IMG/VR virus record: IMGVR_UViG_3300037245_003482
Location: 1 to 64,000 of that record
Origin: a virus
Strand: one strand, 5' to 3'
DNA length: 64,000 nucleotides
Below the pieces are notes generated by a model, which worked only from the letters and a program-made list of their open reading frames with translations, made no database searches and was not told where the DNA came from. Below, one piece after another: positions 1 to 64,000 of the stretch. Position 1 is the first letter of the stretch. Each line of letters opens with the position of its first letter. The position numbers and the translations under genes are program-made.

Positions 1-1
1 A

Positions 2-1087
2 CCCGAAAATTTAAGGTTCCTTTTAACCGAAACCGTTACAATTACAAAAAGCGTGTGCCGTAGAATAATAGTAGAGGCAGATGAAAACAGTGGCGCAGGT
101 TTTACTTATTCAATAACTTTGGATACTATATTGTACACCTTTACTACAGGTGGGGGGGAAGACCAGGAAACAGCCATTGACGATATTATAAGCCAATTAC
201 CTGTTGCATATACGGGCACAAAGGTTGATAATAAAACATTGCGTGTTGATTCAGTGGATGACATGAGTGCCCTATGGAGTGGCACTTTCACCCTTTTAGA
301 ATTATGGAGCCCCGGGGATTTTATAAGCAACTTAACCGGGCCATTGTCTGTGCCCATTGGCAGCCTTGATACCATTATAACCAGTGTTAGTGGCTGGAAA
401 GAAATAACTAACCCTGTAGCTGGTGTGTCTGGGGCAAATGAAGAAACAGACCAGGCATTATTGCTTAGGCGCAGAAGAGAACTTATAAAAGGCAAAGCAA
501 CAGAAAGTGCAATGAAAACAGAACTTGCTAAAGTGGATAATGTTTCTTCCGTCGAAGTAGTGAGCAACCGCACAAATGCAACTGTGGATGGGCAAAATAA
601 AAAGAGTGTAGAATCTATTTTTGCAGGTGGGGATAATGATGATATTGCCCAAGCCATTTATGGAAATATAGCTGCTGGTATGGAATGGTTTGGCAGGGGT
701 GGTTTTTCTGGTATAGCAACAGACCCATCAGATGGCCAAACATTTGTAGTGCCTTTTAGTAGACCTACTGAAAAATATGTGCATGTAAGGTTTACGCGCA
801 TTGACAACACTGAACAGGCCTTGCCTTCTGATTATGTTGTTCAAATTAAAACTGCAACTGCTGTTTTTGGTGCCAGCAGATATAAACTCGGGGATGATAT
901 AATTAAAACAGAATTAGCCATCCCATTTTATGCTGTACAGGGTAGTATTTTAACTAAAACCGAATATGCATTAACTGTATTGCCAGGCGACACCCCTACC
1001 TGGCTGGAAACAGATACATTATCAGTGGGGTCTTCTGAAATTGGTATTTTTAATGAATCACGTGTAACAGTACAGGATGCACCTTAA
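2..1087 (+). CDS. Baseplate J-like protein (5' end outside window)
   Basis: Open reading continues to the left edge with no stop, so this is the C-terminal ~360 residues of a longer gene. A GTG at 53 is an internal codon, not a convincing start. The central stretch VPIGSLDTII, a GANEETDQALLLRRR helix and the later FAGGDNDDIAQAIY loop are typical of baseplate J/gp47-type wedge proteins, which build the baseplate of contractile tails. The next gene looks like another baseplate component, as is usual after gpJ. The first ~70 residues form a beta-rich stretch that may match a module seen in the head genes at 60.5 and 63 kb. Family fairly sure; exact boundaries are not visible. Confidence 0.8.
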   Translation, partial: PENLRFLLTETVTITKSVCRRIIVEADENSGAGFTYSITLDTILYTFTTGGGEDQETAIDDIISQLPVAYTGTKVDNKTLRVDSVDDMSALWSGTFTLLELWSPGDFISNLTGPLSVPIGSLDTIITSVSGWKEITNPVAGVSGANEETDQALLLRRRRELIKGKATESAMKTELAKVDNVSSVEVVSNRTNATVDGQNKKSVESIFAGGDNDDIAQAIYGNIAAGMEWFGRGGFSGIATDPSDGQTFVVPFSRPTEKYVHVRFTRIDNTEQALPSDYVVQIKTATAVFGASRYKLGDDIIKTELAIPFYAVQGSILTKTEYALTVLPGDTPTWLETDTLSVGSSEIGIFNESRVTVQDAP

Positions 1088-1096
1088 GGGCAATAT

Positions 1097-1630
1097 ATGG
1101 CAAAAGAACTAGAAGAATTTGACAGCAAAGAATTGGCGTTTGATACACTCAGCAGCCAATTCCAAAAGCCTGAATTTACTAAAATTGCAAATGTGCTTGG
1201 TGCTGTATTTGATGAAATAAATGAAACCCATTTTTATATTAAAGACGGTTTTGATGTTGAAACAGCTGTGGAAAATGAGCTTACCATATTGGGTAAAGTA
1301 TGGGACGCAATAAGGGGGGGCAAGGATGACCCAACCCTCAGGGCAGAAATAAAAGTAAATGCTGCACGGGTTTCTTCAGGTACTTTCCCTGAATTAAAAG
1401 CTGCCTTGTTGACCCAGTTTGGGGGTAGTTTAGCTTTATTATATAATTTATATGCTGCAGGGGAAGAAGCAGCATATATAGCAGTAACAGATGCGGTAAT
1501 AACACAAAAAGAACTCGAGGACATAAGTGCTGCAGGTGTTGGGGTTTATTTTGGTAGTTTTTTAATTGGTGAAGATGGTTCTGAAATAATCAGTGAAGCC
1601 GATGGTGATAATATAATTGGAATTGGATAG
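1097..1630 (+). CDS. Baseplate/tail protein, DUF2612-like
   Basis: 177 residues, ten bases after the baseplate J gene. The N-terminal half has the layout of the small wedge proteins that follow gpJ: LSSQF...PEF at the start, a helical segment, then LTILGKVWDAIRGGKDDPTLRAEI and an N-A-A-R-V-S-S-G-T stretch. The C-terminus is acidic and repetitive (GEDGSEIISEADGDN), as often seen where a trimeric partner docks. It probably connects baseplate wedge and fibre. The family call rests on motif layout and gene order only. Confidence 0.6.
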   Translation: MAKELEEFDSKELAFDTLSSQFQKPEFTKIANVLGAVFDEINETHFYIKDGFDVETAVENELTILGKVWDAIRGGKDDPTLRAEIKVNAARVSSGTFPELKAALLTQFGGSLALLYNLYAAGEEAAYIAVTDAVITQKELEDISAAGVGVYFGSFLIGEDGSEIISEADGDNIIGIG

Positions 1631-1639
1631 GAGTAAATT

Positions 1640-3793
1640 ATGACAACGGCAAAAAGAATCCAAGAGTACCCTCTAACTGCATTTACAGAAACAGATGATA
1701 TTCTGTATTTAGCCCGAGGCACAGGGGGAGGGCCAGGAACGGATCACCACATTAAAATAGAGGATTTAGTTTACCCAAAATATTTAAGTCTTACCAGTAC
1801 AACACCAGTAGATTTAGGTACCTATAAGGGGGACCTAACAATAATGGCCAGTGGTACATTTACCATTACTTTTACTAATGAATTATTGGTTGGAAAACAA
1901 CTTGTAGTTATGAATAAAGGTACTGGAGTTATTACTTGTGCTGGCACTGTGGCTGCCTCTTTAAAAGAAGATGAATCGCTCCGTGGGATTTCTGATGGTT
2001 CTGCAATGGCAGTTACACGGCACATCTCTATGGATGCCTCGGGTAATCTTGCTGCTATTAGTGTTATTGGGAACATTACAGGTACTGGGGCACTAAGTAT
2101 AAATGGGGCTGTTAAATCAGGCACAACTGGTGCAAATGGTTCTTTAGAAGTAGGGCGTACTTCAGACGGTGCTTCAATAGGCTTTTTAACTACTGATGGC
2201 ACCCACGTACATGTATCTAATACAGGTGCTGGGGGTTCTTTAAAATTAAAGACAGCAGGTAGTGATAGGTTAATTATAGATGATTCTGGTAATGTTGGTA
2301 TTGGTGTAACACCAAGTACATTATTACATGTAGGTAAAAATCAAAATGGCAGCACCAAAGTTACAACAACAAATACTAATTCAGGAACATCAGCTTATTC
2401 AGGTATTGAAATTGAAGGGGAAAATGCTGTTGGATTTCTAAGAGCGCACTCAGATGCTAACACAGAACTTGGAAGGGGGGGCACAGTTGTACTAGGGGCT
2501 ACTGGTGGCACTGCTAATGGCCTTATACTATATGCTGCAACTGAACGTATGCGCTTCCAAGGGGTTGGTGGTGTTACTCGTATGGAGCTTAATAACAATG
2601 TTCTTGCTTTTGGAGTAGCTCCAAAAGCATGGGACAGTAATTTTGTTGCGATGGACATTGGTTCCCATGGTACGGTGATGTCACAAAATACTGGTGCTGC
2701 TACCGATGGGATCTATATAATAGACAATATATATAATGATGCCGTATGGAAACGAAAGGCAACAAAGGCATGTGGTTATTATGTGACATCAGCTGGTGTA
2801 CATAAATGGTTTAGTGACGTAAGTGGTTCAGCAGGAGTAGGCTTTACACCAACAGAGCGTATGCGATTAAATGTTGATGGGCAATTACTTATTGGTACTA
2901 CTGTAGCCCCCATAACCGCCTTTCGTCAGGTAGTATTTAATGCTGCAACCTCTTCGCTTGCAATTTATCAGACAACTGCGTCTGGAACTGGAACAGGTAA
3001 TGGCTCCTATATAGGGCACCACGATACCTCCGGTATGAAAATATGGGGGTATGAGAACCTGGGGATGACATTTGGAACTAATGACACAGAAAGGTTGACC
3101 ATAAGTGCAGCAGGTGACTTAGCAATAAACACTAACAAATTTACAGTTGCCTATGCTACGGGTAACTTAGCTATAAATACTGATAAGTTTACTGTAGCAG
3201 GGGCCACAGGCAATACAGTGGTAGCCGGGTCACTTCAAGTAGGTGGTTCTATCATAGGCGTGATCAACAGTGCTGCCTATATAGAAGACATAAGAAATTT
3301 AAGTTCAGATGCTGCTGCCCATGGACTAAAAGTAAGAACTAATAATAATAACGCGGCTACAGAATTATTACGTTTAGAAGCAGCAGCAGCTACTAGGTTC
3401 ACAGTATTTTCAGATGGTGGTGTATCTATGCCATTTATTCCTACATCAGGCTCTGGTAATGCAGTATATGTAACCGCTGCTGGGACCCTTTGGGAAAACA
3501 CATCATCCAGACGTTTTAAAACTAATATACGGGAACTTGAATTGGATACTACTAAAGTATTACAATTACAAGCTACAACATATGAGCGGAAAGATAAAGA
3601 AGGTAAAGCAATTAAAGGCTCTACGGAACACGGCCCAATTGCTGAAGATTCTGCCAAGGTAGATCCTTGCTTTGCTACTTATGACAAAGATGGCAAAACC
3701 CCCCGGGGACTACATAAAGATAATATCTTGTGGGCACTACTTGAAGAAGTTAAAAAACTACGTTCTGAAGTTAATGAACTAAAAGGAGCCTAA
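1640..3793 (+). CDS. Tail fibre with C-terminal S74-type intramolecular chaperone
   Basis: 717 residues preceded by a GGAG ribosome site. The body is low-complexity beta repeats of the type GNVGIGVTPSTLLHVG, ERMRF and TERMRLNVDGQLLIGTT, found in trimeric phage fibres. From about residue 622 it has the S74 peptidase/chaperone signature: SSRRFKTNI, where a Ser performs self-cleavage, then a Y-E-R-K beta segment, HGPIAEDSAKVDP, and a final helix DNILWALLEEVKKL forming the trimeric coil. In this family the end domain folds the fibre and is then cut off. Likely the long fibre or its receptor-binding tip. Confidence 0.85.
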   Translation: MTTAKRIQEYPLTAFTETDDILYLARGTGGGPGTDHHIKIEDLVYPKYLSLTSTTPVDLGTYKGDLTIMASGTFTITFTNELLVGKQLVVMNKGTGVITCAGTVAASLKEDESLRGISDGSAMAVTRHISMDASGNLAAISVIGNITGTGALSINGAVKSGTTGANGSLEVGRTSDGASIGFLTTDGTHVHVSNTGAGGSLKLKTAGSDRLIIDDSGNVGIGVTPSTLLHVGKNQNGSTKVTTTNTNSGTSAYSGIEIEGENAVGFLRAHSDANTELGRGGTVVLGATGGTANGLILYAATERMRFQGVGGVTRMELNNNVLAFGVAPKAWDSNFVAMDIGSHGTVMSQNTGAATDGIYIIDNIYNDAVWKRKATKACGYYVTSAGVHKWFSDVSGSAGVGFTPTERMRLNVDGQLLIGTTVAPITAFRQVVFNAATSSLAIYQTTASGTGTGNGSYIGHHDTSGMKIWGYENLGMTFGTNDTERLTISAAGDLAINTNKFTVAYATGNLAINTDKFTVAGATGNTVVAGSLQVGGSIIGVINSAAYIEDIRNLSSDAAAHGLKVRTNNNNAATELLRLEAAAATRFTVFSDGGVSMPFIPTSGSGNAVYVTAAGTLWENTSSRRFKTNIRELELDTTKVLQLQATTYERKDKEGKAIKGSTEHGPIAEDSAKVDPCFATYDKDGKTPRGLHKDNILWALLEEVKKLRSEVNELKGA

Positions 3794-3795
3794 TT

Positions 3796-4065
3796 ATGAC
3801 CAGTAAAGAAAAGTTAACCTATGCCCTTGGTATAATAATAGCACTAGGTACAGGGTTTCAGGGGTATGTGGTTAAAGATCTCCACACGGAATTAACTTAC
3901 ATACGGGTACAACGTGACAAGCAGACAATCATATATGATAAAAAGTTTTCTAATATAGAGATAAACTATATGACTATGAAAGCCCATGACCGGGATTTGA
4001 AACGGGTTGATGGTAATATTAAAGACCTAAATAACAAAGTGTACTTATTAATAAAGGAGAAATAA
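3796..4065 (+). CDS. Small single-membrane-span protein
   Basis: 89 residues starting two bases after the fibre gene. Residues ~8-24 are hydrophobic (YALGIIIALGTGFQGYVV), followed by a charged helical tail ending in DLNNKVYLLIKEK that could form a coiled coil. One N-terminal span plus a periplasmic-type helix resembles small holin or inner-membrane spanin proteins, but no diagnostic motif is present. It lies between fibre genes and a DUF5675 gene, so a lysis role is possible and unproven. Confidence 0.6.
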   Translation: MTSKEKLTYALGIIIALGTGFQGYVVKDLHTELTYIRVQRDKQTIIYDKKFSNIEINYMTMKAHDRDLKRVDGNIKDLNNKVYLLIKEK

Positions 4066-4067
4066 AG

Positions 4068-4397
4068 ATGGCTATTATACCAGTAACAGAAGACGGAAAT
4101 TCAGACAAAGAGTTACGAATAACTGTAGCAGCTCCGGGCTTTTCGGATTGGTACATATTACCACAGGGAACTATTTTGACCAATGTAGAGGTTGTCCCGG
4201 GAGCCGGTGCTACATGTACTGTAGAAGCTACTATGGACAGGTTGATTAACCCAGATGGAAGCGTTGACGGAGTTGCATGGCCTCCACAGTCAGTAACTAC
4301 CAGAACACAGTATACTTTGAATGGGAGTGCTTCCTTAATTCGGTTAGTGGTTAGTGTTGGTGCTGCTGTTATGATTGTAAAAGCGGTTAAAAGTTGA
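4068..4397 (+). CDS. Small virion-associated protein, unknown
   Basis: 109 residues with a clear AGGAG site. Predicted all-beta: DKELRITVAAPGFSDWYILPQGT, CTVEATMDRL, YTLNGSASLIRLVVS. The pattern suits a small structural or fibre-associated jelly-roll protein, and neighbours are tail genes. No family recognised. Confidence 0.6.
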   Translation: MAIIPVTEDGNSDKELRITVAAPGFSDWYILPQGTILTNVEVVPGAGATCTVEATMDRLINPDGSVDGVAWPPQSVTTRTQYTLNGSASLIRLVVSVGAAVMIVKAVKS

Positions 4398-4729
4398 GCC
4401 TATGGCATGCACCCGTATGGGAGGGCTTTTGGCATCCACTTTGGACCACTACATGGAAACCTATTGAAACCCTGCTTAATACATCCACCTATTTCGATGG
4501 GGCAATATTTTTTAATGTAAATTTTGTTGGGGATGAACCTTTTACGGGTGATGTATATAATGGTGCTTTATTAATAGGAAATAGGAGTGCTTTGACAGGG
4601 GATTTTACACCTGACGCAGGTGTCCCCACAGCTGAATTAATCGAAGACCTACCATCCCCAACTAATGAGATTTTAATTGATGATGGGATAGCCGTGCATG
4701 ATGATGGCGAATTCACATTTGACCCTTAA
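4394..4729 (+). CDS. Hypothetical tail-region protein, TTG start
   Basis: 111 residues. The TTG at 4394 overlaps the upstream TGA (TTGA), suggesting translational coupling; no in-frame ATG lies near. The N-terminus is Trp-rich (W-H-A-P-V-W-E-G-F-W-H-P-L-W), and the C-terminus is acidic with D-D-G repeats. Function not recognised; position suggests a minor tail or fibre accessory protein. Confidence 0.55.
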   Translation: MSLWHAPVWEGFWHPLWTTTWKPIETLLNTSTYFDGAIFFNVNFVGDEPFTGDVYNGALLIGNRSALTGDFTPDAGVPTAELIEDLPSPTNEILIDDGIAVHDDGEFTFDP

Positions 4730-4748
4730 ATAAAATGGAGCTAATACA

Positions 4749-5921
4749 ATGGCTAAATTAAAAACAATAAAACCAGACAACACTTATTTAATCCCACCAA
4801 GACCGGACAATATAACATATGTACAGGTTGCTGCTGATTTACCAGCTGTACTAACTACTGGTATATATAGACTAAAATCTAGTATTTCAGTAGCAAGTTT
4901 TGTTCTACAGGCCGGGGCACAAGTATGGATAGAGTCGGATGGGAAAAATAAAGTATTAACCCTTACAGGCACAGGTGATTTAATTGGGGATGGTACAAGT
5001 ACCCCAGGCCTTTTGGTAATGGAAGGTTTTGACGTAGCAATAACAGGCACAAATGCTACCTTATTTAATTTAAATGGGGTTCTTTTTAATTCAAGAGAAG
5101 TAAATTTCCTGTTTACTGCAACAGAAAACCAAACAATCGGAACTTTGATAAATTCACCATTATCTGTTTCATTTATTGATTCTATATTTAATGCTTTTGC
5201 TAGTGGTATTTCGGTGGATAATTCAGCAACCAGAACAGTAGCTGACCACTGTAATTTTACATCCGATAAAACGGGCACAGGTAATATTATAACAGTAGGT
5301 GCTAATTGCCCACGTTCTGAATTAACAAATCTTACTATAGATTGTGCCAATGCTGAAGCAATGTTTGATATAAACTCTGCATTTGTGGGGCAGGTTTTAG
5401 TTCAAAATTACACCAAAGTAAATGCTAGTTCAACAACCTATGCAGCAGGGGGCCTTGATAATAAAAGCATATATGTTAAAAACGATGAAAGCAAAAAGAT
5501 TGGTTCTTTTGTTGTAACTGATAACGTGGAAGAGACCGTGATAGGGACTATTAATGTTTGGGTAGACCTTAATTTAGATGCTGCTGTGGCTGGTTCAAAT
5601 ATGGAACGTTTTAGCCTTACAAATGCAACTACAGGGGAGCTTAAGGTTTTGGCATTAGACGGGTTTGTAGGAACTGGTTTCGCTTCTATTTCTGCTGTTA
5701 GCGCAGGGGGTTCCCAGATATTTGAATTCAGAATAGTTAAAGATGGTGCACCCATGGCTGATGGTGTAAAGGCCCCCAGAAGTGTGGGATCATTAGTTGG
5801 AGCCTTGCCTTTAATAGTACCAGCTGCAGGGGATACAGCTGCCCTTTTTAAAATACAGGTAAGAAACATAGATGGCACTAGTAACATAACAGTTACCGAT
5901 ATGGTATTGGTTTTACAATAG
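4749..5921 (+). CDS. Beta-helix/jelly-roll protein, probable receptor-binding
   Basis: 390 residues. Residues ~30-230 are short beta repeats rich in T, G, N and hydrophobics, like a right-handed beta-helix (VLTLTGTGDLIGDGTS, FNLNGVLFNSREVNFLF). The last ~140 residues (KIGSFVVTDN to NITVTDMVLVLQ) resemble a TNF-like trimeric jelly-roll end domain. Such two-part proteins often bind host surface glycans. No catalytic motif was seen. Function inferred from architecture and tail-region location. Confidence 0.55.
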   Translation: MAKLKTIKPDNTYLIPPRPDNITYVQVAADLPAVLTTGIYRLKSSISVASFVLQAGAQVWIESDGKNKVLTLTGTGDLIGDGTSTPGLLVMEGFDVAITGTNATLFNLNGVLFNSREVNFLFTATENQTIGTLINSPLSVSFIDSIFNAFASGISVDNSATRTVADHCNFTSDKTGTGNIITVGANCPRSELTNLTIDCANAEAMFDINSAFVGQVLVQNYTKVNASSTTYAAGGLDNKSIYVKNDESKKIGSFVVTDNVEETVIGTINVWVDLNLDAAVAGSNMERFSLTNATTGELKVLALDGFVGTGFASISAVSAGGSQIFEFRIVKDGAPMADGVKAPRSVGSLVGALPLIVPAAGDTAALFKIQVRNIDGTSNITVTDMVLVLQ

Positions 5922-5930
5922 GGAGTTATT

Positions 5931-6365
5931 ATGAAATACTTTATACAATCAAAAGAAGAACTTACTAAATTTATTCATAGTAGCCTTACAGGTTGGGTTT
6001 GCCCAATATGTAAGCGGGACTTTGCCCCTAATGGAACTGGCCCTGAGCATTCCCCTTTCGCCCGGAAAGCCTTAAAACTTTTGTGGTGGAACAAAGCTAT
6101 ACAGCGTGCCGTTTCAATCCATGATTGGCGTTGCCATTTAGGGGAACATGAATACAACCTTTCCTTTGAAGAGATAACAGCGGAGTTTGAAAAGAATGTA
6201 AAAGAAGATATGGATGCCTTTATTGCCAAATATTGGTATCGTAGATGGATTTTACAATACGTTCTATACAATTGGGTGGATGAAGTTTATGCCTGGGCTG
6301 TCTCCGGTAAACAAGGTAAAAAAGCCTTTGATAAAAATGGCTGTACTACCCCCGGGGGCAATTAA
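5931..6365 (+). CDS. Hypothetical protein with CPIC and HDW..H motifs
   Basis: 144 residues with an SD-like GGGAG. It opens with KYFIQSKEEL and a CPIC pair, then carries S-I-H-D-W-R-C-H at ~64-71 inside a helical region, loosely recalling compact phospholipase-like His-Asp sites, though not enough to claim that fold. The C-terminal half is Trp/Tyr-rich. Located just before the DUF5675 gene, so a cell-envelope or lysis role is possible. Family unrecognised. Confidence 0.5.
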   Translation: MKYFIQSKEELTKFIHSSLTGWVCPICKRDFAPNGTGPEHSPFARKALKLLWWNKAIQRAVSIHDWRCHLGEHEYNLSFEEITAEFEKNVKEDMDAFIAKYWYRRWILQYVLYNWVDEVYAWAVSGKQGKKAFDKNGCTTPGGN

Positions 6366-6368
6366 CAA

Positions 6369-6785
6369 ATGTACTTTATTCCCACTGTAGAATTACTCAG
6401 AGTTGAAACCAATAAAAAGTATGGTACATTGGGTCTTTTAAAAATAGGCAAACGGGTCTTTTGTATGACATTAGAGCCCGGGGATAATTCTAATAAATCC
6501 GATATATCATCTATACCAACTGGGCAGTACCCATGCAAAAAGTATTTTTCTAAGAAGTATGGCTGGACATTTGAAATAACCGATGTTACAGGCCGTACCT
6601 ACATACTTTTCCATTCAGGCAACATACTAAAGCATACCAAAGGTTGCGTGCTGCTAGGGCAACATGTGGGCAAATTATACAGTGGTAAACGTGCAGTGCT
6701 AAATTCTGGTTATACTTTTAGACTTTTCATGCGGATCTTCCGGGAAGTTGATGAGTTCCACCTTACAATTTCAGAAAGATATTAA
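6369..6785 (+). CDS. DUF5675 family protein
   Basis: 138 residues. Matches DUF5675 in order: GTLGLLKIGKRVFCMTLEPG, IPTGQYPCKK, FEITDVTGRTYILFHSGN, then THTKGC-type KHTKGCVLLG. The H-x-G-N...K-G-C core resembles the His/Cys arrangement of L,D-transpeptidase-like folds, so action on peptidoglycan is plausible; the enzymatic role of the family is not established. It is the last gene of the rightward tail block, followed by a terminator hairpin. Confidence 0.7.
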   Translation: MYFIPTVELLRVETNKKYGTLGLLKIGKRVFCMTLEPGDNSNKSDISSIPTGQYPCKKYFSKKYGWTFEITDVTGRTYILFHSGNILKHTKGCVLLGQHVGKLYSGKRAVLNSGYTFRLFMRIFREVDEFHLTISERY

Positions 6786-6816
6786 AAAAGGCCCTCCTTA
6801 CAGGGGCCTTTTAGAT
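6783..6816 (+). terminator. Intrinsic terminator between convergent blocks
   Basis: AAAAGGCC pairs with GGCCTTTT around a short loop directly after the DUF5675 stop, with A and T tracts on both sides. It could end the rightward tail operon and also transcripts from the leftward block. Confidence 0.7.
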
Positions 6817-6908
6817 GTTCTAAGTTTAATTAAGTCCTACGTGATAATATCAATTCATCATTCTACTGTTTAGATTATTGCTCCAGGGGTTTGGGCCGTC
6901 CCTTTGTT

Positions 6909-6951
6909 ACCCTGGGGTAGGATTTGAACCTACAAGTAACCAATCAACATT
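6909..6951 (-). tRNA. tRNA 3'-half-like fragment (Asn-GTT-like), probably not functional
   Basis: Read leftward, a perfect T-arm is present: GTAGG, TTCAAAT, CCTAC at 6933-6917, then CCCAGGG as acceptor 3' strand and a T discriminator. A 7-base loop ATGTTGA with GTT sits where an anticodon would be. No matching 5' acceptor (CCCTGGG) or D-arm exists upstream and the anticodon stem pairs poorly. Best read as a degenerate tRNA or a tRNA-end relic, such as an old attachment core. CCA is not encoded. Confidence 0.3.
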
Positions 6952-6975
6952 TTTTACACAGTAGCATACCTGTAG

Positions 6976-7209
6976 TCAACTCTTTTCGGTTAACAGTATT
7001 GTCTCATTATTGGCTGCTGTTGAAGAACATATAAGTCCAACTTCTTTTGCGTCATATAGGACGGCTTTAGCCATTGTACTGTCTTTCACATCAGTGGAAT
7101 CCTGATATTGGATTTCTGCCCCAAAGACTATACCAGGGGTAGGTGGGGCCATTGCAAGCCCAATCCCTACCAGTACGCCCATAAGTAGCATTAGTATTAG
7201 TTTTACCAT
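6976..7209 (-). CDS. Small exported or membrane-anchored protein
   Basis: 77 residues. Start M-V-K then a hydrophobic run LILMLLMGVLVGIGLAMA (signal peptide or anchor), followed by a ~50-residue polar domain. It has its own upstream copy of the phage promoter motif at 7258-7269, an AAGAGG-type ribosome site, and a position as last leftward gene. No family recognised; could act on the host envelope. Confidence 0.6.
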   Translation of the reverse strand: MVKLILMLLMGVLVGIGLAMAPPTPGIVFGAEIQYQDSTDVKDSTMAKAVLYDAKEVGLICSSTAANNETILLTEKS

Positions 7210-7257
7210 TTTTGCCTCTTGTTTAATTATACGTTTATTGTGGCACGCCTGCCTTGT

Positions 7258-7269
7258 ACCCCTAATATA
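7258..7269 (-). promoter_or_regulatory. Phage promoter motif (TATATTAGGGGT)
   Basis: Reverse-strand variant of the recurring TATAATAGGGGT element, preceded by AAAGTTTT as in other copies, 48 bases before the start of the small exported protein gene. Confidence 0.5.
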
Positions 7270-7298
7270 AAAACTTTCAGGGGTAATTAGTAATTATA

Positions 7299-7571
7299 TT
7301 ATTGTTCAGTATTTTCTTTATTAATTTGGGCCACCATGTCCTTAAGGGGTACAACAATACTGGGCCCTTGTTCTTTGTCAATTGCATTCAAAAGGGGCCT
7401 GCTTTGTATTGCAGGCAAGTTTTCCAGTATAGTTACAATATTTTGCAAAAAGTCTGCAGGTACCACTACGAAAGCAGCTTGGTCAATTGGATCAGGTGCC
7501 TGGGTGCTTTTATTATCAATATTTGGGTCTTCCCCATTTACTTTTTTGTTTTCTTCATTTTCATCTGGCAT
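7299..7571 (-). CDS. Hypothetical acidic protein
   Basis: 90 residues. The first ~30 are charged and low in hydrophobics (DENEENKKVNGEDPN), likely disordered, then a helical domain with PADFLQNIVTILENLPAIQ. Its start overlaps the stop of the Rad50 C-terminal gene at 7571, so it belongs to the recombination operon. Function unknown. Confidence 0.6.
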   Translation of the reverse strand: MPDENEENKKVNGEDPNIDNKSTQAPDPIDQAAFVVVPADFLQNIVTILENLPAIQSRPLLNAIDKEQGPSIVVPLKDMVAQINKENTEQ

Positions 7572-8251
7572 TATACTACCTCTTGTTTTTTGGGTTTATT
7601 TGTGTATTGGAATTCATCTTCAATTGCAGGATTATCAGTAACTTTAACTTCTGTGCGTCCTGTTGCCAGGTTCTTTTTCATGCTAAAAGTCCTGTCTGCA
7701 AAGGGCATTAGTGGCTTCAGGTGGTTTATTATTATCAGCTGGATGCCAAGTTCCTTGCTTAATTTACGCAATATTTTACCTGCAAGTGGCAGGTATTCAT
7801 CGCTCAAATCTTTTAATGGTTGGTCAAGTACAATTGTTTTACGCTGCCCACTAAGTTGCAAAGCAGAAAAACGCAAACCAAGTTCCATCATATTAGCAAC
7901 ACCACCCCCATCATCATCTAAGGGGTATATTTTGGTTCCATCATAATCCTCGAGGTAAATATCAACATGTGTTCTATGGTTTTTTGTACCAAAATCCATT
8001 TTAACAATATACTCACCAGGAAACACGCTGTCAACCATGGCCTGTGTTGTTTTTACCAGGGGCTGTGCCACCTTTTTATTTATTTCAGCAGCCACAGTTT
8101 CCACAAGGGCCTCTGATTTCTCAGCCTGTGTATGTTCAGTAACGGCTAATTCCATTCTAGCTTCTGCCTCTGCCAAATCAGCTAGGCAGCCTTTTTGCTG
8201 CCCCACTAATTCAGAGGTTTTTTTGTCCATTAATTCTAGTCGCCTAAGCAT
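7571..8251 (-). CDS. Rad50/SbcC-like ATPase, C-terminal half (split gene)
   Basis: 226 residues. Residues 1-75 are a heptad-type coil. Then comes the C-lobe of an SMC/Rad50 ATPase: a glycine-rich signature region at ~112-130 (DDDGGGVANMMELGLR), a Walker B strand TIVLDQP at ~139-145 and an H-loop QLIIINH at ~161-167. There is no Walker A; that lies on the separate gene at 10656-12032 in the same operon, with the Mre11-like nuclease between. In Rad50 the ATP site is formed across these two lobes, so the two products should assemble. The signature differs from the usual LSGG. Confidence 0.8.
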   Translation of the reverse strand: MLRRLELMDKKTSELVGQQKGCLADLAEAEARMELAVTEHTQAEKSEALVETVAAEINKKVAQPLVKTTQAMVDSVFPGEYIVKMDFGTKNHRTHVDIYLEDYDGTKIYPLDDDGGGVANMMELGLRFSALQLSGQRKTIVLDQPLKDLSDEYLPLAGKILRKLSKELGIQLIIINHLKPLMPFADRTFSMKKNLATGRTEVKVTDNPAIEDEFQYTNKPKKQEVV

Positions 8252-8508
8252 GGTGCCACCTTAACCCCTTTTGAAATTGTTTTTACCCATTGACACACCC
8301 CTTTGCCCACACTTATTTCTGGTACGGTATTAGCATGCTGTAGCTGGTTATAGATGGCCACTGGTACCTTTGGGTAATCATAGCATACACCACTGGTGAA
8401 CATTACCCGTAAGGTATTAGTGTCTTCTTTATAGCCAAAAGCAATTACATTGCTGCTTTTTTCCACTGGTTCACTTTCAAAACCTTCAAATTGTTCCATT
8501 AATGGCAT
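8236..8508 (-). CDS. KTSC domain protein
   Basis: 90 residues. Residues ~18-75 follow the KTSC layout: S-S-N-V-I-A-F-G-Y, then TLRVMFTSGVCYDYPKVPVAIYNQLQHA. KTSC is a small domain also found at the end of some lysyl-tRNA synthetases and alone in phages; its function is unknown. It overlaps the downstream Rad50 C-terminal gene by 16 bases. Confidence 0.7.
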   Translation of the reverse strand: MPLMEQFEGFESEPVEKSSNVIAFGYKEDTNTLRVMFTSGVCYDYPKVPVAIYNQLQHANTVPEISVGKGVCQWVKTISKGVKVAPCLGD

Positions 8509-9111
8509 TTAATCCTCCCAGCTGGGGTTTATACGTGTGTTGTTGCATGTATCACATTCAATATCACTGCCTTTACATGTAGGGCATATTTTGCCAATTT
8601 CTGCTTTGCCAAAATTAAAACATAATTGGCATGGTTTTTTACTTTTACCATTACAAACAGGGCACACTTCCATTCTGAATATTTTAGGCCGTTGTTCATC
8701 AGGTAACTTACAGGCACAGCGGTCACATGGTTCTTGTTTCGCTGCATCAAAGGTGCACCCTTTTATTTCTGCATTCCCCTGGGCACCTATTGTCTGGTAA
8801 TACCCACACCCAGGTAAATAAGGGGCTTTATAGCTATCTATAAAAACAGTTATATCATCCAGCGCTTCAATGTACCCCTGGTATTTATCCCGTTTTAGCA
8901 GGTTGGCCAACAGTATAAGCAAATTAATTATACTAGTGCGCATGGAATCAAAACTACCCAAAAGGGCTGGCAGGGTGCTATTTTCAGCAAACAACAAAAG
9001 TGCCTCAGTGCCCATGGCTTCCAAATGCTTTTTTTGATCAGGGTACAAAAGCACCATTTGCTTGCGCATTTCGTCAATCTTTTTTTCCATTTCAGGTGTT
9101 AAGTTAATCAA
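8509..9111 (-). CDS. Cys-rich protein with DnaJ-like zinc repeats
   Basis: 200 residues. The N-terminal ~100 are helical; the C-terminal ~65 contain four CxxC pairs: CDRC, CPVCNGK, CQLC, CPTCKGS and CDTC, resembling the CxxCxGxG zinc fingers of DnaJ. Encoded between the two Rad50-like halves and overlapping neighbours at both ends, so it may be part of that complex, for example helping a zinc-hook contact. No established name; function inferred from context only. Confidence 0.6.
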   Translation of the reverse strand: MINLTPEMEKKIDEMRKQMVLLYPDQKKHLEAMGTEALLLFAENSTLPALLGSFDSMRTSIINLLILLANLLKRDKYQGYIEALDDITVFIDSYKAPYLPGCGYYQTIGAQGNAEIKGCTFDAAKQEPCDRCACKLPDEQRPKIFRMEVCPVCNGKSKKPCQLCFNFGKAEIGKICPTCKGSDIECDTCNNTRINPSWED

Positions 9112-9350
9112 GCAACACCCCCCCGTAATAATTCATCACATTCATCTAGTATTTCATTACGCTGTTCAGCCAATTTTGTTTCCTGCGCTGTTTCCTTGGC
9201 CACAAAAGTATCCCCTTCTTCCACCGTTGTAATATTGTATTCTTTGAGCCCTTCCAATACCTGTTCAATTTCGGTGTCTACTTTGATATTGGCTTCTTTC
9301 CCACTTTCGTAAGAGGCCCTTAATTCTGTTATTCGTGCCTGTGCTTCCAT
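9108..9350 (-). CDS. Small coiled-coil protein
   Basis: 80 residues, almost entirely charged helix (EAQARITELRASYESGKEANI, AEQRNEILDECDELL). It starts six bases after the Mre11-like gene and overlaps the next gene by ATGA-type coupling. Within a split Rad50 operon it might supply a missing piece of the coiled coil; that is a guess. No family recognised. Confidence 0.6.
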   Translation of the reverse strand: MEAQARITELRASYESGKEANIKVDTEIEQVLEGLKEYNITTVEEGDTFVAKETAQETKLAEQRNEILDECDELLRGGVA

Positions 9351-9355
9351 TTGTA

Positions 9356-10255
9356 TTATCCTTTTGTTTTTAATGTAGTAGCAGCAAGCTGCACTTTTTG
9401 TAATATGTAATTACTTAAACTTTCTTCAATTTCATTAGTTGCAAGGTATGTTTCCATGTCCAACCAAAATTTCATTGTTAATTTTTCGGGTTCCTTCAGT
9501 GTTTCAAGCACTTCCATTATGCCTTTTTCACTTTCCACAATTTTTAAAATATGCTCATTTGTTGTTTCTTCAATTTGATCAGGTACATCAATCCATTTTA
9601 TGCTAAATTTAATATTGGGTTCATATTCTATTATAGCAATTTTTGGCTGATATCCTATCATGCCTGCATCTTGAATATTAAGGCACCCGGGGTTAACTAC
9701 ATGCCTGCCATCTTTTTCAAAATGGAAACTATGGTGGTAATCCCCTGTTAAAATAAGGTCATTTTGTGGATATTTATCAAGCAGCATTTCAGCATGTTCA
9801 AAAGTACCTTTATCCTGCATATACCATGGTACTGATTTTAAATCAGGGAAAATAAGCCTGTGTACAATGGGTATATTTAAGAATTCTGCTTCAAAGAATT
9901 CATTGCAATTTTCTAATAATGTTACACCTTCCATGAGCCCAAATGAACTTAATGCGCTTTTTGGTAGGTTTTTCATTTGGTGGAATTGCAGGCTGTGGTT
10001 GCCTGGCATGCATATCCAGGGCACTTTGTAATTGTACTTACGTAATGCATTGGGGATCACATTTATTACGGTCAGGGGCTGCACAGCGGTATCAAATGTG
10101 TCCCCATTGTCAACTATGTAATCAACTTCTTCCATAATTGCAGTACGTACCACAAAATCAGCAAGTTCCTGTTGGCTTTCTAGCCAATCTGCGTCTGTAC
10201 GGCAAACAGGGCGTTTTATATCCAAATGTATATCTGAAACATTTAATATTTTCAT
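9356..10255 (-). CDS. Mre11/SbcD-like metallophosphoesterase nuclease
   Basis: 299 residues. Metallophosphoesterase motifs in order: D8-I-H10, GDTFD at 51-55, PGNH at 84-87, and GDYHH at 171-175 in place of the usual GHTH, followed by VNPGC. Binds two metal ions and cuts DNA ends as partner of a Rad50/SbcC ATPase in double-strand break repair and recombination-dependent replication, like T4 gp47. The C-terminal ~70 residues are helical and could dock on the Rad50 coil. Its ATPase partner is encoded in two pieces on either side. Confidence 0.85.
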   Translation of the reverse strand: MKILNVSDIHLDIKRPVCRTDADWLESQQELADFVVRTAIMEEVDYIVDNGDTFDTAVQPLTVINVIPNALRKYNYKVPWICMPGNHSLQFHQMKNLPKSALSSFGLMEGVTLLENCNEFFEAEFLNIPIVHRLIFPDLKSVPWYMQDKGTFEHAEMLLDKYPQNDLILTGDYHHSFHFEKDGRHVVNPGCLNIQDAGMIGYQPKIAIIEYEPNIKFSIKWIDVPDQIEETTNEHILKIVESEKGIMEVLETLKEPEKLTMKFWLDMETYLATNEIEESLSNYILQKVQLAATTLKTKG

Positions 10256-10659
10256 CTGTGATTCCTTTCGTATTGCTCTTTTGAACCAAAAACAAAACGG
10301 TCCTGCGCATCCCTTTGTGCATGGTGCAAACTAAATTCTTGGGGTTCATTATAGTCTATATCTTTGGAAATAACCAAACCCCATGCAGAATCATAATCTA
10401 CCATATTCATATCTGCACTGCTTATTTTTCCACCCGTTACTTCTTCAGCATTACCTATAAGAACCCCAGTGCCTTTATGTATCGCTATTTGATTAACTTC
10501 ATTAATAGTGCATATATCTTTTGTTTTTAGGGTAAGGGTTACCCCTTTGCCAATTGTTTCAATAGATGGGCCACCTGGGTACTTATATAATTTATACCAA
10601 TAAATTTCTACATTTACAATTTCAACACCAATTATGAATTCATTAATTATTAATCTCAT
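10252..10659 (-). CDS. Hypothetical protein in Rad50-Mre11 operon
   Basis: 135 residues. I place the start at 10659, where ATG overlaps the upstream TGA as ATGA; a longer frame starting at 10695 would run deep into the Rad50-like gene. Predicted beta-rich N-terminus (MRLIINEFIIGVEIVNVEIYWYKLYKYP) and a polar C-terminus. No family recognised. Sits between the ATPase N-half and the nuclease, with a 4-base overlap to the latter. Confidence 0.6.
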   Translation of the reverse strand: MRLIINEFIIGVEIVNVEIYWYKLYKYPGGPSIETIGKGVTLTLKTKDICTINEVNQIAIHKGTGVLIGNAEEVTGGKISSADMNMVDYDSAWGLVISKDIDYNEPQEFSLHHAQRDAQDRFVFGSKEQYERNHR

Positions 10660-12032
10660 TTTAAGGCCCTCCCGGTTCCTTTGCATGCAGGGCATATTTC
10701 ACCAAGTTCCTTTTCCATTTCTTGGTGCTGTGCCATGAGTTTAACTTTCTTTTCCCCTAATATACCAAGTTTTTTGGTTAAAACACTCACTGCAGTTGTT
10801 TTGGCCTGCATTGCACATATTTCTGCCTGTAGTTCTTCTGCATCTTCCACCAGGGCCATTATTTCTACCCAATCAGGTTGCAGGGCCTTTGTTTCTTGCC
10901 CCTTTTTCAACTTATCAACTAAAGCAGTTACATTTGCTATTTTTATGCCCCTTGCTTTTATTCCTGTCTGCAACTCTTCAGCAGATTCCAACATGGGCAA
11001 AATATAGGCCCAATCTGGTTGTTGTGCTTTTATGCCTTGTGCCTTTTTCAATTTAATAACCAAAGCAGTTACAGCACCTGTGCGTGCCCCCAATGCTACT
11101 GCACCACGGTCAAGGCTTTGGGCTTCATTTATAAGTTTGCCAATTTTATCAATGTGCTGTGTGGCTTCTTTAGTTTCAAGGCACTTTTTAAATTTTGTGG
11201 TTAACGTTTCCACATGCTTTCGTCTTTCCCCAATTACAACGATTTCCTGTTGCATTTTTGTAATTTCAGCCAATAAGGTTCCAATTTTTTCCGTATTGGG
11301 GAGCTTACTTTTACGTGCCAAGAGTTCACTAAGGCTATTTTTAGCGCGTGTGACATTATCCAACACAGTAACAATACTGTTGATATCAATTTCCAAATCT
11401 TTTGCATCTTCCACTAACTCCTGTAATTCTTCCAAATACTCAAATTTGGCAGCTTTTTCTTTTAATTCTTTTAGGTTTGCTTTGAGGCGGTTTTTCTGTG
11501 TATTTGCAGCAGTTTTTAAATCGTTGCATGCAGCTATGGCATTATCTGCCTCTGTAAAATCAATAAGGCCATTTAGGAACCTGCTGGCTTCTGCCCCACC
11601 ATTGCCATCTGGGCGCAAAAGGAAAGGGGCCCCGTGTTGGCTGCCAAAATTAACTTCATTCATATCCAGTAGGGTGGTAACTTCATCTGGTACCCCTTTA
11701 CCCACCGCTTTGAGGTCTGTTCCACTTACTATGTACAAATTATCTTTAGCACCGCCTGGCCCACGGCTGCGTTCTATTACCCCATTATCCAGTTCAAGCG
11801 TGAAAGAAAATTTACCAGTTATTTTGATTTCACCTTTTTTATTTATTTCCCTGGCCCACTTACTTACATAATTGGCATTACCTGGTTTGTTTTCATTTAT
11901 TAAACGGATACCACGGTAAAAATTTGTTTTACCAGCGCGGGTATGCCCCACCAGCATATTGATGCCAGGGTGGAATTTAAGCAGTATATCTTCCCATGAT
12001 TTTAAATTTATGCCATGTGCTGATTTAATCAT
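10656..12032 (-). CDS. Rad50/SbcC-like ATPase, N-terminal half with zinc hook
   Basis: 458 residues. Walker A GHTRAGKT at 29-36 and a Rad50-type N-lobe to ~170, then a long coil. The coil holds repeated units of ~47 residues: VTALVIKLKKAQ...QPDWAYILPMLESAEELQ and VTALVDKLKKGQ...QPDWVEIMALVEDAEELQ. It ends with CPACKG (C447, C450) seven residues before the stop, the position of a zinc hook at the tip of the coil. Signature motif and Walker B are missing and are supplied by the gene at 7571-8251. The break at the apex means each half is an intact arm of the molecule rather than a decayed gene. Overlaps both neighbours. Confidence 0.85.
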   Translation of the reverse strand: MIKSAHGINLKSWEDILLKFHPGINMLVGHTRAGKTNFYRGIRLINENKPGNANYVSKWAREINKKGEIKITGKFSFTLELDNGVIERSRGPGGAKDNLYIVSGTDLKAVGKGVPDEVTTLLDMNEVNFGSQHGAPFLLRPDGNGGAEASRFLNGLIDFTEADNAIAACNDLKTAANTQKNRLKANLKELKEKAAKFEYLEELQELVEDAKDLEIDINSIVTVLDNVTRAKNSLSELLARKSKLPNTEKIGTLLAEITKMQQEIVVIGERRKHVETLTTKFKKCLETKEATQHIDKIGKLINEAQSLDRGAVALGARTGAVTALVIKLKKAQGIKAQQPDWAYILPMLESAEELQTGIKARGIKIANVTALVDKLKKGQETKALQPDWVEIMALVEDAEELQAEICAMQAKTTAVSVLTKKLGILGEKKVKLMAQHQEMEKELGEICPACKGTGRALK

Positions 12033-12564
12033 TAATTTCCCCTTTTATATGGGTTAACACTAGTTCTTCTTTCATCATATAGGCAAGCCCGGGCCCTTCC
12101 TCTATTAATTCTTTGAATAAATTGATACGCACCTTTTTATCTTTTAATGTGTGCATTAGCTCAACTTCACCAAGCTTATTACATAAGGCAAGAGAAAGCT
12201 GTATCGCTTGAGTTGCATAAACCCAACAGTTATAGTTTTCTATTTGTGTTATATTAGGGCAAGGGTCCCCAGGTTTAATAGGGAAAAGTAAATTGAAAAC
12301 AGCACCATCTGCCAAGTGTATTTTATAATTAGGAAAAGCCCCACCATAATCAGTACAAATATCTTCTTGTTTTAGGCAATCTTGTACCTTGAGGCCCATT
12401 TCACGTACCTCCTTCATAATTTCACTGCATTTTTCACTTGGTATTACAAAGTCGTAATCACTTTCTTTTGATACTTCAGCAAAAAATGCACGACTACCAG
12501 TGAACAGAAGGTTATAAGATACCTTAGCTTTTAGCCATCTGTAAAATTCAGCTTTATTCATCAT
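12025..12564 (-). CDS. Nucleotidyltransferase-fold protein
   Basis: 179 residues. Near the N-terminus FTGSRAFFAEVSKESDYDFVIP matches the polymerase-beta-type NTase pattern G-S followed by D-x-D (metal-binding D-Y-D). A later K-I-H-L-A-D-G-A-V-F strand fits the third acidic position. Such phage NTases transfer nucleotides to RNA, proteins or small molecules; the substrate here is unknown. It overlaps the Rad50 N-half by eight bases, heading that part of the operon. Start could be either of the first two Met codons. Confidence 0.65.
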   Translation of the reverse strand: MMNKAEFYRWLKAKVSYNLLFTGSRAFFAEVSKESDYDFVIPSEKCSEIMKEVREMGLKVQDCLKQEDICTDYGGAFPNYKIHLADGAVFNLLFPIKPGDPCPNITQIENYNCWVYATQAIQLSLALCNKLGEVELMHTLKDKKVRINLFKELIEEGPGLAYMMKEELVLTHIKGEIND

Positions 12565-12724
12565 CGCCTTCCTTAAACATGCTCTGCTGATCTACCCCTT
12601 CGGTTATATCAGGCACATCCATTCTTTTGGCACATACAGAGCCCATGCCCAATGCGCGGCTTTCTGCTGTTTTCAGTGGCCGTTTGCACACTGTGCATTT
12701 ATCATACTGTGGTAATTTCTTCAT
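12554..12724 (-). CDS. DUF6011-like zinc protein
   Basis: 56 residues from the ATG at 12724. Pattern CTVCKRPLKTAESRALGMGSVC gives C-x2-C...G-x-G-x-x-C, the DUF6011 fingerprint, probably one zinc site. Small stand-alone versions are common in phages; role unknown. Lies between a resolvase and a nucleotidyltransferase, overlapping both. Confidence 0.65.
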   Translation of the reverse strand: MKKLPQYDKCTVCKRPLKTAESRALGMGSVCAKRMDVPDITEGVDQQSMFKEGDDE

Positions 12725-13208
12725 GATGTACAACTCCATAGTCTGCAATTAATAGTGCATCACCCCTGCCATCCTTTGCACCGCCCCGTGGGCCATATAA
12801 TTCTTTTTCAATTGTGGGGTATTTGGCAGCAGCTTTGGCGCATGAATCTTTTTTACTTTTGCCCCATAGCCCAGCATGCCTTTCCCAACGTTGTGCATTC
12901 ACATGCATAAAAGGTATATTTTCATTATAGGCAAAAAGTATCACAATACCTTCTGCCTTGCCAATATTTTTACCTTGCTGCATGATACTATTACGGCCTG
13001 CATTTGGCCCATTTGCAATAACATGCTCTGCCCAAATGGCATCTATTGGATGTGTAGTCGAAGCAAGGGAACACAATAAAACATCTATTGCAATTGGGTC
13101 TATTTCCTTGTTTTCAAGTGGCATATCCCACACAAAGCATTCTTTTGTTTCTGTGTCAATTAGGGCAAATGCACCACTAATTCCATAATCAATTCCTAAT
13201 ACCCTCAT
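12702..13208 (-). CDS. RuvC-like Holliday junction resolvase
   Basis: 168 residues. RNase H-fold signature: D7 in GIDYGISGAFAL, E61 in WAEHV, and D146/D150 in KDGRGDALLIADYG, matching the four acidic metal-binding positions of RuvC-type junction endonucleases. Would cut branched recombination or replication intermediates before packaging. Length close to bacterial RuvC. Located beside RecA/UvsX and Rad50-Mre11-like genes. Confidence 0.75.
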   Translation of the reverse strand: MRVLGIDYGISGAFALIDTETKECFVWDMPLENKEIDPIAIDVLLCSLASTTHPIDAIWAEHVIANGPNAGRNSIMQQGKNIGKAEGIVILFAYNENIPFMHVNAQRWERHAGLWGKSKKDSCAKAAAKYPTIEKELYGPRGGAKDGRGDALLIADYGVVHHEEITTV

Positions 13209-13211
13209 ATA

Positions 13212-14366
13212 TTACCTGTATTTCCTTAAGGCACCTGCACCTGGTGCAGCTTTCAGTGCCGCGTCTTCTTCTTTTTCCCAGCGTTCAATTACCATTTGGT
13301 CTAATTTGTTGCGTTCTGCCTTGTTTTCTTCAAGGTAAAACCAATCCCGTATTTCCAAAAATTTACGTTCTTCCCCATTCCAGTCAAATACTGGGTTTTT
13401 AACTGTCATTTGCCCCTTATCAGAAAGCAGGTCCTTTAAGTAAATTAAATTTGTACCCACATCATCAATACCAAAGGTGTAATAGAAAAGCACATATATT
13501 ATACGGCCAGGCCGTGATGTTTTGCTTTTTTTATTGACCACCCGGGTTATGCCCCCACAACTTTTACCATTTTTCTTTGCTTTCTCAGTTGCAAATATTT
13601 TTTGCACCGCATATAGCCATTGCACTGTATGGGAAAAGAAATCCATTGCACGCCCACCACTACGTTTTTCCTTCACAGGGCTATTTGGGTCAGGATTGTC
13701 CCTTAATTGAGATAAAATAAAGTACAATGCTTTTTTATGCCTAAGTTCGCATGCTATTTTTGGAAAATGGTGCATCGAAAGGAATTTAGGTTTTTCCATT
13801 TGGTAGCTACCATCATCCTTAACCTCTTTGCCCGCCTTGTGCTTTTTCATGCGGTCCTCTGCCATGTTGTCCAGTTGTATGGAACCAACACCATCCAGGC
13901 TGTCAACTGTAAGAATGGCACTTTCTGTTGTTTTACCATCCTTGCTTACTTTTAGATTGTCAAGGAATTCACGAACTGTTGTATCAAGTTTTTGCACTGT
14001 TTTTGGTACATCTTCCCATGGCATTGTGGCATTATAGTTATACAGGTCTTCTGTGTCAAAACTGTCCCCATATTCAGTGGGCATAAAAAGGTATTTAAAA
14101 CCTTTGTTGATGTGGTTCTGATAGGCTGTTACCTCATGTGCAAATAGTGTTTTACCACTGCTTTTATCGCCCACATAATTAACAATCCATCCATATGGGT
14201 ACCCAAGCACACCTTTTTTACCCCCTGCTTGTAAATCAAGCAAAAGGGTTCCTGTGCGCGCCCTGCCCCATGGGTCTTCAACAGAATATTGTTCCAAAAA
14301 AGAAGTATCTTCAAAAACTTCATCAATGTCATCTAATTGGGCTTTTTTATCTGATGCTTTGCTCAT
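13212..14366 (-). CDS. RecA/UvsX-family recombinase
   Basis: 384 residues. Walker A GDKSSGKT at 66-73, Walker B strand ILTVDSLDGV around D155, and downstream a KRSGGRAMDFFSHTVQWL segment fitting the L2/RecA-core region. Catalyses ATP-dependent strand pairing in phage recombination and recombination-primed replication. C-terminus is helical and basic (ALRKYR). It overlaps the next gene upstream by four bases. UvsX-like divergence from host RecA is visible in the short N-terminal domain. Confidence 0.8.
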   Translation of the reverse strand: MSKASDKKAQLDDIDEVFEDTSFLEQYSVEDPWGRARTGTLLLDLQAGGKKGVLGYPYGWIVNYVGDKSSGKTLFAHEVTAYQNHINKGFKYLFMPTEYGDSFDTEDLYNYNATMPWEDVPKTVQKLDTTVREFLDNLKVSKDGKTTESAILTVDSLDGVGSIQLDNMAEDRMKKHKAGKEVKDDGSYQMEKPKFLSMHHFPKIACELRHKKALYFILSQLRDNPDPNSPVKEKRSGGRAMDFFSHTVQWLYAVQKIFATEKAKKNGKSCGGITRVVNKKSKTSRPGRIIYVLFYYTFGIDDVGTNLIYLKDLLSDKGQMTVKNPVFDWNGEERKFLEIRDWFYLEENKAERNKLDQMVIERWEKEEDAALKAAPGAGALRKYR

Positions 14367-14800
14367 TTGGCATTGCTCCTAATGGGGTTCAACTTTTGCT
14401 TTATTTCGTCAACTTTGTCCCGTGGTACAAATACCATACCAAAAAAACGTTTTGGAATTATACCCAATTTATAGGCCAATCTGTATTGAAATGTGTGGCG
14501 CCACAATTTATCAGGTTTCCCACTGTTATTAGTTTCTTTGGATAGTTTAGAAATACTATACCAGTCAGCATGCGTATTTGCTTTTAGTTTGGCAAATTCT
14601 TTGGCCTGTTCTTCATAATACAAATATTTGCAGTCTTCCCCATGGAAATCTATTATTTCCCCCAGGCTGTCTTCATATTTAGTACGTGTGTGGTATCGTA
14701 AGAATTGCCTTGCAGTATTTGCATGGTAATGCAGGCCCTCCTCTGCCAATATGCGGAGGAAGGCTGCAGTTCTTATTTTATTGTAGGGTGCGGCTGCCAT
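14363..14800 (-). CDS. Hypothetical, recombination cluster
   Basis: 145 residues, basic and helical, with aromatic pairs (CKYLYYEEQAKEFAKLK). The placement between ssDNA-binding protein and recombinase would suit a recombination mediator of UvsY type, but sequence alone does not support that name. Coupled to the recombinase by a 4-base overlap. Confidence 0.6.
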   Translation of the reverse strand: MAAAPYNKIRTAAFLRILAEEGLHYHANTARQFLRYHTRTKYEDSLGEIIDFHGEDCKYLYYEEQAKEFAKLKANTHADWYSISKLSKETNNSGKPDKLWRHTFQYRLAYKLGIIPKRFFGMVFVPRDKVDEIKQKLNPIRSNAK

Positions 14801-14806
14801 TTTGCC

Positions 14807-15985
14807 CTACTTTGCTTTTGTTGCCTGGAAACAAGGGTTAACAACGTCACATGTTTTCTTGCCTGGGCATTTACGGTACCCACCTTCTTTTACACCAAAG
14901 AGGCGGCCTTCAGGGCATTCACCTGCAGGTGTTTCTTTTGTTTCTTCCTGTAGGGTTATTTTCACTGGTTCAGGTTGTAGAGGCTTTTCTGCTTTTTTTG
15001 ATTCAGGTTCAGCTGGTGCTTCTGCTGTCTGCGTTGCAGGCGCATGTGTTTCTGTTGTTTCTTTCGTCCCCTTCGCACCAGATGCAGGCTTTCCCGGCTC
15101 TTCCTCCTGTACTGTTTTTTGTACCCCAGGGGCAGGTGACGTTTCTTCATTAGTCACAGGTTGTGCTGTAGGCGCTTTATTGCCAAATGCAGCTGGTATT
15201 GTGCCATCAGTATAATATGCCTGCATTTCTTTACTATTGCAAACTATCATGAAAGTACTCAAATCAGTTATGCCTTCAACAAGTTCATCTGTAACAGGTT
15301 CTTCACGTGCAGGGAATTGGAATTCGCTGTAATCAAACCAATTTGCATCTTCTTCCTTGTCTGCACGGAAACTTATTGAACATCCAACAAGGTCAAGGCT
15401 TACGAAATCAATTACCTCCCCTTCTTCTTCCTTTAAGATTTTTATCTTTTTCTCAAGTTGCTCACCCCAACCAGCGCTTTTGCCAGTATATGGTGCATCC
15501 CACCAAGTAATTTGGCCAGCCTGTGGCCCTGTTATAGGTCTTAATAATATAATCCATCTACGGCTTGGTAATAGTGTACTGAATTGCCCATAAGCGGCAG
15601 CCTTTTTATCAGCCCCTTTCCCACCAGCTTTTTTCCACAAATCCCACATTTCTGTGCATAAGAAGCATGTTGGTTCAATACCTGCATCTTTCAGGCATAT
15701 GAAATTTACTTTGTCTTCCCCAACACTACGGTGGATGGGCACATCCAGATTGTACTCAAGGCATTCAAGTTCATTCACATCCTTGAGTATATGGGGGTGT
15801 TGTTCATTGCTAATGTAATAAGGTATTACATCCACGGTATTACGCCCTTTCTGTACTTCAAAACGCTTAAAAGGCAAACCATTTATGGCATAATACCCAC
15901 CAGCACTTTTACCAATGCTGGCACTGCCAACTGCTTCCTCACTTTTTTTGCGTCTTTTGTCACTTATTTTTCTAGCTCTTGCCAT
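14807..15985 (-). CDS. gp32-like single-stranded DNA-binding protein
   Basis: 392 residues. Basic N-terminal tail (MARARKISDKRRKK), a core with C97...C107-x2-C110 (CLKDAGIEPTCFLC) resembling the zinc-bearing core of T4-type ssDNA-binding proteins, then a long Pro/Thr/Glu-rich linker (~270-350). A second Cys cluster closes the protein (C-P-E-G...C-P-G-K-K-T-C...N-P-C). The acidic linker fits the partner-binding tail of such proteins. Located beside the recombinase and clamp loader. The extra terminal Cys domain is unusual. Confidence 0.65.
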   Translation of the reverse strand: MARARKISDKRRKKSEEAVGSASIGKSAGGYYAINGLPFKRFEVQKGRNTVDVIPYYISNEQHPHILKDVNELECLEYNLDVPIHRSVGEDKVNFICLKDAGIEPTCFLCTEMWDLWKKAGGKGADKKAAAYGQFSTLLPSRRWIILLRPITGPQAGQITWWDAPYTGKSAGWGEQLEKKIKILKEEEGEVIDFVSLDLVGCSISFRADKEEDANWFDYSEFQFPAREEPVTDELVEGITDLSTFMIVCNSKEMQAYYTDGTIPAAFGNKAPTAQPVTNEETSPAPGVQKTVQEEEPGKPASGAKGTKETTETHAPATQTAEAPAEPESKKAEKPLQPEPVKITLQEETKETPAGECPEGRLFGVKEGGYRKCPGKKTCDVVNPCFQATKAK

Positions 15986-15999
15986 GGTGTTGCTCCTTG

Positions 16000-16758
16000 T
16001 TATTTGTTTAATCTTTCGCGTTTTTCACGTTCAATTTCATTTGATTCTTCAGTTGTTGTGGCCCCTGGTAATATACGGGGGTCACTCCAGTAATTTTTCA
16101 CCCACAATGTAAGCAGGGCATCTAATGCATGTTTTAAATCCCCCACCTGGTCCACAGCAGAATCATATTTTATTTTTTCAATTTCAGCAGCTAAAAGTGC
16201 TTCTTCCAGTTGCACAATAACTGGTTCCATATCTATTTTGGCATCAATGTCTTCCCGGGTAGGCTCTTTTGTTTTAATATTCTGCCTACCCTGTGCCTCA
16301 TATAATTCAATATCCTTAGTTACTAAATTAACTTCTTCAATAGCGTCCTGAACATCCTTATCAGTTTTTATATAAGCATCAATGTCCTCTTTTGTGGGGT
16401 CTTTTTGTTTTCCGCTTGGCGTTGTGACTATTTTACTAGCTGCAATTTTACGCGCTTCTGCTTTTTTTGTTTCCAATTCCCCCAATGCATCACGCATGCG
16501 GTCTTTGGCTGTTAAATAATTCTGCAATGCAGGGGGAACACTCTCATCTGAAAAAGTCCTTTTATACTGGGCTATTATATCCAGTCTGATTTCACTTCTT
16601 TTTTTCTTTAAAGTTTTGGCCAGTTGTTTCACTTTTATTTTTGCTTGGCCTTGTTCCGTTGTCCAATAGTGTGAAATGTTGGAAAAATTCTCCCAGCAAG
16701 CGACCATGTCACTTTTGTCAATTTCCATGTCCTTGCTTAATAAACGAACTGTTTCCAA
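16000..16758 (-). CDS. Coiled-coil protein with internal repeat
   Basis: 252 residues, mostly charged helix. A repeat is visible: PTKEDIDAYIKTDKDVQDAIEEV and, ~45 residues on, PTREDIDAKIDMEPVIVQLEEAL. First gene after a copy of the phage promoter (16791-16802) with an AGGAG site, heading the recombination operon. It could be a scaffold or helicase-loading type accessory, but no family is recognisable. Confidence 0.6.
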   Translation of the reverse strand: METVRLLSKDMEIDKSDMVACWENFSNISHYWTTEQGQAKIKVKQLAKTLKKKRSEIRLDIIAQYKRTFSDESVPPALQNYLTAKDRMRDALGELETKKAEARKIAASKIVTTPSGKQKDPTKEDIDAYIKTDKDVQDAIEEVNLVTKDIELYEAQGRQNIKTKEPTREDIDAKIDMEPVIVQLEEALLAAEIEKIKYDSAVDQVGDLKHALDALLTLWVKNYWSDPRILPGATTTEESNEIEREKRERLNK

Positions 16759-16790
16759 AATAACTCCTGTTGTAATTGGGGTATGTTACT

Positions 16791-16802
16791 ACCCCTATTA
16801 TA
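16791..16802 (-). promoter_or_regulatory. Phage promoter motif (TATAATAGGGGT)
   Basis: Exact leftward copy of the recurring element, preceded by CTTTCTTTT, 33 bases before the coiled-coil gene start; no -35 box seen. Confidence 0.65.
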
Positions 16803-16815
16803 AAAAGAAAGGTTG

Positions 16816-17799
16816 TTAATCTTCCTCAGGTTCCAGTATATTACTGATTTTAAGCACTAATGTACCCCAGGCAGTTGATTTGTTATAGAATAATGAGCCA
16901 TCTATTAAATGGTCCAATACATCTAAATTACAATTGCTACCTTTGCCCCCTGCCAAAATGTTATTGGCTGCAGTACTAACCAGTTTGCATCGTATGCCTT
17001 CAGGGCTTGCAGTTTCCTCTTTTTTCATTGTGCCCAAAAGCGCAAATATTTCACTTTCCTTTACAGTACCACCTGGCCAGAATATTGATTTTATCAAGGT
17101 GCCCATATCCTTGGAATCAGCAGCCATGGTTGCCACAGCACCTTCATCATTAAGGCGTTCCAATGCCAATGTTTCATCAAGTTTGGAAATACTTTGAAGT
17201 AAATTAAGGGCTATTGCTGGACTGCCTTCTGCAAGTTCCACAATTTTTTCAATTACTGCATCAGCTGTTTCAAGCCCCTCACTGTCAATAACTTCCTCAA
17301 GGAGGTCTGTTATTTCCATTTCATTAAGGGGCTTCACAATAATTTTGGTAACCCTGCGCATGAATGTCTTTTTGAATTTTGAAATATCTGTGGTTCCAAA
17401 AAAGAAATAGTCAGTTGCTGGGCACCCGTCTTCCAATAATTTAAGGAAAGCTTCCTGGGCCTTTGGGGTTAATTCATGGGCCTCATCAATGAACCAGCAA
17501 CGGTTGCCAAACGGTTTTGTGCGTACATCACGCTCCATTACCCTAACATCATCAATACCACCATTTGTAACTGCATTCATTTCTATTAGGTTCATTACAT
17601 TATCACAACCAAGGTGTTTAGCTGCAATTCGTGTTAATGTTGTTTTACCGCATCCACTTGGCCCAGTCACCAAAAATACATGTTGCCCTTGTGGGTCATC
17701 CAGTTCATTCTGTAACTGCTTAACAGCTGCTGCATTACCCAGTACTTCCTCCCATGTGCCTGGGCGGTACATTTTATCATAACCAAATGTCTTAGCCAT
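16816..17799 (-). CDS. Clamp loader AAA+ ATPase (DnaX/gp44-like)
   Basis: 327 residues from the ATG at 17799, chosen because AGGA lies eight bases upstream; an ATG nine bases earlier is possible. Walker A GPSGCGKTT (~46-54), Walker B WFIDEAHE, and sensor-1 FFFGTTD with R-R following, as in clamp loader subunits. Opens and loads the sliding clamp encoded at 22.1-23.2 kb. Only one loader subunit is evident, so it may form a homo-oligomer or pair with a small partner. Confidence 0.85.
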   Translation of the reverse strand: MAKTFGYDKMYRPGTWEEVLGNAAAVKQLQNELDDPQGQHVFLVTGPSGCGKTTLTRIAAKHLGCDNVMNLIEMNAVTNGGIDDVRVMERDVRTKPFGNRCWFIDEAHELTPKAQEAFLKLLEDGCPATDYFFFGTTDISKFKKTFMRRVTKIIVKPLNEMEITDLLEEVIDSEGLETADAVIEKIVELAEGSPAIALNLLQSISKLDETLALERLNDEGAVATMAADSKDMGTLIKSIFWPGGTVKESEIFALLGTMKKEETASPEGIRCKLVSTAANNILAGGKGSNCNLDVLDHLIDGSLFYNKSTAWGTLVLKISNILEPEED

Positions 17800-18034
17800 G
17801 CAAACCATCCTTTTTTTCTAAAAGGGTACAAATGCCCTCTATTGTTTTACACGATTCTTGCCACTCTTCATCTGTTATTTCATAGTCATATTCATCTTCT
17901 ACAGCCATGGTAATTTGTATTTCATCCATACTGTCAGCCCCAATTTCTGTGAGCGTTTGCTTTTCTTCTAGGCCAGAGGGTGAAACACCCAATACAAGGC
18001 CTATAATCTCTTTTACTTTTTCTAAATGCTTCAT
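17792..18034 (-). CDS. Acyl carrier protein
   Basis: 80 residues, standard ACP length and acidic. Helix I VKEIIGLVLGV, then the phosphopantetheine attachment site E-I-G-A-D-S35-M-D-E-I and helix II QITMAVEDEYDYEI follow the ACP pattern exactly. It would need a host transferase to attach the prosthetic group. Overlaps the clamp loader gene by eight bases, so it is expressed with replication proteins. No phage fatty-acid or polyketide enzyme is seen here, so it may redirect host lipid synthesis or bind another partner. Confidence 0.85.
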   Translation of the reverse strand: MKHLEKVKEIIGLVLGVSPSGLEEKQTLTEIGADSMDEIQITMAVEDEYDYEITDEEWQESCKTIEGICTLLEKKDGLHG

Positions 18035-18059
18035 TCATTACCCTTTTTTGCCTTTCGTA

Positions 18060-18296
18060 TTAATACCATCTGCCCATTTTTACACCACAGGAGCTTTTTT
18101 CTTTTTTGCTTTTATGTGCCCGCTTTTTACGTGCCATAATTATTTTATTCTTAATGCGGGTGCTTTTCTTGGGGAAAAAAATACCACACCCAGTACTTAA
18201 ATAAGGGTTGTAGGTGCTTTTTCCCTGTTCTCTGTTTTCTGTTGTAGATGCAGCTGCTATTAATTTAGCAAGTTGTAATGCTATTCCTAATTTCAT
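18060..18296 (-). CDS. Small basic hypothetical protein
   Basis: 78 residues, strongly basic C-terminal half (MARKKRAHKSKKEKSS). The Met at residue 54 could be an alternative start for a 25-residue basic peptide. No family recognised. Sits two bases after the previous gene in the operon. Confidence 0.45.
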   Translation of the reverse strand: MKLGIALQLAKLIAAASTTENREQGKSTYNPYLSTGCGIFFPKKSTRIKNKIIMARKKRAHKSKKEKSSCGVKMGRWY

Positions 18297-18297
18297 A

Positions 18298-18681
18298 CTA
18301 TTGTCCCTCTTCCGTTTTAATTAATTTTGGTTCAGGGAATAAAGTCCCTGCTTTAACGCCTTTTTCAATTGTGTCTTTCAGTTCCTTTTTAGAAAGCTTC
18401 TTTTCCACAACTTTTTGAATAGCCTCCCATGCCCTTTTTGCAGCCCATACCTTTTTTAAATTTTTGGCATGGCTTGGCAGGCACACACTTATTGCATAAC
18501 CAAACATTGGGTTTTTATATGGCCCAATAAAATCAGCCACATTGAAAAAAAGTTCTTGGTTTTGTAGTATGCATCTTACTGCTTTTTTACGATTTGCAGG
18601 ATGTTTTACATTACAAATAAGTCTTTTATCTTTTGGGGGGTTCCCAATTCTAAATAGTTCAGTTATTAAAATCTTTGCCAT
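18298..18681 (-). CDS. Hypothetical basic protein
   Basis: 127 residues from the ATG at 18681; the frame could begin at a TTG six bases earlier. Lys-rich helical C-terminus (KKVWAAKRAWEAIQKVVEKKLSKKEL). No recognised family. It overlaps the NrdD-tail-like small gene upstream by 23 bases. Confidence 0.55.
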   Translation of the reverse strand: MAKILITELFRIGNPPKDKRLICNVKHPANRKKAVRCILQNQELFFNVADFIGPYKNPMFGYAISVCLPSHAKNLKKVWAAKRAWEAIQKVVEKKLSKKELKDTIEKGVKAGTLFPEPKLIKTEEGQ

Positions 18682-18838
18682 ATGCAATTGCCTTTTGTTC
18701 AGTAAAGGGTCTTCTTTCCCTAAATTCCGATTGTTTCCCTGGGTTAAAATTTGCCACAGGTCTATGGTATCCCATTACTCTAGTCCAAATTTCACATTTA
18801 GTTCTTTCAGTATCATTAAGTATAATTGCCACACCCAT
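18659..18838 (-). CDS. NrdD C-terminal-like small protein
   Basis: 59 residues. The segment TKCEIWTRVMGYHRPVANFN followed by PGKQSEFRERRPF matches the tail region of anaerobic ribonucleotide reductase NrdD (R-V-x-G-Y-x-R-P-V...N-x-G-K-x-x-E-F-x-x-R). The catalytic barrel is absent; only one Cys is present. Stand-alone copies like this occur in phages with unknown role. Its ATG overlaps the upstream stop as TAATG. Confidence 0.6.
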   Translation of the reverse strand: MGVAIILNDTERTKCEIWTRVMGYHRPVANFNPGKQSEFRERRPFTEQKAIAYGKDFNN

Positions 18839-19332
18839 TAAAATAACCCGCCACCAGTTTTTATTTCTTTTATTCCTGGTATGGAGGCCATTTTTGGCTG
18901 TGTAATTACAACTGCCTTCTCCCCCTTATTATACACAGTTTTAGGCATAACAATAGGTTTTTCTGCTTTTTCTATATCAAAGGGTAAATCTTCAGGCCCA
19001 CCATTTATGTACCCACGCTCCTTTATCCTATACCTTATGGTTTTTTCCATTTCACCACTTTTAACTTTTGCCTTTATGAATATTTCTGTGTTTTCAAATA
19101 AGGTGCTTTTCTTGTAAAAAGCAAGGCCTATTACAAAAGTAGTAGTTTTTTCGTATGCCAGGTAGGTTCCCCCCTGTTTCCGTATAAAGAAGCAGAAGCC
19201 TTGGCACTCAAATTCCTCATCCAGTTCATCAGGGGGTAATGGTACTGTTTCCCACATAACCCCACGGATACCTTTCCGTTCTTCCCTTAGTTCTTTACTA
19301 CGTGTGCCACTAACAAATTTCATTATGTTCAT
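18838..19332 (-). CDS. Hypothetical protein downstream of DNA polymerase
   Basis: 164 residues, start supported by GGAG seven bases upstream. Mixed alpha/beta, with strands FECQGFCFFIRKQGGTYLAYEK and FVIGLAFYKK and a polar Pro/Lys-rich C-terminus. No family recognised. Follows the polymerase gene by 12 bases, so likely co-expressed. Confidence 0.6.
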   Translation of the reverse strand: MNIMKFVSGTRSKELREERKGIRGVMWETVPLPPDELDEEFECQGFCFFIRKQGGTYLAYEKTTTFVIGLAFYKKSTLFENTEIFIKAKVKSGEMEKTIRYRIKERGYINGGPEDLPFDIEKAEKPIVMPKTVYNKGEKAVVITQPKMASIPGIKEIKTGGGLF

Positions 19333-19344
19333 GTAATTACTCCA

Positions 19345-21978
19345 TTATACAGGGTTGCTGTTTACATCAAATTTTACCATTTTGGCCCAGCTTCCCCCCA
19401 CTTCTGTCATTTCACCCTCAAGTACCAATGGCACAATAATCCAGGGCCAGCGTTCCATTACGCCCTCTACACCCCAATAGCGTGAAATCCTATTGACTTC
19501 ATTTTCTTCACCTGCATAAACTTTGAATGCAAATTCATCATGTATTTCCCATGCAAGTGTGCTGCGCAGGCCCTCTTCCTTTACTTCCTTGGCTGCCTGT
19601 GCCATTGACCACAATTTCACATGGCTTGCAGGGCCCTGTGTTTTCCAGTTGCAAAATTCAGTATAACCAAAAGGGCCTGTATATCTGCACCCATTAAGCG
19701 TATCAGTGTACCCATCTATTTGGAACTTATCCCAATCTTCTTCCCTTAGGTCTTTATATTCAGGGAACCATTCCCCCCAATACCATTCATATTTGGCAAT
19801 AACATGCTTTAAAAACACTTTTGGGTCATCCCACCCTTTTTCCCTAAAATACTCCCACATAAGCGGAATAAGCTTACAATGCTTATAAAGGCTGGGGGCA
19901 ATACTAAAAGGGCTTGCCCCATAAATACCAGGAAATACAGCATCACTTTTGGTATTTTGGCGCACCACACCACGTATAATTTTGCCATCGTATTCTGTTT
20001 CCTCCATTAAAGAAACAAAATCATCCTGTAAATCAAATAAATTATGGGTCCAATCCCAGTGCATGTCGCTTTTTAAATCACTTGCATAGGCCAACCAGTT
20101 TTTATCTGGGTAATTACATGCAGCAATCATTGTTTCAAGTGCTTTGTAATCCCAGGCCATAAAGCGGTAATCATCACCCGGTTTAATGCAGCTGCGTATT
20201 ATGTTTTTAATTTTGGTATTGTGCTTTGGTACATTTTGGGCATTTGGGTTGCTGCTGTTACCTCGCAGTGTTACTGTAAGCAGTTTATAATATGGGTGCA
20301 CTTTGCCGTCAACGCATTCATGCAGGTACCCATCCAAATAAGTACCTACTATTTTTTCAAGCTTCTTAATTTCCAGTATTTCATTGGTGAATGGGTGGTT
20401 CATTTTTTCCATTACTTCAATATCAAGGGCCTGTTTCCCGCTTTTGCCACTGCCCGCCTGTTTTTTATCTACATTTTTAAGCCCTAATGTAGTGTACACA
20501 TGCTTGTAGAAATTGTTTCCACTGGTGGTTCCATCCCAACCAAGGCCAAATTCACCTTTTTTGAGTGCTTCCAGTCGTTCTTTTATTTCATGCTCAATAT
20601 CAACTTTTTGGTTTATGGCATGTTCAACATCAAATAATTGCCCCTGTATGTGCAATTCGCTTAAAGCTTCCATTTGCCCATCAAGGAGGAAATCAAAATC
20701 AAGATGAGGGTGTGCAGCAAACCATGCCTGTTGCTTTTTACGTAGTTTCCTACACCAGAAACTATCTAATGCACAATAATGGTACAGTTTGTCTTTTGGT
20801 GCATCCTGTATGCGGTTGAACCCGTTTTCATCTTTTTCCCCTTCCCCTTCTAAATAATGGGCAATATCCTCATCATAATTAAGTACCCCAAAATGCTTAT
20901 ATACAAGGTACTTTTGCCCGCATGGTTTTTGGTTATGGATCATGTGTTCCGCAAGCAGGGTGTCCCAGGCCCAATTTACCACTTTGTATTGTTCCCCCAT
21001 GTAACCTGCACGGAAATACACCCAACGGTCTTCAAATGGGTCATTATGGGCCACTTTGCCAATTTCATCATTGGTCATTACTTTCTTAAATGCTGCACAG
21101 AATTTCTCATTTTGTATAAAAAATGGCATGCACACACTTTCTTTATGATCAGCAATAGAAACACATTCGATAAAATGCCCTTCTGCCTGTGGTTTTAAGC
21201 CGCTGGTTTCAAAGTCAAATTCAATAAGTGCTTTACTGCCTGCCCAAAAATCATGCATAATATCCAGGTATTCTATGGCATCTTCTACATCCCAAATTAT
21301 ACGGGTGTCTTTTTCCTTTGGTTCATTATTTGGAAATTCATAATTTTCTGCAGTCGCCTTTGCCACAGCATTTTCAATGTCACGTTCAAAATTAAGCACT
21401 GTTACCGGGTCCACTTTTTTATTCTTTTTGTTCATTGTTCTGTGGATTTCATGGGGGCTATATGTGGGGCAGAGCCATGCCTTTAATTGTTGATCAGGTA
21501 TTGTTTCACTGTAAAAAGCATTATATGGGGTTCCATTTAGGCGCCCTGTAAGCCTGCTGTTTATTACGCCACGTGTTGCAGCACGGCCTAATAATATAAC
21601 CACACGGGGCTTTAATTGCTTAATTTCACGTAGTATATTGGGACTGCACTGGCCAATAGCAATATCGTTGGAATTAGAATCAGGGCACCTGCACCGTACA
21701 GCAGTTGTTACCCAGCAATCTTTTTCAATATGGCAATTAAATTTGCGTAAGGTGTCTTTCAGCCTGCGGAAACTATCTTCCTCTGAAAGCAATAACCCAG
21801 AAATATCATCAGCTGCACTTGGGGTATCAGTTACAATTAAAATACCCTTTTTGCCCTGCCCTTGTGCTTTTATTTTTGGATGTTTGGCATTATACTGGTG
21901 GTTGCAACCTTCACACCCTTGGGCAAAGGGACCTTTCTTTTTTGCGCCTGTACTTGTGGGGGTTGTGAAAAGTGGCAT
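19345..21978 (-). CDS. DNA polymerase I with N-terminal uracil-glycosylase-like domain
   Basis: 877 residues in three parts. Residues 1-~185 resemble family-4 uracil-DNA glycosylase: Cys at 22, 25, 96/98 and 111 spaced as its iron-sulfur ligands, ending PTYSPHEIH, but the usual GEAPG and HPS catalytic motifs are altered (TDTPS, SPH), so activity is doubtful. Residues ~245-415 are a 3'-5' exonuclease (D255/E257; YHYCALD at 399-405). Residues ~430-877 are the family A polymerase: motif A D610-Y-K-A-L-E, motif B RQNTKSDAVFPGIYG at 673-687, motif C H813-D-E. This is the replicative enzyme. A similar fusion exists in SPO1-type phages. Confidence 0.9.
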   Translation of the reverse strand: MPLFTTPTSTGAKKKGPFAQGCEGCNHQYNAKHPKIKAQGQGKKGILIVTDTPSAADDISGLLLSEEDSFRRLKDTLRKFNCHIEKDCWVTTAVRCRCPDSNSNDIAIGQCSPNILREIKQLKPRVVILLGRAATRGVINSRLTGRLNGTPYNAFYSETIPDQQLKAWLCPTYSPHEIHRTMNKKNKKVDPVTVLNFERDIENAVAKATAENYEFPNNEPKEKDTRIIWDVEDAIEYLDIMHDFWAGSKALIEFDFETSGLKPQAEGHFIECVSIADHKESVCMPFFIQNEKFCAAFKKVMTNDEIGKVAHNDPFEDRWVYFRAGYMGEQYKVVNWAWDTLLAEHMIHNQKPCGQKYLVYKHFGVLNYDEDIAHYLEGEGEKDENGFNRIQDAPKDKLYHYCALDSFWCRKLRKKQQAWFAAHPHLDFDFLLDGQMEALSELHIQGQLFDVEHAINQKVDIEHEIKERLEALKKGEFGLGWDGTTSGNNFYKHVYTTLGLKNVDKKQAGSGKSGKQALDIEVMEKMNHPFTNEILEIKKLEKIVGTYLDGYLHECVDGKVHPYYKLLTVTLRGNSSNPNAQNVPKHNTKIKNIIRSCIKPGDDYRFMAWDYKALETMIAACNYPDKNWLAYASDLKSDMHWDWTHNLFDLQDDFVSLMEETEYDGKIIRGVVRQNTKSDAVFPGIYGASPFSIAPSLYKHCKLIPLMWEYFREKGWDDPKVFLKHVIAKYEWYWGEWFPEYKDLREEDWDKFQIDGYTDTLNGCRYTGPFGYTEFCNWKTQGPASHVKLWSMAQAAKEVKEEGLRSTLAWEIHDEFAFKVYAGEENEVNRISRYWGVEGVMERWPWIIVPLVLEGEMTEVGGSWAKMVKFDVNSNPV

Positions 21979-22011
21979 AAAATTTCCTGTTTTTAAAATA
22001 TGTAATAAAAT

Positions 22012-22051
22012 GGCTGCTGCCTAAGAGATATCTCTGCGCGGGGCAGCAGCC
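22012..22051 (-). promoter_or_regulatory. RNA hairpin in the polymerase leader
   Basis: GGCTGCTGCC (22012-22021) pairs perfectly with GGCAGCAGCC (22042-22051). The loop carries a 12-base palindrome AGAGATATCTCT. It lies between the sliding clamp and DNA polymerase genes, ~35 bases before the polymerase ATG, with no U tract. More likely an RNA processing or translational control element than a terminator. Confidence 0.6.
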
Positions 22052-22080
22052 CACAAATATACTTATATGGTTATTTGTGT

Positions 22081-23223
22081 TTATTCAGGGTCGCTTAAGT
22101 TGCATATAAGGTGCCTGTAATGTTCTGCTTCAAACAGCAACACTGTAACAGGCCCTTCCCCACCCTGTATTTCAGTAACCCAGAAATCCTTTGATTTTGT
22201 GTATATGTCATGCAGAAAATCAGTGGGGTATAGGCAACTAAAACCTTCTTTGATTTTAATTCCATCTGTAGGCCAATCAAGGGCTTCTTCACTGGTGCTG
22301 TCCTTACTTTGGGAGCTTATCATCAAATGTTTTTCTGTAAACGAAAGTTTCACAAAATACAATGAAGCATTGCCATCCTTGCCACTGCTTTTTGCACTCA
22401 TAATACCCACACGTTTAATTGCATCCGGGAAACCTATTGGCAATGTGCCTGCAACAGAATCTTCCTTTTTTTCCAGGCTTGCAAAGTTTTGCAAAAATGG
22501 TACAACTTGCTTGGATGGTTCAATAGCCAATAGTGTGCAACTGAATATTGTGCCCTCAGTTGTTTTAAAATGAACCCAAACATCTTTTTCAACTTCACCA
22601 TCACTGTTGGTGTGGCATTTGGTGTAATGGGTAAATTTTTCATCCAGTTTAAGCAGCTGGCTTGTATTCTGCAGGCTAATCCAAAAATTAGCAATTTCGC
22701 CATCGTCATCCAGTAATGGGGTTTCAAAGGTGTAAATATTTGAGCGCATTGCATCCGTGCTGTACACATGGTTATCATCAAAAATTGTACCTGCATATGA
22801 CTCTTTAGCATTATCAGAAATTTCACACAGCTGCAGGGCCTCTTGAAAATCTGCGGGCAGTTCAATACTGGGGTTAATATTATGTAATTCAGTTACATAT
22901 TCAGGGGTGGCTATTTCTGTAATCCAGGACAATGTTGATTTATTGCGGCCACATTTAATAACCAGCCCTTTTTCACTTGTTTCCAGTGTTATATCATTGG
23001 ACTTGAAACTTTGTACAAGTTTAAAGAATTTTTCACCAATAATTGCCCCTGAAATACCCTCTGTGTCTATTTTAACACTGGCACAAATTGTACCATTGAA
23101 TGTATGGAGGGCACCATCACCAAAAATAATGGTGTCAGCACCTGCCAGGGTGTTTTTGCCTTTTACAATACCAGGCATTACTTTTTTAATAGCACTAAGA
23201 AGTGCTGATTTTTCGATTTGCAT
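22081..23223 (-). CDS. DNA sliding clamp (DnaN-like)
   Basis: 380 residues, the length of a bacterial beta clamp. Three repeated alpha/beta units with clamp-like openings (EKSALLSAIKKVMPGIV; PADFQEALQLCEIS; PIGFPDAIKRVGIM) and a terminal V-L-L-F-E-A-E-H strand. Encircles DNA and tethers the polymerase encoded next to it; a clamp loader is at 16.8-17.8 kb. In T4 the clamp also activates late transcription, relevant to the phage promoters here. Divergent from host DnaN, so the call rests on fold pattern plus context. Confidence 0.75.
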   Translation of the reverse strand: MQIEKSALLSAIKKVMPGIVKGKNTLAGADTIIFGDGALHTFNGTICASVKIDTEGISGAIIGEKFFKLVQSFKSNDITLETSEKGLVIKCGRNKSTLSWITEIATPEYVTELHNINPSIELPADFQEALQLCEISDNAKESYAGTIFDDNHVYSTDAMRSNIYTFETPLLDDDGEIANFWISLQNTSQLLKLDEKFTHYTKCHTNSDGEVEKDVWVHFKTTEGTIFSCTLLAIEPSKQVVPFLQNFASLEKKEDSVAGTLPIGFPDAIKRVGIMSAKSSGKDGNASLYFVKLSFTEKHLMISSQSKDSTSEEALDWPTDGIKIKEGFSCLYPTDFLHDIYTKSKDFWVTEIQGGEGPVTVLLFEAEHYRHLICNLSDPE

Positions 23224-23660
23224 TACTGCTCCTTTTGATTTTTGTTTCTACTTATTTGTTCGTGGTCTAAGTTTGCTTCAGACCTAAATGTTCTAGTTTT
23301 TCCCAGCCCATAATTATGGTTATCCGTTACAATTTTTCTGGAATCTAAGTCTTCTAGGGCAGCCAAAGCTACGGCTGCTGTTTGAATCAATTCGGTTCTA
23401 TAATTAGCCCTGCACCTTTTGTAAGTTTCTAAGGAACTATAACCCCCTGAATCCTTATAAGCTTTTTTAGTGAATTCCATTTCGCAGACTTCTTTGCATA
23501 CCTCCCCATATTCCTCACCAAGTATACACATCCAAAATGAGGGCTCATGGTTTTGAACCCCCCATTTTTCATCCTGTTTTTGGCGTTCCCCTTTTACTTC
23601 ATTTATAATATCATTTTGCCGTATGGCTCTTTTATACTCATTCATATTTGCATCCCCCAT
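23223..23660 (-). CDS. MazG-like nucleotide pyrophosphohydrolase
   Basis: 145 residues. V-x-x-E-R-x-x-Q-D-x-x-W-G at ~23-35, then ILGEEYGEVCKEVCEMEF and a C-terminal YRTELIQTAAVALAALE follow the MazG helix pattern with E-E-x-x-E metal ligands. Such enzymes hydrolyse non-canonical NTPs, and in phages may lower (p)ppGpp-type alarms. The frame begins with a TAATG overlap at 23660; an ATG at 23645 preceded by GGGGG is an alternative. Sits between clamp and thymidylate synthase. Confidence 0.65.
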   Translation of the reverse strand: MGDANMNEYKRAIRQNDIINEVKGERQKQDEKWGVQNHEPSFWMCILGEEYGEVCKEVCEMEFTKKAYKDSGGYSSLETYKRCRANYRTELIQTAAVALAALEDLDSRKIVTDNHNYGLGKTRTFRSEANLDHEQISRNKNQKEQ

Positions 23661-24484
23661 TATACAGAAACCTGCCCTTTGATTGCTGGGTGGTGCTTAT
23701 ACCCAATCAACTCAAAATCCTCATAGGTAAATTCATCAATATCTTTTATTGCAGGGTTTATTTTCATGGTGGGCAATGGCAGTGGCGCCTTGCATAATTG
23801 TTCATCAACTTGTTGTAAGTGATTGTTATAAATATGGGCATCACCAAAGGTGTGGATGAAATCACCAACTTCTAAATCACATACCTGTGCAACCATCATG
23901 GTAAGTAGGGCATAGGAGGCAATATTGAACGGTGTACCCAAGAACATGTCAGCAGAACGCTGGAACATTTTACAACTTAATTTACCATTTAGCACATAAA
24001 ATTGGAAAAAACTGTGGCATGGGGGTAGTGCTGCTTCTTCAATTTCACCCGGATTCCAGGCTGTAACAATAAGTCTACGGCAATCTGGTTTGGTTTTTAT
24101 GCGTTCAATTACATTTGCAAGCTGGTCAATAAGCTTATCCTGGCCTGGGGGGCAATCTGAAGCATAATACATGGGGGGTTCCCATAAACGCCATTGTTTT
24201 CCATATACAGGCCCTAAATCGCCATTTTCGTCGGCCCATTGGTCCCAAATATGCACCCCATTATCATTAAGGTACTTAATATTTGTGGCCCCTGAAATAA
24301 TCCAAAGCAATTCATGTATAATGCCTTTTAGGAACATCTTTTTGGTTGTTACCAACGGGAACCCCTTGGAAAGATCAAAGCGCATTTGTGGCCCAAACAT
24401 GCTTATTGTGCCTGTTCCTGTGCGGTCACCCTTTTGGGCGCCTTGTTCCTTGATTTCTTTTAATAAACGTAAATATTGTCTCAT
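23660..24484 (-). CDS. thyA: Thymidylate synthase
   Basis: 274 residues, full length for ThyA. Family blocks are intact: [19 protein letters not shown], the [16 protein letters not shown] segment, catalytic Cys156 in [10 protein letters not shown], the [17 protein letters not shown] block and the end HHPAIKG. Converts dUMP to dTMP using methylene-tetrahydrofolate, feeding phage DNA synthesis. No dihydrofolate reductase is seen in the window. SD-like AGAGG upstream of the ATG. Confidence 0.95.
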
Positions 24485-24502
24485 TGTTTCCTCTTTGTTG
24501 TT

Positions 24503-24880
24503 TTAAAATATAACACCTTTTTCTGTAAGCTGTTCAGCAATAATACCCCAATCAGATATGTGCATTAAATTTTTATCATCAATGTAAATATCTGCACTTA
24601 TTTTGCGGCAATCCACACCATATTCCCTTATTTTACTTGGTAAATTTGTGTTAATATAATGGTGGTGTACATCCATTTCCTCCAGGAACTTTTCAACATC
24701 CCCCATGGTGCCACCTACTCTGCAGGTGTTAATTATAATAAAATGCCCTGCTCTGTACAGTTTATTGATAACATTTTTTGCCATTGGTAATATTGGGCCA
24801 ATTTCTGGGTATTTGTCTTCTGCTATTGTACCATCAAAATCAATTGCAATTACAAACCGTTTATATTCGTGCATTTTCAC
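24503..24880 (-). CDS. HAD-superfamily phosphatase-like protein
   Basis: 125 residues. Motif I IAIDFDGTIAED with Asp14/Asp16, motif II strand FIIINTCR, and the late acidic motif ADIYIDD. The cap is minimal, as in the small HAD proteins often encoded near phage nucleotide genes. May dephosphorylate nucleotides or sugars; substrate unknown. Placed between thymidylate synthase and a DNA methyltransferase. Confidence 0.75.
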   Translation of the reverse strand: MKMHEYKRFVIAIDFDGTIAEDKYPEIGPILPMAKNVINKLYRAGHFIIINTCRVGGTMGDVEKFLEEMDVHHHYINTNLPSKIREYGVDCRKISADIYIDDKNLMHISDWGIIAEQLTEKGVIF

Positions 24881-24883
24881 CCC

Positions 24884-25564
24884 TTAAAAAAGTCCCCATG
24901 AATTGGCCTTGATCCTTGTTTTTGATGTGGCAAACCACTCTTCCCCTATTTCTATACCCAGAAATTTACGTTGTGTGTCTTTGGCTGCCACCCCTGTTGT
25001 GCCACTCCCCATAAATGGATCAAAAATAATATCACCTGGGGAACTAAATTTAGTAATTAAATGGGCAATTAGTGGCACTGGTTTCTGTGTTGGATGGAGT
25101 GCATTTTGAGTTCTTGGGTACCTCATTATATTTGGGGTTCTTTTTCCATTTATTGCACGCTGGCCTTTTTGGGCAAATATAATAAATTCACATTGGGGAG
25201 CAAAATCATGCTTTAAATCGCCCATACCTGGTTGACCTTTGTCCCATATAAGTATATTTTTAAGAACAAAAACTTTTTCGATTATTTTTTTGAACTCATC
25301 AATTTTATGCCAACTACAGAAAAAATAGTGCCCCGTGTTGGGCTTTGCAACCCTATAGCATTGATTTATGAACTCTGGGAGCCAGTCAAGATTATCATCA
25401 TTGGCTATTTTTGCATGCTTTTCCTTTCTCATTCCCGATTGATAGTCCATACCATAAGGGGGATCTGTGCATATCATATCAACAGAAGCTGGTTTCATGC
25501 TTTTTATATAATCAAAAGAATCCCCATTAACTAAAGTATATGAATTACCAGTAACTGTTTCCAT
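24884..25564 (-). CDS. DNA methyltransferase (N4/N6 type), first copy
   Basis: 226 residues. D34-P-P-Y-G catalytic motif near the N-terminus and F-D-P-F-M-G-S-G-T-T SAM-binding motif near residue 190 give the beta-class order. LHPTQKP precedes motif I as in this family. Modifies adenine-N6 or cytosine-N4 in phage DNA, probably against host restriction; the target site cannot be read from sequence. Its ATG overlaps the stop of the second methyltransferase gene. Confidence 0.9.
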   Translation of the reverse strand: METVTGNSYTLVNGDSFDYIKSMKPASVDMICTDPPYGMDYQSGMRKEKHAKIANDDNLDWLPEFINQCYRVAKPNTGHYFFCSWHKIDEFKKIIEKVFVLKNILIWDKGQPGMGDLKHDFAPQCEFIIFAQKGQRAINGKRTPNIMRYPRTQNALHPTQKPVPLIAHLITKFSSPGDIIFDPFMGSGTTGVAAKDTQRKFLGIEIGEEWFATSKTRIKANSWGLF

Positions 25565-26241
25565 TATTCCACCTTTTTAGGTATTTGGTTAGGGTCACTT
25601 AAATCAAATCCCATGAAATTAAACTCCCCTTTTATTCTTTGCTTCAAAGCTACAAAATAATCAGGATCTAGTTCAAACCCCACAAATTCCCCACTTTTCT
25701 GGAATCTTTCCCATGCTATTGCATGTGATCCTGATCCTAAATGTGTATCTAATATTTTGAAATCAGGTTTTGCATAGTTTTGGAGTAACCAGGAATAAAG
25801 GGCAACTGGTTTTTGTGTTGGATGAATCCGAACCTTATCTGCCCCAACAATTCTTTTTTTATAAATTTTAGCTGGTGAATTAAATGAAGTCCATGCAAAT
25901 TCACACATTGCCATTGTGAATTTTTCTGGTTGTACTTTATCCCAAACTAAAAAGCAGGGCATTGGGAAAAGATGTTCAATCATATAATTCCCACCCCAGA
26001 CAATTTGGTTTTTAGAGACGCGGAAAAGCTCTGCAAAATAGGCTTTATCTGGTATTTTTTCATCTGCGCCTGCAAACTTTTTATAATCCTTTTTGGAATT
26101 CCCTACTTTACCACCAGCCATACCTATTCCATAAGGTGGGTCCACAATTGCCAAATCAAAATAATTATCTGGGTATTGTGCCATCCCTACCATGCAATCT
26201 TGGTTGTAAATTTTACGATTGCCTACAATAAATTCATCCAT
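25564..26241 (-). CDS. DNA methyltransferase (N4/N6 type), second copy
   Basis: 225 residues. D34-P-P-Y-G and, near residue 180, ILDTHLGSGSHAIA, again beta-class order, with HPTQKPVALY between. It shares layout with the adjacent methyltransferase but differs clearly in sequence, so different target sites are likely. First gene of the leftward block behind a promoter-motif variant at 26267-26278. No restriction endonuclease partner was recognised beside it. Confidence 0.9.
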   Translation of the reverse strand: MDEFIVGNRKIYNQDCMVGMAQYPDNYFDLAIVDPPYGIGMAGGKVGNSKKDYKKFAGADEKIPDKAYFAELFRVSKNQIVWGGNYMIEHLFPMPCFLVWDKVQPEKFTMAMCEFAWTSFNSPAKIYKKRIVGADKVRIHPTQKPVALYSWLLQNYAKPDFKILDTHLGSGSHAIAWERFQKSGEFVGFELDPDYFVALKQRIKGEFNFMGFDLSDPNQIPKKVE

Positions 26242-26266
26242 TTAACACCAAGAGCAAAAAGTACCT

Positions 26267-26278
26267 ACCCCTTATATA
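26267..26278 (-). promoter_or_regulatory. Phage promoter motif variant (TATATAAGGGGT)
   Basis: Leftward variant with the same AACTTTT prefix, 26 bases before the methyltransferase start; it faces a rightward promoter at 26407-26418. Confidence 0.5.
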
Positions 26279-26366
26279 AAAAGTTGTGCGGGTAACACTT
26301 CAAAATAAAAGCCAATGTTCAACATTTTCATATAGCCCATGTCCCCTGCAAATAACATCCTAATAC

Positions 26367-26378
26367 TTTTTTAAAAAA
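26367..26378. promoter_or_regulatory. TTTTTTAAAAAA element
   Basis: Twelve-base A/T palindrome in the divergent promoter region. The same block occurs upstream of four other rightward units. Possibly an UP-like or bending element. Confidence 0.45.
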
Positions 26379-26406
26379 TAATGCATTAGTTTAAAATATT
26401 CCTTTA

Positions 26407-26418
26407 TATAATAGGGGT
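26407..26418 (+). promoter_or_regulatory. Phage promoter motif (TATAATAGGGGT)
   Basis: Exact copy 14 bases before the ATG at 26433, with AAGGAG between. It starts the rightward early block. Confidence 0.65.
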
Positions 26419-26432
26419 ACAAAGGAGTATTT

Positions 26433-27437
26433 ATGGGTTTATTTAACGATTGTGAAGATTTGCAGGAAACTTTTGAGTGGATTGTCGATGTGTCTAAAAC
26501 ATGCAACAACATATATAAAAAGGCATGCGAAGAAAATAAGGAACTTGCTGCTGCAATGGATGTACCATTTACTGTGCCCACTTCTGGGATGACAAAATGG
26601 GTCAAAACATTCAATGAATTAGTTGCCAAATTGGTAAAGGGCAATAAAGCTGCTTTTAATACAAAAGAACACTTGAACAAGGGGCAAGACATACAGGACC
26701 TTTTTGACCATGATCGACCAAGTGTATTAGGTGTAATTGAACACTTGGCCAGAAAATACACAAAGGCCCGTATTACACCTGGGTACAGAAAAGGTATTAC
26801 ACCTAAAAAAATCAATTTGGCCCATTTTATTTACACAGACTTCCCCCCATTTTTAGCCCAGCAGAATTTTTCACTTGCATTATATTGGCTTAACACTGAA
26901 GCACCAGGCACCCCAGATGAAAAATTCCACCAGGCACTTTATACCCTAAATAAATGTGGGGTGCATGATTACGTTATAACCCCCTTTATCATTTTATTAG
27001 GGGAACAAAACACAAACACACAAAGGGCCCGTTTACTTGACAGTATATTGCTATTTGTTTCTTGGTATGAAAAAATGAAAGCCAGTTTCAGTGTTAAAAA
27101 TTATACACCACCAGGCTGGTTCTATGTTGGTACAGCTGAAAAATTTATAAAAATGTTTTATGAGTACATTTGTGATATTTGGGGGGGCGACTTTGTGGTA
27201 TTCCCCAAACCAGTTACAGATGACCCAGAAAAATCATTATTCAGAAATTACCTCGAGTGGCTTAAACTTAATTTTAGTGTTGATTTTTTCCCAAAGGAAC
27301 AAACAAAATTTGTACCCCGTGTAACCCCCAATTATAAGCAGACAAAGGAAGAACTGCGCCTGAAGGTTACAGATCACCAAAAATGGCGTGCAGAAGTAAT
27401 GCCCAAAATAACAGCTGCTGGGTATTCTCAGGAATAA
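26433..27437 (+). CDS. Hypothetical protein, first gene of rightward block
   Basis: 334 residues, helical, with many aromatic residues (LAQQNFSLALYWLNTEAP, WFYVGTAEKFIKMFYEYICDIWGGDF). Own promoter copy and strong AAGGAG site, so probably expressed at a high level. No domain recognised; not obviously membrane-bound. Its place at a divergent promoter beside DNA methyltransferases would suit a host-takeover or early protein, unproven. Confidence 0.65.
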   Translation: MGLFNDCEDLQETFEWIVDVSKTCNNIYKKACEENKELAAAMDVPFTVPTSGMTKWVKTFNELVAKLVKGNKAAFNTKEHLNKGQDIQDLFDHDRPSVLGVIEHLARKYTKARITPGYRKGITPKKINLAHFIYTDFPPFLAQQNFSLALYWLNTEAPGTPDEKFHQALYTLNKCGVHDYVITPFIILLGEQNTNTQRARLLDSILLFVSWYEKMKASFSVKNYTPPGWFYVGTAEKFIKMFYEYICDIWGGDFVVFPKPVTDDPEKSLFRNYLEWLKLNFSVDFFPKEQTKFVPRVTPNYKQTKEELRLKVTDHQKWRAEVMPKITAAGYSQE

Positions 27438-27441
27438 ATTT

Positions 27442-27472
27442 TATTTTTTAAAAAAGTGTTTGCATTTCCTTT
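27442..27472 (+). repeat. 31-bp promoter-region repeat, copy 1
   Basis: Identical over 31 bases to 52427-52457. Starts with TATTTTTTAAAAAA and contains TTTG; 20 bases downstream of TTTG lies TTATTTTG-like sequence, close to the Bacteroidota TTTG/TAnnTTTG promoter pair. Precedes the gene at 27522. Confidence 0.55.
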
Positions 27473-27521
27473 TGCTTTTTGTTATTTTGAATTATAAGGA
27501 ATTAAGGAACTGAGGAAAACA

Positions 27522-27896
27522 ATGACTACTGGGAATAAAACAACAACAGAAGCACCTAAAAAATACCTGTATACAAATGGAAGATGGGGTTTGCGAAGAT
27601 ATTTAATAGCAAGAGAAACCGCTAAAACTTATTTTTTATATATCAATGAGGTATATGAAGAACCTGTTAGAAAAAATAAAATGAGTACAGGTACGGGTTG
27701 GCACGTTTCTTCTTATAAAGAAGAAACCCCTGAACTTTTAGCATTATGGAATAAGGCTATTTTAAGTGCAAAAGCTAAGGAAGCCTGTGATTATTTTATA
27801 GGGCATGTTAACAAATTAAGTGGAGAGTTGCAAAATCAGTTGATTGAATTGGCTGAAAGCCATAAGGATGCACATGCATCTATGGAAAGGGGTTAA
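27522..27896 (+). CDS. Hypothetical protein
   Basis: 124 residues with a GGAAAA leader and possible host-type promoter upstream. N-terminal beta segment (YLYTNGRWGLRRYLIARETAKTYFLYI cut by Arg/Lys) and a helical C-terminus (LSGELQNQLIELAESHKDAH). Directly precedes the sigma-like gene with one base between. No family recognised. Confidence 0.6.
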   Translation: MTTGNKTTTEAPKKYLYTNGRWGLRRYLIARETAKTYFLYINEVYEEPVRKNKMSTGTGWHVSSYKEETPELLALWNKAILSAKAKEACDYFIGHVNKLSGELQNQLIELAESHKDAHASMERG

Positions 27897-27897
27897 T

Positions 27898-28521
27898 ATG
27901 AAACAATCACAACACACTGAAAATGTAGAAGATTACATGGGCATGATACATAAGGCCGTTAAAAAAGTAAAACCAAGTGAAGCCCTTTACCAGGACCTGG
28001 TATCTGAGGGTATTTTGATTTTTTATACAGCGCTCAAATGCTTTGATGAAACCAAAGGGGCCAAATTCAGTACCCATTTAACCATACACCTGCAGCAGCT
28101 CTTCAACCGTTATTGGTACAAATACCAGGATAAGGCCTATTTGTTCAAATATAATAAGCAGCAAACTGCCTACAGTGGCCATTATGTTAATGGGGGTGAC
28201 TGTGGGGGAGAGCGTGCGGACATGGATTTTGTACAGGAACCTGTTGACGAAAACCAAAGGATGGATCTTGCTTTATTGTACACTGAACTAACACCTGATG
28301 CAAAGCACCTGCATACAGTAATTACATCAGGCACCTTAGTTGCAGAGTTTGGCAAACAACTACGCCTGACCATTACCAACCTGCTTAAAATAGTAGAAGA
28401 ATGGGGTTGGGACAGCACACGCCTAAAAGCTGCATTAATTGATTTACGTGAATTCATATATGAAATGTTTGAAAACACTGTGGAATTAGACACATTGGGC
28501 TATAAGCACAATAAACTATAA
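27898..28521 (+). CDS. Sigma-region-2-like transcription factor (gp55-like candidate)
   Basis: 207 residues from the ATG at 27898 (GGGG upstream). A longer frame begins inside the previous gene and is not supported. Residues ~25-75 (EALYQDLVSEGILIFYTALKCFDETKGAKFST followed by a helix) match sigma-70 region 2.1-2.2: E-D-L-x-x-E-G...A...F-D-x-x-K-G-x-K-F-S-T. No clear region 4 follows. A short sigma with region 2 only recalls T4 gp55, which reads late promoters lacking a -35 box, so this is a prime candidate to read the TATAATAGGGG motif. Confidence 0.6.
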   Translation: MKQSQHTENVEDYMGMIHKAVKKVKPSEALYQDLVSEGILIFYTALKCFDETKGAKFSTHLTIHLQQLFNRYWYKYQDKAYLFKYNKQQTAYSGHYVNGGDCGGERADMDFVQEPVDENQRMDLALLYTELTPDAKHLHTVITSGTLVAEFGKQLRLTITNLLKIVEEWGWDSTRLKAALIDLREFIYEMFENTVELDTLGYKHNKL

Positions 28522-28530
28522 AGGAGACAT

Positions 28531-29079
28531 ATGTCTTATTACATAACGAACCCGGGCAGTGATTCTGCTGAAAAAATTGAAGCCCTTTTTAAAGAATACC
28601 AAAAATGCAGGGTACAAAGGCACAAGTTTGCAAAAGAACTTGGGGCCACAGATTACCTTGTAAGCCATCATTTCACTGAACGTGGTATTAGTGGTTTCCG
28701 TTTTGCTTCTAAAAAAGGCATATACTGCATCAATGATGAACTAAAAGCCAAAGAAGACGGAAAAGTACCTAAGGGGCTGCGTTTCGACAGAAAATTGGGT
28801 GCTTGGGTTCTTGCATTAAAAACAGCTGAAGGTAAATTACTGCAATCAAAACTTAGAGCATTGCCAAAAGTAATACCAGGTAAAGCACGGCTGCTGCTTT
28901 CCACCACAGACAACCCAGATTTAAATATTGGTGAAATAAAACGCATTGTTAAAAAGTGCCCTGTAAAAAGCTTAAGGGGCGGTTTTACCTTTATAACTGG
29001 CCTTTTTTCTAAAGGTGAAGTACCAAAAGATTGCAGGCCAATAAAAAAATCACGTTATTATTACCTTTTAGGTGAATAA
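28531..29079 (+). CDS. Hypothetical protein
   Basis: 182 residues, AAGGAG site. The N-terminus is a helical segment (EKIEALFKEYQKCRVQRHKFAKELGA), then mixed alpha/beta with many Lys and Pro. Last gene before the long gene-free segment. Phage-typical but no family assigned. Confidence 0.6.
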   Translation: MSYYITNPGSDSAEKIEALFKEYQKCRVQRHKFAKELGATDYLVSHHFTERGISGFRFASKKGIYCINDELKAKEDGKVPKGLRFDRKLGAWVLALKTAEGKLLQSKLRALPKVIPGKARLLLSTTDNPDLNIGEIKRIVKKCPVKSLRGGFTFITGLFSKGEVPKDCRPIKKSRYYYLLGE

Positions 29080-29090
29080 ATAGTAACACA

Positions 29091-29680
29091 TTACTTTTAA
29101 TATTGTATACTTACTGTGAGTGGCAGAAGTAATTACCTGCACACAAAACACTCGCTCTTTTGGTAATGGGAGGGGGGGCAACCCCCCTAATCTTTCCTAA
29201 TGAGGGCGGGCGACCCATTATCATAAAATTGGAAAACCCCATTTTTATGTGTTGAATAAACTTTGTACGCTCTACATATACGCCCATTAGAAACTGGGGC
29301 CCTTAATACCAGTTTTAACCGTTCTGCAACCCCTGATGGCAACTGAAAGGGGCTCGAAATGCCTTACGTGCGTCCTTTTGTATTATGCATTTGAAACAAG
29401 GGCCCAGGCGGAGCAGGGTATGAACCAGGCCGTCGAAACTCGAGGGGCAGCCCTGGGACCCACATTGCTGGGGAAAATGTATCAAACGCGCGCTGTCCCA
29501 ACAAATGACACCTGTACAATGGGCAACCATTGACTAGGCTATATTGTAGGTTGTGAAGTCAGTAAAGAGGGCCACAGTGCAAGCAAATGCACTAATCGAT
29601 ATAGAGCATCCAATAGAATACACTAAAAGTGGGACCTAGGCGTACAGTCTAGGAAAACTCCGCCAAATTCCTAAAAGTAA
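29091..29680 (+). ncRNA. Gene-free ~590-base segment, candidate large structured RNA
   Basis: No credible gene between 29080 and 29781. Many local helices are visible: GGGGGG/CCCCCC (29172-29187) inside TAATGGG/CCCATTA (29164-29170/29214-29220); AAACTGG/CCAGTTT (29291-29297/29309-29315); CCCAGG/CCTGGG (29403-29408/29452-29457) backed by GGG/CCC; CAATGG/CCATTG (29517-29530); AGTGCA/TGCACT (29575-29593); CCTAG/CTAGG (~29635-29653). TTACTTTTA/TAAAAGTAA (29091-29099/29672-29680) could close the whole, though a 9-bp match over this span is not rare. Size and phage setting recall ROOL/GOLLD-class RNAs, but I cannot assign a family. Strand assumed from flanking genes. Confidence 0.5.
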
Positions 29681-29756
29681 AGTATATATACCTATGTCTC
29701 TTATGTTCCTATGTTACTTTGTATTGCGGGGGTGGGGGGTTATCATTATAACTTTT

Positions 29757-29768
29757 TATAATAGGGGT
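29757..29768 (+). promoter_or_regulatory. Phage promoter motif (TATAATAGGGGT)
   Basis: Exact copy preceded by AACTTTT, 13 bases before the ATG at 29782, directly after the gene-free segment. Confidence 0.65.
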
Positions 29769-29781
29769 AGGAGGATATTTT

Positions 29782-29994
29782 ATGACTAGAATTGGAATGA
29801 TAGGTTTTGCAAATGCCTTGGGCCTCGGTGCAGCAGAGCCTAATGCAATCAGGATATTAATGGACCTACGGTTCAAATGTGTTAAGGCAGGCTATGATAT
29901 CCCAGAAATTAATAATATACCTGGGCCACATGCTGTGGCAAAATTAGCATGGTTACGCAACCACATTGCAGAATTTAAAATAGAGGTTGAATAA
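29782..29994 (+). CDS. Small hypothetical protein
   Basis: 70 residues, GGAGG site. Helical, with GFANALGLGAAEPNAIRILMDLR and no Cys cluster. First gene of the primase-helicase operon; stop and next start overlap. Function unknown. Confidence 0.55.
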   Translation: MTRIGMIGFANALGLGAAEPNAIRILMDLRFKCVKAGYDIPEINNIPGPHAVAKLAWLRNHIAEFKIEVE

Positions 29995-30254
29995 TGCTTT
30001 TTGCCAAATTAACATGCACCAAGGACACTACATCTGGGGTAAGCCAATATGGGCGTGTTTATTACCACCCAATAAACCTTGTCACAGAAATTTCATTTGG
30101 AAGAGTTAATAGTGAATTAGGCAGAATACCTGGGCAATCTGTATTGCATATTGGGGCTGGTCCTGAGGAGTACAACTTAGACTATTTCAAATTGGAATGG
30201 GTTGATGAAAGTGTTATGTGCAAAGAAACAAATGGGTACGGGGGTGTAATATGA
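29994..30254 (+). CDS. Small hypothetical protein
   Basis: 86 residues, beta-rich (MLFAKLTCTKDTT, VYYHPINLVTEISFGRV). TAATG overlap with the gene before and ATGA overlap with the next, so translation is coupled. No family recognised. Confidence 0.55.
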   Translation: MLFAKLTCTKDTTSGVSQYGRVYYHPINLVTEISFGRVNSELGRIPGQSVLHIGAGPEEYNLDYFKLEWVDESVMCKETNGYGGVI

Positions 30255-30688
30255 AATGGTACCTGATTTATGATAAAACAAATGTAAAAAAGGGTAAAAA
30301 ATACCTGGTAAAGGCTGCTAATTGGTATGATGCTGCAGATTATATAAGGGACCTAAACAGAAAAGCAGGCTTCCCTCCCCATGTTAATTTTGTTATCAAA
30401 GGCGTTACAAATGCCCTTGTGCCGTTTTTAAAAGAGTGTATTGATTTTGATACTAGAGGCATAAAAGTAGTAAGTGCCCCAGAAGCACCAAAAAAGGTAT
30501 TCACAGATGAATACCTTGAATCAGAAATACTGGGTTTAAAGGCCATAGTGGACGATACAATGCAGGGCGCCCCCGATAACCTTAAAGATGGTATATTGGA
30601 ATCATTAACAGCCCAGACACGTGCCACATTTGAAACAATGCAGAAATTAGAACAAGAAAGAATTGACGAGAGGGGTAGTAATACCTAA
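30251..30688 (+). CDS. Hypothetical protein upstream of primase
   Basis: 145 residues from the ATG at 30251, which overlaps the previous TGA (ATGA); an earlier frame start at 30218 is unnecessary. N-terminal MKWYLIYDKTN unit reads like a small alpha/beta domain; the C-terminal ~70 residues form an acidic helix (TFETMQKLEQERIDERG). TAATG overlap with the primase gene. Function unknown. Confidence 0.6.
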   Translation: MKWYLIYDKTNVKKGKKYLVKAANWYDAADYIRDLNRKAGFPPHVNFVIKGVTNALVPFLKECIDFDTRGIKVVSAPEAPKKVFTDEYLESEILGLKAIVDDTMQGAPDNLKDGILESLTAQTRATFETMQKLEQERIDERGSNT

Positions 30689-31590
30689 TGTTTGATGTTT
30701 TAAAACTACTAAAGGATTACAGAATCCAGTACAGGCAGGACAGTTCTGGGTGGCTTAATATCTGTTGCCCCTTTAGGCTCAACCATAAAGGTGGGGATAC
30801 AAAATACTTTGGTGGCTTTGATTTACGTACAGGTGGGTATAATTGTTGGTCGTGTCAAGGTGTTTCAAACCATAAGGTAATTGCGGAACTACTGAACATC
30901 AGCAATGGGGAAGCATTTGGCTTACTGCAAGGGTATGGTGGTGGTGTGTATATGCAGTACCATAAGGAAAAACGCCAAAATGCCACAATTATGCAAATGC
31001 CAGGGGCACAGGAACCACGCCCCCAACACACAAAATATATTGAAGGCCGTGGGTATGATTTCAAACACCTCACTGAAAAATACATGTTGCATTTTACCCA
31101 TGGGGGTGATGAACCCAAATGGCGCCAAAGGGTAATTATACCTATTACCTATGGGCACCGTGTAGTTGCCTACCAGGGCCGGGATGTAATAGACCGTGGG
31201 CCAAAAGACCGTTGGATGAGTGCCACACCCGAAGAAAGCCTGATGCATTATAAGGATGTTATCTATGGAATTGATGATTGGCACAGTAAAACCGTGGGGG
31301 TTGTGGAGGGCGCTTTTGACGTGTTCCGCATGGGTAAGGGGATATGTACCGGGTTTGGTAGTGCACTTACAGACAGCCAGGTAACAAAGCTTGCTGAACG
31401 CTTTAACAGGGTTGTATTCTTATTTGACCCAGGTGATGAACTTGCATGGGCCAAAGCAGGGAAGCATATGTTGGAATTAAAAAGCATGGGGGTAAATGCA
31501 GAGCGTGTGCGTTGGGCCTCGAAATTAGATCCAGATGAACTGGGTTTTAAAGAATGTCGAATACTTAAACACCAATGCGGGATAAAATAA
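30688..31590 (+). CDS. DnaG-like DNA primase
   Basis: 300 residues. Zinc-binding CHC2-type N-terminus with C27-P-F...H33...C53-W-S-C56, and a TOPRIM domain in the C-terminal half: VGVVEGAFDVFRMG (catalytic Glu) and VVFLFDPGDELAWAKAG (Asp pair). Makes RNA primers for lagging-strand synthesis; shorter than host DnaG because the helicase-binding tail is missing. Lies in the same operon as SNF2 and DnaB-like helicases. Confidence 0.85.
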   Translation: MFDVLKLLKDYRIQYRQDSSGWLNICCPFRLNHKGGDTKYFGGFDLRTGGYNCWSCQGVSNHKVIAELLNISNGEAFGLLQGYGGGVYMQYHKEKRQNATIMQMPGAQEPRPQHTKYIEGRGYDFKHLTEKYMLHFTHGGDEPKWRQRVIIPITYGHRVVAYQGRDVIDRGPKDRWMSATPEESLMHYKDVIYGIDDWHSKTVGVVEGAFDVFRMGKGICTGFGSALTDSQVTKLAERFNRVVFLFDPGDELAWAKAGKHMLELKSMGVNAERVRWASKLDPDELGFKECRILKHQCGIK

Positions 31591-31943
31591 TGGAAAAAAC
31601 ATATACCAATGAAGAGTACAAAAAGGTATTAAAGCCTTATAAAGAAATAAAAAAACTAAAGGCACAATTAAGTAGACTTGCCATTATAATGCAAAGGCAG
31701 ATCATTATGCTACAACATGCACAAGCTGGTATAGATTTCCTTATGTGTGAAGAATTTGATAATTTTAACAATAACATAGTAACACTAAGGCAAATTTGCC
31801 TTTTACCAATGCAAATGGGGCGCCCAGTAATGAAGCCCCATGCAAAAGAACTTGCTGCAATGCAAAAATATTGCAAATTACGTGTTAAAATGCTACAGCG
31901 TGAAATTGCTAAATGGCAGAAAAAGAAAAGGTTCCCAAAATGA
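31590..31943 (+). CDS. Hypothetical helical basic protein
   Basis: 117 residues from the ATG at 31590 (TAATG overlap with the primase stop). Helical and Lys/Gln-rich (EIKKLKAQLSRLAIIMQRQ), with a basic end WQKKKRFPK. Might bind nucleic acid or the primase; no family seen. Confidence 0.55.
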   Translation: MEKTYTNEEYKKVLKPYKEIKKLKAQLSRLAIIMQRQIIMLQHAQAGIDFLMCEEFDNFNNNIVTLRQICLLPMQMGRPVMKPHAKELAAMQKYCKLRVKMLQREIAKWQKKKRFPK

Positions 31944-32329
31944 GCCTTTTTAACACAACCCCTAAAGTAAGTGAATTAGAACAAGTACGCTGCATTATAG
32001 CTGGTGGGCGTGATTTCACAGATGCTACTATATTATGGAAAAAGTGCTTTGAGTTATTTGTATTAGGTAGGTTTTTAGATACCATTGAAATAATAAGTGG
32101 TGGGGCAAAAGGGGCTGATAAATTAGGTGAAAAATTTGCAAGGGTGCATAAAATTAAAATAAAGAAGTTCCCAGCTCATTGGCAAATTTTTGGCCCTGCA
32201 GCTGGTGCCATTCGTAATGCTGAAATGGCAGAGTATGCCAATATGTTAATTGCATTCTGGGACGGTAAAAGCAGGGGCACAGCACACATGATTGAAACAG
32301 CCCGTAAAAAAGCCTTATTGTGTATGTAG
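31940..32329 (+). CDS. DUF2493 / SLOG-family protein
   Basis: 129 residues from the ATG at 31940 (ATGA overlap; AAAGG upstream). Rossmann-like: CIIAGGRDFTD, then IISGGAKGADKLGEKFA, FPAHW, GAIRNAEMAEYANMLIAFWDG and SRGTAHMIE. These are the DUF2493/YspA signature, part of the SLOG superfamily that binds or cleaves nucleotide-type ligands. Often phage-encoded; the ligand is unknown. Confidence 0.8.
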   Translation: MSLFNTTPKVSELEQVRCIIAGGRDFTDATILWKKCFELFVLGRFLDTIEIISGGAKGADKLGEKFARVHKIKIKKFPAHWQIFGPAAGAIRNAEMAEYANMLIAFWDGKSRGTAHMIETARKKALLCM

Positions 32330-32345
32330 TAAACTATTAACTTTT

Positions 32346-32357
32346 TATAATATGGGT
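32346..32357 (+). promoter_or_regulatory. Phage promoter motif variant (TATAATATGGGT) abutting a start codon
   Basis: AACTTTT prefix and TATAAT at 32346-32351, only eight bases before the ATG at 32360, leaving almost no leader. Confidence 0.5.
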
Positions 32358-32359
32358 GT

Positions 32360-34123
32360 ATGGCAACAGTTGATTTAAATGATAGGTGGGCAAGAATAAC
32401 TGAAGGTAAAATACAGTTATTTTCACCCTATGACCAGGAAATGGTTGATGATATTCGGAAACGTAATAGGAATATGCGTCTACGCCCACCGGGTACTGAT
32501 TTAGTATGGGCATGGTGTGCAGCAGCAGGTTGCTGGGAGTGCCCTGATATACCTGAAAACCGTGAACTAATAGATGAGCCACTATATGCCTTTGATATTG
32601 AGGGTGACGGCCCAGAATTTGACGAAAATCCAATGGACAAACCATGGCTCAAATTAGACCTTGGTAAAATAATGGGGGCAAATGGGCTTCCACCTTGGGA
32701 TTTCCAATATGAATGCCTGCAGTTCCTTATGTGGCGCCACGGACGGGGCTTTCTTGGCCTTGACATGGCATTGGGTAAGAGTATAATTGCTGCCCTCTTC
32801 TGTAAGATGAAACGGGCACACATGCCATCAATTATTATATGCCCCAGCACATTAAAATTACAATGGGCAAAATATTGGGGTGAATGGGTAGGTGCCCCGG
32901 TTACCATATTAAGTGGTAGGAAAGGCAGGCCACTGGAGCGTGGTATGACCTACATAATTAATTGGGATATACTTGGGTACCGAAAAGAAGAAAAAAAGCA
33001 AATAATGAAGCATGGCAGGGAAGTAACCCAAACAGTGAAAGTTGTGCAAAAAGACAGTTGGTTTTATTTCATAAAGCAGGCAGGGTTTAAAACTACAATT
33101 GCGGATGAAATACAATACTGCAACAATGTTGATACTGTGCGTGGAAAAGCCCTTAAGGAAATAGCGCAGGCAATACCTAATTTTATCCCTTTAAGTGGTA
33201 CACCAATAAAAACTAAACCAAGCCAATTTTGGTTACCATTACACCTATGTGATGACAGCAGGTTCCCAAAGCTTTCTACATTTAAGCGTAAATTTTGCAA
33301 ATTAGAACATACAGGGTATGGCGAAAAAGAGTTACCTGGGTGCAAAGATCCCAAAGTATTACATAATGCAATAAAAAATGTAATGATACGGTTCCGTAAA
33401 GAAGATGTACTTAAAGACTTACCACTTAAAACACGTGTAATTGTGCCTATGGAAATAGATACTGCTGAATGGAAAAAGCGGGTTGCCCTATTTAAAGAAG
33501 AAACAAAGGGGCTTGATAGAACTAAGGCCATTGCAATTGAAGCAGCAATTAAAACACTTATGAGCAGCGCCTTTGATGTTAAAAAAGACTCTGTTATGGC
33601 CTGGCTGGATGAATTTAAGGAAATGAACCCAGGTAAGAAATTAGTTATTTTTGCATGGCACCGTGCAGTTGTTGAATACATCCATGAGTATTATAAAAAA
33701 GAAAGTGTGTTATATTATGGGGGTATGTCCAACCCCCAGAAAGTAAAAAGCTTTGAAACATTTTTAAATGATCCACATTGTATATTTTTTGTGGGGAATG
33801 CCCAAAGTGCAGGAACAGGCCTTGATGGCATGCAGCACGTGTGCAATACCACAGTATTTATTGAAATAACCCAAAGCCCTGCAGACAGTGACCAAGCAGA
33901 GGACAGGGTGGTGCGCCCCGGGCAATTGAACCCAGTAACATGTTTCTATTTGCCTGCGGATAATACTATTGATATGGATATAATGGAAAATTGGGACTTA
34001 AAGCGTGAAATGATTGACCAGATAGTTGAAGGCAAGGAAACAAGTGACTGTGATGATTTACTCAGTGCGCTATTCCTGAAGTATGCGGGCCCCATGCAAA
34101 ACAGTAAAGCAGGTTTATTTTGA
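32360..34123 (+). CDS. SNF2-family helicase
   Basis: 587 residues. Superfamily 2 motifs in order: I LDMALGKS, Ia IIICPSTLKLQW, II ADEIQ, III LSGTPI, a second RecA domain with VIFAWHRAVVEY, V AQSAGTGLDGMQ and VI QAEDRVVRPGQ. Likely a branch-remodelling translocase acting in replication restart (SMARCAL1-like arrangement). The first ~110 residues are a phage-specific N-terminus. No ribosome site: the promoter-like motif nearly touches the ATG. Confidence 0.85.
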   Translation: MATVDLNDRWARITEGKIQLFSPYDQEMVDDIRKRNRNMRLRPPGTDLVWAWCAAAGCWECPDIPENRELIDEPLYAFDIEGDGPEFDENPMDKPWLKLDLGKIMGANGLPPWDFQYECLQFLMWRHGRGFLGLDMALGKSIIAALFCKMKRAHMPSIIICPSTLKLQWAKYWGEWVGAPVTILSGRKGRPLERGMTYIINWDILGYRKEEKKQIMKHGREVTQTVKVVQKDSWFYFIKQAGFKTTIADEIQYCNNVDTVRGKALKEIAQAIPNFIPLSGTPIKTKPSQFWLPLHLCDDSRFPKLSTFKRKFCKLEHTGYGEKELPGCKDPKVLHNAIKNVMIRFRKEDVLKDLPLKTRVIVPMEIDTAEWKKRVALFKEETKGLDRTKAIAIEAAIKTLMSSAFDVKKDSVMAWLDEFKEMNPGKKLVIFAWHRAVVEYIHEYYKKESVLYYGGMSNPQKVKSFETFLNDPHCIFFVGNAQSAGTGLDGMQHVCNTTVFIEITQSPADSDQAEDRVVRPGQLNPVTCFYLPADNTIDMDIMENWDLKREMIDQIVEGKETSDCDDLLSALFLKYAGPMQNSKAGLF

Positions 34124-35541
34124 ATATAGAACGTGACACAGGCAAAAATTATGATGAGGAACGCCTCTACTTATTCCAGCTGTTAACCAATACTGATTTA
34201 TTACGCAGTTGCCGGGATATATTACGCCCTGAATTGGCAAGCAACAAATACACAGAGCACCTGTTACGCTGGCTTTTGGAATATTATGATGTTACTGGTG
34301 TGGCCCCTGGCAAAGACACCACCAGCCTTTTTGTAAAGCATAAGGACAACCTGGATGAAGATGTTGCCAATAATGTGCAGAAAATACTGGAAAACCTCAG
34401 CGGTAATGAAGCAAATTATGCAATAAATAATGTGCCACATAATGCCAAAAATATTGAAAAGTATTTTAATTGGCGTGCCCTTAGTGAATTAGAAAAAAGC
34501 CTAAAAGAAGCAAATAAGGGCAAGGATGTGGAATATGCCCTACAGTTGCTGCAGAAATTTAAGCGGGTGGAAAAAACAGAATGTGGGGTGTATGACCCAT
34601 TTACTGACCATAAGCAAACAGCTGAAAGCTTCAACCTGGAGGAGGATAGGCTGATAAAGTTCCCTGGTGCCCTTGGTAATGTTATTGGGTGGTTCCTCCG
34701 TGGTGATCTTATTGGGTTCATGGCTCACCAGAAAGCAGGAAAAACATGGCTTTCTATTTTCCTATCTAGCTTTGTGATTGATTCAGGGTTCAAAGTCCTT
34801 TATTTCAATTTAGAGGTCACGGAAAAACAATTCCAAAGGCGTATTTGGCAAAACCTTAATGCTATGCCCAAGGAAGCTGGTATAAAGGTTAAATTACCCC
34901 ATTTTACGGATGATGGTGATATTGAATGGGATGAAACCATAACCAAAGATGAAGACCTTATTGTGGATGAGGAAAGTATAAAAAAACGTGCAGAATCCCT
35001 TAAGTTGCAGAAACGGGGCCGTATCAAAGTTGTAACCATGAAACGTGGTAGTGCTACTTTAAGCAAAATACAAAGTAAAACAGCACAATTGGAAAAGGAA
35101 CTAGGTTTCGTGCCTGATTTAATAGTGATTGATAATTTCGATGTGGTGCAAATAAAAGATGCAGAAGAAGAAGAGAAGCTTTGGATGCATGCAGCGGGTT
35201 GGGCCCAGGAGGAGAATTACTGCATACTTACACCCACCCAAGGCAACAGGGACAGTTATAAGAAAAAAGGGGGCATAAAGGCCCTGGGTGGTAGTTACCG
35301 CAAATGTTCCCATGTGGGTAAAATGTTCATGCTCACTATGTCAGAAGATGAAAAAATGAATTGCTTTTGCCGTGTTAAACTGCTTGAAGGCATTGATCGT
35401 GATGATGGGCCAGCAGAAGGTGGTGAAGCAGTTGTACTGCATGCATTGGGCCTGGGCATGTGGCATGTGGATAGTAGGTATATTAATGAAACCCAAATAG
35501 GTAAACAAGAAATGCTTTCCTGGGGCAGTAAAGACGATTAA
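34120..35541 (+). CDS. DnaB-like replicative helicase
   Basis: 473 residues. N-terminal helical domain to ~160, then a RecA-type motor: Walker A A202-H-Q-K-A-G-K-T209, Walker B DLIVIDNFD near residue 325 and PTQGNRDSY sensor-like segment. It starts with a TTG overlapping the SNF2 stop (TTGA). Unwinds DNA at the phage fork together with the primase 2.5 kb upstream. T4 gp41-type homologue by context. Confidence 0.8.
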   Translation: MNIERDTGKNYDEERLYLFQLLTNTDLLRSCRDILRPELASNKYTEHLLRWLLEYYDVTGVAPGKDTTSLFVKHKDNLDEDVANNVQKILENLSGNEANYAINNVPHNAKNIEKYFNWRALSELEKSLKEANKGKDVEYALQLLQKFKRVEKTECGVYDPFTDHKQTAESFNLEEDRLIKFPGALGNVIGWFLRGDLIGFMAHQKAGKTWLSIFLSSFVIDSGFKVLYFNLEVTEKQFQRRIWQNLNAMPKEAGIKVKLPHFTDDGDIEWDETITKDEDLIVDEESIKKRAESLKLQKRGRIKVVTMKRGSATLSKIQSKTAQLEKELGFVPDLIVIDNFDVVQIKDAEEEEKLWMHAAGWAQEENYCILTPTQGNRDSYKKKGGIKALGGSYRKCSHVGKMFMLTMSEDEKMNCFCRVKLLEGIDRDDGPAEGGEAVVLHALGLGMWHVDSRYINETQIGKQEMLSWGSKDD

Positions 35542-35548
35542 TTAATTA

Positions 35549-35560
35549 TTTTTTAAAAAA
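35549..35560. promoter_or_regulatory. TTTTTTAAAAAA element
   Basis: A/T palindrome 58 bases before the next start codon; same block as at 26367, 27444, 52429 and 56096. Confidence 0.45.
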
Positions 35561-35592
35561 GTATTAGGAAGTAGGTGTCTTTTTGTATATAT

Positions 35593-35605
35593 TATAAGTA
35601 AGGGC
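35593..35605 (+). promoter_or_regulatory. Weak promoter-motif variant (TATAAGTAAGGGC)
   Basis: Degenerate version of the phage motif 13 bases before the ATG at 35619, with GGAGG between. Confidence 0.35.
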
Positions 35606-35618
35606 ATAGGAGGACAGG

Positions 35619-35930
35619 ATGAAAGAATTTAAAGAACTACCAGTAGCAATGCAAAATAACATAAATAACCTTGCTGCGTCAATGGGTGTAACAGCTATAA
35701 ATGCTTATTCTCTTATTACACTTACCATAAACGGTATGGAACAGGACAAAGTGGTTGACTGTATTCCTGCTATGAACAAAGAAGAAAAAGAATACATATG
35801 TGAAACATATATGTGTTGTGCAGTTGAGCGTTTCACTAAATTTAGTGAAAACTTCCAGACTAGGGCCACCATGCGTGAAGGTTTTGCTGCCTTGGTTTAC
35901 AACAAAATAAGCACAGGGGGGGCAGGATGA
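35619..35930 (+). CDS. Hypothetical protein
   Basis: 103 residues, GGAGG site. Helical (LPVAMQNNINNLAASMG) with four Cys in the C-terminal half including Y-M-C-C. Start of a small operon ahead of the terminase small subunit. No family recognised. Confidence 0.6.
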   Translation: MKEFKELPVAMQNNINNLAASMGVTAINAYSLITLTINGMEQDKVVDCIPAMNKEEKEYICETYMCCAVERFTKFSENFQTRATMREGFAALVYNKISTGGAG

Positions 35931-36217
35931 TTAAGAAAATAACAATCAACAAACTGCAAATAGAAATATTCAACCTTGTTGCTGGCCTTACCAACATGAC
36001 ACCTGATGAAGTAGCAAAGGATTGGTGTGTGTGTCCCAACCAAGCTGCTAAATTTAGGGCCTGGTTTGAAAATAAAGAATTGGAAAAATACAAAGTGCGG
36101 TACAGGGTTGCAGGCAAAACAAAAAGGGAAGAACAGCTAATCACGTACCATGAACTGAAGTATATACAAAGTATGCCCTATTATTACTGTGACATAATGG
36201 CATGCAGATTAAAATAA
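35927..36217 (+). CDS. Hypothetical basic protein
   Basis: 96 residues, 4-base overlap with the previous gene. Helical; DWCVCPNQAAKFRAWFEN includes a C-x-C pair. The stop is followed directly by a strong hairpin. Function unknown. Confidence 0.55.
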   Translation: MIKKITINKLQIEIFNLVAGLTNMTPDEVAKDWCVCPNQAAKFRAWFENKELEKYKVRYRVAGKTKREEQLITYHELKYIQSMPYYYCDIMACRLK

Positions 36218-36222
36218 CAAGG

Positions 36223-36274
36223 GGCCCCGGTGCAACACTCCTTGTGTTCCTCCCTCCTGAGTTGCACTGGGGCC
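36223..36274 (+). terminator. 14-bp hairpin with CCTCCCTCC in the loop
   Basis: GGCCCCGGTGCAAC (36223-36236) pairs with GTTGCACTGGGGCC (36261-36274), one G-T wobble. The 24-base loop contains TTCCTCCCTCCTG, resembling an anti-Shine-Dalgarno. Only a weak T run follows (GATTTTA). Terminator or a small stable RNA. Confidence 0.55.
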
Positions 36275-36304
36275 TGATTTTACCCACAAACCCAAAGGAT
36301 ATAT

Positions 36305-36490
36305 ATGAATAATATTAAGAAAATAGCAAAGGCAACAGCACGCATGGGTGCCAAACAGAAGCCATTTAAAACCTTAAGCAGTGCTGAACGCAGCATTCGA
36401 CGTAATGTAAGGCTGGACAAAGATTGCAAAAAAGAAGCGGACCGCATTAAAGAAGCAGGCCGCACCAAAAAGGGAAAGAAGAATAAATGA
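36305..36490 (+). CDS. Small basic protein
   Basis: 61 residues, about 40 percent Lys/Arg (RSIRRNVRLDKDCKKEAD, ending KKGKKNK). AAAGGA upstream. Probably nucleic-acid binding; no family. Confidence 0.5.
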   Translation: MNNIKKIAKATARMGAKQKPFKTLSSAERSIRRNVRLDKDCKKEADRIKEAGRTKKGKKNK

Positions 36491-36513
36491 TTACCCTTGC
36501 AAGTAGCAGTTTT

Positions 36514-36551
36514 GGTAATAGGTATAACTTTAATTATTTATACCTATTACC
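36514..36551 (+). terminator. Perfect 13-bp hairpin before the terminase genes
   Basis: GGTAATAGGTATA pairs with TATACCTATTACC around a 12-base loop, followed by a second CCTATTACC copy and TTTTTT. Intrinsic terminator likely, or a transcription factor operator. Confidence 0.6.
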
Positions 36552-36633
36552 TATTACCTTTTTTAATACCTTATGTTACTTTTTGGAAAAATATTTTATA
36601 CTTAAAAGTAACACCTTTTACCAGTTTATTTCT

Positions 36634-37527
36634 ATGTCATATGATAAAAAAACTAAAATTCAGGCACTTGAAGAAGTGATGCTAGGAACGGATACAAAAA
36701 CTAAAATTGCAGCCAAATATGGCATCTCAACAAAGACACTTTGGCAGTGGTGTAAAAACCCCCCAAGGTCAGATGATTCTGCTGTTCCACTCACAGCACA
36801 AGAGGTGGTAAAAGAATTCACACCAAGGGTTCAGTATGCCCAAAATAAACCACTAACAACTGATGACACTGATCTTATAAATTTAGAATTACAAGGGGCA
36901 ACAGATAGCTTATTGGTGGATCAATTAGCCTCCAAAAAAGACAGGGATTATTGCCTGCTCTATGTGCGCAGCAGGGACAGAACAAACAGCTATATGGAAG
37001 CATATAACTTTAAAAACAGGGGTACAGCATGGTCTAAAAGCCAGACATTGATGCATAGGCCTCATATACGTGATGCAATACGGCAATTAAATTTATTACA
37101 AATTAAAACATTTGAAAGTGATATATTACCCACATGCATGGATTTTTTGCATAATGTGGTTACTGCGGACCTTTATAACTACATGGATGATAAGGGTAAT
37201 TTGAAGCCTGGTTCTGACTTAGCCCCTGAACAGCGTATGCTCATACAGAAAATTGAAAAAAAGGTAGTGACCTACATAAGTGGATATGATGGTGACAAGC
37301 CTATTTATGATGTGGCTGAAAAATGGAAAATAGAATTACCCAAAAAAGACAAGGCAATTGAGCTTTTAGGTAAAATTGTGGGTATGTGGCATGAAAGCAA
37401 TTTATCCCTTAATTTTACCCAAAATAACGTAAATGTTACCCAGCAGAAAGCAACAGAGGGTATGGAAGTTCTAAAACAAATACAGCAGGGCCGCGACCCA
37501 TTGCAACAAGGAGACAAAAATGGCTAA
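36634..37527 (+). CDS. terS: Terminase small subunit
   Basis: 297 residues from the ATG at 36634; a longer frame from 36487 would read through the hairpin and is unlikely. An HTH at ~15-35 (KTKIAAKYGISTKTLWQWCK) should bind the packaging site. Then YVRSRDRTNSYMEAYNFKN with a second helical unit and KDKAIELLGKIVGMW, the usual terminase small-subunit layout. No SD sequence; leader is A/T-rich. It lies 6.3 kb before the large subunit gene. Confidence 0.7.
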   Translation: MSYDKKTKIQALEEVMLGTDTKTKIAAKYGISTKTLWQWCKNPPRSDDSAVPLTAQEVVKEFTPRVQYAQNKPLTTDDTDLINLELQGATDSLLVDQLASKKDRDYCLLYVRSRDRTNSYMEAYNFKNRGTAWSKSQTLMHRPHIRDAIRQLNLLQIKTFESDILPTCMDFLHNVVTADLYNYMDDKGNLKPGSDLAPEQRMLIQKIEKKVVTYISGYDGDKPIYDVAEKWKIELPKKDKAIELLGKIVGMWHESNLSLNFTQNNVNVTQQKATEGMEVLKQIQQGRDPLQQGDKNG

Positions 37528-38089
37528 ATATGTTTATACAGGTACATGTAGCACATGTGGGCACACCCCAGTCTTAATCTTAGGGTGTAACTTTGTGGGG
37601 GGCAGTGATTATACCGCTGCATTAAAATGCCAAAAGTGTGGTAGGACTGAAGAGAAAGAAATACATGAGGATCATATGACACAAGAACCAGAAAAAGAAA
37701 ACACAATGCAAACACCCAAACCAATTGAAAAAGGCCGTAATTCAGGCAACAAGTACCACAGAACCATAGTAAACATACATGGGGTACCTTTGGCTGATGT
37801 GGATGTATATAGCGTTTTAATGGCCTTTGATGTAAAAAACCCGGGGTGCCAGCATGGCATTAAGAAACTATTATGTGCAGGCATAAGGGGTAAAGGAAGC
37901 GCATTAAATGATATTACAGAATCTATTCCTGCAGTAGAAAGGGCCATTAGGATTGAAAAAGGCATTGAATTAACCCCTGAAGAACAAAATGCAAAGTTCA
38001 TAATTGATACAACTGTAAAATCAGGGGGGGAAGTAAATACTAACTACCCACCAATAGATTTTGTATCTGGGGAACGAACAGATGATTGA
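37520..38089 (+). CDS. Zinc-ribbon protein with conserved phage domain
   Basis: 189 residues. N-terminal zinc ribbon with CSTCG and CQKCGRT. The central VDVYSVLMAFDVKNPGCQHG and following KKLLCAGIRGKG helix resemble a small conserved phage domain usually described as hypothetical. The Met at 53 could start a shorter product lacking the ribbon. Overlaps terS by eight bases. Confidence 0.6.
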   Translation: MAKYVYTGTCSTCGHTPVLILGCNFVGGSDYTAALKCQKCGRTEEKEIHEDHMTQEPEKENTMQTPKPIEKGRNSGNKYHRTIVNIHGVPLADVDVYSVLMAFDVKNPGCQHGIKKLLCAGIRGKGSALNDITESIPAVERAIRIEKGIELTPEEQNAKFIIDTTVKSGGEVNTNYPPIDFVSGERTDD

Positions 38090-38405
38090 TGTAATAGTTT
38101 TTTCAATGGCCCTTATAATGGTTTTAGTTATGCTACAGGCCATTTTATCCAAAGGTGCAGGCATACAACACTTCAAACGCTATGGGCGTTATATCATGCT
38201 TGAAAGGGCTGCATATAAGGAAAATGGGTACCCAACCAGCTGCATTTATTGCGCCCACCACTACCATTATACAGGGCCTATGGGGCACCGCTGCTATGGG
38301 CGTAAGAGAAGGGTGGACAACTTACGCAGTTTCCCCTTTAAAACACCACAGAGGTGCTTCAAATACAAAAAAATGATATCCATTTATGATTTAGGGGATT
38401 TGTAA
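38082..38405 (+). CDS. Membrane-anchored Cys-containing protein
   Basis: 107 residues from the ATG at 38082. One N-terminal span (VIVFSMALIMVLVMLQAIL), then a basic cytoplasmic-type domain with C-I-Y-C...H-H and C-Y-G-R, possibly a zinc site. Unknown function. Overlaps genes on both sides. Confidence 0.55.
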   Translation: MIDVIVFSMALIMVLVMLQAILSKGAGIQHFKRYGRYIMLERAAYKENGYPTSCIYCAHHYHYTGPMGHRCYGRKRRVDNLRSFPFKTPQRCFKYKKMISIYDLGDL

Positions 38406-38932
38406 TGGATATAACCACCTTAGAAATGGAAATTGCAGCCGCAGATTTCTTTAATATTAGGCGTAATACAATTGTGCCTAATTTGCACTGGGGCCTTGAT
38501 TTCATGCATGAATGTGATATTTTTGTTGCTTCCCCCACTGGGCAATGTACAGAAATAGAAATAAAAGTTTCAAAAAAAGACATAATTGCAGACAAAAAGA
38601 AAAAACACAACCACATAGACAAGCTGAATAGAATAAAGAATTTCTATTTTGCTGTACCAAAAGAACTTGCTGAATTTGCACTTAGCCGCATTCCAAGCCA
38701 TGCAGGGCTATTAGTGGCTACAAAGGAAAATATAGGGGGCAAGGTTAAGGTACGGTTGAGATGTAAACGCAACTGTGTCCCAGATGCAAATGCCCGCAAA
38801 CTATACAAAGAAGAACAGGACCAAGTATTAAGGCTTAGTTCAATGCGTATATGGGCAGCAAAAGGCCAAATACATAAGTTATGTGAAGAAATACAGCAGC
38901 TAAAAGAAGAATTAAAGAAGGGCTTATTATGA
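38405..38932 (+). CDS. PD-(D/E)XK nuclease-like protein
   Basis: 175 residues. After an N-terminal helix, N-x-H-W-G-L-D...CDIFVASPTG precedes EIEIKVSKKD, giving the D...E-x-K core of restriction-like nucleases, then DKKKKHNHIDKLNRIKNFYFAVP and LLVA, similar to MmcB-like repair nucleases. C-terminal ~40 residues form a coil. Might process branched or foreign DNA. No adjoining restriction partner recognised. Confidence 0.65.
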   Translation: MDITTLEMEIAAADFFNIRRNTIVPNLHWGLDFMHECDIFVASPTGQCTEIEIKVSKKDIIADKKKKHNHIDKLNRIKNFYFAVPKELAEFALSRIPSHAGLLVATKENIGGKVKVRLRCKRNCVPDANARKLYKEEQDQVLRLSSMRIWAAKGQIHKLCEEIQQLKEELKKGLL

Positions 38933-39195
38933 CTATAAAAACAGATGTAGTACTTGAAAATTGGAACTGGTTTACACGTACCAAGCCCAGTGGGGCAATA
39001 GAAGCAGCATGGGTATGTGGGCACCTAAAGGGGCACCCAGAATTCCCTGAAGACCCCCTTTTGAATAATATAAGGCTAAATGCCCCTTTAGACCTTAAAA
39101 ATAGGACTTTCCATTTTGGTGGGGTATTGGTGCGTTTTGGTAAATTAAACCTAAATGTAAACCCAAAACTAACAGAATTTATTGAACAGGAGTAA
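38929..39195 (+). CDS. Hypothetical protein
   Basis: 88 residues, 4-base overlap with the nuclease-like gene. Trp-rich start (LENWNWFTRT) and a beta-rich C-terminal half (RTFHFGGVLVRFGKLNLNV). No family recognised. Confidence 0.55.
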   Translation: MTIKTDVVLENWNWFTRTKPSGAIEAAWVCGHLKGHPEFPEDPLLNNIRLNAPLDLKNRTFHFGGVLVRFGKLNLNVNPKLTEFIEQE

Positions 39196-39198
39196 AAA

Positions 39199-39669
39199 GT
39201 GAAACAAATAAAAAGAGTAAAAGTGGCAATATTGGACAAAAAAACACCAAACAAAAATAGCACCCTTTCACATAATAAAAAACATGTTGTAAGGTTGCTG
39301 GCAACTGTACCAAATGTACCATTGCTTTTCGATAAGGATAACGTATTCCCCTATGACAAAATACCAAAGGACAAACATGTGGGAAGGGCCCACAATTTCA
39401 CAGTTGAAAAAAATGTACTTTATGCTGATTTTATCATAAAAGACGACATACAATATTTAGCCGTGAGTGAAGCAGCAGGCCCCCTTTCTGCACGTATGAC
39501 TACTGAATATGAAGAAGATGATTTAGTGTGCATCATTAATATTTACCTTTATTCTATGCAGGAAGGTGATGAAGAATGGACAGGTGTAATAGAAGGGGAA
39601 CTTGAACCATACCCAACACCAAAGGCACCACCTGAACAAAAAACAGAAGAAAAATTTAGGAAAGATTAG
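39199..39669 (+). CDS. Hypothetical protein, GTG start
   Basis: 156 residues; GTG at 39199 preceded by AGGAG. Mixed fold with VVRLLATVPNVPLLFDKD and a Pro/Glu-rich C-terminus. Followed by a terminator-like hairpin. Function unknown. Confidence 0.55.
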   Translation: MKQIKRVKVAILDKKTPNKNSTLSHNKKHVVRLLATVPNVPLLFDKDNVFPYDKIPKDKHVGRAHNFTVEKNVLYADFIIKDDIQYLAVSEAAGPLSARMTTEYEEDDLVCIINIYLYSMQEGDEEWTGVIEGELEPYPTPKAPPEQKTEEKFRKD

Positions 39670-39673
39670 CATT

Positions 39674-39694
39674 AGGGGCCATTAGGCCCTTTTT
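39674..39694 (+). terminator. Terminator-like hairpin
   Basis: AGGGGCC and GGCCCT around an ATTA loop with one bulged G, then TTTTT. Lies inside the operon, so possibly a partial stop. Confidence 0.5.
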
Positions 39695-39715
39695 CACCTT
39701 AATAAGGGGCAATAA

Positions 39716-40219
39716 ATGCCAAATGACTTTGAAATAGATACAGAGTACCATGCAATAATAAAAGAAGCCTGTATTGCTGCAATGCATGGGCATTACACAG
39801 AAACAGAACCAGGGTATTACAAACGCACCATACCAAAAGTAACAAAAGGTAACAATGTACATATAGTGGCATATGAGGGCACAAAACCACCAGAACCTTG
39901 CAGCATTTTAAAGTACGAATACTACCTGCAATCCCAACCAATAATTGAAGAACTAAATGATACAGGCCCCTGTATTATTAATATGCCCCGGGTTATATTT
40001 GAGTGGGAAAAGCACCCCCGTAATTGGTTTATAAGCCAATGGGCGCATGAGTACACACTGTACAAAACAGAAGGTGGTGTGGAAGTAAAACTAAAATGCA
40101 GGCTACATAACCAACAGGCCCATGATTTAATTTATAAAATTGGGCTTAAAAATGAAAAATCAACAACATTCAGAAGTGCATCAACATGGTGTAAGGAGTT
40201 TGAATTTGCTACAGATTGA
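39716..40219 (+). CDS. Hypothetical protein
   Basis: 167 residues, GGGGCAAT leader. Predicted alpha/beta with IVAYEGTKPPEPCSILKYEYYL and a C-terminal S-T-W-C-K-E-F. No motif identified. Confidence 0.55.
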   Translation: MPNDFEIDTEYHAIIKEACIAAMHGHYTETEPGYYKRTIPKVTKGNNVHIVAYEGTKPPEPCSILKYEYYLQSQPIIEELNDTGPCIINMPRVIFEWEKHPRNWFISQWAHEYTLYKTEGGVEVKLKCRLHNQQAHDLIYKIGLKNEKSTTFRSASTWCKEFEFATD

Positions 40220-40367
40220 TAAATTACCCTGCACCACATGCGGGGGCAAAGGAAGCATTACAGAAGTAGTTAGTTTTAATTTTGGTTTAGTGGCCTTTAT
40301 TTATGGGCATATACAACAACATAGGGATACCATATGTGAAATATGTGGTGGCAAAGGAGTAGTATAA
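40206..40367 (+). CDS. Small zinc protein with two CxxCGGKG motifs, TTG start
   Basis: 53 residues from the TTG at 40206, chosen because AAGGAG lies six bases upstream. CTTCGGKG near the start and CEICGGKG at the end are DnaJ-type CxxCxGxG elements that could bind one zinc together. TAATG overlap with the next gene, which ends in similar motifs. Confidence 0.55.
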   Translation: MLQIDKLPCTTCGGKGSITEVVSFNFGLVAFIYGHIQQHRDTICEICGGKGVV

Positions 40368-40921
40368 TGGATGTAGAAAGCATTGAAACAAAGCAATATC
40401 AAGTAGTACAGGTACAGGGTGTAAATATGTTCAGGTATGCCCCTGATGATTGGCGTACACAATACCAAGGGGCAAAAGTGACACCCCCCATACCTTTCAC
40501 CATAGCAGAACTGGAAGAATTGTACCAGCAGTACCTAAAGAACCATATTTGCCGGGTGTACCCTGCAAAAGATATTAAGGTACAAAAACAGCTTGATGAA
40601 GCCCCATCAGACGTGTTCCGCATTGTACAAATACTCCACCATATGAATTATGAAGGTATGCTGGGGCGCCACACAGGGCAAGCAGAAGAAATAGCCATTG
40701 CAGAAATGCTTATTAATAAATTTACGGGCACTTATGGGGAAAACAAGTACAAAGCCCTTAAAGAAGCTGTATTAAACAAAAAGAGTTGCAGGGCCTGTTG
40801 TGGTGAAGGTTTTATAGGCCTTGACGGTGTAAAAGAAATGTGCCACAGCTGCAGGGGCACAGGGGAAAGCCTGGATACTCTTATTTCCATACGCAACGAA
40901 TTGAAACATGGGGTATTGTAA
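40367..40921 (+). CDS. Hypothetical protein with C-terminal zinc motifs
   Basis: 184 residues from the ATG at 40367 (TAATG). Helical body, then CRACCGEG and CHSCRGTG near the C-terminus, again of DnaJ zinc-finger type. Coupled to neighbours on both sides. May bind nucleic acid or a partner protein; unknown. Confidence 0.6.
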   Translation: MDVESIETKQYQVVQVQGVNMFRYAPDDWRTQYQGAKVTPPIPFTIAELEELYQQYLKNHICRVYPAKDIKVQKQLDEAPSDVFRIVQILHHMNYEGMLGRHTGQAEEIAIAEMLINKFTGTYGENKYKALKEAVLNKKSCRACCGEGFIGLDGVKEMCHSCRGTGESLDTLISIRNELKHGVL

Positions 40922-41073
40922 TGGAACCTACTTGCGTGGAACTAACAGTAATTAAAGAAAATAAGGCAAGAGAACAAAAGCGGATTGATTACTACCAGGG
41001 GCAAATTGACAAACTGGATGCAAAAGAACATATTTTAGATAACATTGCTGAAATGCAGAGGATGTATGGGTAA
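40921..41073 (+). CDS. Small coiled-coil protein
   Basis: 50 residues from the ATG at 40921 (TAATG overlap). Charged helix with heptads (KENKAREQKRIDYYQGQIDK). No other features. Confidence 0.5.
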   Translation: MEPTCVELTVIKENKAREQKRIDYYQGQIDKLDAKEHILDNIAEMQRMYG

Positions 41074-41092
41074 AGAAGAAAAAGGAGTAACT

Positions 41093-41323
41093 ATGAAATA
41101 TATACTAATCATACTACTATTGCTATTGTCAGCATGTGAAACCGTGGTAGTGGATAACAATGTGGTACCAGTTATCGTGGTACCAGGTGGCACAGGGGAT
41201 ACTTTGTACATAAGGGATACAATCCTGCAGGTGGACACAATTTACAGCGTGGACACCCTTAGAATTATAGAAAGGGATACTATATATGAAGTAATCAATG
41301 TAATAAAACTAGGCGGGGGGTAA
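41093..41323 (+). CDS. Lipoprotein, outer-membrane spanin candidate
   Basis: 76 residues from the ATG at 41093 (AAAGGAG upstream). Signal peptide MKYILIILLLLL with lipobox L-S-A-C, giving a mature lipoprotein of ~60 residues. That part has a repeating D-T-(I/L) pattern (DTLYIRDTILQVDTIYSVDT), probably extended beta. Small lipoproteins followed by membrane proteins are typical of o-spanin genes in phages of Gram-negative hosts. Sequence alone does not prove lysis function. Confidence 0.6.
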   Translation: MKYILIILLLLLSACETVVVDNNVVPVIVVPGGTGDTLYIRDTILQVDTIYSVDTLRIIERDTIYEVINVIKLGGG

Positions 41324-41327
41324 CAGT

Positions 41328-41639
41328 ATGGAAACATTTGTAGGATTGTTAGCTATAGCACTTATAATGCTGGTTACCTTTATAATATGTAAGGTAGAGG
41401 ATATGTGTTTGAAAAAGAAGCTGAAACCAAGCAGCAAAGACAGAATTATACATATGTCAGTAGTTACCCGGGTGAGAAGGGAAAATTCTAACAATGTACT
41501 AAATGTAAATTCAAGTTGCCCAACAGGTGTATGGTATGGTAAGTGCCCCCATTGTGGAGGACCATTACGTACCTACATGGGGATACATGATAGTCATTGT
41601 ATGCATTGCCGTTGTTTTATAATTTGGCCAGAGGCATAG
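41328..41639 (+). CDS. Membrane-anchored zinc-ribbon protein
   Basis: 103 residues. N-terminal span (FVGLLAIALIMLVTFIICKV), basic linker, then CPHCGG and CMHCRC pairs forming a zinc ribbon. Five bases after the lipoprotein gene. Unknown role. Confidence 0.6.
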   Translation: METFVGLLAIALIMLVTFIICKVEDMCLKKKLKPSSKDRIIHMSVVTRVRRENSNNVLNVNSSCPTGVWYGKCPHCGGPLRTYMGIHDSHCMHCRCFIIWPEA

Positions 41640-41642
41640 GGC

Positions 41643-41903
41643 ATGGAAACAATAGCTGGTATTATAGGAATTGTATTCACTGCTTTTGGTTATTTGTCAT
41701 TTTTTGCATTATGTTTGCATGTAGCTTTAATACTAATAGGTGGCTTGGGATACTTGGTATTTGTGGTCCTCTTTTACATAGTTCACATAGGCATATATGG
41801 GGCTAAAATAACTAAAGTACTTTGGGGCAAAAGGCCCTTTGGGCATGGTACCATAAGGACCGTAGAAACTAAGTGGAATAGTGGGACAAATACGGATGTG
41901 TAG
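41643..41903 (+). CDS. Two-span membrane protein, holin candidate
   Basis: 86 residues. Hydrophobic stretches at ~4-30 and ~33-50 with little between, then a basic C-terminus. Size and topology fit a holin, and the lipoprotein sits two genes upstream, but no family signature is present. Confidence 0.5.
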   Translation: METIAGIIGIVFTAFGYLSFFALCLHVALILIGGLGYLVFVVLFYIVHIGIYGAKITKVLWGKRPFGHGTIRTVETKWNSGTNTDV

Positions 41904-41928
41904 TCCCTGTTATTTTAAAAAACCAATG

Positions 41929-41970
41929 GGATTTTGGGGCATGGCATCGTTACCTAAAAGCCCCAAATCC
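41929..41970 (+). terminator. Hairpin after the membrane-protein cluster
   Basis: GGATTTTGGGGC pairs with GCCCCAAATCC with one bulged T, followed by ACAAATTTTAAAT. A candidate terminator before the promoter copy at 42041. Confidence 0.55.
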
Positions 41971-42040
41971 AACAAATTTTAAATATTTGGCAGGGTAACC
42001 TTGGGAAATTTGGGGTAACGTATTTAGTAAGGTAACTTGT

Positions 42041-42052
42041 TATAATAGGGGC
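42041..42052 (+). promoter_or_regulatory. Phage promoter motif (TATAATAGGGGC)
   Basis: Preceded by TAACTTGT, 31 bases before the ATG at 42083; AAGGAG follows. Confidence 0.65.
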
Positions 42053-42082
42053 ATAGGGCCCTAAAAGGCAAAGGAGTAAGAA

Positions 42083-42334
42083 ATGGGAGCAAAAGGCGAA
42101 GAACTAACACCAGGCACTATTGATATGGGGCATGGGGACCTACATGTGACCTATGAGACAGAATATAGTAGCATTAGTGATACAGTAGGCATTGCACAGA
42201 TTGTCAATAAGGAACAGCCTGAAATGATAGGCAAAGTACATGGGTACGGTGGGCATATTGAATTCAACAAATATGACTTGGAACAAATAGTAAAGCACTT
42301 GATTTCAGTTGGTGCAATTGATATAAGGGTGTGA
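42083..42334 (+). CDS. Small hypothetical protein
   Basis: 83 residues, strong AAGGAG site, own promoter copy. Gly/Tyr-rich N-terminus, then HIEFNKYDLEQIVKHLISVGA, a compact helix. No family. Confidence 0.55.
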   Translation: MGAKGEELTPGTIDMGHGDLHVTYETEYSSISDTVGIAQIVNKEQPEMIGKVHGYGGHIEFNKYDLEQIVKHLISVGAIDIRV

Positions 42335-42344
42335 AGGGGCTTAA

Positions 42345-42626
42345 ATGTACTCAGACAAGATGACAAAGGCTATTAAGGATAATAAGGCCCAAGTAAAGCA
42401 AGGGAACATGGTGCTGCGTATACCAGGGAAGTATAGGGAAGGCATTAAGGAGCTTATGGCACCCAATAGGGGTTGCAATTTACAACAGGCATTGTGCCTA
42501 AAGGCCTGTTGTAGTGGCCCATGTTCAGAATGCTTATTACATAAAGAGTATCATGAAGAATTTGAACAATGGAGTAAAGATAAACTGGTCAAAGGGGGCC
42601 TGAATGAACATAAAAAAGGCCATTAA
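42345..42626 (+). CDS. Small Cys-rich protein, paralogue A
   Basis: 93 residues. VLRIPGKY, then C-N...A-L-C-L-K-A-C-C and CSECLLHKEYHEEFEQW, ending GGLN. The adjacent gene repeats the same order, so the two are tandem duplicates. Cys and His spacing suggests zinc binding. Function unknown. Confidence 0.6.
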   Translation: MYSDKMTKAIKDNKAQVKQGNMVLRIPGKYREGIKELMAPNRGCNLQQALCLKACCSGPCSECLLHKEYHEEFEQWSKDKLVKGGLNEHKKGH

Positions 42627-42855
42627 GGCCCAAATAAAACATAATGGCAAAGTGCTGCACATACCGGGGAAATATAGCCCAATAGATCTGGCACCAAGTA
42701 AACCTGAGTACATTAGGGCAACATTATGCATAGCAGCACAATGTGAGCCCCATAAGGGTTTTGCACATAAATGCAGGCAATGCCTATTTTACCACCAAAA
42801 GGCATTTGAACAATGGCAAAAGAAACAATTAGCACCTGGAGGGCTCAATGTTTAA
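42604..42855 (+). CDS. Small Cys-rich protein, paralogue B
   Basis: 83 residues. VLHIPGKY, LAPSKPEYIRATLCIAAQC, H-K-C-R-Q-C-L-F-Y-H and AFEQWQKKQLAPGGLN align with the gene before it. Overlaps it by 23 bases and the next by eight. Confidence 0.6.
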   Translation: MNIKKAIKAQIKHNGKVLHIPGKYSPIDLAPSKPEYIRATLCIAAQCEPHKGFAHKCRQCLFYHQKAFEQWQKKQLAPGGLNV

Positions 42856-43378
42856 TACAAAAAGTTGGAAAATAATAAAACAGTTAAGTGGGGTATTATT
42901 TAACCTGGGTATGTTGGGGTTGATATTATGGATGATGTATTTTACTGCAAGCACCACCATTTGGCCTATTACAGCATTTATGGGGTGTATTGGGCTAATT
43001 TGTGCAGGAATGGGTGCGGGGCTATTCATAAAGGACTTAATTAAAGAATGGAATAAGCCAATACCAATGGGCAGTAAGGGATATGACCCAGATAACTATG
43101 TTGCTGAATGGAATAAGATGCAGGGGACCTTGGTATCAGAGGTCTTGGTTTCCAAAGCGGATTACAAAAGGCTAATAAGAAAGCATAAATTGCCCATTAG
43201 TGTGCATGATTGCCTGGATGACACAAGCATCCCAATTGGCACTGTGCGGCTAAAGTACATAATAATGCATAATGGGATATTCAAATACCTGCTGTACATG
43301 TATAGGTTCAGGAAGTTTGAAAAGGACCTGAGGGACAATACGCTTGTAGGTATAGTAGTTGAAGTAGTTGTTTATTAG
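42848..43378 (+). CDS. Two-span membrane protein
   Basis: 176 residues. Hydrophobic segments at ~16-32 and ~38-62 (PITAFMGCIGLICAGMGAGLF), then a basic cytoplasmic-type domain of ~110 residues. No motif assigned; might change the host membrane during infection. Confidence 0.55.
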   Translation: MFNTKSWKIIKQLSGVLFNLGMLGLILWMMYFTASTTIWPITAFMGCIGLICAGMGAGLFIKDLIKEWNKPIPMGSKGYDPDNYVAEWNKMQGTLVSEVLVSKADYKRLIRKHKLPISVHDCLDDTSIPIGTVRLKYIIMHNGIFKYLLYMYRFRKFEKDLRDNTLVGIVVEVVVY

Positions 43379-43386
43379 GGGGTGGT

Positions 43387-43545
43387 ATGAAAAGGCATAA
43401 TGAAGGGCTGCAGGTGGACGAAGGTGTCTGTAATTGCCCCTTTTGTGAAGAAGGCAGGAAAACACATAAAATAGCACGCACCATAGCCTACTGGGCCTGT
43501 ATAATTGCAGCCGGGGTAGTTGTGCAATCGTTATTTGGGTGGTAA
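43387..43545 (+). CDS. Tiny Cys/membrane protein
   Basis: 52 residues. N-terminal half has C-N-C-P-F-C (zinc-type); C-terminal half is a membrane span (IAYWACIIAAGVVVQSLF). Start 8 bases after the previous stop; next ATG is one base after its stop. Confidence 0.55.
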   Translation: MKRHNEGLQVDEGVCNCPFCEEGRKTHKIARTIAYWACIIAAGVVVQSLFGW

Positions 43546-43546
43546 T

Positions 43547-43792
43547 ATGGGCCTAGGGAATAAGATAAAAGGGTTAATGGGTATATCAATGGACCCAGCC
43601 CCAAAGCAGGCAGGCATAGGGCCTTTGGGTGTTTTATGTCGTATAATGTACCAGGATCAGTGTGAAGCCTCAACAGATACAGCAGAATACCATAGTCCAT
43701 TTGATGACCCTGAAACAATGATATTCATTGGATACCCTGAAACAGATGCACATTTTAGGCAACGGTTGCAGGCGCATTTAGAAGGTAAATAA
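43547..43792 (+). CDS. Small hypothetical protein before terminase
   Basis: 81 residues from the ATG at 43547. Acidic C-terminus (DDPETMIFIGYPETDAHFRQRL). One base before terL. No family. Confidence 0.55.
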   Translation: MGLGNKIKGLMGISMDPAPKQAGIGPLGVLCRIMYQDQCEASTDTAEYHSPFDDPETMIFIGYPETDAHFRQRLQAHLEGK

Positions 43793-43793
43793 C

Positions 43794-45272
43794 ATGGCAT
43801 ATGAAGCATATGGAATGAACCTCCAAAACAGCTATTGGTACAAAATAGAACAGGCAATGGGGGCCAGGAAGGAAGAAGCCACAGAGGCCCTGATGGAACG
43901 TGATGTCAGGATCAAAATACTGCAACTCATATGGGATGAACCAGAGGTACTGGGGCACATGGTGGGCTTTACCGATGGCACCCCAATGCATGGGCAATGG
44001 ATTAAGAAGCTTTGGGACAACCTGCAACCAGGGGAAGACAGGAACATGATGGCCCACCGTGGTAGCCTGAAAACCAGTTTCATAACACAGGTAGGCAGCC
44101 ACAGGGACCTGATATTCAATCCACACCACCGTATTGCTATCTTTCGCCCTGCACAACACCAATCAATTGATATAACCCGGGTAGTACGCAACTGGTACAA
44201 TTTGCCACCTATTATTGCATTATTAACAGAGGCACCCTTACATTTCAGCCTTAAAGAACTAACAGGCAAAGAGAAATCAATCAAATGGGGGTTCATGCCC
44301 CCTGCAATGCGCTCGAGGAAAGAAGGCAACTTAGACAGCTGGGGCATGCTTGGAACCACGGGGTACCACTATGACATAATGGTAATATGTGACATAGCAA
44401 CAATTGATGACCGCACCAGTAGGGCCAAACGGGAAAAAACCAAGGCCTTTGTGCGTGAAGTACGGAATAACATCAAAGACCCAAATGCAAATGTGCTAAT
44501 GGAAGGCACCACCTGGCACCCTGAGGATGTATGGAGTGAATGGCCTGCAGACTTCAAAGTAAATGTGTACCAAAGTGGCCTGCGAACAGATGACCAAATA
44601 ACCAAAATGAAAGACGGTTACATTAATAAAAATGGGGAATGGGTACCGGGGCTTACAGCTGTGGAATTTGGGTGCAACCAGATGCTGGAGCATTTGAACA
44701 GCGAGGACCAGATATTTGGTGACCCTGCCTATGGTAAGTTTGTTAATACACAACAACCTTCATACATGCATGTAGACGCCAAGTACAAAGGGGACCACAC
44801 TGGCGCAATAACATTATTACAAAAGCGCACAGACGGCCTGTGGAGCGGAAGGGGCTGGGTATTTGATAACCATGTGGATGAGCAATATGATTTTATTGTA
44901 ACTAACTGCATGGCCCACAATGTCCGTGTGTGCTATATGGAAGAAAATGCAGATAAGGGCCTGGTAATACGGGACCTTGTGAAACTGGGCAGGAAGAAAC
45001 GCTGCAAAACTAAGTTCCGCAATTATAATGAATCCACTGAAAAACACACCAAAATACAAAGTTGGGGCAAAAGGTATTACAACCAAATATTGTGGGATGA
45101 TAAAATGCAGCACAGTATCAATTGGAGAGGTGGGCCAACTGTGCCAAATGGGCATGCATATATAAACCAGGTCATTATGTACATGGATGGGGAAGACCTG
45201 AACGATGGCCCAGACAGCATGGCAAGCCTATTGCGGGAAATATATGACAAAAAGGGCAAAGGTTTGTGGTAA
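43794..45272 (+). CDS. terL: Terminase large subunit
   Basis: 492 residues. Walker A-like H88-R-G-S-L-K-T94 (Arg variant normal for terminases), Walker B DIMVICD around D200 followed by IDD, and a coupling-type G-T-T-W-H motif. The RNase H-like nuclease follows: HVDAKYKGDHTG, YMEEN and a late D in GPDSM. Powers DNA packaging into the prohead and cuts DNA. Set among small accessory genes, 6 kb from terS and 11 kb from the portal. Confidence 0.9.
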   Translation: MAYEAYGMNLQNSYWYKIEQAMGARKEEATEALMERDVRIKILQLIWDEPEVLGHMVGFTDGTPMHGQWIKKLWDNLQPGEDRNMMAHRGSLKTSFITQVGSHRDLIFNPHHRIAIFRPAQHQSIDITRVVRNWYNLPPIIALLTEAPLHFSLKELTGKEKSIKWGFMPPAMRSRKEGNLDSWGMLGTTGYHYDIMVICDIATIDDRTSRAKREKTKAFVREVRNNIKDPNANVLMEGTTWHPEDVWSEWPADFKVNVYQSGLRTDDQITKMKDGYINKNGEWVPGLTAVEFGCNQMLEHLNSEDQIFGDPAYGKFVNTQQPSYMHVDAKYKGDHTGAITLLQKRTDGLWSGRGWVFDNHVDEQYDFIVTNCMAHNVRVCYMEENADKGLVIRDLVKLGRKKRCKTKFRNYNESTEKHTKIQSWGKRYYNQILWDDKMQHSINWRGGPTVPNGHAYINQVIMYMDGEDLNDGPDSMASLLREIYDKKGKGLW

Positions 45273-45279
45273 AGGTTTT

Positions 45280-45291
45280 TATAATAGGGGT
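45280..45291 (+). promoter_or_regulatory. Phage promoter motif (TATAATAGGGGT)
   Basis: Seven bases after the terL stop, preceded by AAGGTTTT; it leads into a ~110-base structured leader. Confidence 0.6.
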
Positions 45292-45293
45292 GT

Positions 45294-45384
45294 AGGCAGG
45301 TGAAGTACAGTAACCTGATGTACTTATTGGGTTAGCGCCCCTGGGGTTATATAATGCTGCTATGCAGCAGGCTCCCCAGTGCCT
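45294..45384 (+). ncRNA. Structured leader before the gene at 45403
   Basis: AAGTACA/TGTACTT (45303-45309/45319-45325), CTGGGG/CCCCAG (45341-45346/45374-45379) enclosing GCTGC/GCAGC (45356-45360/45364-45368), all closed by AGGCA/TGCCT (45294-45298/45380-45384). TTTTT follows, then AGGAG. Could be an attenuator or a small RNA. Confidence 0.45.
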
Positions 45385-45402
45385 TTTTAACAGGAGTAAC
45401 AA

Positions 45403-45813
45403 ATGGAAACATCAGAAGTACTACTTAAGGAATTAACCTTTGAAGACGGCACATTAGTACACAAATGGCCCTTTGTTCAAATAGAAGACAAAGCCAAATT
45501 CTACAGGGTGTACTATAAAGAGCGTGTGCATAGTGATGGGGCAACAGAAGGAATGGGCTTTGATTTTTGCGTTGTGTACTGGATAGGCAGCGGGATACAA
45601 GGGGAACATTGGTCTGAAGAAAGTGATTGCCAGGTAGATGTGCATATGTGGGGTAATGCACTATTTGACGGTATACGACATATTTTCAATGGTGATAGTG
45701 CTAACAGCGGGTACATTTATTACCCAGATACAGGTGGCATTATTAAGGTTTTTGAGTGCCTGAGGGATTTGGAAACTAAGTACTGCAATAGCCCAGATCA
45801 TACAAAGGGGTAA
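45403..45813 (+). CDS. Hypothetical protein
   Basis: 136 residues, AGGAG site. Mixed alpha/beta, rich in aromatics (FYRVYYKERVHSDGA, GFDFCVVYWIGSG). Preceded by a structured leader and promoter copy, so expression may be controlled at RNA level. Family unknown. Confidence 0.6.
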   Translation: METSEVLLKELTFEDGTLVHKWPFVQIEDKAKFYRVYYKERVHSDGATEGMGFDFCVVYWIGSGIQGEHWSEESDCQVDVHMWGNALFDGIRHIFNGDSANSGYIYYPDTGGIIKVFECLRDLETKYCNSPDHTKG

Positions 45814-45816
45814 CAA

Positions 45817-46245
45817 ATGATAACAGTAAACTTATTTTTATTAATGCTTATTGTGGCAATGGTGGCAATGATTATTGTAATGCAATGGCCCAAATCTCCT
45901 TCTGTAAAGTGGCCCAAGTACATGGAATGTGACAAAGGGAAAGAAGAAGTGCCTAGCAAAGCCATAGTGCGCCCCCAGGACGAATATGAAAGGGTAAAAA
46001 AGCTATTTGATGAAATGACCCTAGTTGAATATATAGGGCCAAATAAGGGGAATTTGGGGCCCATACCAAACCAGCCCTATGTAATAACAAAGTGGAACTG
46101 GAGCAATGCACCTCATTATTCCACAGCGGAAATATGCCAAGTACATATGGTGGGACTTAAACGTGTAAGGGATGCAGGCAGACATTCAGTACCAACACAC
46201 CAATTACAGGAATGGGGGGACAAGAATGGTAAAAGTAACAGTTAA
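45817..46245 (+). CDS. Membrane-anchored hypothetical protein
   Basis: 142 residues. Span at ~4-22 (VNLFLLMLIVAMVAMIIVM), then a polar domain with WPKYMECDKGKEE and a basic C-terminus. Function unknown. Confidence 0.55.
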   Translation: MITVNLFLLMLIVAMVAMIIVMQWPKSPSVKWPKYMECDKGKEEVPSKAIVRPQDEYERVKKLFDEMTLVEYIGPNKGNLGPIPNQPYVITKWNWSNAPHYSTAEICQVHMVGLKRVRDAGRHSVPTHQLQEWGDKNGKSNS

Positions 46246-46420
46246 AGATGGTGGAATACACAAATGCACACGAGTAACCAGCATGGGCATACGTGCGGAG
46301 CATCTAGCAGTAGGTGGGCATTTGATCAATCTAGCCCAAATTGACACAGTAGAAATGGGGCAGACAGAGTGTAAAAAGTGGCCCCATATACATATGTATT
46401 TCAACAACCTATGTATTTAA
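46226..46420 (+). CDS. Small hypothetical protein
   Basis: 64 residues from the ATG at 46226, supported by GGGGGA upstream. Beta-rich (MVKVTVKDGGIHKCTRV). Overlaps the previous gene by 20 bases. No family. Confidence 0.5.
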   Translation: MVKVTVKDGGIHKCTRVTSMGIRAEHLAVGGHLINLAQIDTVEMGQTECKKWPHIHMYFNNLCI

Positions 46421-46433
46421 ACAGGAGTAACAA

Positions 46434-47312
46434 ATGAAAGAAGCACCAATGGGCCGTGCCCAAATAAAGAAAGAGCTTATACATGTGAACGCAGGGCGGA
46501 ATGAACCCCCACGCTATGCAGAAGCAATTTACTATGAACGTGAGGACAAACAGGTCATTTGTTTTTCAACCCAATTAAGTTGCAGTGTGGGTTGTGCCTT
46601 TTGTGCATCACCAGGACCAGAAAAAACAGTAAACCTTACAGCAGGGGAAATATTGGCCCAAATCAATTACTTTGGTGCTGATATCAATATGGGCAAAGTG
46701 ACCCTATTGAGCGTAATGGGGGAAGGTGAACCATTGTTAAATTATAGCAATGTGATGAAGGCCCTGAAATTGGCAGTTAAGCACGAGGCATTCCAGGGGG
46801 TAGGGGGTGTTAAAATAGCATTAAGTACCAGTGGGGCAGCCCCTGCAAAAATAAAGCAGTTGGCCAAGCATAACAGATTCTACACCAAATATGACGAGGC
46901 TCCTGTGCCATTCAAATTACAGGTTTCATTACACTTTGCTGGTATAGAAAAACGAGTGAAATATATGAAGAATGCTGCATCTTTGCGAGGGCTACAAGAA
47001 GCCTTATCCTGTTACACCAGGGACAAAGGTGCCCATGCAGCACCTGTTGAACTTAACATTGCACTTATTGATGGGGTTAATGATAGCCTGTATGATGCAG
47101 TGCTGGTAGTGGCAAATTTCCCTGAATACCATATAAAAGTCAGTAAGTACAATATGATTGAACGGGCTGAATTCAAACCTGCAACTGATCAGAAAACAGC
47201 TGCATTTGTTGCCCATTTAGATATGGTGGGTATGTCAGTTGAATATCATGAAACAGATGGCAGTGGTATTGGTGGGGCCTGTGGGCAAACCAGGGGCATG
47301 CGGAAAAGTTAA
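46434..47312 (+). CDS. RlmN/Cfr-like radical SAM RNA methyltransferase
   Basis: 292 residues, AGGAG site. Radical SAM cluster C50-x3-C54-x2-C57 in QLSCSVGCAFCASP. A Cys seven residues earlier (C43) and C283 in GGACGQTRG match the two catalytic cysteines of RlmN/Cfr. VMGEGEPLLNY at ~95-104 is the SAM-binding GEP motif. RlmN and Cfr add methyl groups to A2503 of 23S rRNA, and RlmN also to A37 of some tRNAs. The N-terminal accessory domain of bacterial RlmN is ~70 residues shorter here, so the RNA target may differ. Very unusual cargo for a phage. Confidence 0.85.
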   Translation: MKEAPMGRAQIKKELIHVNAGRNEPPRYAEAIYYEREDKQVICFSTQLSCSVGCAFCASPGPEKTVNLTAGEILAQINYFGADINMGKVTLLSVMGEGEPLLNYSNVMKALKLAVKHEAFQGVGGVKIALSTSGAAPAKIKQLAKHNRFYTKYDEAPVPFKLQVSLHFAGIEKRVKYMKNAASLRGLQEALSCYTRDKGAHAAPVELNIALIDGVNDSLYDAVLVVANFPEYHIKVSKYNMIERAEFKPATDQKTAAFVAHLDMVGMSVEYHETDGSGIGGACGQTRGMRKS

Positions 47313-47325
47313 ATAAGTAACTTTG

Positions 47326-47336
47326 TATAATAGGGA
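47326..47336 (+). promoter_or_regulatory. Phage promoter motif variant (TATAATAGGGA)
   Basis: Preceded by TAACTTTG, 14 bases after the RlmN-like stop; leads into a structured leader. Confidence 0.55.
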
Positions 47337-47347
47337 CAAAGGCATTG

Positions 47348-47423
47348 TGGGCCGCTGCTTTTTAGGCCCAGGGCATAGGGTTGTCGCAACTGGGGGGTGA
47401 TGGCCCCAGTTAACCCCTTGCCC
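47348..47423 (+). ncRNA. Structured leader before the gene at 47444
   Basis: TGGGCC/GGCCCA (47348-47353/47365-47370), then a long arm GGGCA..GGGTT/AACCC..TGCCC (47371-47382/47412-47423) capped by AACTGGGG/CCCCAGTT (47388-47395/47404-47411). AAAGGA ribosome site follows 10 bases on. Suggests RNA-level control or a small RNA. Confidence 0.5.
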
Positions 47424-47443
47424 CATAAGCAGAAAGGAATAAT

Positions 47444-47698
47444 ATGAAAAAGAGTAAATTTAAGAAAGGTGACCGGGTGGTTGCTTTGATTAATCAGTAT
47501 AGAGCTGGTGATGTGGTAGTGAAAGCAGGGCACAAAGGCACCATATTGGAGGAAACTGATGTACCCTTTGTTGAATGGGATAAATTTGTTAATGGGCACT
47601 CAGCCAACGGTTTAGGCAAAAAGGGCCATTGTTGGTGTAATGAGGGGCACAACCTTAAAAAGGTACCTTGGTATAAAAAGCTATTAGGTTTGGGGTAA
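47444..47698 (+). CDS. Small KOW/SH3-like protein
   Basis: 84 residues. KFKKGDRVVALINQ and GHKGTILEE resemble small SH3/KOW barrels; C-W-C-N near the end. A second protein with the opening KFKKGD is at 51595. Function unknown. Confidence 0.55.
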   Translation: MKKSKFKKGDRVVALINQYRAGDVVVKAGHKGTILEETDVPFVEWDKFVNGHSANGLGKKGHCWCNEGHNLKKVPWYKKLLGLG

Positions 47699-47701
47699 TA
47701 T

Positions 47702-48022
47702 ATGAGCAGCTTAAAACTAAAGACCAAATGGGTAAAACACCCAAAAGTACCTGTGTGGGAAAACAACAAGGGCATCCGCATCCATGTTTCAGGTGGTCTA
47801 TTAGGTAAACCAGGCACCCATTTCCTTTGTGTTGTGCGGGACCATATGGTAAAGGAACCTTACAGCTATTTCTACAAATTAACGGGTGGCAACCGAAAAC
47901 GGGCCCTTATGGCAGCAGCTGAGGAAATAGCAGCACCTGGTTCATTCTATCATGCTGTGTTTATTGGGGAACATAGCCCATTGAAAGGTTTTATTGATAC
48001 ACCTGCATTGGAGCAAATATGA
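47702..48022 (+). CDS. LKLKTKW-family protein 1
   Basis: 106 residues. Starts MSSLKLKTKWVKHPKVPVWEN, an opening shared with genes at 48019 and 53298, followed by a GIRIHVSGGL strand and a KLTGGNRKRA segment also shared. Defines a phage paralogue family; no external homology recognised. Confidence 0.6.
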   Translation: MSSLKLKTKWVKHPKVPVWENNKGIRIHVSGGLLGKPGTHFLCVVRDHMVKEPYSYFYKLTGGNRKRALMAAAEEIAAPGSFYHAVFIGEHSPLKGFIDTPALEQI

Positions 48023-48300
48023 GCCGTTTAAAACTAAAGACCAAATGGAAAAAATCAGGGATAGGTAGTTGGTTTAATGCTACCTATACCACCTTGTGGG
48101 TGGGCCGCCCACTAGATATTTGGTATCCAAAAAATAGCCCCATGGATATTTGGCATTCAAAAATAACTACTTCGTCCACCCCTTTGCAAATAAATACTAA
48201 GCACCCACGGTATTTGCATATGCTCAAAGTAACAGGCTGGAACTACAAAAGGGCAACAATGGGTTATGTAGAATGGCTGATATCAGGGAAAGAACTATGA
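48019..48300 (+). CDS. LKLKTKW-family protein 2
   Basis: 93 residues, 4-base overlap with family member 1. Opens MSRLKLKTKWKKSG and keeps the L-K-V-T-G-W-N-Y-K-R-A segment near the end. The middle differs and has a local repeat (DIWYPKNSPMDIWHSK). Confidence 0.55.
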   Translation: MSRLKLKTKWKKSGIGSWFNATYTTLWVGRPLDIWYPKNSPMDIWHSKITTSSTPLQINTKHPRYLHMLKVTGWNYKRATMGYVEWLISGKEL

Positions 48301-48689
48301 GCAACAGGTACAAAGGCCGCAAAATGCCCTGGGTGTATAAGTTACAACGGGCAGAACAATCACCATGTATCAATTGTGGGATGCCTGGTAGCCATTTTAT
48401 CCCACCATCACTTGGGGAAGAAGGTTTCTTCCTATGTACAAAACCAGCCATATTGGAAATGGCGCATAGGCTTATTGAATGGAAAATAGGGCAGGAAAGC
48501 AAGAAAGGCCCATTGCCACTTAAGGACAAAATGCCTGATTACTCTGATGCAAGGGGGCCGGGCATAGCTGCTTGGGTAGAAAAGCAATGTAAGGGTATGT
48601 CGGTTAGTTATGTGCCTGGGGGTGTATTTGCCTTTAGCATAGGGGGCACAGCAGAAATGATGAATATAAAAGGTACTGTGGAAATATGA
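48297..48689 (+). CDS. Hypothetical Cys-containing protein
   Basis: 130 residues from the ATG at 48297 (ATGA overlap). C-I-N-C-G-M-P-G-S-H then FLC suggests one zinc site near the N-terminus. C-terminal half polar with Gly-rich end. No family. Confidence 0.55.
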   Translation: MSNRYKGRKMPWVYKLQRAEQSPCINCGMPGSHFIPPSLGEEGFFLCTKPAILEMAHRLIEWKIGQESKKGPLPLKDKMPDYSDARGPGIAAWVEKQCKGMSVSYVPGGVFAFSIGGTAEMMNIKGTVEI

Positions 48690-48901
48690 AACCAATTACA
48701 TCTATCATAGGGCTAGAATTTATACCAGGGGCCACGGTAGCATTAAAAAAGGACCAAGAACCAGTGGGGAAACTATTGGACATCTGGTGCTTTCACAATA
48801 AAGGGCCTATAGCTGTAGTTCAGTTACCCAATGGAAAAAGGGGCAACTGGGACTTATCTTTATTATTAGTAGTTGAACAAAGTGACAAGAAAGAGGAGTA
48901 A
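48686..48901 (+). CDS. Small beta-barrel-like protein
   Basis: 71 residues, 4-base overlap. Strand pattern (GATVALKKDQEPVGKLLDIW, PIAVVQLPNGKRG) suits an SH3-like fold. Function unknown. Confidence 0.5.
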   Translation: MKPITSIIGLEFIPGATVALKKDQEPVGKLLDIWCFHNKGPIAVVQLPNGKRGNWDLSLLLVVEQSDKKEE

Positions 48902-48903
48902 CC

Positions 48904-49536
48904 ATGTCAGCTGAAATAATTGAACATAAGCATGAAAATGGAAATGTTTACCATACCACAGTTATCTATGATGCTATTGGAACCACGTTGCCCATATTAT
49001 CAATTATAGAGCAGTACCAAAGGACTATCCCCCCTGCACATATTATACATGTTATCTGTACTGTGGATCAAATACATCCATTCCCAGATTTCGTAGACAC
49101 CAAAACCAATACCTATTTGGATAAACCAATACACCATTCCGAAAAGTCAAAACAGATAAATTGGGACCGGGTAGCTGTATATGTAAATACACCTGAAGAT
49201 TGTGCCCAATGTGTACAACAGATAAAAGAAAGCGTGAAACAATTACCTGCTCCCCCAATTAATACCTGGAAGCTTAGAGACATACCAAACCCAACACCTG
49301 AGACACCATTTGATAAAAGAAGCTGTTATGACTGCTGCCACATAAGAGCAGCATGCAGCTTGTGGTGTGGTAATACAAAAGCTAGGAAGGCCAGGGGCAC
49401 ATCAATACCCGGGTGCATCCATTGCCCATATTGGGGGCCTGCTTGGAAAATGATAACAAAGGAATACAGGACAGCAGAATATGGTTATGTATCCAAATGG
49501 CAAAAGTTTAAGAAATTCCTTTATAACTTATTATAA
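48904..49536 (+). CDS. Hypothetical protein with C-terminal Cys cluster
   Basis: 210 residues, GAGGAG site. First ~125 residues are alpha/beta; residues ~140-175 hold C-Y-D-C-C...C-S-L-W-C...C-I-H-C, likely one or two zinc or Fe-S sites. Its stop overlaps the next promoter motif. Function unknown. Confidence 0.6.
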   Translation: MSAEIIEHKHENGNVYHTTVIYDAIGTTLPILSIIEQYQRTIPPAHIIHVICTVDQIHPFPDFVDTKTNTYLDKPIHHSEKSKQINWDRVAVYVNTPEDCAQCVQQIKESVKQLPAPPINTWKLRDIPNPTPETPFDKRSCYDCCHIRAACSLWCGNTKARKARGTSIPGCIHCPYWGPAWKMITKEYRTAEYGYVSKWQKFKKFLYNLL

Positions 49537-49543
49537 TAGGGGC
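49532..49543 (+). promoter_or_regulatory. Phage promoter motif (TATAATAGGGGC)
   Basis: Overlaps the stop of the previous gene and lies 11 bases before the ATG at 49555; preceded by TAACTTA. Confidence 0.65.
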
Positions 49544-49554
49544 AGGAGGCCATT

Positions 49555-49767
49555 ATGATAGTAAAAATGGAAGTAGGTGCAAAGGTTGAAGTATTGAAAA
49601 ACTTAGGGACTAATTCCACTTTTGCCACACAGGAAACAGCGACCAGCAAAGGTGAAATAGTAGCAATAAAGTCTATTTTTTACCCTTATTTGTATGCAGT
49701 ATTAAGGGCAGATGGCAAAGAGGTTTTAGCCACAGGGGCACAAGTGAGGGTGGTGCAGGATGAATAA
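49555..49767 (+). CDS. Small SH3-like hypothetical protein
   Basis: 70 residues, AGGAGG-type site. VGAKVEVLKNLG and PYLYAVLRADGKEVLATGAQVRVV give a small barrel pattern. Overlaps the next gene by eight bases. Confidence 0.5.
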   Translation: MIVKMEVGAKVEVLKNLGTNSTFATQETATSKGEIVAIKSIFYPYLYAVLRADGKEVLATGAQVRVVQDE

Positions 49768-50383
49768 CAGATTTGGGCTTGATGTAGCTTATTACCGTAA
49801 AGAACTAAAGGCACTTAGTGATTCATTGGTGGACAGAACACCAGAGGAACTTAATAGGTACCTTTTGACCATGGCTGGTAAGAAGCCTAGTACAAAAGAA
49901 GAGGCAACAGTAACAGTGCCCCCATATGTAAAAAGTGGGTATGCCAAGCTTATAGCAGACTTTGCTGAAGATTTACCAGAGCAGCCAAATGTGGCCAAGG
50001 TTTTGAAGCAGGCAAGGTTTACATTATGTACTATTTTCCAGGGGCATAAAGAAAGTATGTCATTGCATGGGTACCATAACCGTGTTTGTGATTTTTTGCA
50101 TGATTTAGAAATGGAACATAAAAATAGTGAAGAAAAGGAAAAAGAAGAACCAGTACCTGTCTATAACCTAGAAGGGTGGGCTAAAATACAAAAGGCCCTA
50201 GCAGAGGATAAGAACTTATCACATGCTATTCTATTCCCAGAAAAGGAACCATGGCGCAATGCTGAACTTAATGCAATGGCCCGCGCTATTGTAGGGGAAA
50301 CAATACAACCAGGCAGCAAGGATTTCTTTGTTGATTTGGTGTACAAAATATTAAAAGAAGTACAGAACAAGTTTACCCATTAA
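49760..50383 (+). CDS. Hypothetical protein
   Basis: 207 residues, mainly helical. YYRKELKALSDSLVDRTPEEL followed by NRYLLTMAGKK is a phrase often seen in uncharacterised phage proteins. Glu/Lys-rich hinge at ~130. No domain assigned. Last coding gene before the structured RNA. Confidence 0.6.
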   Translation: MNNRFGLDVAYYRKELKALSDSLVDRTPEELNRYLLTMAGKKPSTKEEATVTVPPYVKSGYAKLIADFAEDLPEQPNVAKVLKQARFTLCTIFQGHKESMSLHGYHNRVCDFLHDLEMEHKNSEEKEKEEPVPVYNLEGWAKIQKALAEDKNLSHAILFPEKEPWRNAELNAMARAIVGETIQPGSKDFFVDLVYKILKEVQNKFTH

Positions 50384-50388
50384 CTTTA

Positions 50389-50400
50389 TATAATAGGGGT
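50389..50400 (+). promoter_or_regulatory. Phage promoter motif (TATAATAGGGGT) of the structured RNA
   Basis: Exact copy preceded by TTAACTT, ending one base before the first helix of the RNA at 50402. Placement makes the RNA 5' end close to the helix. Confidence 0.65.
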
Positions 50401-50401
50401 A

Positions 50402-50587
50402 AGAGCACATTGGAAGGTGACATTGTAGTATATATGACCGCAGGAAGGACCAACTCCCAATATGGGCGAAGGAAAGTACTGGACAGGGGTTGGAAAAGCT
50501 ACAAGCATTGCATTGGTTTAATGTAACCTGGGATGCCAATGCGGGTGCCCCTTGGTACCAACAAGGGGGCGCCTTCCAATGTGCTTT
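50402..50587 (+). ncRNA. Compact structured RNA, unknown class (~186 bases)
   Basis: The ends pair over 18 positions (50402-50419 with 50570-50587), including a perfect 13-bp core GCACATTGGAAGG/CCTTCCAATGTGC. Inside: TTGTAG/CTACAA (50423-50428/50499-50504), CCAACTCC/GGGGTTGG with one G-T (50450-50457/50486-50493), GCATTGG/CCAATGC (50510-50516/50536-50542) and CCCCTTG/CAAGGGG (50548-50554/50562-50568). It starts right at a promoter copy and lies 22 bases before a tRNA. CATTGG and CCAATG each occur twice in the fold, so helices could exchange partners. No known family recognised. Confidence 0.7.
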
Positions 50588-50609
50588 ATCATTTAAAGGC
50601 TAATATGAA

Positions 50610-50683
50610 CGTGATGTAGCTCAATTGGTGGGGCGCCTTGCTTATAGGTAAGGAAGTAGGTGGTTCGATTCCATCCATCGCGG
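50610..50683 (+). tRNA. tRNA, Ile(TAT)-like, with 8-base anticodon loop
   Basis: All arms fold: acceptor CGTGATG/CATCGCG, D-arm GCTC/GGGC with AATTGGTG loop, T-arm GGTGG-TTCGATT-CCATC, 5-base variable loop, discriminator G, no encoded CCA. The anticodon stem CCTTG/TAAGG leaves the loop CTTATAGG (50641-50648), eight bases instead of seven; a 6-bp stem with a 6-base loop is the alternative. With T at position 33, TAT (Ile, AUA codons) or four-base TATA would be exposed. AUA codons are common in this phage. Confidence 0.75.
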
Positions 50684-50701
50684 CTTTTTAAAGAGGATAA
50701 T

Positions 50702-51112
50702 ATGACCCACAATGAAGCATATGAAAAGTACCCTGAAATAATGGGCATTAATAAACCAGCAAGAATGCCCCCACCTGTTATTTTTGAACCAGCTGAAAAT
50801 GTTACGACCCTTATATTCCTTGAGATCATACAGGCAAGGGTTACAATGTGTGAAGTGTTGGCCTATGTGCTATTAGTGCAGAAACAGGCCCCAAAGCATC
50901 ATATTATTTATTTAATGGGCACTGAGTACCAATTCCACCCGTTTGTAGGCTACCACATGTTAAATGGGGGCACAATAGAGGCACAGGACCCCATTTATAC
51001 TTATGATACGTTCTTAGCTGAATTAGATATGAGCAGGATGGTACTGGCTTCTGTTAGTTGTGGGGCAGAAGCCCATTGTTTCATAGAAAGAAGAATGGAA
51101 ATAGGGTATTAG
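50702..51112 (+). CDS. Hypothetical protein downstream of tRNA
   Basis: 136 residues from the ATG at 50702 (AGAGG upstream); the longer frame would run through the tRNA. Pro-rich start, then beta-rich (HHIIYLMGTEYQFHPFVGY). No family. Confidence 0.55.
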   Translation: MTHNEAYEKYPEIMGINKPARMPPPVIFEPAENVTTLIFLEIIQARVTMCEVLAYVLLVQKQAPKHHIIYLMGTEYQFHPFVGYHMLNGGTIEAQDPIYTYDTFLAELDMSRMVLASVSCGAEAHCFIERRMEIGY

Positions 51113-51382
51113 ATGTCAGAAGAACTAATAATAGTAATAGCATGGGAACAGCTGCACAAGGCCCTTATTGGCTTTCGTAGGAAAATAGGGTGCAATGTAC
51201 CCATTACCCAAATAAACTTTGATAACATAGTTACAGAGGCAAATAAGGGACTGGAAAAAGAATGCCCCGGGTGTGCTATTGAACAGTTGGATTTCCAGGG
51301 GTATTTGAAACATGGGGCTATTAAAGTTAAAAACATGGGCACTGATGAGCAATTGGGCCCAGAATGTGTTATAATAGGGTAA
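51113..51382 (+). CDS. Small hypothetical protein
   Basis: 89 residues. Starts one base after the previous stop. Helical start with EELIIVIAWEQLHKALIGF; C-P-G-C in the middle. Unknown. Confidence 0.5.
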   Translation: MSEELIIVIAWEQLHKALIGFRRKIGCNVPITQINFDNIVTEANKGLEKECPGCAIEQLDFQGYLKHGAIKVKNMGTDEQLGPECVIIG

Positions 51383-51394
51383 AAGGAGTATAAA

Positions 51395-51595
51395 GTGGCA
51401 GATGAAAATGAAAAAGAAGCAATTGTAGAAGGAAAAGAAGAGGCTATTGATGCCATAATTGCCATAATGAAAGGGTGTAAATGCGATAAGGAAGCAGCCA
51501 TTGTGCTATTGAAGAGGGGGCAGGCAATCATACTACAGGCCTATGATACTGTTACTGAGGAAGAAATACAAACTGAACTGATACGGAGGGCATAA
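51395..51595 (+). CDS. Small helical acidic protein, GTG start
   Basis: 66 residues; GTG at 51395 with AAAGGAG upstream. Glu-rich helix (ENEKEAIVEGKEEAIDAIIA). TAATG overlap with next gene. Confidence 0.5.
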   Translation: MADENEKEAIVEGKEEAIDAIIAIMKGCKCDKEAAIVLLKRGQAIILQAYDTVTEEEIQTELIRRA

Positions 51596-51834
51596 TGCCA
51601 AAGTTTAAGAAAGGTGATACAATACGGGTGCATACACCAGATTTAATCAACGCCCTTTGTGCAAAAAGGGGAGCCATTGGTAAAATACACCATTTGTCAC
51701 TATATGGAGGAGGGGCTTACGTCAAGTTTCCAGGGTACCGAGGACTGCATTTAATTTACAACAGGGAAGCCTGTGTTATTGTGCAACCAAGCACCAGCCC
51801 AGCAGCTGCAACAATGATTGTGGGGGCCTGGTAA
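51595..51834 (+). CDS. Small KOW/SH3-like protein
   Basis: 79 residues. KFKKGDTIRVHTPD and RGAIGKIHHLSLYGGGAYVKF suit a small barrel; the opening resembles the gene at 47444. TAATG overlaps on both sides. Confidence 0.55.
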   Translation: MPKFKKGDTIRVHTPDLINALCAKRGAIGKIHHLSLYGGGAYVKFPGYRGLHLIYNREACVIVQPSTSPAAATMIVGAW

Positions 51835-51953
51835 TGCCCTTTGAACAAGCAGATGATGGTGAAATCTGGGAAGATGGCACAATGTACACGGATGACATTT
51901 GTGGGGAATGTGGCAATGAGCCTGAAGATTGTGAATGTGATGAGGAGGACTAA
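51834..51953 (+). CDS. Tiny acidic zinc-type protein
   Basis: 39 residues, about one third Asp/Glu, with C-G-E-C-G and C-E-C near the end. Start overlaps the previous stop (TAATG) and next ATG follows its stop. A DNA mimic or metal-binding peptide is conceivable; unproven. Confidence 0.5.
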   Translation: MPFEQADDGEIWEDGTMYTDDICGECGNEPEDCECDEED

Positions 51954-52136
51954 ATGAAACAAAATTCCAAATTAGAAATAGCCCTGGGTATTGCAATGGT
52001 GTTATTTATTGCTATAAGCATGGGCATAAATTGCAGCTTCCAGAATGCAGTGGAAATTGATACCACAGTGGATACAACGCCCACAATGCACCATACAATT
52101 AGTGATTTTACTATTTATGATTATAATGTGCAATAA
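51954..52136 (+). CDS. Small membrane-anchored protein
   Basis: 60 residues, GAGGAG site. Span or signal at ~9-28 (ALGIAMVLFIAISMGINC), then a Thr/Asp-rich external tail with TTVDTTPT. Unknown. Confidence 0.5.
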   Translation: MKQNSKLEIALGIAMVLFIAISMGINCSFQNAVEIDTTVDTTPTMHHTISDFTIYDYNVQ

Positions 52137-52145
52137 GGTGCGGGT

Positions 52146-52352
52146 ATGAAATTAGTACCTGGGTGCAATTACCATACAACATGGCAAAAAGACAAAGCAA
52201 TGCGTTTTGTACTTGCCTATGTGGAAAAGGATTGGGCCATATTATTCACCAGGGGCACAAGGAAGTTATTTTGGTGTAGAGTTAAAGACCTTATTTTCAT
52301 TGAAACAAAGTACAATATTGAAAAAGGTGTTAAAATCCTGGAGCCGGGATAA
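52146..52352 (+). CDS. Small hypothetical protein
   Basis: 68 residues, beta-rich (AMRFVLAYVEKDWAILFTRG). Followed by a terminator. No family. Confidence 0.5.
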   Translation: MKLVPGCNYHTTWQKDKAMRFVLAYVEKDWAILFTRGTRKLFWCRVKDLIFIETKYNIEKGVKILEPG

Positions 52353-52421
52353 GGGCCCCCTGTAGTGAGGTGTCACTGCAATGGTCCCCTGTGTTTGAAT
52401 AGGCGCATAGGGGCCTTTTTA
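52351..52421 (+). terminator. Terminator with nested hairpin
   Basis: AAGG(G)CCCC pairs with GGGGCCTTTTT around an inner AGTGA/TCACT arm. T tract ends at 52420. Separates this operon from the next promoter region. Confidence 0.6.
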
Positions 52422-52426
52422 TTTTG

Positions 52427-52457
52427 TATTTTTTAAAAAAGTGTTTGCATTTCCTTT
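52427..52457 (+). repeat. 31-bp promoter-region repeat, copy 2
   Basis: Identical to 27442-27472. Contains TTTTTTAAAAAA and TTTG; TACTTTAG begins 20 bases after TTTG, a good fit to the Bacteroidota TAnnTTTG -7 box. Drives the gene at 52501. Confidence 0.6.
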
Positions 52458-52500
52458 GCGGATTGGTTACTTTAGTAGAAAGGGAATAAAGGAGTAGGGT

Positions 52501-52815
52501 ATGTGTAACATTTGCCACGAAACAACAAATGAGAAAGAGGTGTATGATAGGCATTGTAATAAGGTGCACCCAACATGCCTGGACAACTATAATTTATGGG
52601 ATGTGGATTCTGCCTATCATTACCAATTTGAAGCGGCTAATGATAAAGAGGCTTTGGAAAAAGCGGCTGCCTTCTTACAGGAACATAAAAGTGAGTACAG
52701 GCAGAAAAATGTGGTGCAGAACATAACAGGAACCATTTTATATACTGGGGCACTTACTGCCAAGAATGTACATTATTCTGTGTTTGAATGTTGCAGTACA
52801 GTGGGGGAAGTATGA
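52501..52815 (+). CDS. Zinc-finger-type hypothetical protein
   Basis: 104 residues, AAGGAG site. C-N-I-C-H...H-C-N-K-V-H-P-T-C at the N-terminus suits one or two zinc ions; then a helical body. ATGA overlap with the next gene. Confidence 0.55.
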   Translation: MCNICHETTNEKEVYDRHCNKVHPTCLDNYNLWDVDSAYHYQFEAANDKEALEKAAAFLQEHKSEYRQKNVVQNITGTILYTGALTAKNVHYSVFECCSTVGEV

Positions 52816-53006
52816 TTGAGGAATTTCTTGAAGTAGGGGACCGCTGTAGTGTTAAAGGGTGTACTGGGACATTGGATGCCATTTACAAGGGTGATAAATG
52901 CACATGCAAGTGTGACAACCCACCTAATCTTCCATGTTGGTACTGCAGTAGATCTGTTCCTAAATGTGATACTTGTGGAAACAAGCCAAATGGGGGCAGC
53001 GTATGA
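52812..53006 (+). CDS. Small Cys-rich zinc protein
   Basis: 64 residues from the ATG at 52812. Nine Cys: C-S-V-K-G-C, C-T-C-K-C, C-W-Y-C, C-D-T-C. Probably two zinc sites. ATGA overlaps on both sides. Confidence 0.55.
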   Translation: MIEEFLEVGDRCSVKGCTGTLDAIYKGDKCTCKCDNPPNLPCWYCSRSVPKCDTCGNKPNGGSV

Positions 53007-53311
53007 ACGCACAGAATGTATCCAAGAGCCTTAAAGGACTAATAAAAAGAAGGGTCAACACAACCCTAATGGAAATAGATTATAGTGCTAAACTAAAGGA
53101 AGTGTCCATTAAAACACACCCTGCATTCAAACGCATTGTTTTCACAGGCCTCGGTATGGAAATTGAAAAAAGGGAAGATGGCTGCAATTGCTACATTGGG
53201 CCAATACCAACCCACATAATAACCAGGGCAACTGATGTGGAAATACTTGCATGGGCCAAGAAAGACGAAGGTGCAATAATAACCTATTGGGGAAACTATG
53301 AGCACAATTAA
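53003..53311 (+). CDS. Hypothetical protein
   Basis: 102 residues from the ATG at 53003 (ATGA). Basic N-terminal helix, then alpha/beta (FKRIVFTGLGMEIEKRED). Overlaps the LKLKTKW gene by 14 bases. Confidence 0.55.
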   Translation: MNAQNVSKSLKGLIKRRVNTTLMEIDYSAKLKEVSIKTHPAFKRIVFTGLGMEIEKREDGCNCYIGPIPTHIITRATDVEILAWAKKDEGAIITYWGNYEHN

Positions 53312-53972
53312 ATTAAAAACTAAATGGGCCCAATGCAAAACAAGCACAGTATGGGAAAATGAACATGATGTAAGGGTGCATATATCGGGTGAACTTATTA
53401 GAATACCTGGTTTTAAGCCACAGGAGACAGCGGCCATCGGCCTAACAAAATACAAAAAGGAAGCTGGTTACTACTGGGCTCTGAAAGCAACAGGGGGGCA
53501 ATACAAAAAGGGCCCTTATGTGTATGGCAGAAGAGTTCTACAAGATACAGAAGTGGCAGGAGGGGTTATGCCCATAATAACAATAATAGATGACCCTGTT
53601 CCAATGAAAAGTTGGGATATTGAAACAGCTGCTGGGTTTAATGCCTGCCAGTTGGTACATAGTGCAATTAAAGCAGGGGAATTGCCCATTATGGTAGCAG
53701 AGAACTGCCGCAAAGTGCACCCAGCCATACGGGGTGTACGGGGGGCAAGCAAGCCTTTTTGGGTCCAATGTTACCCATATCTAGTTATGGAACAGGTGTA
53801 TAAGGACATGGAAGCAAAAATGCCTTTCGGGCGATGGTATAGCAAAAAGCTACTAGAAGCAGCAGAAAGGTACACAAATGCCTATATCAATAAATTAATA
53901 CAAAAACAGGAAGAAGACCTTAATAAATTTGTGTCCCCTGTTATGTTGCAGGTAAAGGAATATTACAAATGA
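53298..53972 (+). CDS. LKLKTKW-family protein 3
   Basis: 224 residues. Opens MSTIKLKTKWAQCKTSTVWEN with a DVRVHISGEL strand and an ALKATGGQYKKG segment, matching the genes at 47702 and 48019, plus a ~130-residue C-terminal extension that is helical and Lys-rich. Largest family member. Role unknown. Confidence 0.6.
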   Translation: MSTIKLKTKWAQCKTSTVWENEHDVRVHISGELIRIPGFKPQETAAIGLTKYKKEAGYYWALKATGGQYKKGPYVYGRRVLQDTEVAGGVMPIITIIDDPVPMKSWDIETAAGFNACQLVHSAIKAGELPIMVAENCRKVHPAIRGVRGASKPFWVQCYPYLVMEQVYKDMEAKMPFGRWYSKKLLEAAERYTNAYINKLIQKQEEDLNKFVSPVMLQVKEYYK

Positions 53973-54082
53973 CTTTATTCATTTGTGCCTTAGTATTCAT
54001 AGGGACAACAAGTATTGCACTGTTATTATGGGCATTGTTTATGTGGCTTTGTTCCAAAATACCAGAACGGTTTTGTAAATAA
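53969..54082 (+). CDS. Tiny membrane protein
   Basis: 37 residues, nearly all one hydrophobic span (ALVFIGTTSIALLLWALFMWL) with a short basic tail. ATGA overlap with the previous gene; its stop adjoins the next promoter copy. Confidence 0.55.
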   Translation: MTLFICALVFIGTTSIALLLWALFMWLCSKIPERFCK

Positions 54083-54087
54083 CTTGT

Positions 54088-54099
54088 TATAATAGGGGT
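54088..54099 (+). promoter_or_regulatory. Phage promoter motif (TATAATAGGGGT)
   Basis: Exact copy preceded by TAACTTG, 10 bases before the ATG at 54110 with GGAGG between. Confidence 0.65.
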
Positions 54100-54109
54100 A
54101 GGAGGAATA

Positions 54110-54601
54110 ATGGATATAAAGCTTTTAAAAGTAGGGATGCATTGCTACGTTTTAACAACGCTGCATGGGCCAACTGACAACAGCATGGGCACAAGCGTGA
54201 CAAAGTGTGAAATAAAAAGGGTAATAAATAAAGAATACCCATTTTTATATAATGTAGAACGAGTTGATGGTATATGGGCAAAACCCAAAGGGGACCAAAT
54301 AGTGCCCACTGAGGTTTTGGATGGCTCTGCCCCTAATTCTTTAAGTATTGGGTATCATGTGGAACCTGTACCAAAGAAAGAGCCTCCCCCCGCTGCTTTT
54401 GCTGGGCACAAGAAAGGAACCCAGGTTGATTATATTGGCCCTTTGAATTCATTAAGTGGCAGGTGGACTGTGCTTGGGCATGACAAATTCGGAAAACATT
54501 TTATCCTCTACAAATTAGGAAAACCTGGTATAACAGAATACAACCCTGATTCTCCCTGCTGCAACAGGGCCCATTCTTCAGAGCTTAAAGTGGTAGAATA
54601 A
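54110..54601 (+). CDS. Hypothetical protein with two barrel-like halves
   Basis: 163 residues. Two similar beta units (KVGMHCYVLTTLHG...; KKGTQVDYIGPLNSLSGRW...) joined by a Pro-rich linker (EPVPKKEPPPAAF). Resembles tandem SH3-like folds. Function unknown; ahead of the sigma gene. Confidence 0.55.
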   Translation: MDIKLLKVGMHCYVLTTLHGPTDNSMGTSVTKCEIKRVINKEYPFLYNVERVDGIWAKPKGDQIVPTEVLDGSAPNSLSIGYHVEPVPKKEPPPAAFAGHKKGTQVDYIGPLNSLSGRWTVLGHDKFGKHFILYKLGKPGITEYNPDSPCCNRAHSSELKVVE

Positions 54602-54629
54602 AAGGCCCTTTTTGTTGGATTGGGTTAAT

Positions 54630-54654
54630 TGGGGCTAATAACCCCATTTCTTTT
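54630..54654 (+). terminator. Terminator abutting the sigma promoter
   Basis: TGGGG/CCCCA around CTAATAA, then TTTCTTTTT, whose T run is also the upstream part of the next promoter copy. Confidence 0.55.
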
Positions 54655-54666
54655 TATAATAGGGGT
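54655..54666 (+). promoter_or_regulatory. Phage promoter motif (TATAATAGGGGT) before the sigma gene
   Basis: Exact copy 14 bases before the sigma ATG, so the factor could regulate itself if it reads this motif. Confidence 0.65.
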
Positions 54667-54680
54667 ACAAAGGTGGTTTT

Positions 54681-55490
54681 ATGAGTAACAACGCATTGAA
54701 TAGATACATGGATGACATAGGCAAAACTCCCCTTATGAGCAGGGAGGAAGAAAAAAGCATAATTACAAAGGCGCAGCATGGGGACATGAAGGCCCGGAAC
54801 GCATTGATACTAGCCAATATGCGTTTAGTTGTTGCAGTGGCCCTTAAATACAAAACAAAAAGCCTACAACCTGAAGACCTGATTAGCATAGGGGCATTAG
54901 GACTTATTCGGGCCATTATTGAATTTGATAACACAAGGGGCCTTAGGTTAATTTCATATGCTGTGTGGTGGATAAGAGCTGCTATTAACCAAGATTTGAA
55001 TGATGTGGATAATCTTATAAAGCTGCCCAGTAATAATGCATACATAATAAGAAAGGCCTTATTGGAAGTTGATTTAGGGTTTGCTGTACCAAAAAAGGTA
55101 GTTGCAATGATAGAAGCCAGGGACCGCATTTTTTATTTAGATAATAATGGGCCAGAAGAGTTATCCGATTTAGGACACAAACCAAAGCCTCGTGATTTAG
55201 AGTACAAAGGGTTAGAAGACACTATAGTACAAAAAATGGGGCGTGCACAGTTTAATAAAGAAATTAAGGGTAGGATTGAAAAATTACCACCAAAGCAAAA
55301 AAAGGCACTTTCATTGTACTATGGCATAGGGTATGACCACACTTATACAGTAAGGGAAGTGGGGGAAATTCTGGGGTGTTGTAGGCAAAATGTGCATCAG
55401 CTAATGAGGCAAGGTCTTACGGGGCTACGTAGGAAACTACCAAAAAGTTATTACCTTGAAAAATTACAATCAATGACAGTAAGTGAATAA
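54681..55490 (+). CDS. Sigma-70-family RNA polymerase factor
   Basis: 269 residues. Region 1.2-like LNRYMDDIGKTPLMSREEE at the N-terminus; region 2 at ~40-108 with ANMRLVVAVALKYK, EDLISIGALGLIRAI and ISYAVWWIRAAINQ (2.3-2.4); a shortened region 3; region 4 at ~205-260 with LPPKQKKALSLYYGIG and the HTH VREVGEILGCCRQNVHQLMR. Directs host core polymerase to phage promoters. Region 4 would expect a -35 contact, yet the recurrent motif shows none, so its targets may differ from those of the region-2-only protein at 27.9 kb. Confidence 0.85.
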   Translation: MSNNALNRYMDDIGKTPLMSREEEKSIITKAQHGDMKARNALILANMRLVVAVALKYKTKSLQPEDLISIGALGLIRAIIEFDNTRGLRLISYAVWWIRAAINQDLNDVDNLIKLPSNNAYIIRKALLEVDLGFAVPKKVVAMIEARDRIFYLDNNGPEELSDLGHKPKPRDLEYKGLEDTIVQKMGRAQFNKEIKGRIEKLPPKQKKALSLYYGIGYDHTYTVREVGEILGCCRQNVHQLMRQGLTGLRRKLPKSYYLEKLQSMTVSE

Positions 55491-55510
55491 GGGGCTAAAT
55501 GCCCCTTTTG
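55489..55510. terminator. Bidirectional terminator
   Basis: GGGGC/GCCCC with a TAAAT loop, A's before and TTTT after, directly between the sigma stop and the convergent small gene. Confidence 0.7.
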
Positions 55511-55701
55511 CTTTTTATTTGTTGAAGGGCCAGTTGTAGCCTGTGTTCCCTTATATCTGCAATGGTAACAGATGCCACTGGTATATGGCACCTGCCACTT
55601 AGGGGGCATTCACAGCACTTTATTTCAATAGGGTGTAAACAATTACCCTTTTGTGCCTTTATAACATTCAGTATAGTGCTTTTATTTAATTTAACTTCCA
55701 T
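55495..55701 (-). CDS. Small Cys-rich protein
   Basis: 68 residues. C-L-H-P-I-E-I-K-C-C-E-C-P-L-S-G-R-C in the middle suggests a metal site; C-terminal helix basic. Last of three leftward small genes; its tail overlaps the terminator. Confidence 0.55.
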   Translation of the reverse strand: MEVKLNKSTILNVIKAQKGNCLHPIEIKCCECPLSGRCHIPVASVTIADIREHRLQLALQQIKSKRGI

Positions 55702-55712
55702 TTTGCCCCCCT

Positions 55713-55886
55713 TTAAATGGTTTCGTCGTTATAAAATTTACCATGGCCTTCAGTAGGCTGCCCATGCTGTTCAATTAGCACTTCAGCAGCTGGTATTTCT
55801 TCTTCTTCATTTAGGGGCAAGGGTGCATAGGTACCCAACAGGCCAACAGAAGGCATTCCTAAAAGTTCAATTTCAGATAGTTTCAT
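55713..55886 (-). CDS. Small acidic protein
   Basis: 57 residues. LLGMPSVGLLGTYAPLPL then four Glu and a polar end. Two bases separate the previous stop from its ATG, so co-translated. Function unknown. Confidence 0.5.
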   Translation of the reverse strand: MKLSEIELLGMPSVGLLGTYAPLPLNEEEEIPAAEVLIEQHGQPTEGHGKFYNDETI

Positions 55887-55888
55887 AT

Positions 55889-56029
55889 TCAGTACCCCAA
55901 GTATATTATTTCTATGTCTCTGATCAAAGTGCCTTCCAGGTATAAAAGATCACATGCAATTGAAACACTGGTGTGGTCTTTTGCCACTTCCACACTGTCC
56001 CCTGTTGGTATGTGTACCATTAATAACAT
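55889..56029 (-). CDS. Small hypothetical protein
   Basis: 46 residues (start at 56029, or 56020 for a 43-residue form). Beta-rich: VHIPTGDSVEVAKDHTSVS, DIEIIYLGY. First gene of the short leftward operon facing the portal promoter region. Confidence 0.45.
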   Translation of the reverse strand: MLLMVHIPTGDSVEVAKDHTSVSIACDLLYLEGTLIRDIEIIYLGY

Positions 56030-56092
56030 CTAGGCACTTTACTTATTTAACTGTACCTGTTTAATATATATATAAATTGAAGTATTTGCAAA

Positions 56093-56110
56093 TTGTTTTT
56101 TAAAAAACAA
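56093..56110. promoter_or_regulatory. 18-bp perfect palindrome in the portal upstream region
   Basis: TTGTTTTTTAAAAAACAA, an extended form of the TTTTTTAAAAAA block, in the A/T-rich divergent region between the small leftward genes and the head operon. Confidence 0.5.
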
Positions 56111-56163
56111 TGTATTAATATAAAATTATTAGGTATAGTGTTTTTGCATAAAATGGGTGCAAC

Positions 56164-56175
56164 ATAAATAGGGGT
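56164..56175 (+). promoter_or_regulatory. Promoter-motif variant (ATAAATAGGGGT) of the head operon
   Basis: Differs from the standard element at the 5' end, 44 bases before the portal ATG. The ATAAATA core is the closest here to the T4 late box. Confidence 0.45.
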
Positions 56176-56219
56176 ATAATGTTTTATATTTAAAGTAATA
56201 AAAGCAAAGTAGGGTGCAT

Positions 56220-57872
56220 ATGTCTGAAGGTATGAATAAAGTCGATATGCAGGTAATGATGCAGCAGGCAATGATGATGCTGGGTCAGATTACTAATAAT
56301 GACAAACAGCAAGTCAGTGGGGCCTGGGCCGATTTACGTAATGATAGCTGGGCTAATTTCAATAGCGGTATAGGCACATCTGATGACAAATCAGAAGGCA
56401 ACACATTCACTGCAGGCTATGTTACACCTGGGTCTGTTTTTGAGGCTATGTACAGGCAAGACGGTATTTCTAAAACTATCATAAAGGCCCCTGCAAAGGA
56501 TGCCACAAAAAACTGGGTGAAAATAACAGAAGACACAGACAATAAAATATTAAATGAACTAAAACGAGTAAAAGCAAAGCAGGCATTTAGCCAATTGGTA
56601 ATACATGCCCGTAAGTTTGGTGGTGGGGCTATTTTAATCCAAACCAAAATGGGGGACGCCTTAGACCAACCTATTGACCTTAATTCAGCAACAGAAATAC
56701 AAGGGCTTAAAAATTTCCACCGCTATGACTTTGAGATTTTGGAAAGTGATATTAATAGGGATGACCCAGCAGACCCCAATTATGAAGAAGTTGAACTATT
56801 CAGGCTAAGAAAAAGGCATGGTATTGGGTTTGTTGAAATACATAGGTCCCGCCTTGTTATATTAAAAGGGGAACAGTTTGACGAAGTGAACCAGGGCAGT
56901 GGTGCAGCCGGGGGTACTTTTAATACAGCTGAAAATGAGTATTGGGGGGGCAGTGTGCTTGAGGCAATGCTTGATGCCCTTGGGTATTATGGCCTTGGTA
57001 TGAAAGCTATTTCAACAATGATGCAAGAGGCCACCATTGGTAAGTTTCTAATGGCGGGCCTGCAGGACCTTTTGGCAGATATGTCAGACAGTGAAGATGT
57101 TGAAACACAACAAAAAGCATGGAAGAAATTCAATGACCGCATTAAGGCCATGGTAATGACCAAAAGTGTGATACATTCTATTTTGCTGGATGCGGAAGCC
57201 AAAGAAGATTTCAAACGAGAACAGGTTAATTTTTCAGGTATACCAGAAGTGATGAACTTGAACCAAATGCAAATATCAGGAATGTCCAGTATACCTATTA
57301 CTAAGCTATTTGGGCGTTCTCCTGGGGGTGAAAATGCCACTGGTGAAAGTGATGCAGAAAACTATAATTCTCTTTGTATTGGGATACAGGAGGATATTGA
57401 ACCAGGTGTGCAGTTTTTAGTTGACTTAATAACCAAAGGGGAAAGTAAAAATATTGTTGATTTCAACCACCCCAAAATGCCAACAGAAGAAGAACTATTG
57501 TCAATGAAGAAAACACAGTCAGAAATTGACAAAATATATGTTGCAGACACAGGAATATTAGGAGCAGAAGAAGTTAGGGCAAGCCGTTTTGGGGGGGAGG
57601 AATATAGTTTTGATACTAGCATCCAAAGCGACAAATTACCCCCTGGCACTACTGTAGAAAGTGTTGCTGCAGAGGACGCAATAGAGGTGCAGAAATACCT
57701 GGGCACCCTTGAAGGTGTGGAACAAAAGAAACTTGATGAAAAAATAGATTATGTAATCGATGCCCTTAAAATCAAAGGATTCCATAAACTTGATGAAAAA
57801 GCGCAATATGACACGCTTAAGGCAGTGGGGCATTTCACAGAAGAACAAATACAACGTATATTAGGCGCCTAA
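56220..57872 (+). CDS. Portal protein (DUF1073-like)
   Basis: 550 residues from the ATG at 56220; a GTG six bases earlier is less likely. GISKTIIKAPAKDATKNWVKI is the DUF1073 opening, followed by a long helical body, P-I-T-K-L-F-G-R-S-P-G-G and an acidic C-terminal extension. Forms the dodecameric DNA gate of the prohead, receiving DNA from the terminase. First gene of the head operon. Confidence 0.8.
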   Translation: MSEGMNKVDMQVMMQQAMMMLGQITNNDKQQVSGAWADLRNDSWANFNSGIGTSDDKSEGNTFTAGYVTPGSVFEAMYRQDGISKTIIKAPAKDATKNWVKITEDTDNKILNELKRVKAKQAFSQLVIHARKFGGGAILIQTKMGDALDQPIDLNSATEIQGLKNFHRYDFEILESDINRDDPADPNYEEVELFRLRKRHGIGFVEIHRSRLVILKGEQFDEVNQGSGAAGGTFNTAENEYWGGSVLEAMLDALGYYGLGMKAISTMMQEATIGKFLMAGLQDLLADMSDSEDVETQQKAWKKFNDRIKAMVMTKSVIHSILLDAEAKEDFKREQVNFSGIPEVMNLNQMQISGMSSIPITKLFGRSPGGENATGESDAENYNSLCIGIQEDIEPGVQFLVDLITKGESKNIVDFNHPKMPTEEELLSMKKTQSEIDKIYVADTGILGAEEVRASRFGGEEYSFDTSIQSDKLPPGTTVESVAAEDAIEVQKYLGTLEGVEQKKLDEKIDYVIDALKIKGFHKLDEKAQYDTLKAVGHFTEEQIQRILGA

Positions 57873-57875
57873 GTA

Positions 57876-58892
57876 ATGGCAGAACCTAAAGATAGTTATT
57901 TATTTTGGCCCTTGGTGCAGCACCGGGCCAAAATGTCACCCGGTGCCCGTGCACGCACAAGGGACATTATTTACAATATGCCATGGCTATTCCCCCGCCA
58001 GGCAGAGGCAGAATATGCACGCACACTTACCAAGTATTTCCAAAGTTTAATTGATGCTTTCCTGTTATTCGTGGAACCACAATATAATCAGTGGGTTTCT
58101 GATTTCAGGGTGGATGAGTACCCAGAGGATTTACTTGCCCTTACAGCTTTTATTAATAGTGTACAGGAAGAAATATTTGGCAATGTAGAAGAGTTCAGAA
58201 CAGCATACCTATTGAAAAAAGCAACTGAAATAGATGTATTTAATGTTACACAATGGGGCAAATTTACAGGGGCAGTATTAGGGGCTGATGCAAAAACAAC
58301 CTTTATTGTAGTGCAGGAACCATGGCATAAACAGGTAATTGATAATTGGATTGACCGCAATGAAGAAGTATGGACCAATGTTACCCGTGAATTCATACAC
58401 AAAAGCACCCAGATAGTACGTGGTGGCGTGGAAAATGGCCTTTTATGGACTGATACAAGGGATAAAATATTAAAAGTGCTGCCAAAGGCTAAAGTGGGCA
58501 ACCGTAGCAACCTGGCCCGTGCCAACCTTATTGCAAGGGACCAAACAGCAAAGCTTAATGCAGGGCTCACACATAGACGCATGAATGATGCAGCTTTAAA
58601 GGCATATGAATGGCTTACAGCAGGGGATGAACGTGTGCGGGGCAACCCTGCAGGCAAATATCCAAAAGCAAGGCACAGCCACTTTATGATGAATGCCAAA
58701 GTGTTGCGCTGGGATGACAATGGTGTTATTTCAGACGATAAGGGCAAAACCTGGCGCCCCAAAAAGGGCAGGGAAGAACCAGCCCAGGCAGGTATGGCAA
58801 TACAGTGCAGGTGCACACATATACCTATTTTCAGGGAGCTACTTTCTGCTGTAGATAACCATATAGATAAGAATCCATTTCTGGCTACTTAA
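57876..58892 (+). CDS. Minor head protein, Mu gpF / SPP1 gp7-like
   Basis: 338 residues, three bases after the portal gene. The C-terminal third carries LIARDQTAKLNAGLTHRRM, an EWLTAGDERVR segment, H-S-H-F and a final CRCTHIP, the conserved order of the phage Mu F family. It helps prohead assembly or DNA ejection. Confidence 0.8.
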   Translation: MAEPKDSYLFWPLVQHRAKMSPGARARTRDIIYNMPWLFPRQAEAEYARTLTKYFQSLIDAFLLFVEPQYNQWVSDFRVDEYPEDLLALTAFINSVQEEIFGNVEEFRTAYLLKKATEIDVFNVTQWGKFTGAVLGADAKTTFIVVQEPWHKQVIDNWIDRNEEVWTNVTREFIHKSTQIVRGGVENGLLWTDTRDKILKVLPKAKVGNRSNLARANLIARDQTAKLNAGLTHRRMNDAALKAYEWLTAGDERVRGNPAGKYPKARHSHFMMNAKVLRWDDNGVISDDKGKTWRPKKGREEPAQAGMAIQCRCTHIPIFRELLSAVDNHIDKNPFLAT

Positions 58893-59073
58893 CTCACAAA
58901 AACAAATTAGGGTAATAGCAATGTAAGTATGTACAAATACTATTTTAAAAACATATATACATAAGGCATAAAAAGTGTAATTACATCTAAAGCGAGCATA
59001 AAAATACCAATAGTTCATTAACTATTAAAATATCTTTAAAGTATGGAATTTACTTAAGTTACTGGAGCTTCAA

Positions 59074-59175
59074 GTGAAAGAATTTAGAGATGGCAACAAC
59101 AGGCAAATGCCTGTAATCCCTGAAAAGCCAAAGAAAGAACCAGAAACGACTAAAAAAGAGGTTCGTAATGGCTAA
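59074..59175 (+). CDS. Tiny polar ORF before the prohead protease
   Basis: 33 residues, GTG start with CTGGAG eight bases upstream; Lys/Glu/Pro-rich. Its stop lies eight bases inside the next gene. The 180 bases before it are A/T-rich and hold only a weak AATAGTT/AACTATT hairpin (59009-59026). May be a leader peptide. Confidence 0.35.
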   Translation: MKEFRDGNNRQMPVIPEKPKKEPETTKKEVRNG

Positions 59176-60514
59176 AATCAACACCTTATTTAGTACCAAC
59201 AAAACCACAAAGAAAGTAATGCGCATGGATAGTGCTGATGCACCTTCTTATCGTATTGATACAGTTGACCGTGTTGACTTTATGGGTGGTATTGTTAATA
59301 TAGGTGAAGAAGTAGCCTGGTTCAACCACATGGGTGATGAGCGTAAAAAATATGATTACGTTCCCCTTGAAAAAAATGATGAAGGGTTTTTACTTGGGCG
59401 TGGTGTTGCAACTACAATAGGTGTATTTTCGTATCAGCAAGCAGATGGTTCAATACGTAGGGAATTACGTGCCCCAGAGCATGTGTACAACCCTGAAAGT
59501 GTAGCAACCCTTAAAATGGTACCTATTACCAATGACCACCCCACAGTGGCAGTTACAGCCGAAAATGTGGACCAGTTCAAAGTGGGTAACGTAGGTGAAA
59601 ACGTTGACGCTGACCAAATGCATGGTTTTATATCAACTTCCTTAAGTATACAACAAAAACAGGCAGTACAAGATGTTGAAGGCGGCAAACGTGGCCTTTC
59701 TTGTGGTTATACCACAGACGTTGTTGAACGCTCAGGTGTTTGGGGCGGTATGGAATTTGATGCAGTACAAACGAATATAAGATACAACCACCTGGCTATT
59801 GTGGATGTAGGACGCGCAGGTGATGACGCAGTTATGAAAATGGATGGGGCTATGGTAATTGTTAAAGTTATTGACCCTGACCCTAATACCAACAATAAAC
59901 ATATAAAAACAAAGAAAAAAACAAAAAAAGGAGACAGCATGGAAGATGAAATTACTCTGGACGGGATGACTTATAAAGTACCTGCCCATGTGAAAGTTGC
60001 ATTTGACAAAGCCGTTTCTAATGCCACTAGTGCTGAAGCTGCAAAGCAGAAAGCAGATACAGCATTGGAGACAGTTACTACCGAAAAAGAAGGGATTCAA
60101 GGCAAACTTGATGCAGCTGAAAAAGAAGTAAAAGAGCTTACAGGAAAACTTGATGCAAGTGTACCTAAAGCAGATATTGCAACTTTTGCCGCAGCAACAA
60201 AACGCATTGATGATGCAGTTGCTAAATCTAAAGCAGTTGTTGTAGATGGTGCAAGCGATCTTGACAAAAAGAAAGCTGTTATTTTAGCATTGGACAAAGA
60301 TGCCAAACTTGATGAAGCTGAAGAAGCCTACATCAATGGGCAATTTGATTACATGTGCAAAAAACTTGATCAGCTTGTAAAAGCAGATGAGACTAATACA
60401 TTAGTGCTAAAACCAAGCGCTGCAACACTGAAAGTAAAAGTAGATGGGGAAGACCAGCTTACAGCTGAACAAAAACTTGACGCCAAACTTGCAAAAAAAT
60501 GGGAGAATAAATAA
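59168..60514 (+). CDS. DUF2213 prohead protease fused to a scaffold region
   Basis: 448 residues. Residues ~30-225 match DUF2213: YRIDTVDRVDFMGGIVN, TNDHPTV, GLSCGYTTDV and NHLAIVDVGRAGDD. After a Lys-rich linker, residues ~258-448 are a long acidic/basic coil with Ala repeats, typical of scaffolding cores. Probably the protease digests the scaffold as the capsid matures. An internal ribosome site could give the scaffold alone (separate entry). Confidence 0.8.
   Translation: MAKINTLFSTNKTTKKVMRMDSADAPSYRIDTVDRVDFMGGIVNIGEEVAWFNHMGDERKKYDYVPLEKNDEGFLLGRGVATTIGVFSYQQADGSIRRELRAPEHVYNPESVATLKMVPITNDHPTVAVTAENVDQFKVGNVGENVDADQMHGFISTSLSIQQKQAVQDVEGGKRGLSCGYTTDVVERSGVWGGMEFDAVQTNIRYNHLAIVDVGRAGDDAVMKMDGAMVIVKVIDPDPNTNNKHIKTKKKTKKGDSMEDEITLDGMTYKVPAHVKVAFDKAVSNATSAEAAKQKADTALETVTTEKEGIQGKLDAAEKEVKELTGKLDASVPKADIATFAAATKRIDDAVAKSKAVVVDGASDLDKKKAVILALDKDAKLDEAEEAYINGQFDYMCKKLDQLVKADETNTLVLKPSAATLKVKVDGEDQLTAEQKLDAKLAKKWENK
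59939..60514 (+). CDS. Scaffold protein from an internal in-frame start
   Basis: 191 residues. AAAGGAG at 59927-59933 sits five bases before an in-frame ATG at 59939, a better start signal than that of many genes here. The product (from M-E-D-E-I-T-L-D-G) is the coiled scaffold half without the DUF2213 domain, as in the nested lambda C/Nu3 arrangement. Confidence 0.55.
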   Translation: MEDEITLDGMTYKVPAHVKVAFDKAVSNATSAEAAKQKADTALETVTTEKEGIQGKLDAAEKEVKELTGKLDASVPKADIATFAAATKRIDDAVAKSKAVVVDGASDLDKKKAVILALDKDAKLDEAEEAYINGQFDYMCKKLDQLVKADETNTLVLKPSAATLKVKVDGEDQLTAEQKLDAKLAKKWENK

Positions 60515-61305
60515 TGACTATACCTAATGGAGAATGGGGTTACATGGAAAGAGCACGCGCAGGCATGCCTTTTGGAACAGGCCCCAAAGAGTTTATTAGT
60601 CGCAAAGTAATTGGAACCAGTGCAATCCCATTTGGGCGTGGTGTTTTTGGTTATGAAGGCGATGATCAGTTTGTGGTATTACCCAAAACTGACACAAACA
60701 CATTAACCCTTGATGGCGTACTTGTTACAGCCAATGTGTACACAGTTACTGTGAACGGTACTGATTATGTGGAAACATTTGCAACTGATTCAGCAACCAC
60801 ATTGCTGGCACTTGTGGCACAGCTTAATGCTGTTGTTGGTATTGTAGCTACTCAATCAAGCCTTATTACTACCATTACCACAAAAGGTGTGGCAATTGTT
60901 GTAACTGGTGTTGTAACCCTTGGTGCAGGCCAGGCAACAGCTACTGCAGGAACCCCCGCCATTTCAGGTGACCTTGTTTATTTGGGTGTAGCTACTACAT
61001 TACAAAAGCAAACACAGGCTCCTTCATTTGCAGACGCAAGTTTTGCACCTGGTGCAACTGAAAATGACCCAGGTGAAACAGTTTCTATTATGACCCTTGG
61101 TGGTGTTGTTGTTGAAACAGATGGTGGTACTATATTGGCACAAACACAGCTGAACGTTTTGGACACTGCTGCTGGGGTTGGTAAATTTACTCCTGCTGCA
61201 ACTTCTTCAAACAACCAATTGGTTGGTGGCCATTATTTGGAAGACCCAGCAGAAACAAACCTCTTTGTTGCCCAACTTGATGGCAGCATAACTGCACTTT
61301 CTTAA
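60514..61305 (+). CDS. Capsid cement-like protein with beta-module insertion
   Basis: 263 residues, TAATG overlap with the protease gene. N-terminal R-A-R-A-G-M-P-F-G-T-G-P-K-E-F, then the ~75-residue module ANVYTVTVNGTDYVETFATD...VVTLGAGQAT, then GDLVYLGVATTLQKQ and a C-terminal beta domain. Placement between scaffold and major capsid fits a decoration or cement protein. The module is related to one at 63034. Confidence 0.6.
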   Translation: MTIPNGEWGYMERARAGMPFGTGPKEFISRKVIGTSAIPFGRGVFGYEGDDQFVVLPKTDTNTLTLDGVLVTANVYTVTVNGTDYVETFATDSATTLLALVAQLNAVVGIVATQSSLITTITTKGVAIVVTGVVTLGAGQATATAGTPAISGDLVYLGVATTLQKQTQAPSFADASFAPGATENDPGETVSIMTLGGVVVETDGGTILAQTQLNVLDTAAGVGKFTPAATSSNNQLVGGHYLEDPAETNLFVAQLDGSITALS

Positions 61306-61318
61306 GGAGAAATGAAAA

Positions 61319-62335
61319 ATGAACGTATTAAATCTTGACGCAAAGCCCTTTTTTCTAAGCAAAGGTGCTAATGTTGCAGATGTTGCAGGTTTCGCAGAAG
61401 GAACCTTTAAGGCAGACGCAGCAGGTACCCTTGTACTTGATGCACAGGGGCAGGTGTTTTTCCAGCGCCAATTGGAACTAATTAAAAGTGAAACTTTTGA
61501 CTTTGAATACCACGAGTTAAAAGCGGACATAATGATTCCAGTGGACACTGAGGGTGACCTTGGGGTTGAAACAATCACATACCGCAGGTTCAGCAAACGT
61601 GGCTATGCAAAAATAATTGCCGATTATGCAACTGATATTCCACGGGTTGATATCCTTGGGGAAGAAGTTACTGTAACTGTGAAAACAGTTGCTGCTGCCT
61701 ATGGGTACAACATTTTTGAAATTGCACGGGCACAACGCGCAGGTGTGGCACTTACTTCACGTAGGGCACAGACTGCAACTGATGCAATCATGGAGCGCCT
61801 TGACCGTGCTGCATGGTATGGTTCGCCTACTGATGGCCTCCAGGGCTTCTTTGATTTCCCAGGTATTTTGGAATATATTATTCCAAATGGTACAGGTGGA
61901 AATCCTGAATTTTCAACAAAAACATCTGCTGAACAACTGGAAGACCTTAATGGTAGTACTCGTTTGGTTAAAACAACCACACGGGGCAAGCGTATTGTGA
62001 ATCAGGTAATAATGCCCATTGAACAGCATGACATTATTTCAACCAAACAAAATAGTGCAGCTTCTGATATTTCAGTATTGCAGTATTTCCTTAACACACA
62101 CCCAGGTGTAAGTGTTGATTGGGTTGAAGAGTGTAAAGGTGCTGGGCCCCTTGGTGAAGACATTATGATGGCTTATGTAAAAAGCCCACGGAACCTGTAT
62201 CAAAATAGACCTGTGCCAATGATGACACTTCCACAGGAATATAAAAACATGGAATACATTGTTACGCAAATTGCGCGTACTGGTGGGCTTTCTATGCCTT
62301 TTCCACAATCAGCTGTGAAATCAGTTGGTATTTAA
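61319..62335 (+). CDS. Major capsid protein (HK97 fold, DUF2184-like)
   Basis: 338 residues, AAGGAG site. Order fits DUF2184 capsid proteins: FEYHELKADIMIPVDTEGD, TITYRRFSKRGYAKIIADYATD, DAIMERLDRAAWYGSP, then TTRGKRIVNQVIMP and RPVPMMTLPQEYKNMEYIV. Forms the icosahedral shell. Neighbours are scaffold and adaptor genes. Confidence 0.85.
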   Translation: MNVLNLDAKPFFLSKGANVADVAGFAEGTFKADAAGTLVLDAQGQVFFQRQLELIKSETFDFEYHELKADIMIPVDTEGDLGVETITYRRFSKRGYAKIIADYATDIPRVDILGEEVTVTVKTVAAAYGYNIFEIARAQRAGVALTSRRAQTATDAIMERLDRAAWYGSPTDGLQGFFDFPGILEYIIPNGTGGNPEFSTKTSAEQLEDLNGSTRLVKTTTRGKRIVNQVIMPIEQHDIISTKQNSAASDISVLQYFLNTHPGVSVDWVEECKGAGPLGEDIMMAYVKSPRNLYQNRPVPMMTLPQEYKNMEYIVTQIARTGGLSMPFPQSAVKSVGI

Positions 62336-62358
62336 CCCCATAAAAGGATGGCATTCAA

Positions 62359-63030
62359 ATGGGACAAAAAGTAATAATTGAAAATAAAAAAGCAGGGCAT
62401 GGTCTTATAGGCCTGCCTGCTATTAATGTTAGAGTTGGTACTGCTGGTAAATCAAGGGTGAAAGCTTTTAGTTTATATGCGGGGCACAATGAACTTCCAG
62501 TTGAAGTTTGGGAAGTTGTGCGTACTTTGGCACGTATTCAAAACCTCATTAAAAAAGGGGTGCTTATAGAAGTAAACCTTGATGGAGCACCAAAAGCACC
62601 TACTGCGGATGAAAAAAACAGAATACTCACACTTGATGAGTTTTTTGCTGGAATTGAAGCAGGTGAAAATGGGGTACGACCTGAACATGGGGGGCACTTC
62701 CTGGTAACACTGGATGAAAAAGTTAAACCCAACCAATTACCTACAGGGGGCATTCGATCCTTTCGCATAAAAGCAAGTTCAGAAGATGCTATTATAGTGG
62801 CCTATGGTGAATATGTTATTAAAATGGGTGGAAAACCAACTCCAAAAATTAAGGTGAAAACCCTTGAAAGTATGAATTTGGAAGAAGCTACTGAAATAAT
62901 CAAAGATACATATAACCCTAAAAATTTGAAAAATTGGGAAAAAACACTTAAAGGTGCAGACCTTCGAGTGCTTGTTCTTAATCAAATTGAAAGTATCAAG
63001 AAATATGAAGGGCCTAAATCGGAGATTTAA
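62359..63030 (+). CDS. Hypothetical head protein
   Basis: 223 residues, AAAGGA site. Beta-rich N-terminus (SRVKAFSLYAGHNELPVEVW), a central EHGGHFLVTLDEKVKP, and a C-terminal helix-turn segment LEEATEIIKDTYNPKNLKNWE. Between capsid and adaptor genes, so likely a virion or head-completion part. No family assigned. Confidence 0.6.
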   Translation: MGQKVIIENKKAGHGLIGLPAINVRVGTAGKSRVKAFSLYAGHNELPVEVWEVVRTLARIQNLIKKGVLIEVNLDGAPKAPTADEKNRILTLDEFFAGIEAGENGVRPEHGGHFLVTLDEKVKPNQLPTGGIRSFRIKASSEDAIIVAYGEYVIKMGGKPTPKIKVKTLESMNLEEATEIIKDTYNPKNLKNWEKTLKGADLRVLVLNQIESIKKYEGPKSEI

Positions 63031-63033
63031 TAA

Positions 63034-63723
63034 ATGGCGACTACTGCAGCAGAATACCTTAAACTAATAGCACCACAATTTAATGTGCGTGCCAATTGGT
63101 TCAGCCTCAGCACAGCTTTAATTACAGGTAATGTAATTAGTTGTACTGTTAATGGTCAAACTGCAATAGAAACCTATGCTAGTTCTTCAGATGAAACCCT
63201 TGATGCACTTGTATTAAAAATCACTGCGCTCCCAGTTGTAAGTACTGTGGTGCGTAGTGGTTTGGTTATTACTGTAACCACTGTACGTGATGAAATCTTA
63301 CTAAGCGCTGCGGTAACCCTTGGCGCTTCGCAAGCTGTTATTACAATTGGGCCGATTTCACTCGAGCCTCAAGCCAGTTTTTTAACGTTGGCTACATTGC
63401 AAACACATACCAAATGGTATCAAGTTAAATATGAATATGCTGTGGCATTACGTGCTGCACATCTTTTAACATTAGATGCACAGCAAGCACAACAACTCAA
63501 TCCAGACGGCACTGCCAACCCAAGTATTGGCAATGGGTCTATTACGAACCTGAAACAAGGCGACTTGGCCTTGGCCTTTGGTGCTATTTCTGAAAATACA
63601 CCTGGTGCATCCCGTGCTGCTGTGAAAGCTGATTTAAGCCGCACTATACATGGAGTAACATTATTGGGCCTTAAATACCCTGCAAATTTTACCATGATGT
63701 CAACAGGGAGCATTGGGCTATGA
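63034..63723 (+). CDS. DUF4054-like head-tail adaptor with beta-module insertion
   Basis: 229 residues. Begins AEYLKLIAPQFNVRANW, and after an inserted ~75-residue beta module resumes with FLTLATLQTHTKWYQVKYEYAVALRAAHLLTLD, the DUF4054 helix with A-A-H-L-L. Sits in the order capsid, adaptor, completion protein. The inserted module (GNVISCTVNGQTAIETYASS...AVTLGASQAV) matches that of the gene at 60514. Confidence 0.7.
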   Translation: MATTAAEYLKLIAPQFNVRANWFSLSTALITGNVISCTVNGQTAIETYASSSDETLDALVLKITALPVVSTVVRSGLVITVTTVRDEILLSAAVTLGASQAVITIGPISLEPQASFLTLATLQTHTKWYQVKYEYAVALRAAHLLTLDAQQAQQLNPDGTANPSIGNGSITNLKQGDLALAFGAISENTPGASRAAVKADLSRTIHGVTLLGLKYPANFTMMSTGSIGL

Positions 63724-64000
63724 GTGTTAAAATTATTGACAAAGGCTGGAATAATTTTGTAAAAGGGTTGAAACAATCCAAGCCTATCACTGTTACTATT
63801 GGGCACCATAGTGATTCAGGTAAAACTAAAGATGGGAAAATTGGGCTTGCTGAATTAATGGCAACTTTTGAATTTGGAAGCAAAAAGAATAATTTGCCTG
63901 CACGGCCTGTTTATGCCACTACTTTTTCTGATAACAAACGTACAATAATGAAAACCATTATTCTTATACAGGCAAGGATGGCATCTGGGCAAATACCTTT
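63720..64000 (+). CDS. Head-tail completion/tail protein, partial (3' end outside window)
   Basis: First 93 codons of a gene starting with an ATGA overlap. LAELMATFEFGSKKNNLPARPV is the pattern of small head-tail joining proteins (A-x-x-x-E-F-G...P-x-R-P), followed by a helix (KTIILIQARMASGQ). The gene order supports this. Confidence 0.65.
   Translation, partial: MSVKIIDKGWNNFVKGLKQSKPITVTIGHHSDSGKTKDGKIGLAELMATFEFGSKKNNLPARPVYATTFSDNKRTIMKTIILIQARMASGQIP

What the first reader, a model, noticed from the sequence alone, without database searches (positions are those of the whole stretch)
50402..50587. Compact, tightly closed RNA between a phage promoter and a tRNA
Seen: 18 continuous end-to-end pairs (13 perfect) enclose at least four further helices, no gene, and a promoter-motif copy ends one base before the first helix. 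CATTGG and CCAATG each occur twice, so two alternative pairings exist (50405-50417 with 50536-50541, or 50510-50516 with 50577-50582), a possible switch. Inference: a phage small RNA, perhaps cut from the downstream tRNA by RNase P, of a class I do not recognise.
Basis: partly seen in the sequence, partly recalled or inferred. Interest (0 to 1): 0.8.

Follow-up and report, generated by a model that had tools for sequence, protein, structure and literature searches.

The report
Orphan structured RNA beside phage tRNA
A bacterial virus carries what looks like a gene for a tightly folded 186-base RNA, starting exactly at one of the virus's own promoters and followed by its only detected tRNA; the fold is almost certainly real and resembles no RNA family on record, but its function is unknown.

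Summary
At 50402-50587 an 18-pair helix (14 contiguous Watson-Crick) joins both ends of a 186-nt noncoding segment and encloses three arms. It is the best-folding 186-nt stretch in the 64 kb (MFE -74.1, z -5.35), and no 18-pair stem at a promoter start arose in 15,000 shuffles. The 5' arm begins at the predicted start of a recurrent phage promoter (AACTTNNTATAATAGGGGTA); the phage encodes a sigma-70-type factor. A tRNA with an 8-nt anticodon loop follows 22 nt later and folds independently.

Best reading: a small stable RNA gene made with, and probably cut from, the tRNA, an arrangement like T4 RNAC/RNAD. The 'switch' is not supported: the end-exchanging pairings cost 18-19 kcal/mol.

No Rfam family matches. 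No homolog was found in phage or plasmid records, nor in the one related phage found (about 55-70% identity in its main structural proteins), which lacks both RNA and tRNA. Compensatory change therefore could not be tested. It is a lineage-specific orphan RNA of unproven function.

In passing: a larger (~570 nt) noncoding RNA candidate at 29.1-29.7 kb is shared by both phages and matches no Rfam family.

The parts
50382..50401 (+). Phage promoter: AACTT-NN-TATAATAGGGGTA (-10 box 50389-50394; predicted start 50400-50402)
   Evidence: Recurrent motif, 6 exact and 4 one-mismatch copies in the record; start point inferred from usual -10 spacing
50402..50587 (+). Candidate structured noncoding RNA
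50402..50419 (+). P1 5' arm
   Evidence: pairs with 50570-50587
50423..50504 (+). Arm P2: outer helix 50423-50429/50498-50504, inner helix 50450-50457/50486-50493 (inner part uncertain)
50505..50542 (+). Arm P3, two alternative registers
50548..50568 (+). Hairpin P4, with the palindrome TTGGTACCAA (50552-50561) at its tip
50570..50587 (+). P1 3' arm
50588..50609 (+). Linker between RNA and tRNA
50610..50684 (+). tRNA with 8-nt anticodon loop CUUAUAGG, no encoded CCA
50702..51112 (+). Downstream 136-aa ORF, probably in the same transcript; no family match
54681..55490 (+). Sigma-70-type factor, itself behind a motif copy; candidate reader of the promoter

Best explanation
A phage small-RNA gene. 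Shown from sequence: a strong end-to-end closed fold that starts at a recurrent promoter motif, and a tRNA 22 nt downstream that folds on its own. Inferred: RNA polymerase with the phage sigma factor starts at about 50401, so the RNA begins with its 5' end in P1. RNA, tRNA and probably the next ORF are co-transcribed; RNase P cuts at 50610 to make the tRNA 5' end, and exonucleases trim the released 3' tail back to P1, leaving a nuclease-resistant RNA of about 186 nt. Most likely it then acts in trans as a stable structural or protein-binding RNA during infection. No partner is identified.
For: Stem and its placement far beyond chance; fold z -5.35 and best in the window; plus strand favoured, as the promoter direction requires; ten copies of the promoter motif and a phage sigma factor; RNA and tRNA fold as separate modules; T4 has a similar arrangement, two small stable RNAs beside tRNA genes, seen as late RNAs with unknown roles (PMC9697503, PMC3014915).
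Against: No homolog, so no covariation test. The one relative found lacks it, so it is dispensable in the wider lineage. Inner arms are only partly certain. No transcript data. One start-less reading frame has a borderline codon score. A cis role in the operon is not excluded.
Confidence: 0.58

Rival explanations
1. Cis-acting leader: the structure is the 5' end of the tRNA-ORF transcript and works only there, by protecting the transcript from decay or presenting the tRNA for processing, without a separate function.
For: It is first in an apparent operon; two other promoter copies also lead into hairpin-rich noncoding leaders before genes.
Against: 186 nt with a four-way junction is elaborate for a stabiliser; other promoters of this phage mostly lead straight to a ribosome-binding site, with stems of only 6-8 pairs at their start points.
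Confidence: 0.27
2. Two-state RNA switch through the repeated CATTGG/CCAATG hexamers.
For: The hexamers do occur twice each.
Against: The end-exchanging pairings are 18-19 kcal/mol worse; prefix folds show P1 pairing in place once its 3' arm is made.
Confidence: 0.03
3. Remnant of a protein gene, or a short peptide gene, with fortuitous structure.
For: A 60-codon plus-strand frame is open with borderline codon score.
Against: It has no usual start codon in a position to use it all and no Pfam match; P1 and its position exceed chance.
Confidence: 0.06
4. A DNA-level inverted repeat (recombination remnant or protein-binding site) that happens to follow a promoter.
For: An inverted repeat alone does not prove an RNA; the minus strand also folds better than its shuffles (z -3.51).
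Against: Inner arms add to the fold; the plus strand is favoured; the arm starts exactly at the predicted start point.
Confidence: 0.06

Closest known systems
Phage T4 RNAC (species 1) and RNAD (species 2)
   Same: Small stable phage RNAs (139 and 119 nt) next to tRNA genes, functions unknown (PMC3014915, PMC9697503)
   Different: No similarity found by the R1 model; RNAC carries a T-arm-like 3' hairpin, and neither is predicted to have a long end-to-end stem. Here the RNA is first in the operon, directly at the promoter
ROOL and GOLLD RNAs
   Same: Structured phage/prophage RNAs of unknown function, often near tRNA islands (PMC12286853)
   Different: Much larger (GOLLD often over 800 nt); no Rfam match here
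phi29 packaging RNA (pRNA)
   Same: Phage RNA of similar size with paired ends and a helical junction (general knowledge)
   Different: No Rfam match; unrelated phage with a different large terminase family
6S RNA
   Same: About 185 nt with paired ends (general knowledge)
   Different: Four-way junction rather than a rod with a central bubble; no Rfam match

Membership tests
T4 RNAC/RNAD | Sequence/structure similarity to T4 RNAC or RNAD | tested here: not met
   Model R1 finds nothing in the T4 tRNA region L028; predicted folds differ
T4 RNAC/RNAD (as a working type) | Stable noncoding RNA adjacent to a phage tRNA gene | tested here: inconclusive
   Adjacency met; expression and stability need experiments
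ROOL / GOLLD | Match to the Rfam covariance model | tested here: not met
   cmscan against all 4227 families at relaxed threshold
phi29-type pRNA | Match to the Rfam covariance model | tested here: not met
phi29-type pRNA | RNA ring on the packaging motor | not testable with these tools
   needs biochemistry
6S RNA | Match to the Rfam model; rod with central bubble | tested here: not met
Retron ncRNA | Reverse transcriptase in the same element | tested here: not met
   no PF00078 match in the 74-kb record
TnpB omega RNA | TnpB-type nuclease in the same element | tested here: not met
   no PF07282 match in the record
Type III toxin-antitoxin or Abi RNA | Adjacent toxin or Abi protein | tested here: not met
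   ten neighbouring ORFs have no PADLOC match; the flanking ORFs have none in Pfam or PHROGs either

The most novel reading that the evidence does not exclude
A new class of phage noncoding RNA, a four-way-junction RNA whose 5' end lies in its closing stem and which is processed from a tRNA transcript, in a phage lineage that also makes at least one larger unclassified structured RNA (about 570 nt at 29.1-29.7 kb) and several promoter-led small RNAs. The GGUACC palindrome at the tip of P4 could mediate dimerisation (speculative).
Probability: 0.3. Interest if true: 0.62.

Novelty: new variant of a known kind. Interest (0 to 1): 0.42.

Why it matters
Phage RNAs of unknown function beside tRNAs (T4 RNAC/RNAD, ROOL, GOLLD) are a long-standing puzzle. 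This would add a compact example, unrelated by the tests run here, with a precisely defined promoter and probable ends, small enough to synthesise, probe and delete. If the lineage also makes the larger conserved RNA at 29.1-29.7 kb, it would be a useful system for asking what such phage RNAs are for.

Tried and rejected
Homolog hunts that failed: blastn in phages and plasmids; protein-based scans of viral contigs with a flanking ORF, terminase, DNA polymerase and portal. Terminase and capsid alignments gave only G001 and a near-identical contig in viral contigs and nothing in genome contigs. The promoter-pattern scan is what found G001. A single-sequence covariance model found only itself with default filters; with filters off in the corresponding region of G001 it hit only other simple inverted repeats. 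Switch model: rejected on energy. Retron, TnpB and defence contexts: rejected. Protein-coding: weak. A shuffle-based fold scan timed out and was replaced by a regression on composition. Alternative energy parameter sets gave identical numbers, so they were probably not applied and are not used as evidence. Metagenome contigs could not be scanned.

Full report
What was checked. The window is part of a 74,014-bp virus record in IMG/VR. Its genes include a DNA polymerase, helicases, thymidylate synthase, large terminase, portal, head protease and major capsid protein, so it is a tailed phage. The 186-nt segment 50402-50587 lies between a 207-aa ORF that ends at 50383 and a tRNA at 50610.

The stem is real and not chance. 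50402-50419 pairs with 50570-50587 in 18 continuous pairs, 14 of them contiguous Watson-Crick. In 15,000 dinucleotide shuffles of the downstream sequence, none gave an 18-pair helix starting in the first seven bases (best 17, twice); nine other promoter-like sites in the window give 6-8 pairs. The whole segment folds at -74.1 kcal/mol (z -5.35). In a composition-corrected scan of 6,609 windows from this phage and its relative it ranks fifth, and first within the 64 kb. The plus strand folds better against its own shuffles than the minus strand (z -5.35 against -3.51), the direction the promoter needs.

Architecture. P1 (mean pair probability 0.95 over its 17-pair core) opens into a four-way junction with arm P2 (outer 7 bp, 0.86), arm P3 (0.45-0.5, two registers) and hairpin P4 (7 bp, 0.88). 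The inner part of P2 is uncertain and changes with temperature. With the tRNA attached, RNA and tRNA keep their own folds, separated by a 22-nt linker.

The switch. CATTGG and CCAATG each occur twice, but swapping P1's strands with the inner copies costs 18-19 kcal/mol (-58.3 and -57.2 against -76.6). The only near-equal alternative is a register shift inside P3 (-75.3). Folding of growing prefixes shows P1 pairing in place as its 3' arm is made. A stable two-state switch is therefore not supported.

Promoter. TATAATAGGGGTA occurs exactly 6 times and 4 more times with one mismatch; the reversed control gives 1. Several copies share AACTT two bases upstream, and most lead within tens of bases to a ribosome-binding site and start codon. 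It has a perfect -10 box and no good -35. The phage encodes a sigma-70-type protein with matches to regions 1.2, 2 and 4, itself behind a copy of the motif. That this sigma reads the motif is an inference. With usual -10 spacing the start point falls at 50400-50402, the first base of P1.

The tRNA. ARAGORN and Rfam both call it (44.2 bits). It has an 8-base anticodon loop, CUUAUAGG, so ARAGORN reports a four-base anticodon; no CCA is encoded. AUA is used at 28.8 per thousand codons, about as often as AUU, with AUC at 5.7, which would suit a UAU reader.

Not a gene, not a known element. No plus-strand ORF with a start codon has coding-like codon use; one start-less frame is borderline, and neither it nor the 30-aa ATG ORF matches Pfam. 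No Rfam family matches even at relaxed thresholds. No reverse transcriptase or TnpB-type gene is found in the record, and the neighbouring ORFs match no defence family.

Relatives. No phage or plasmid record has similar DNA. A scan with the extended promoter found one relative, IMGVR_UViG_3300009314_000009 (68 kb; portal, terminase and capsid 56-70% identical); a second contig is nearly identical to it. ARAGORN finds no tRNA in that relative, and it has no homolog of the RNA (with filters off, only other simple inverted repeats score). Several of its promoter-like sites read TATAATAA. So the RNA-tRNA cassette appears specific to this phage or its close kin, and compensatory changes could not be tested.

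Interpretation. The nearest working parallel is phage T4, whose tRNA region also encodes two small stable RNAs, RNAC and RNAD, classed as late transcripts with unknown roles (PMC9697503, PMC3014915). ROOL and GOLLD are larger phage RNAs that also tend to sit near tRNAs (PMC12286853). I judge a separate, trans-acting RNA most likely (0.58) and a cis-acting leader next (0.27). Release by RNase P and trimming to P1 is inferred, not shown.

Also seen. Two other copies of the promoter lead into about 100-nt noncoding leaders with hairpins (45292-45390, 47338-47432); their folds are not clearly better than shuffles (z about -1.4). More striking, a noncoding stretch at about 29112-29680 is conserved in the relative (core 82% identical over 82 nt), its small ORFs have no protein-level match there, it matches no Rfam family, and 28 of 90 predicted consensus pairs are changed on both sides yet kept between the two sequences, though two sequences are a weak test.

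Noticed in passing
window 29112-29680 (+); relative G001 about 18145-17590 (-), L019: About 570-nt noncoding region conserved between the two phages, core 29277-29358 82% identical, with a -10-like box upstream in both. It folds well in the relative (z -4.3) and moderately here (z -2.2), has no Rfam match even at relaxed threshold, and 28 of 90 consensus pairs are changed on both sides (two sequences only, so lenient). Candidate new large phage RNA.
   Followed up: partly
window 50610-50684: The only tRNA found in the phage has an 8-nt anticodon loop CUUAUAGG (possible four-base anticodon UAUA, or UAU with an extra base) and G at the discriminator position; AUA codons are frequent in the phage. 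It could be a frameshift-reading tRNA, an altered Ile-type tRNA or a sequencing error.
   Followed up: partly
window 45292-45390 and 47338-47432: Two more promoter copies are followed by about 100 nt of hairpin-rich noncoding leader; the first also closes its ends and finishes with UUUUU.
   Followed up: partly
L019 2920-3006 (-): In the relative, a promoter-like TATAATAAG is followed by a leader ending in a 16-bp terminator-like hairpin and U-run (z -4.9), then a gene: a possible small RNA or attenuator.
   Followed up: no
L019 5818-6280: Cluster of ACTTTTTTAAAAAAGTTA inverted repeats with nearby direct repeats around GTGGTGACCG in the relative, between genes.
   Followed up: no
L019 about 760-1545 and 1602-2345 (-): The relative seems to carry two adjacent sigma-factor-like genes (the 1602-2345 one matches this phage's at 34%; the second was judged by eye from sequence), and its terminase is inverted relative to portal compared with this phage.
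   Followed up: no
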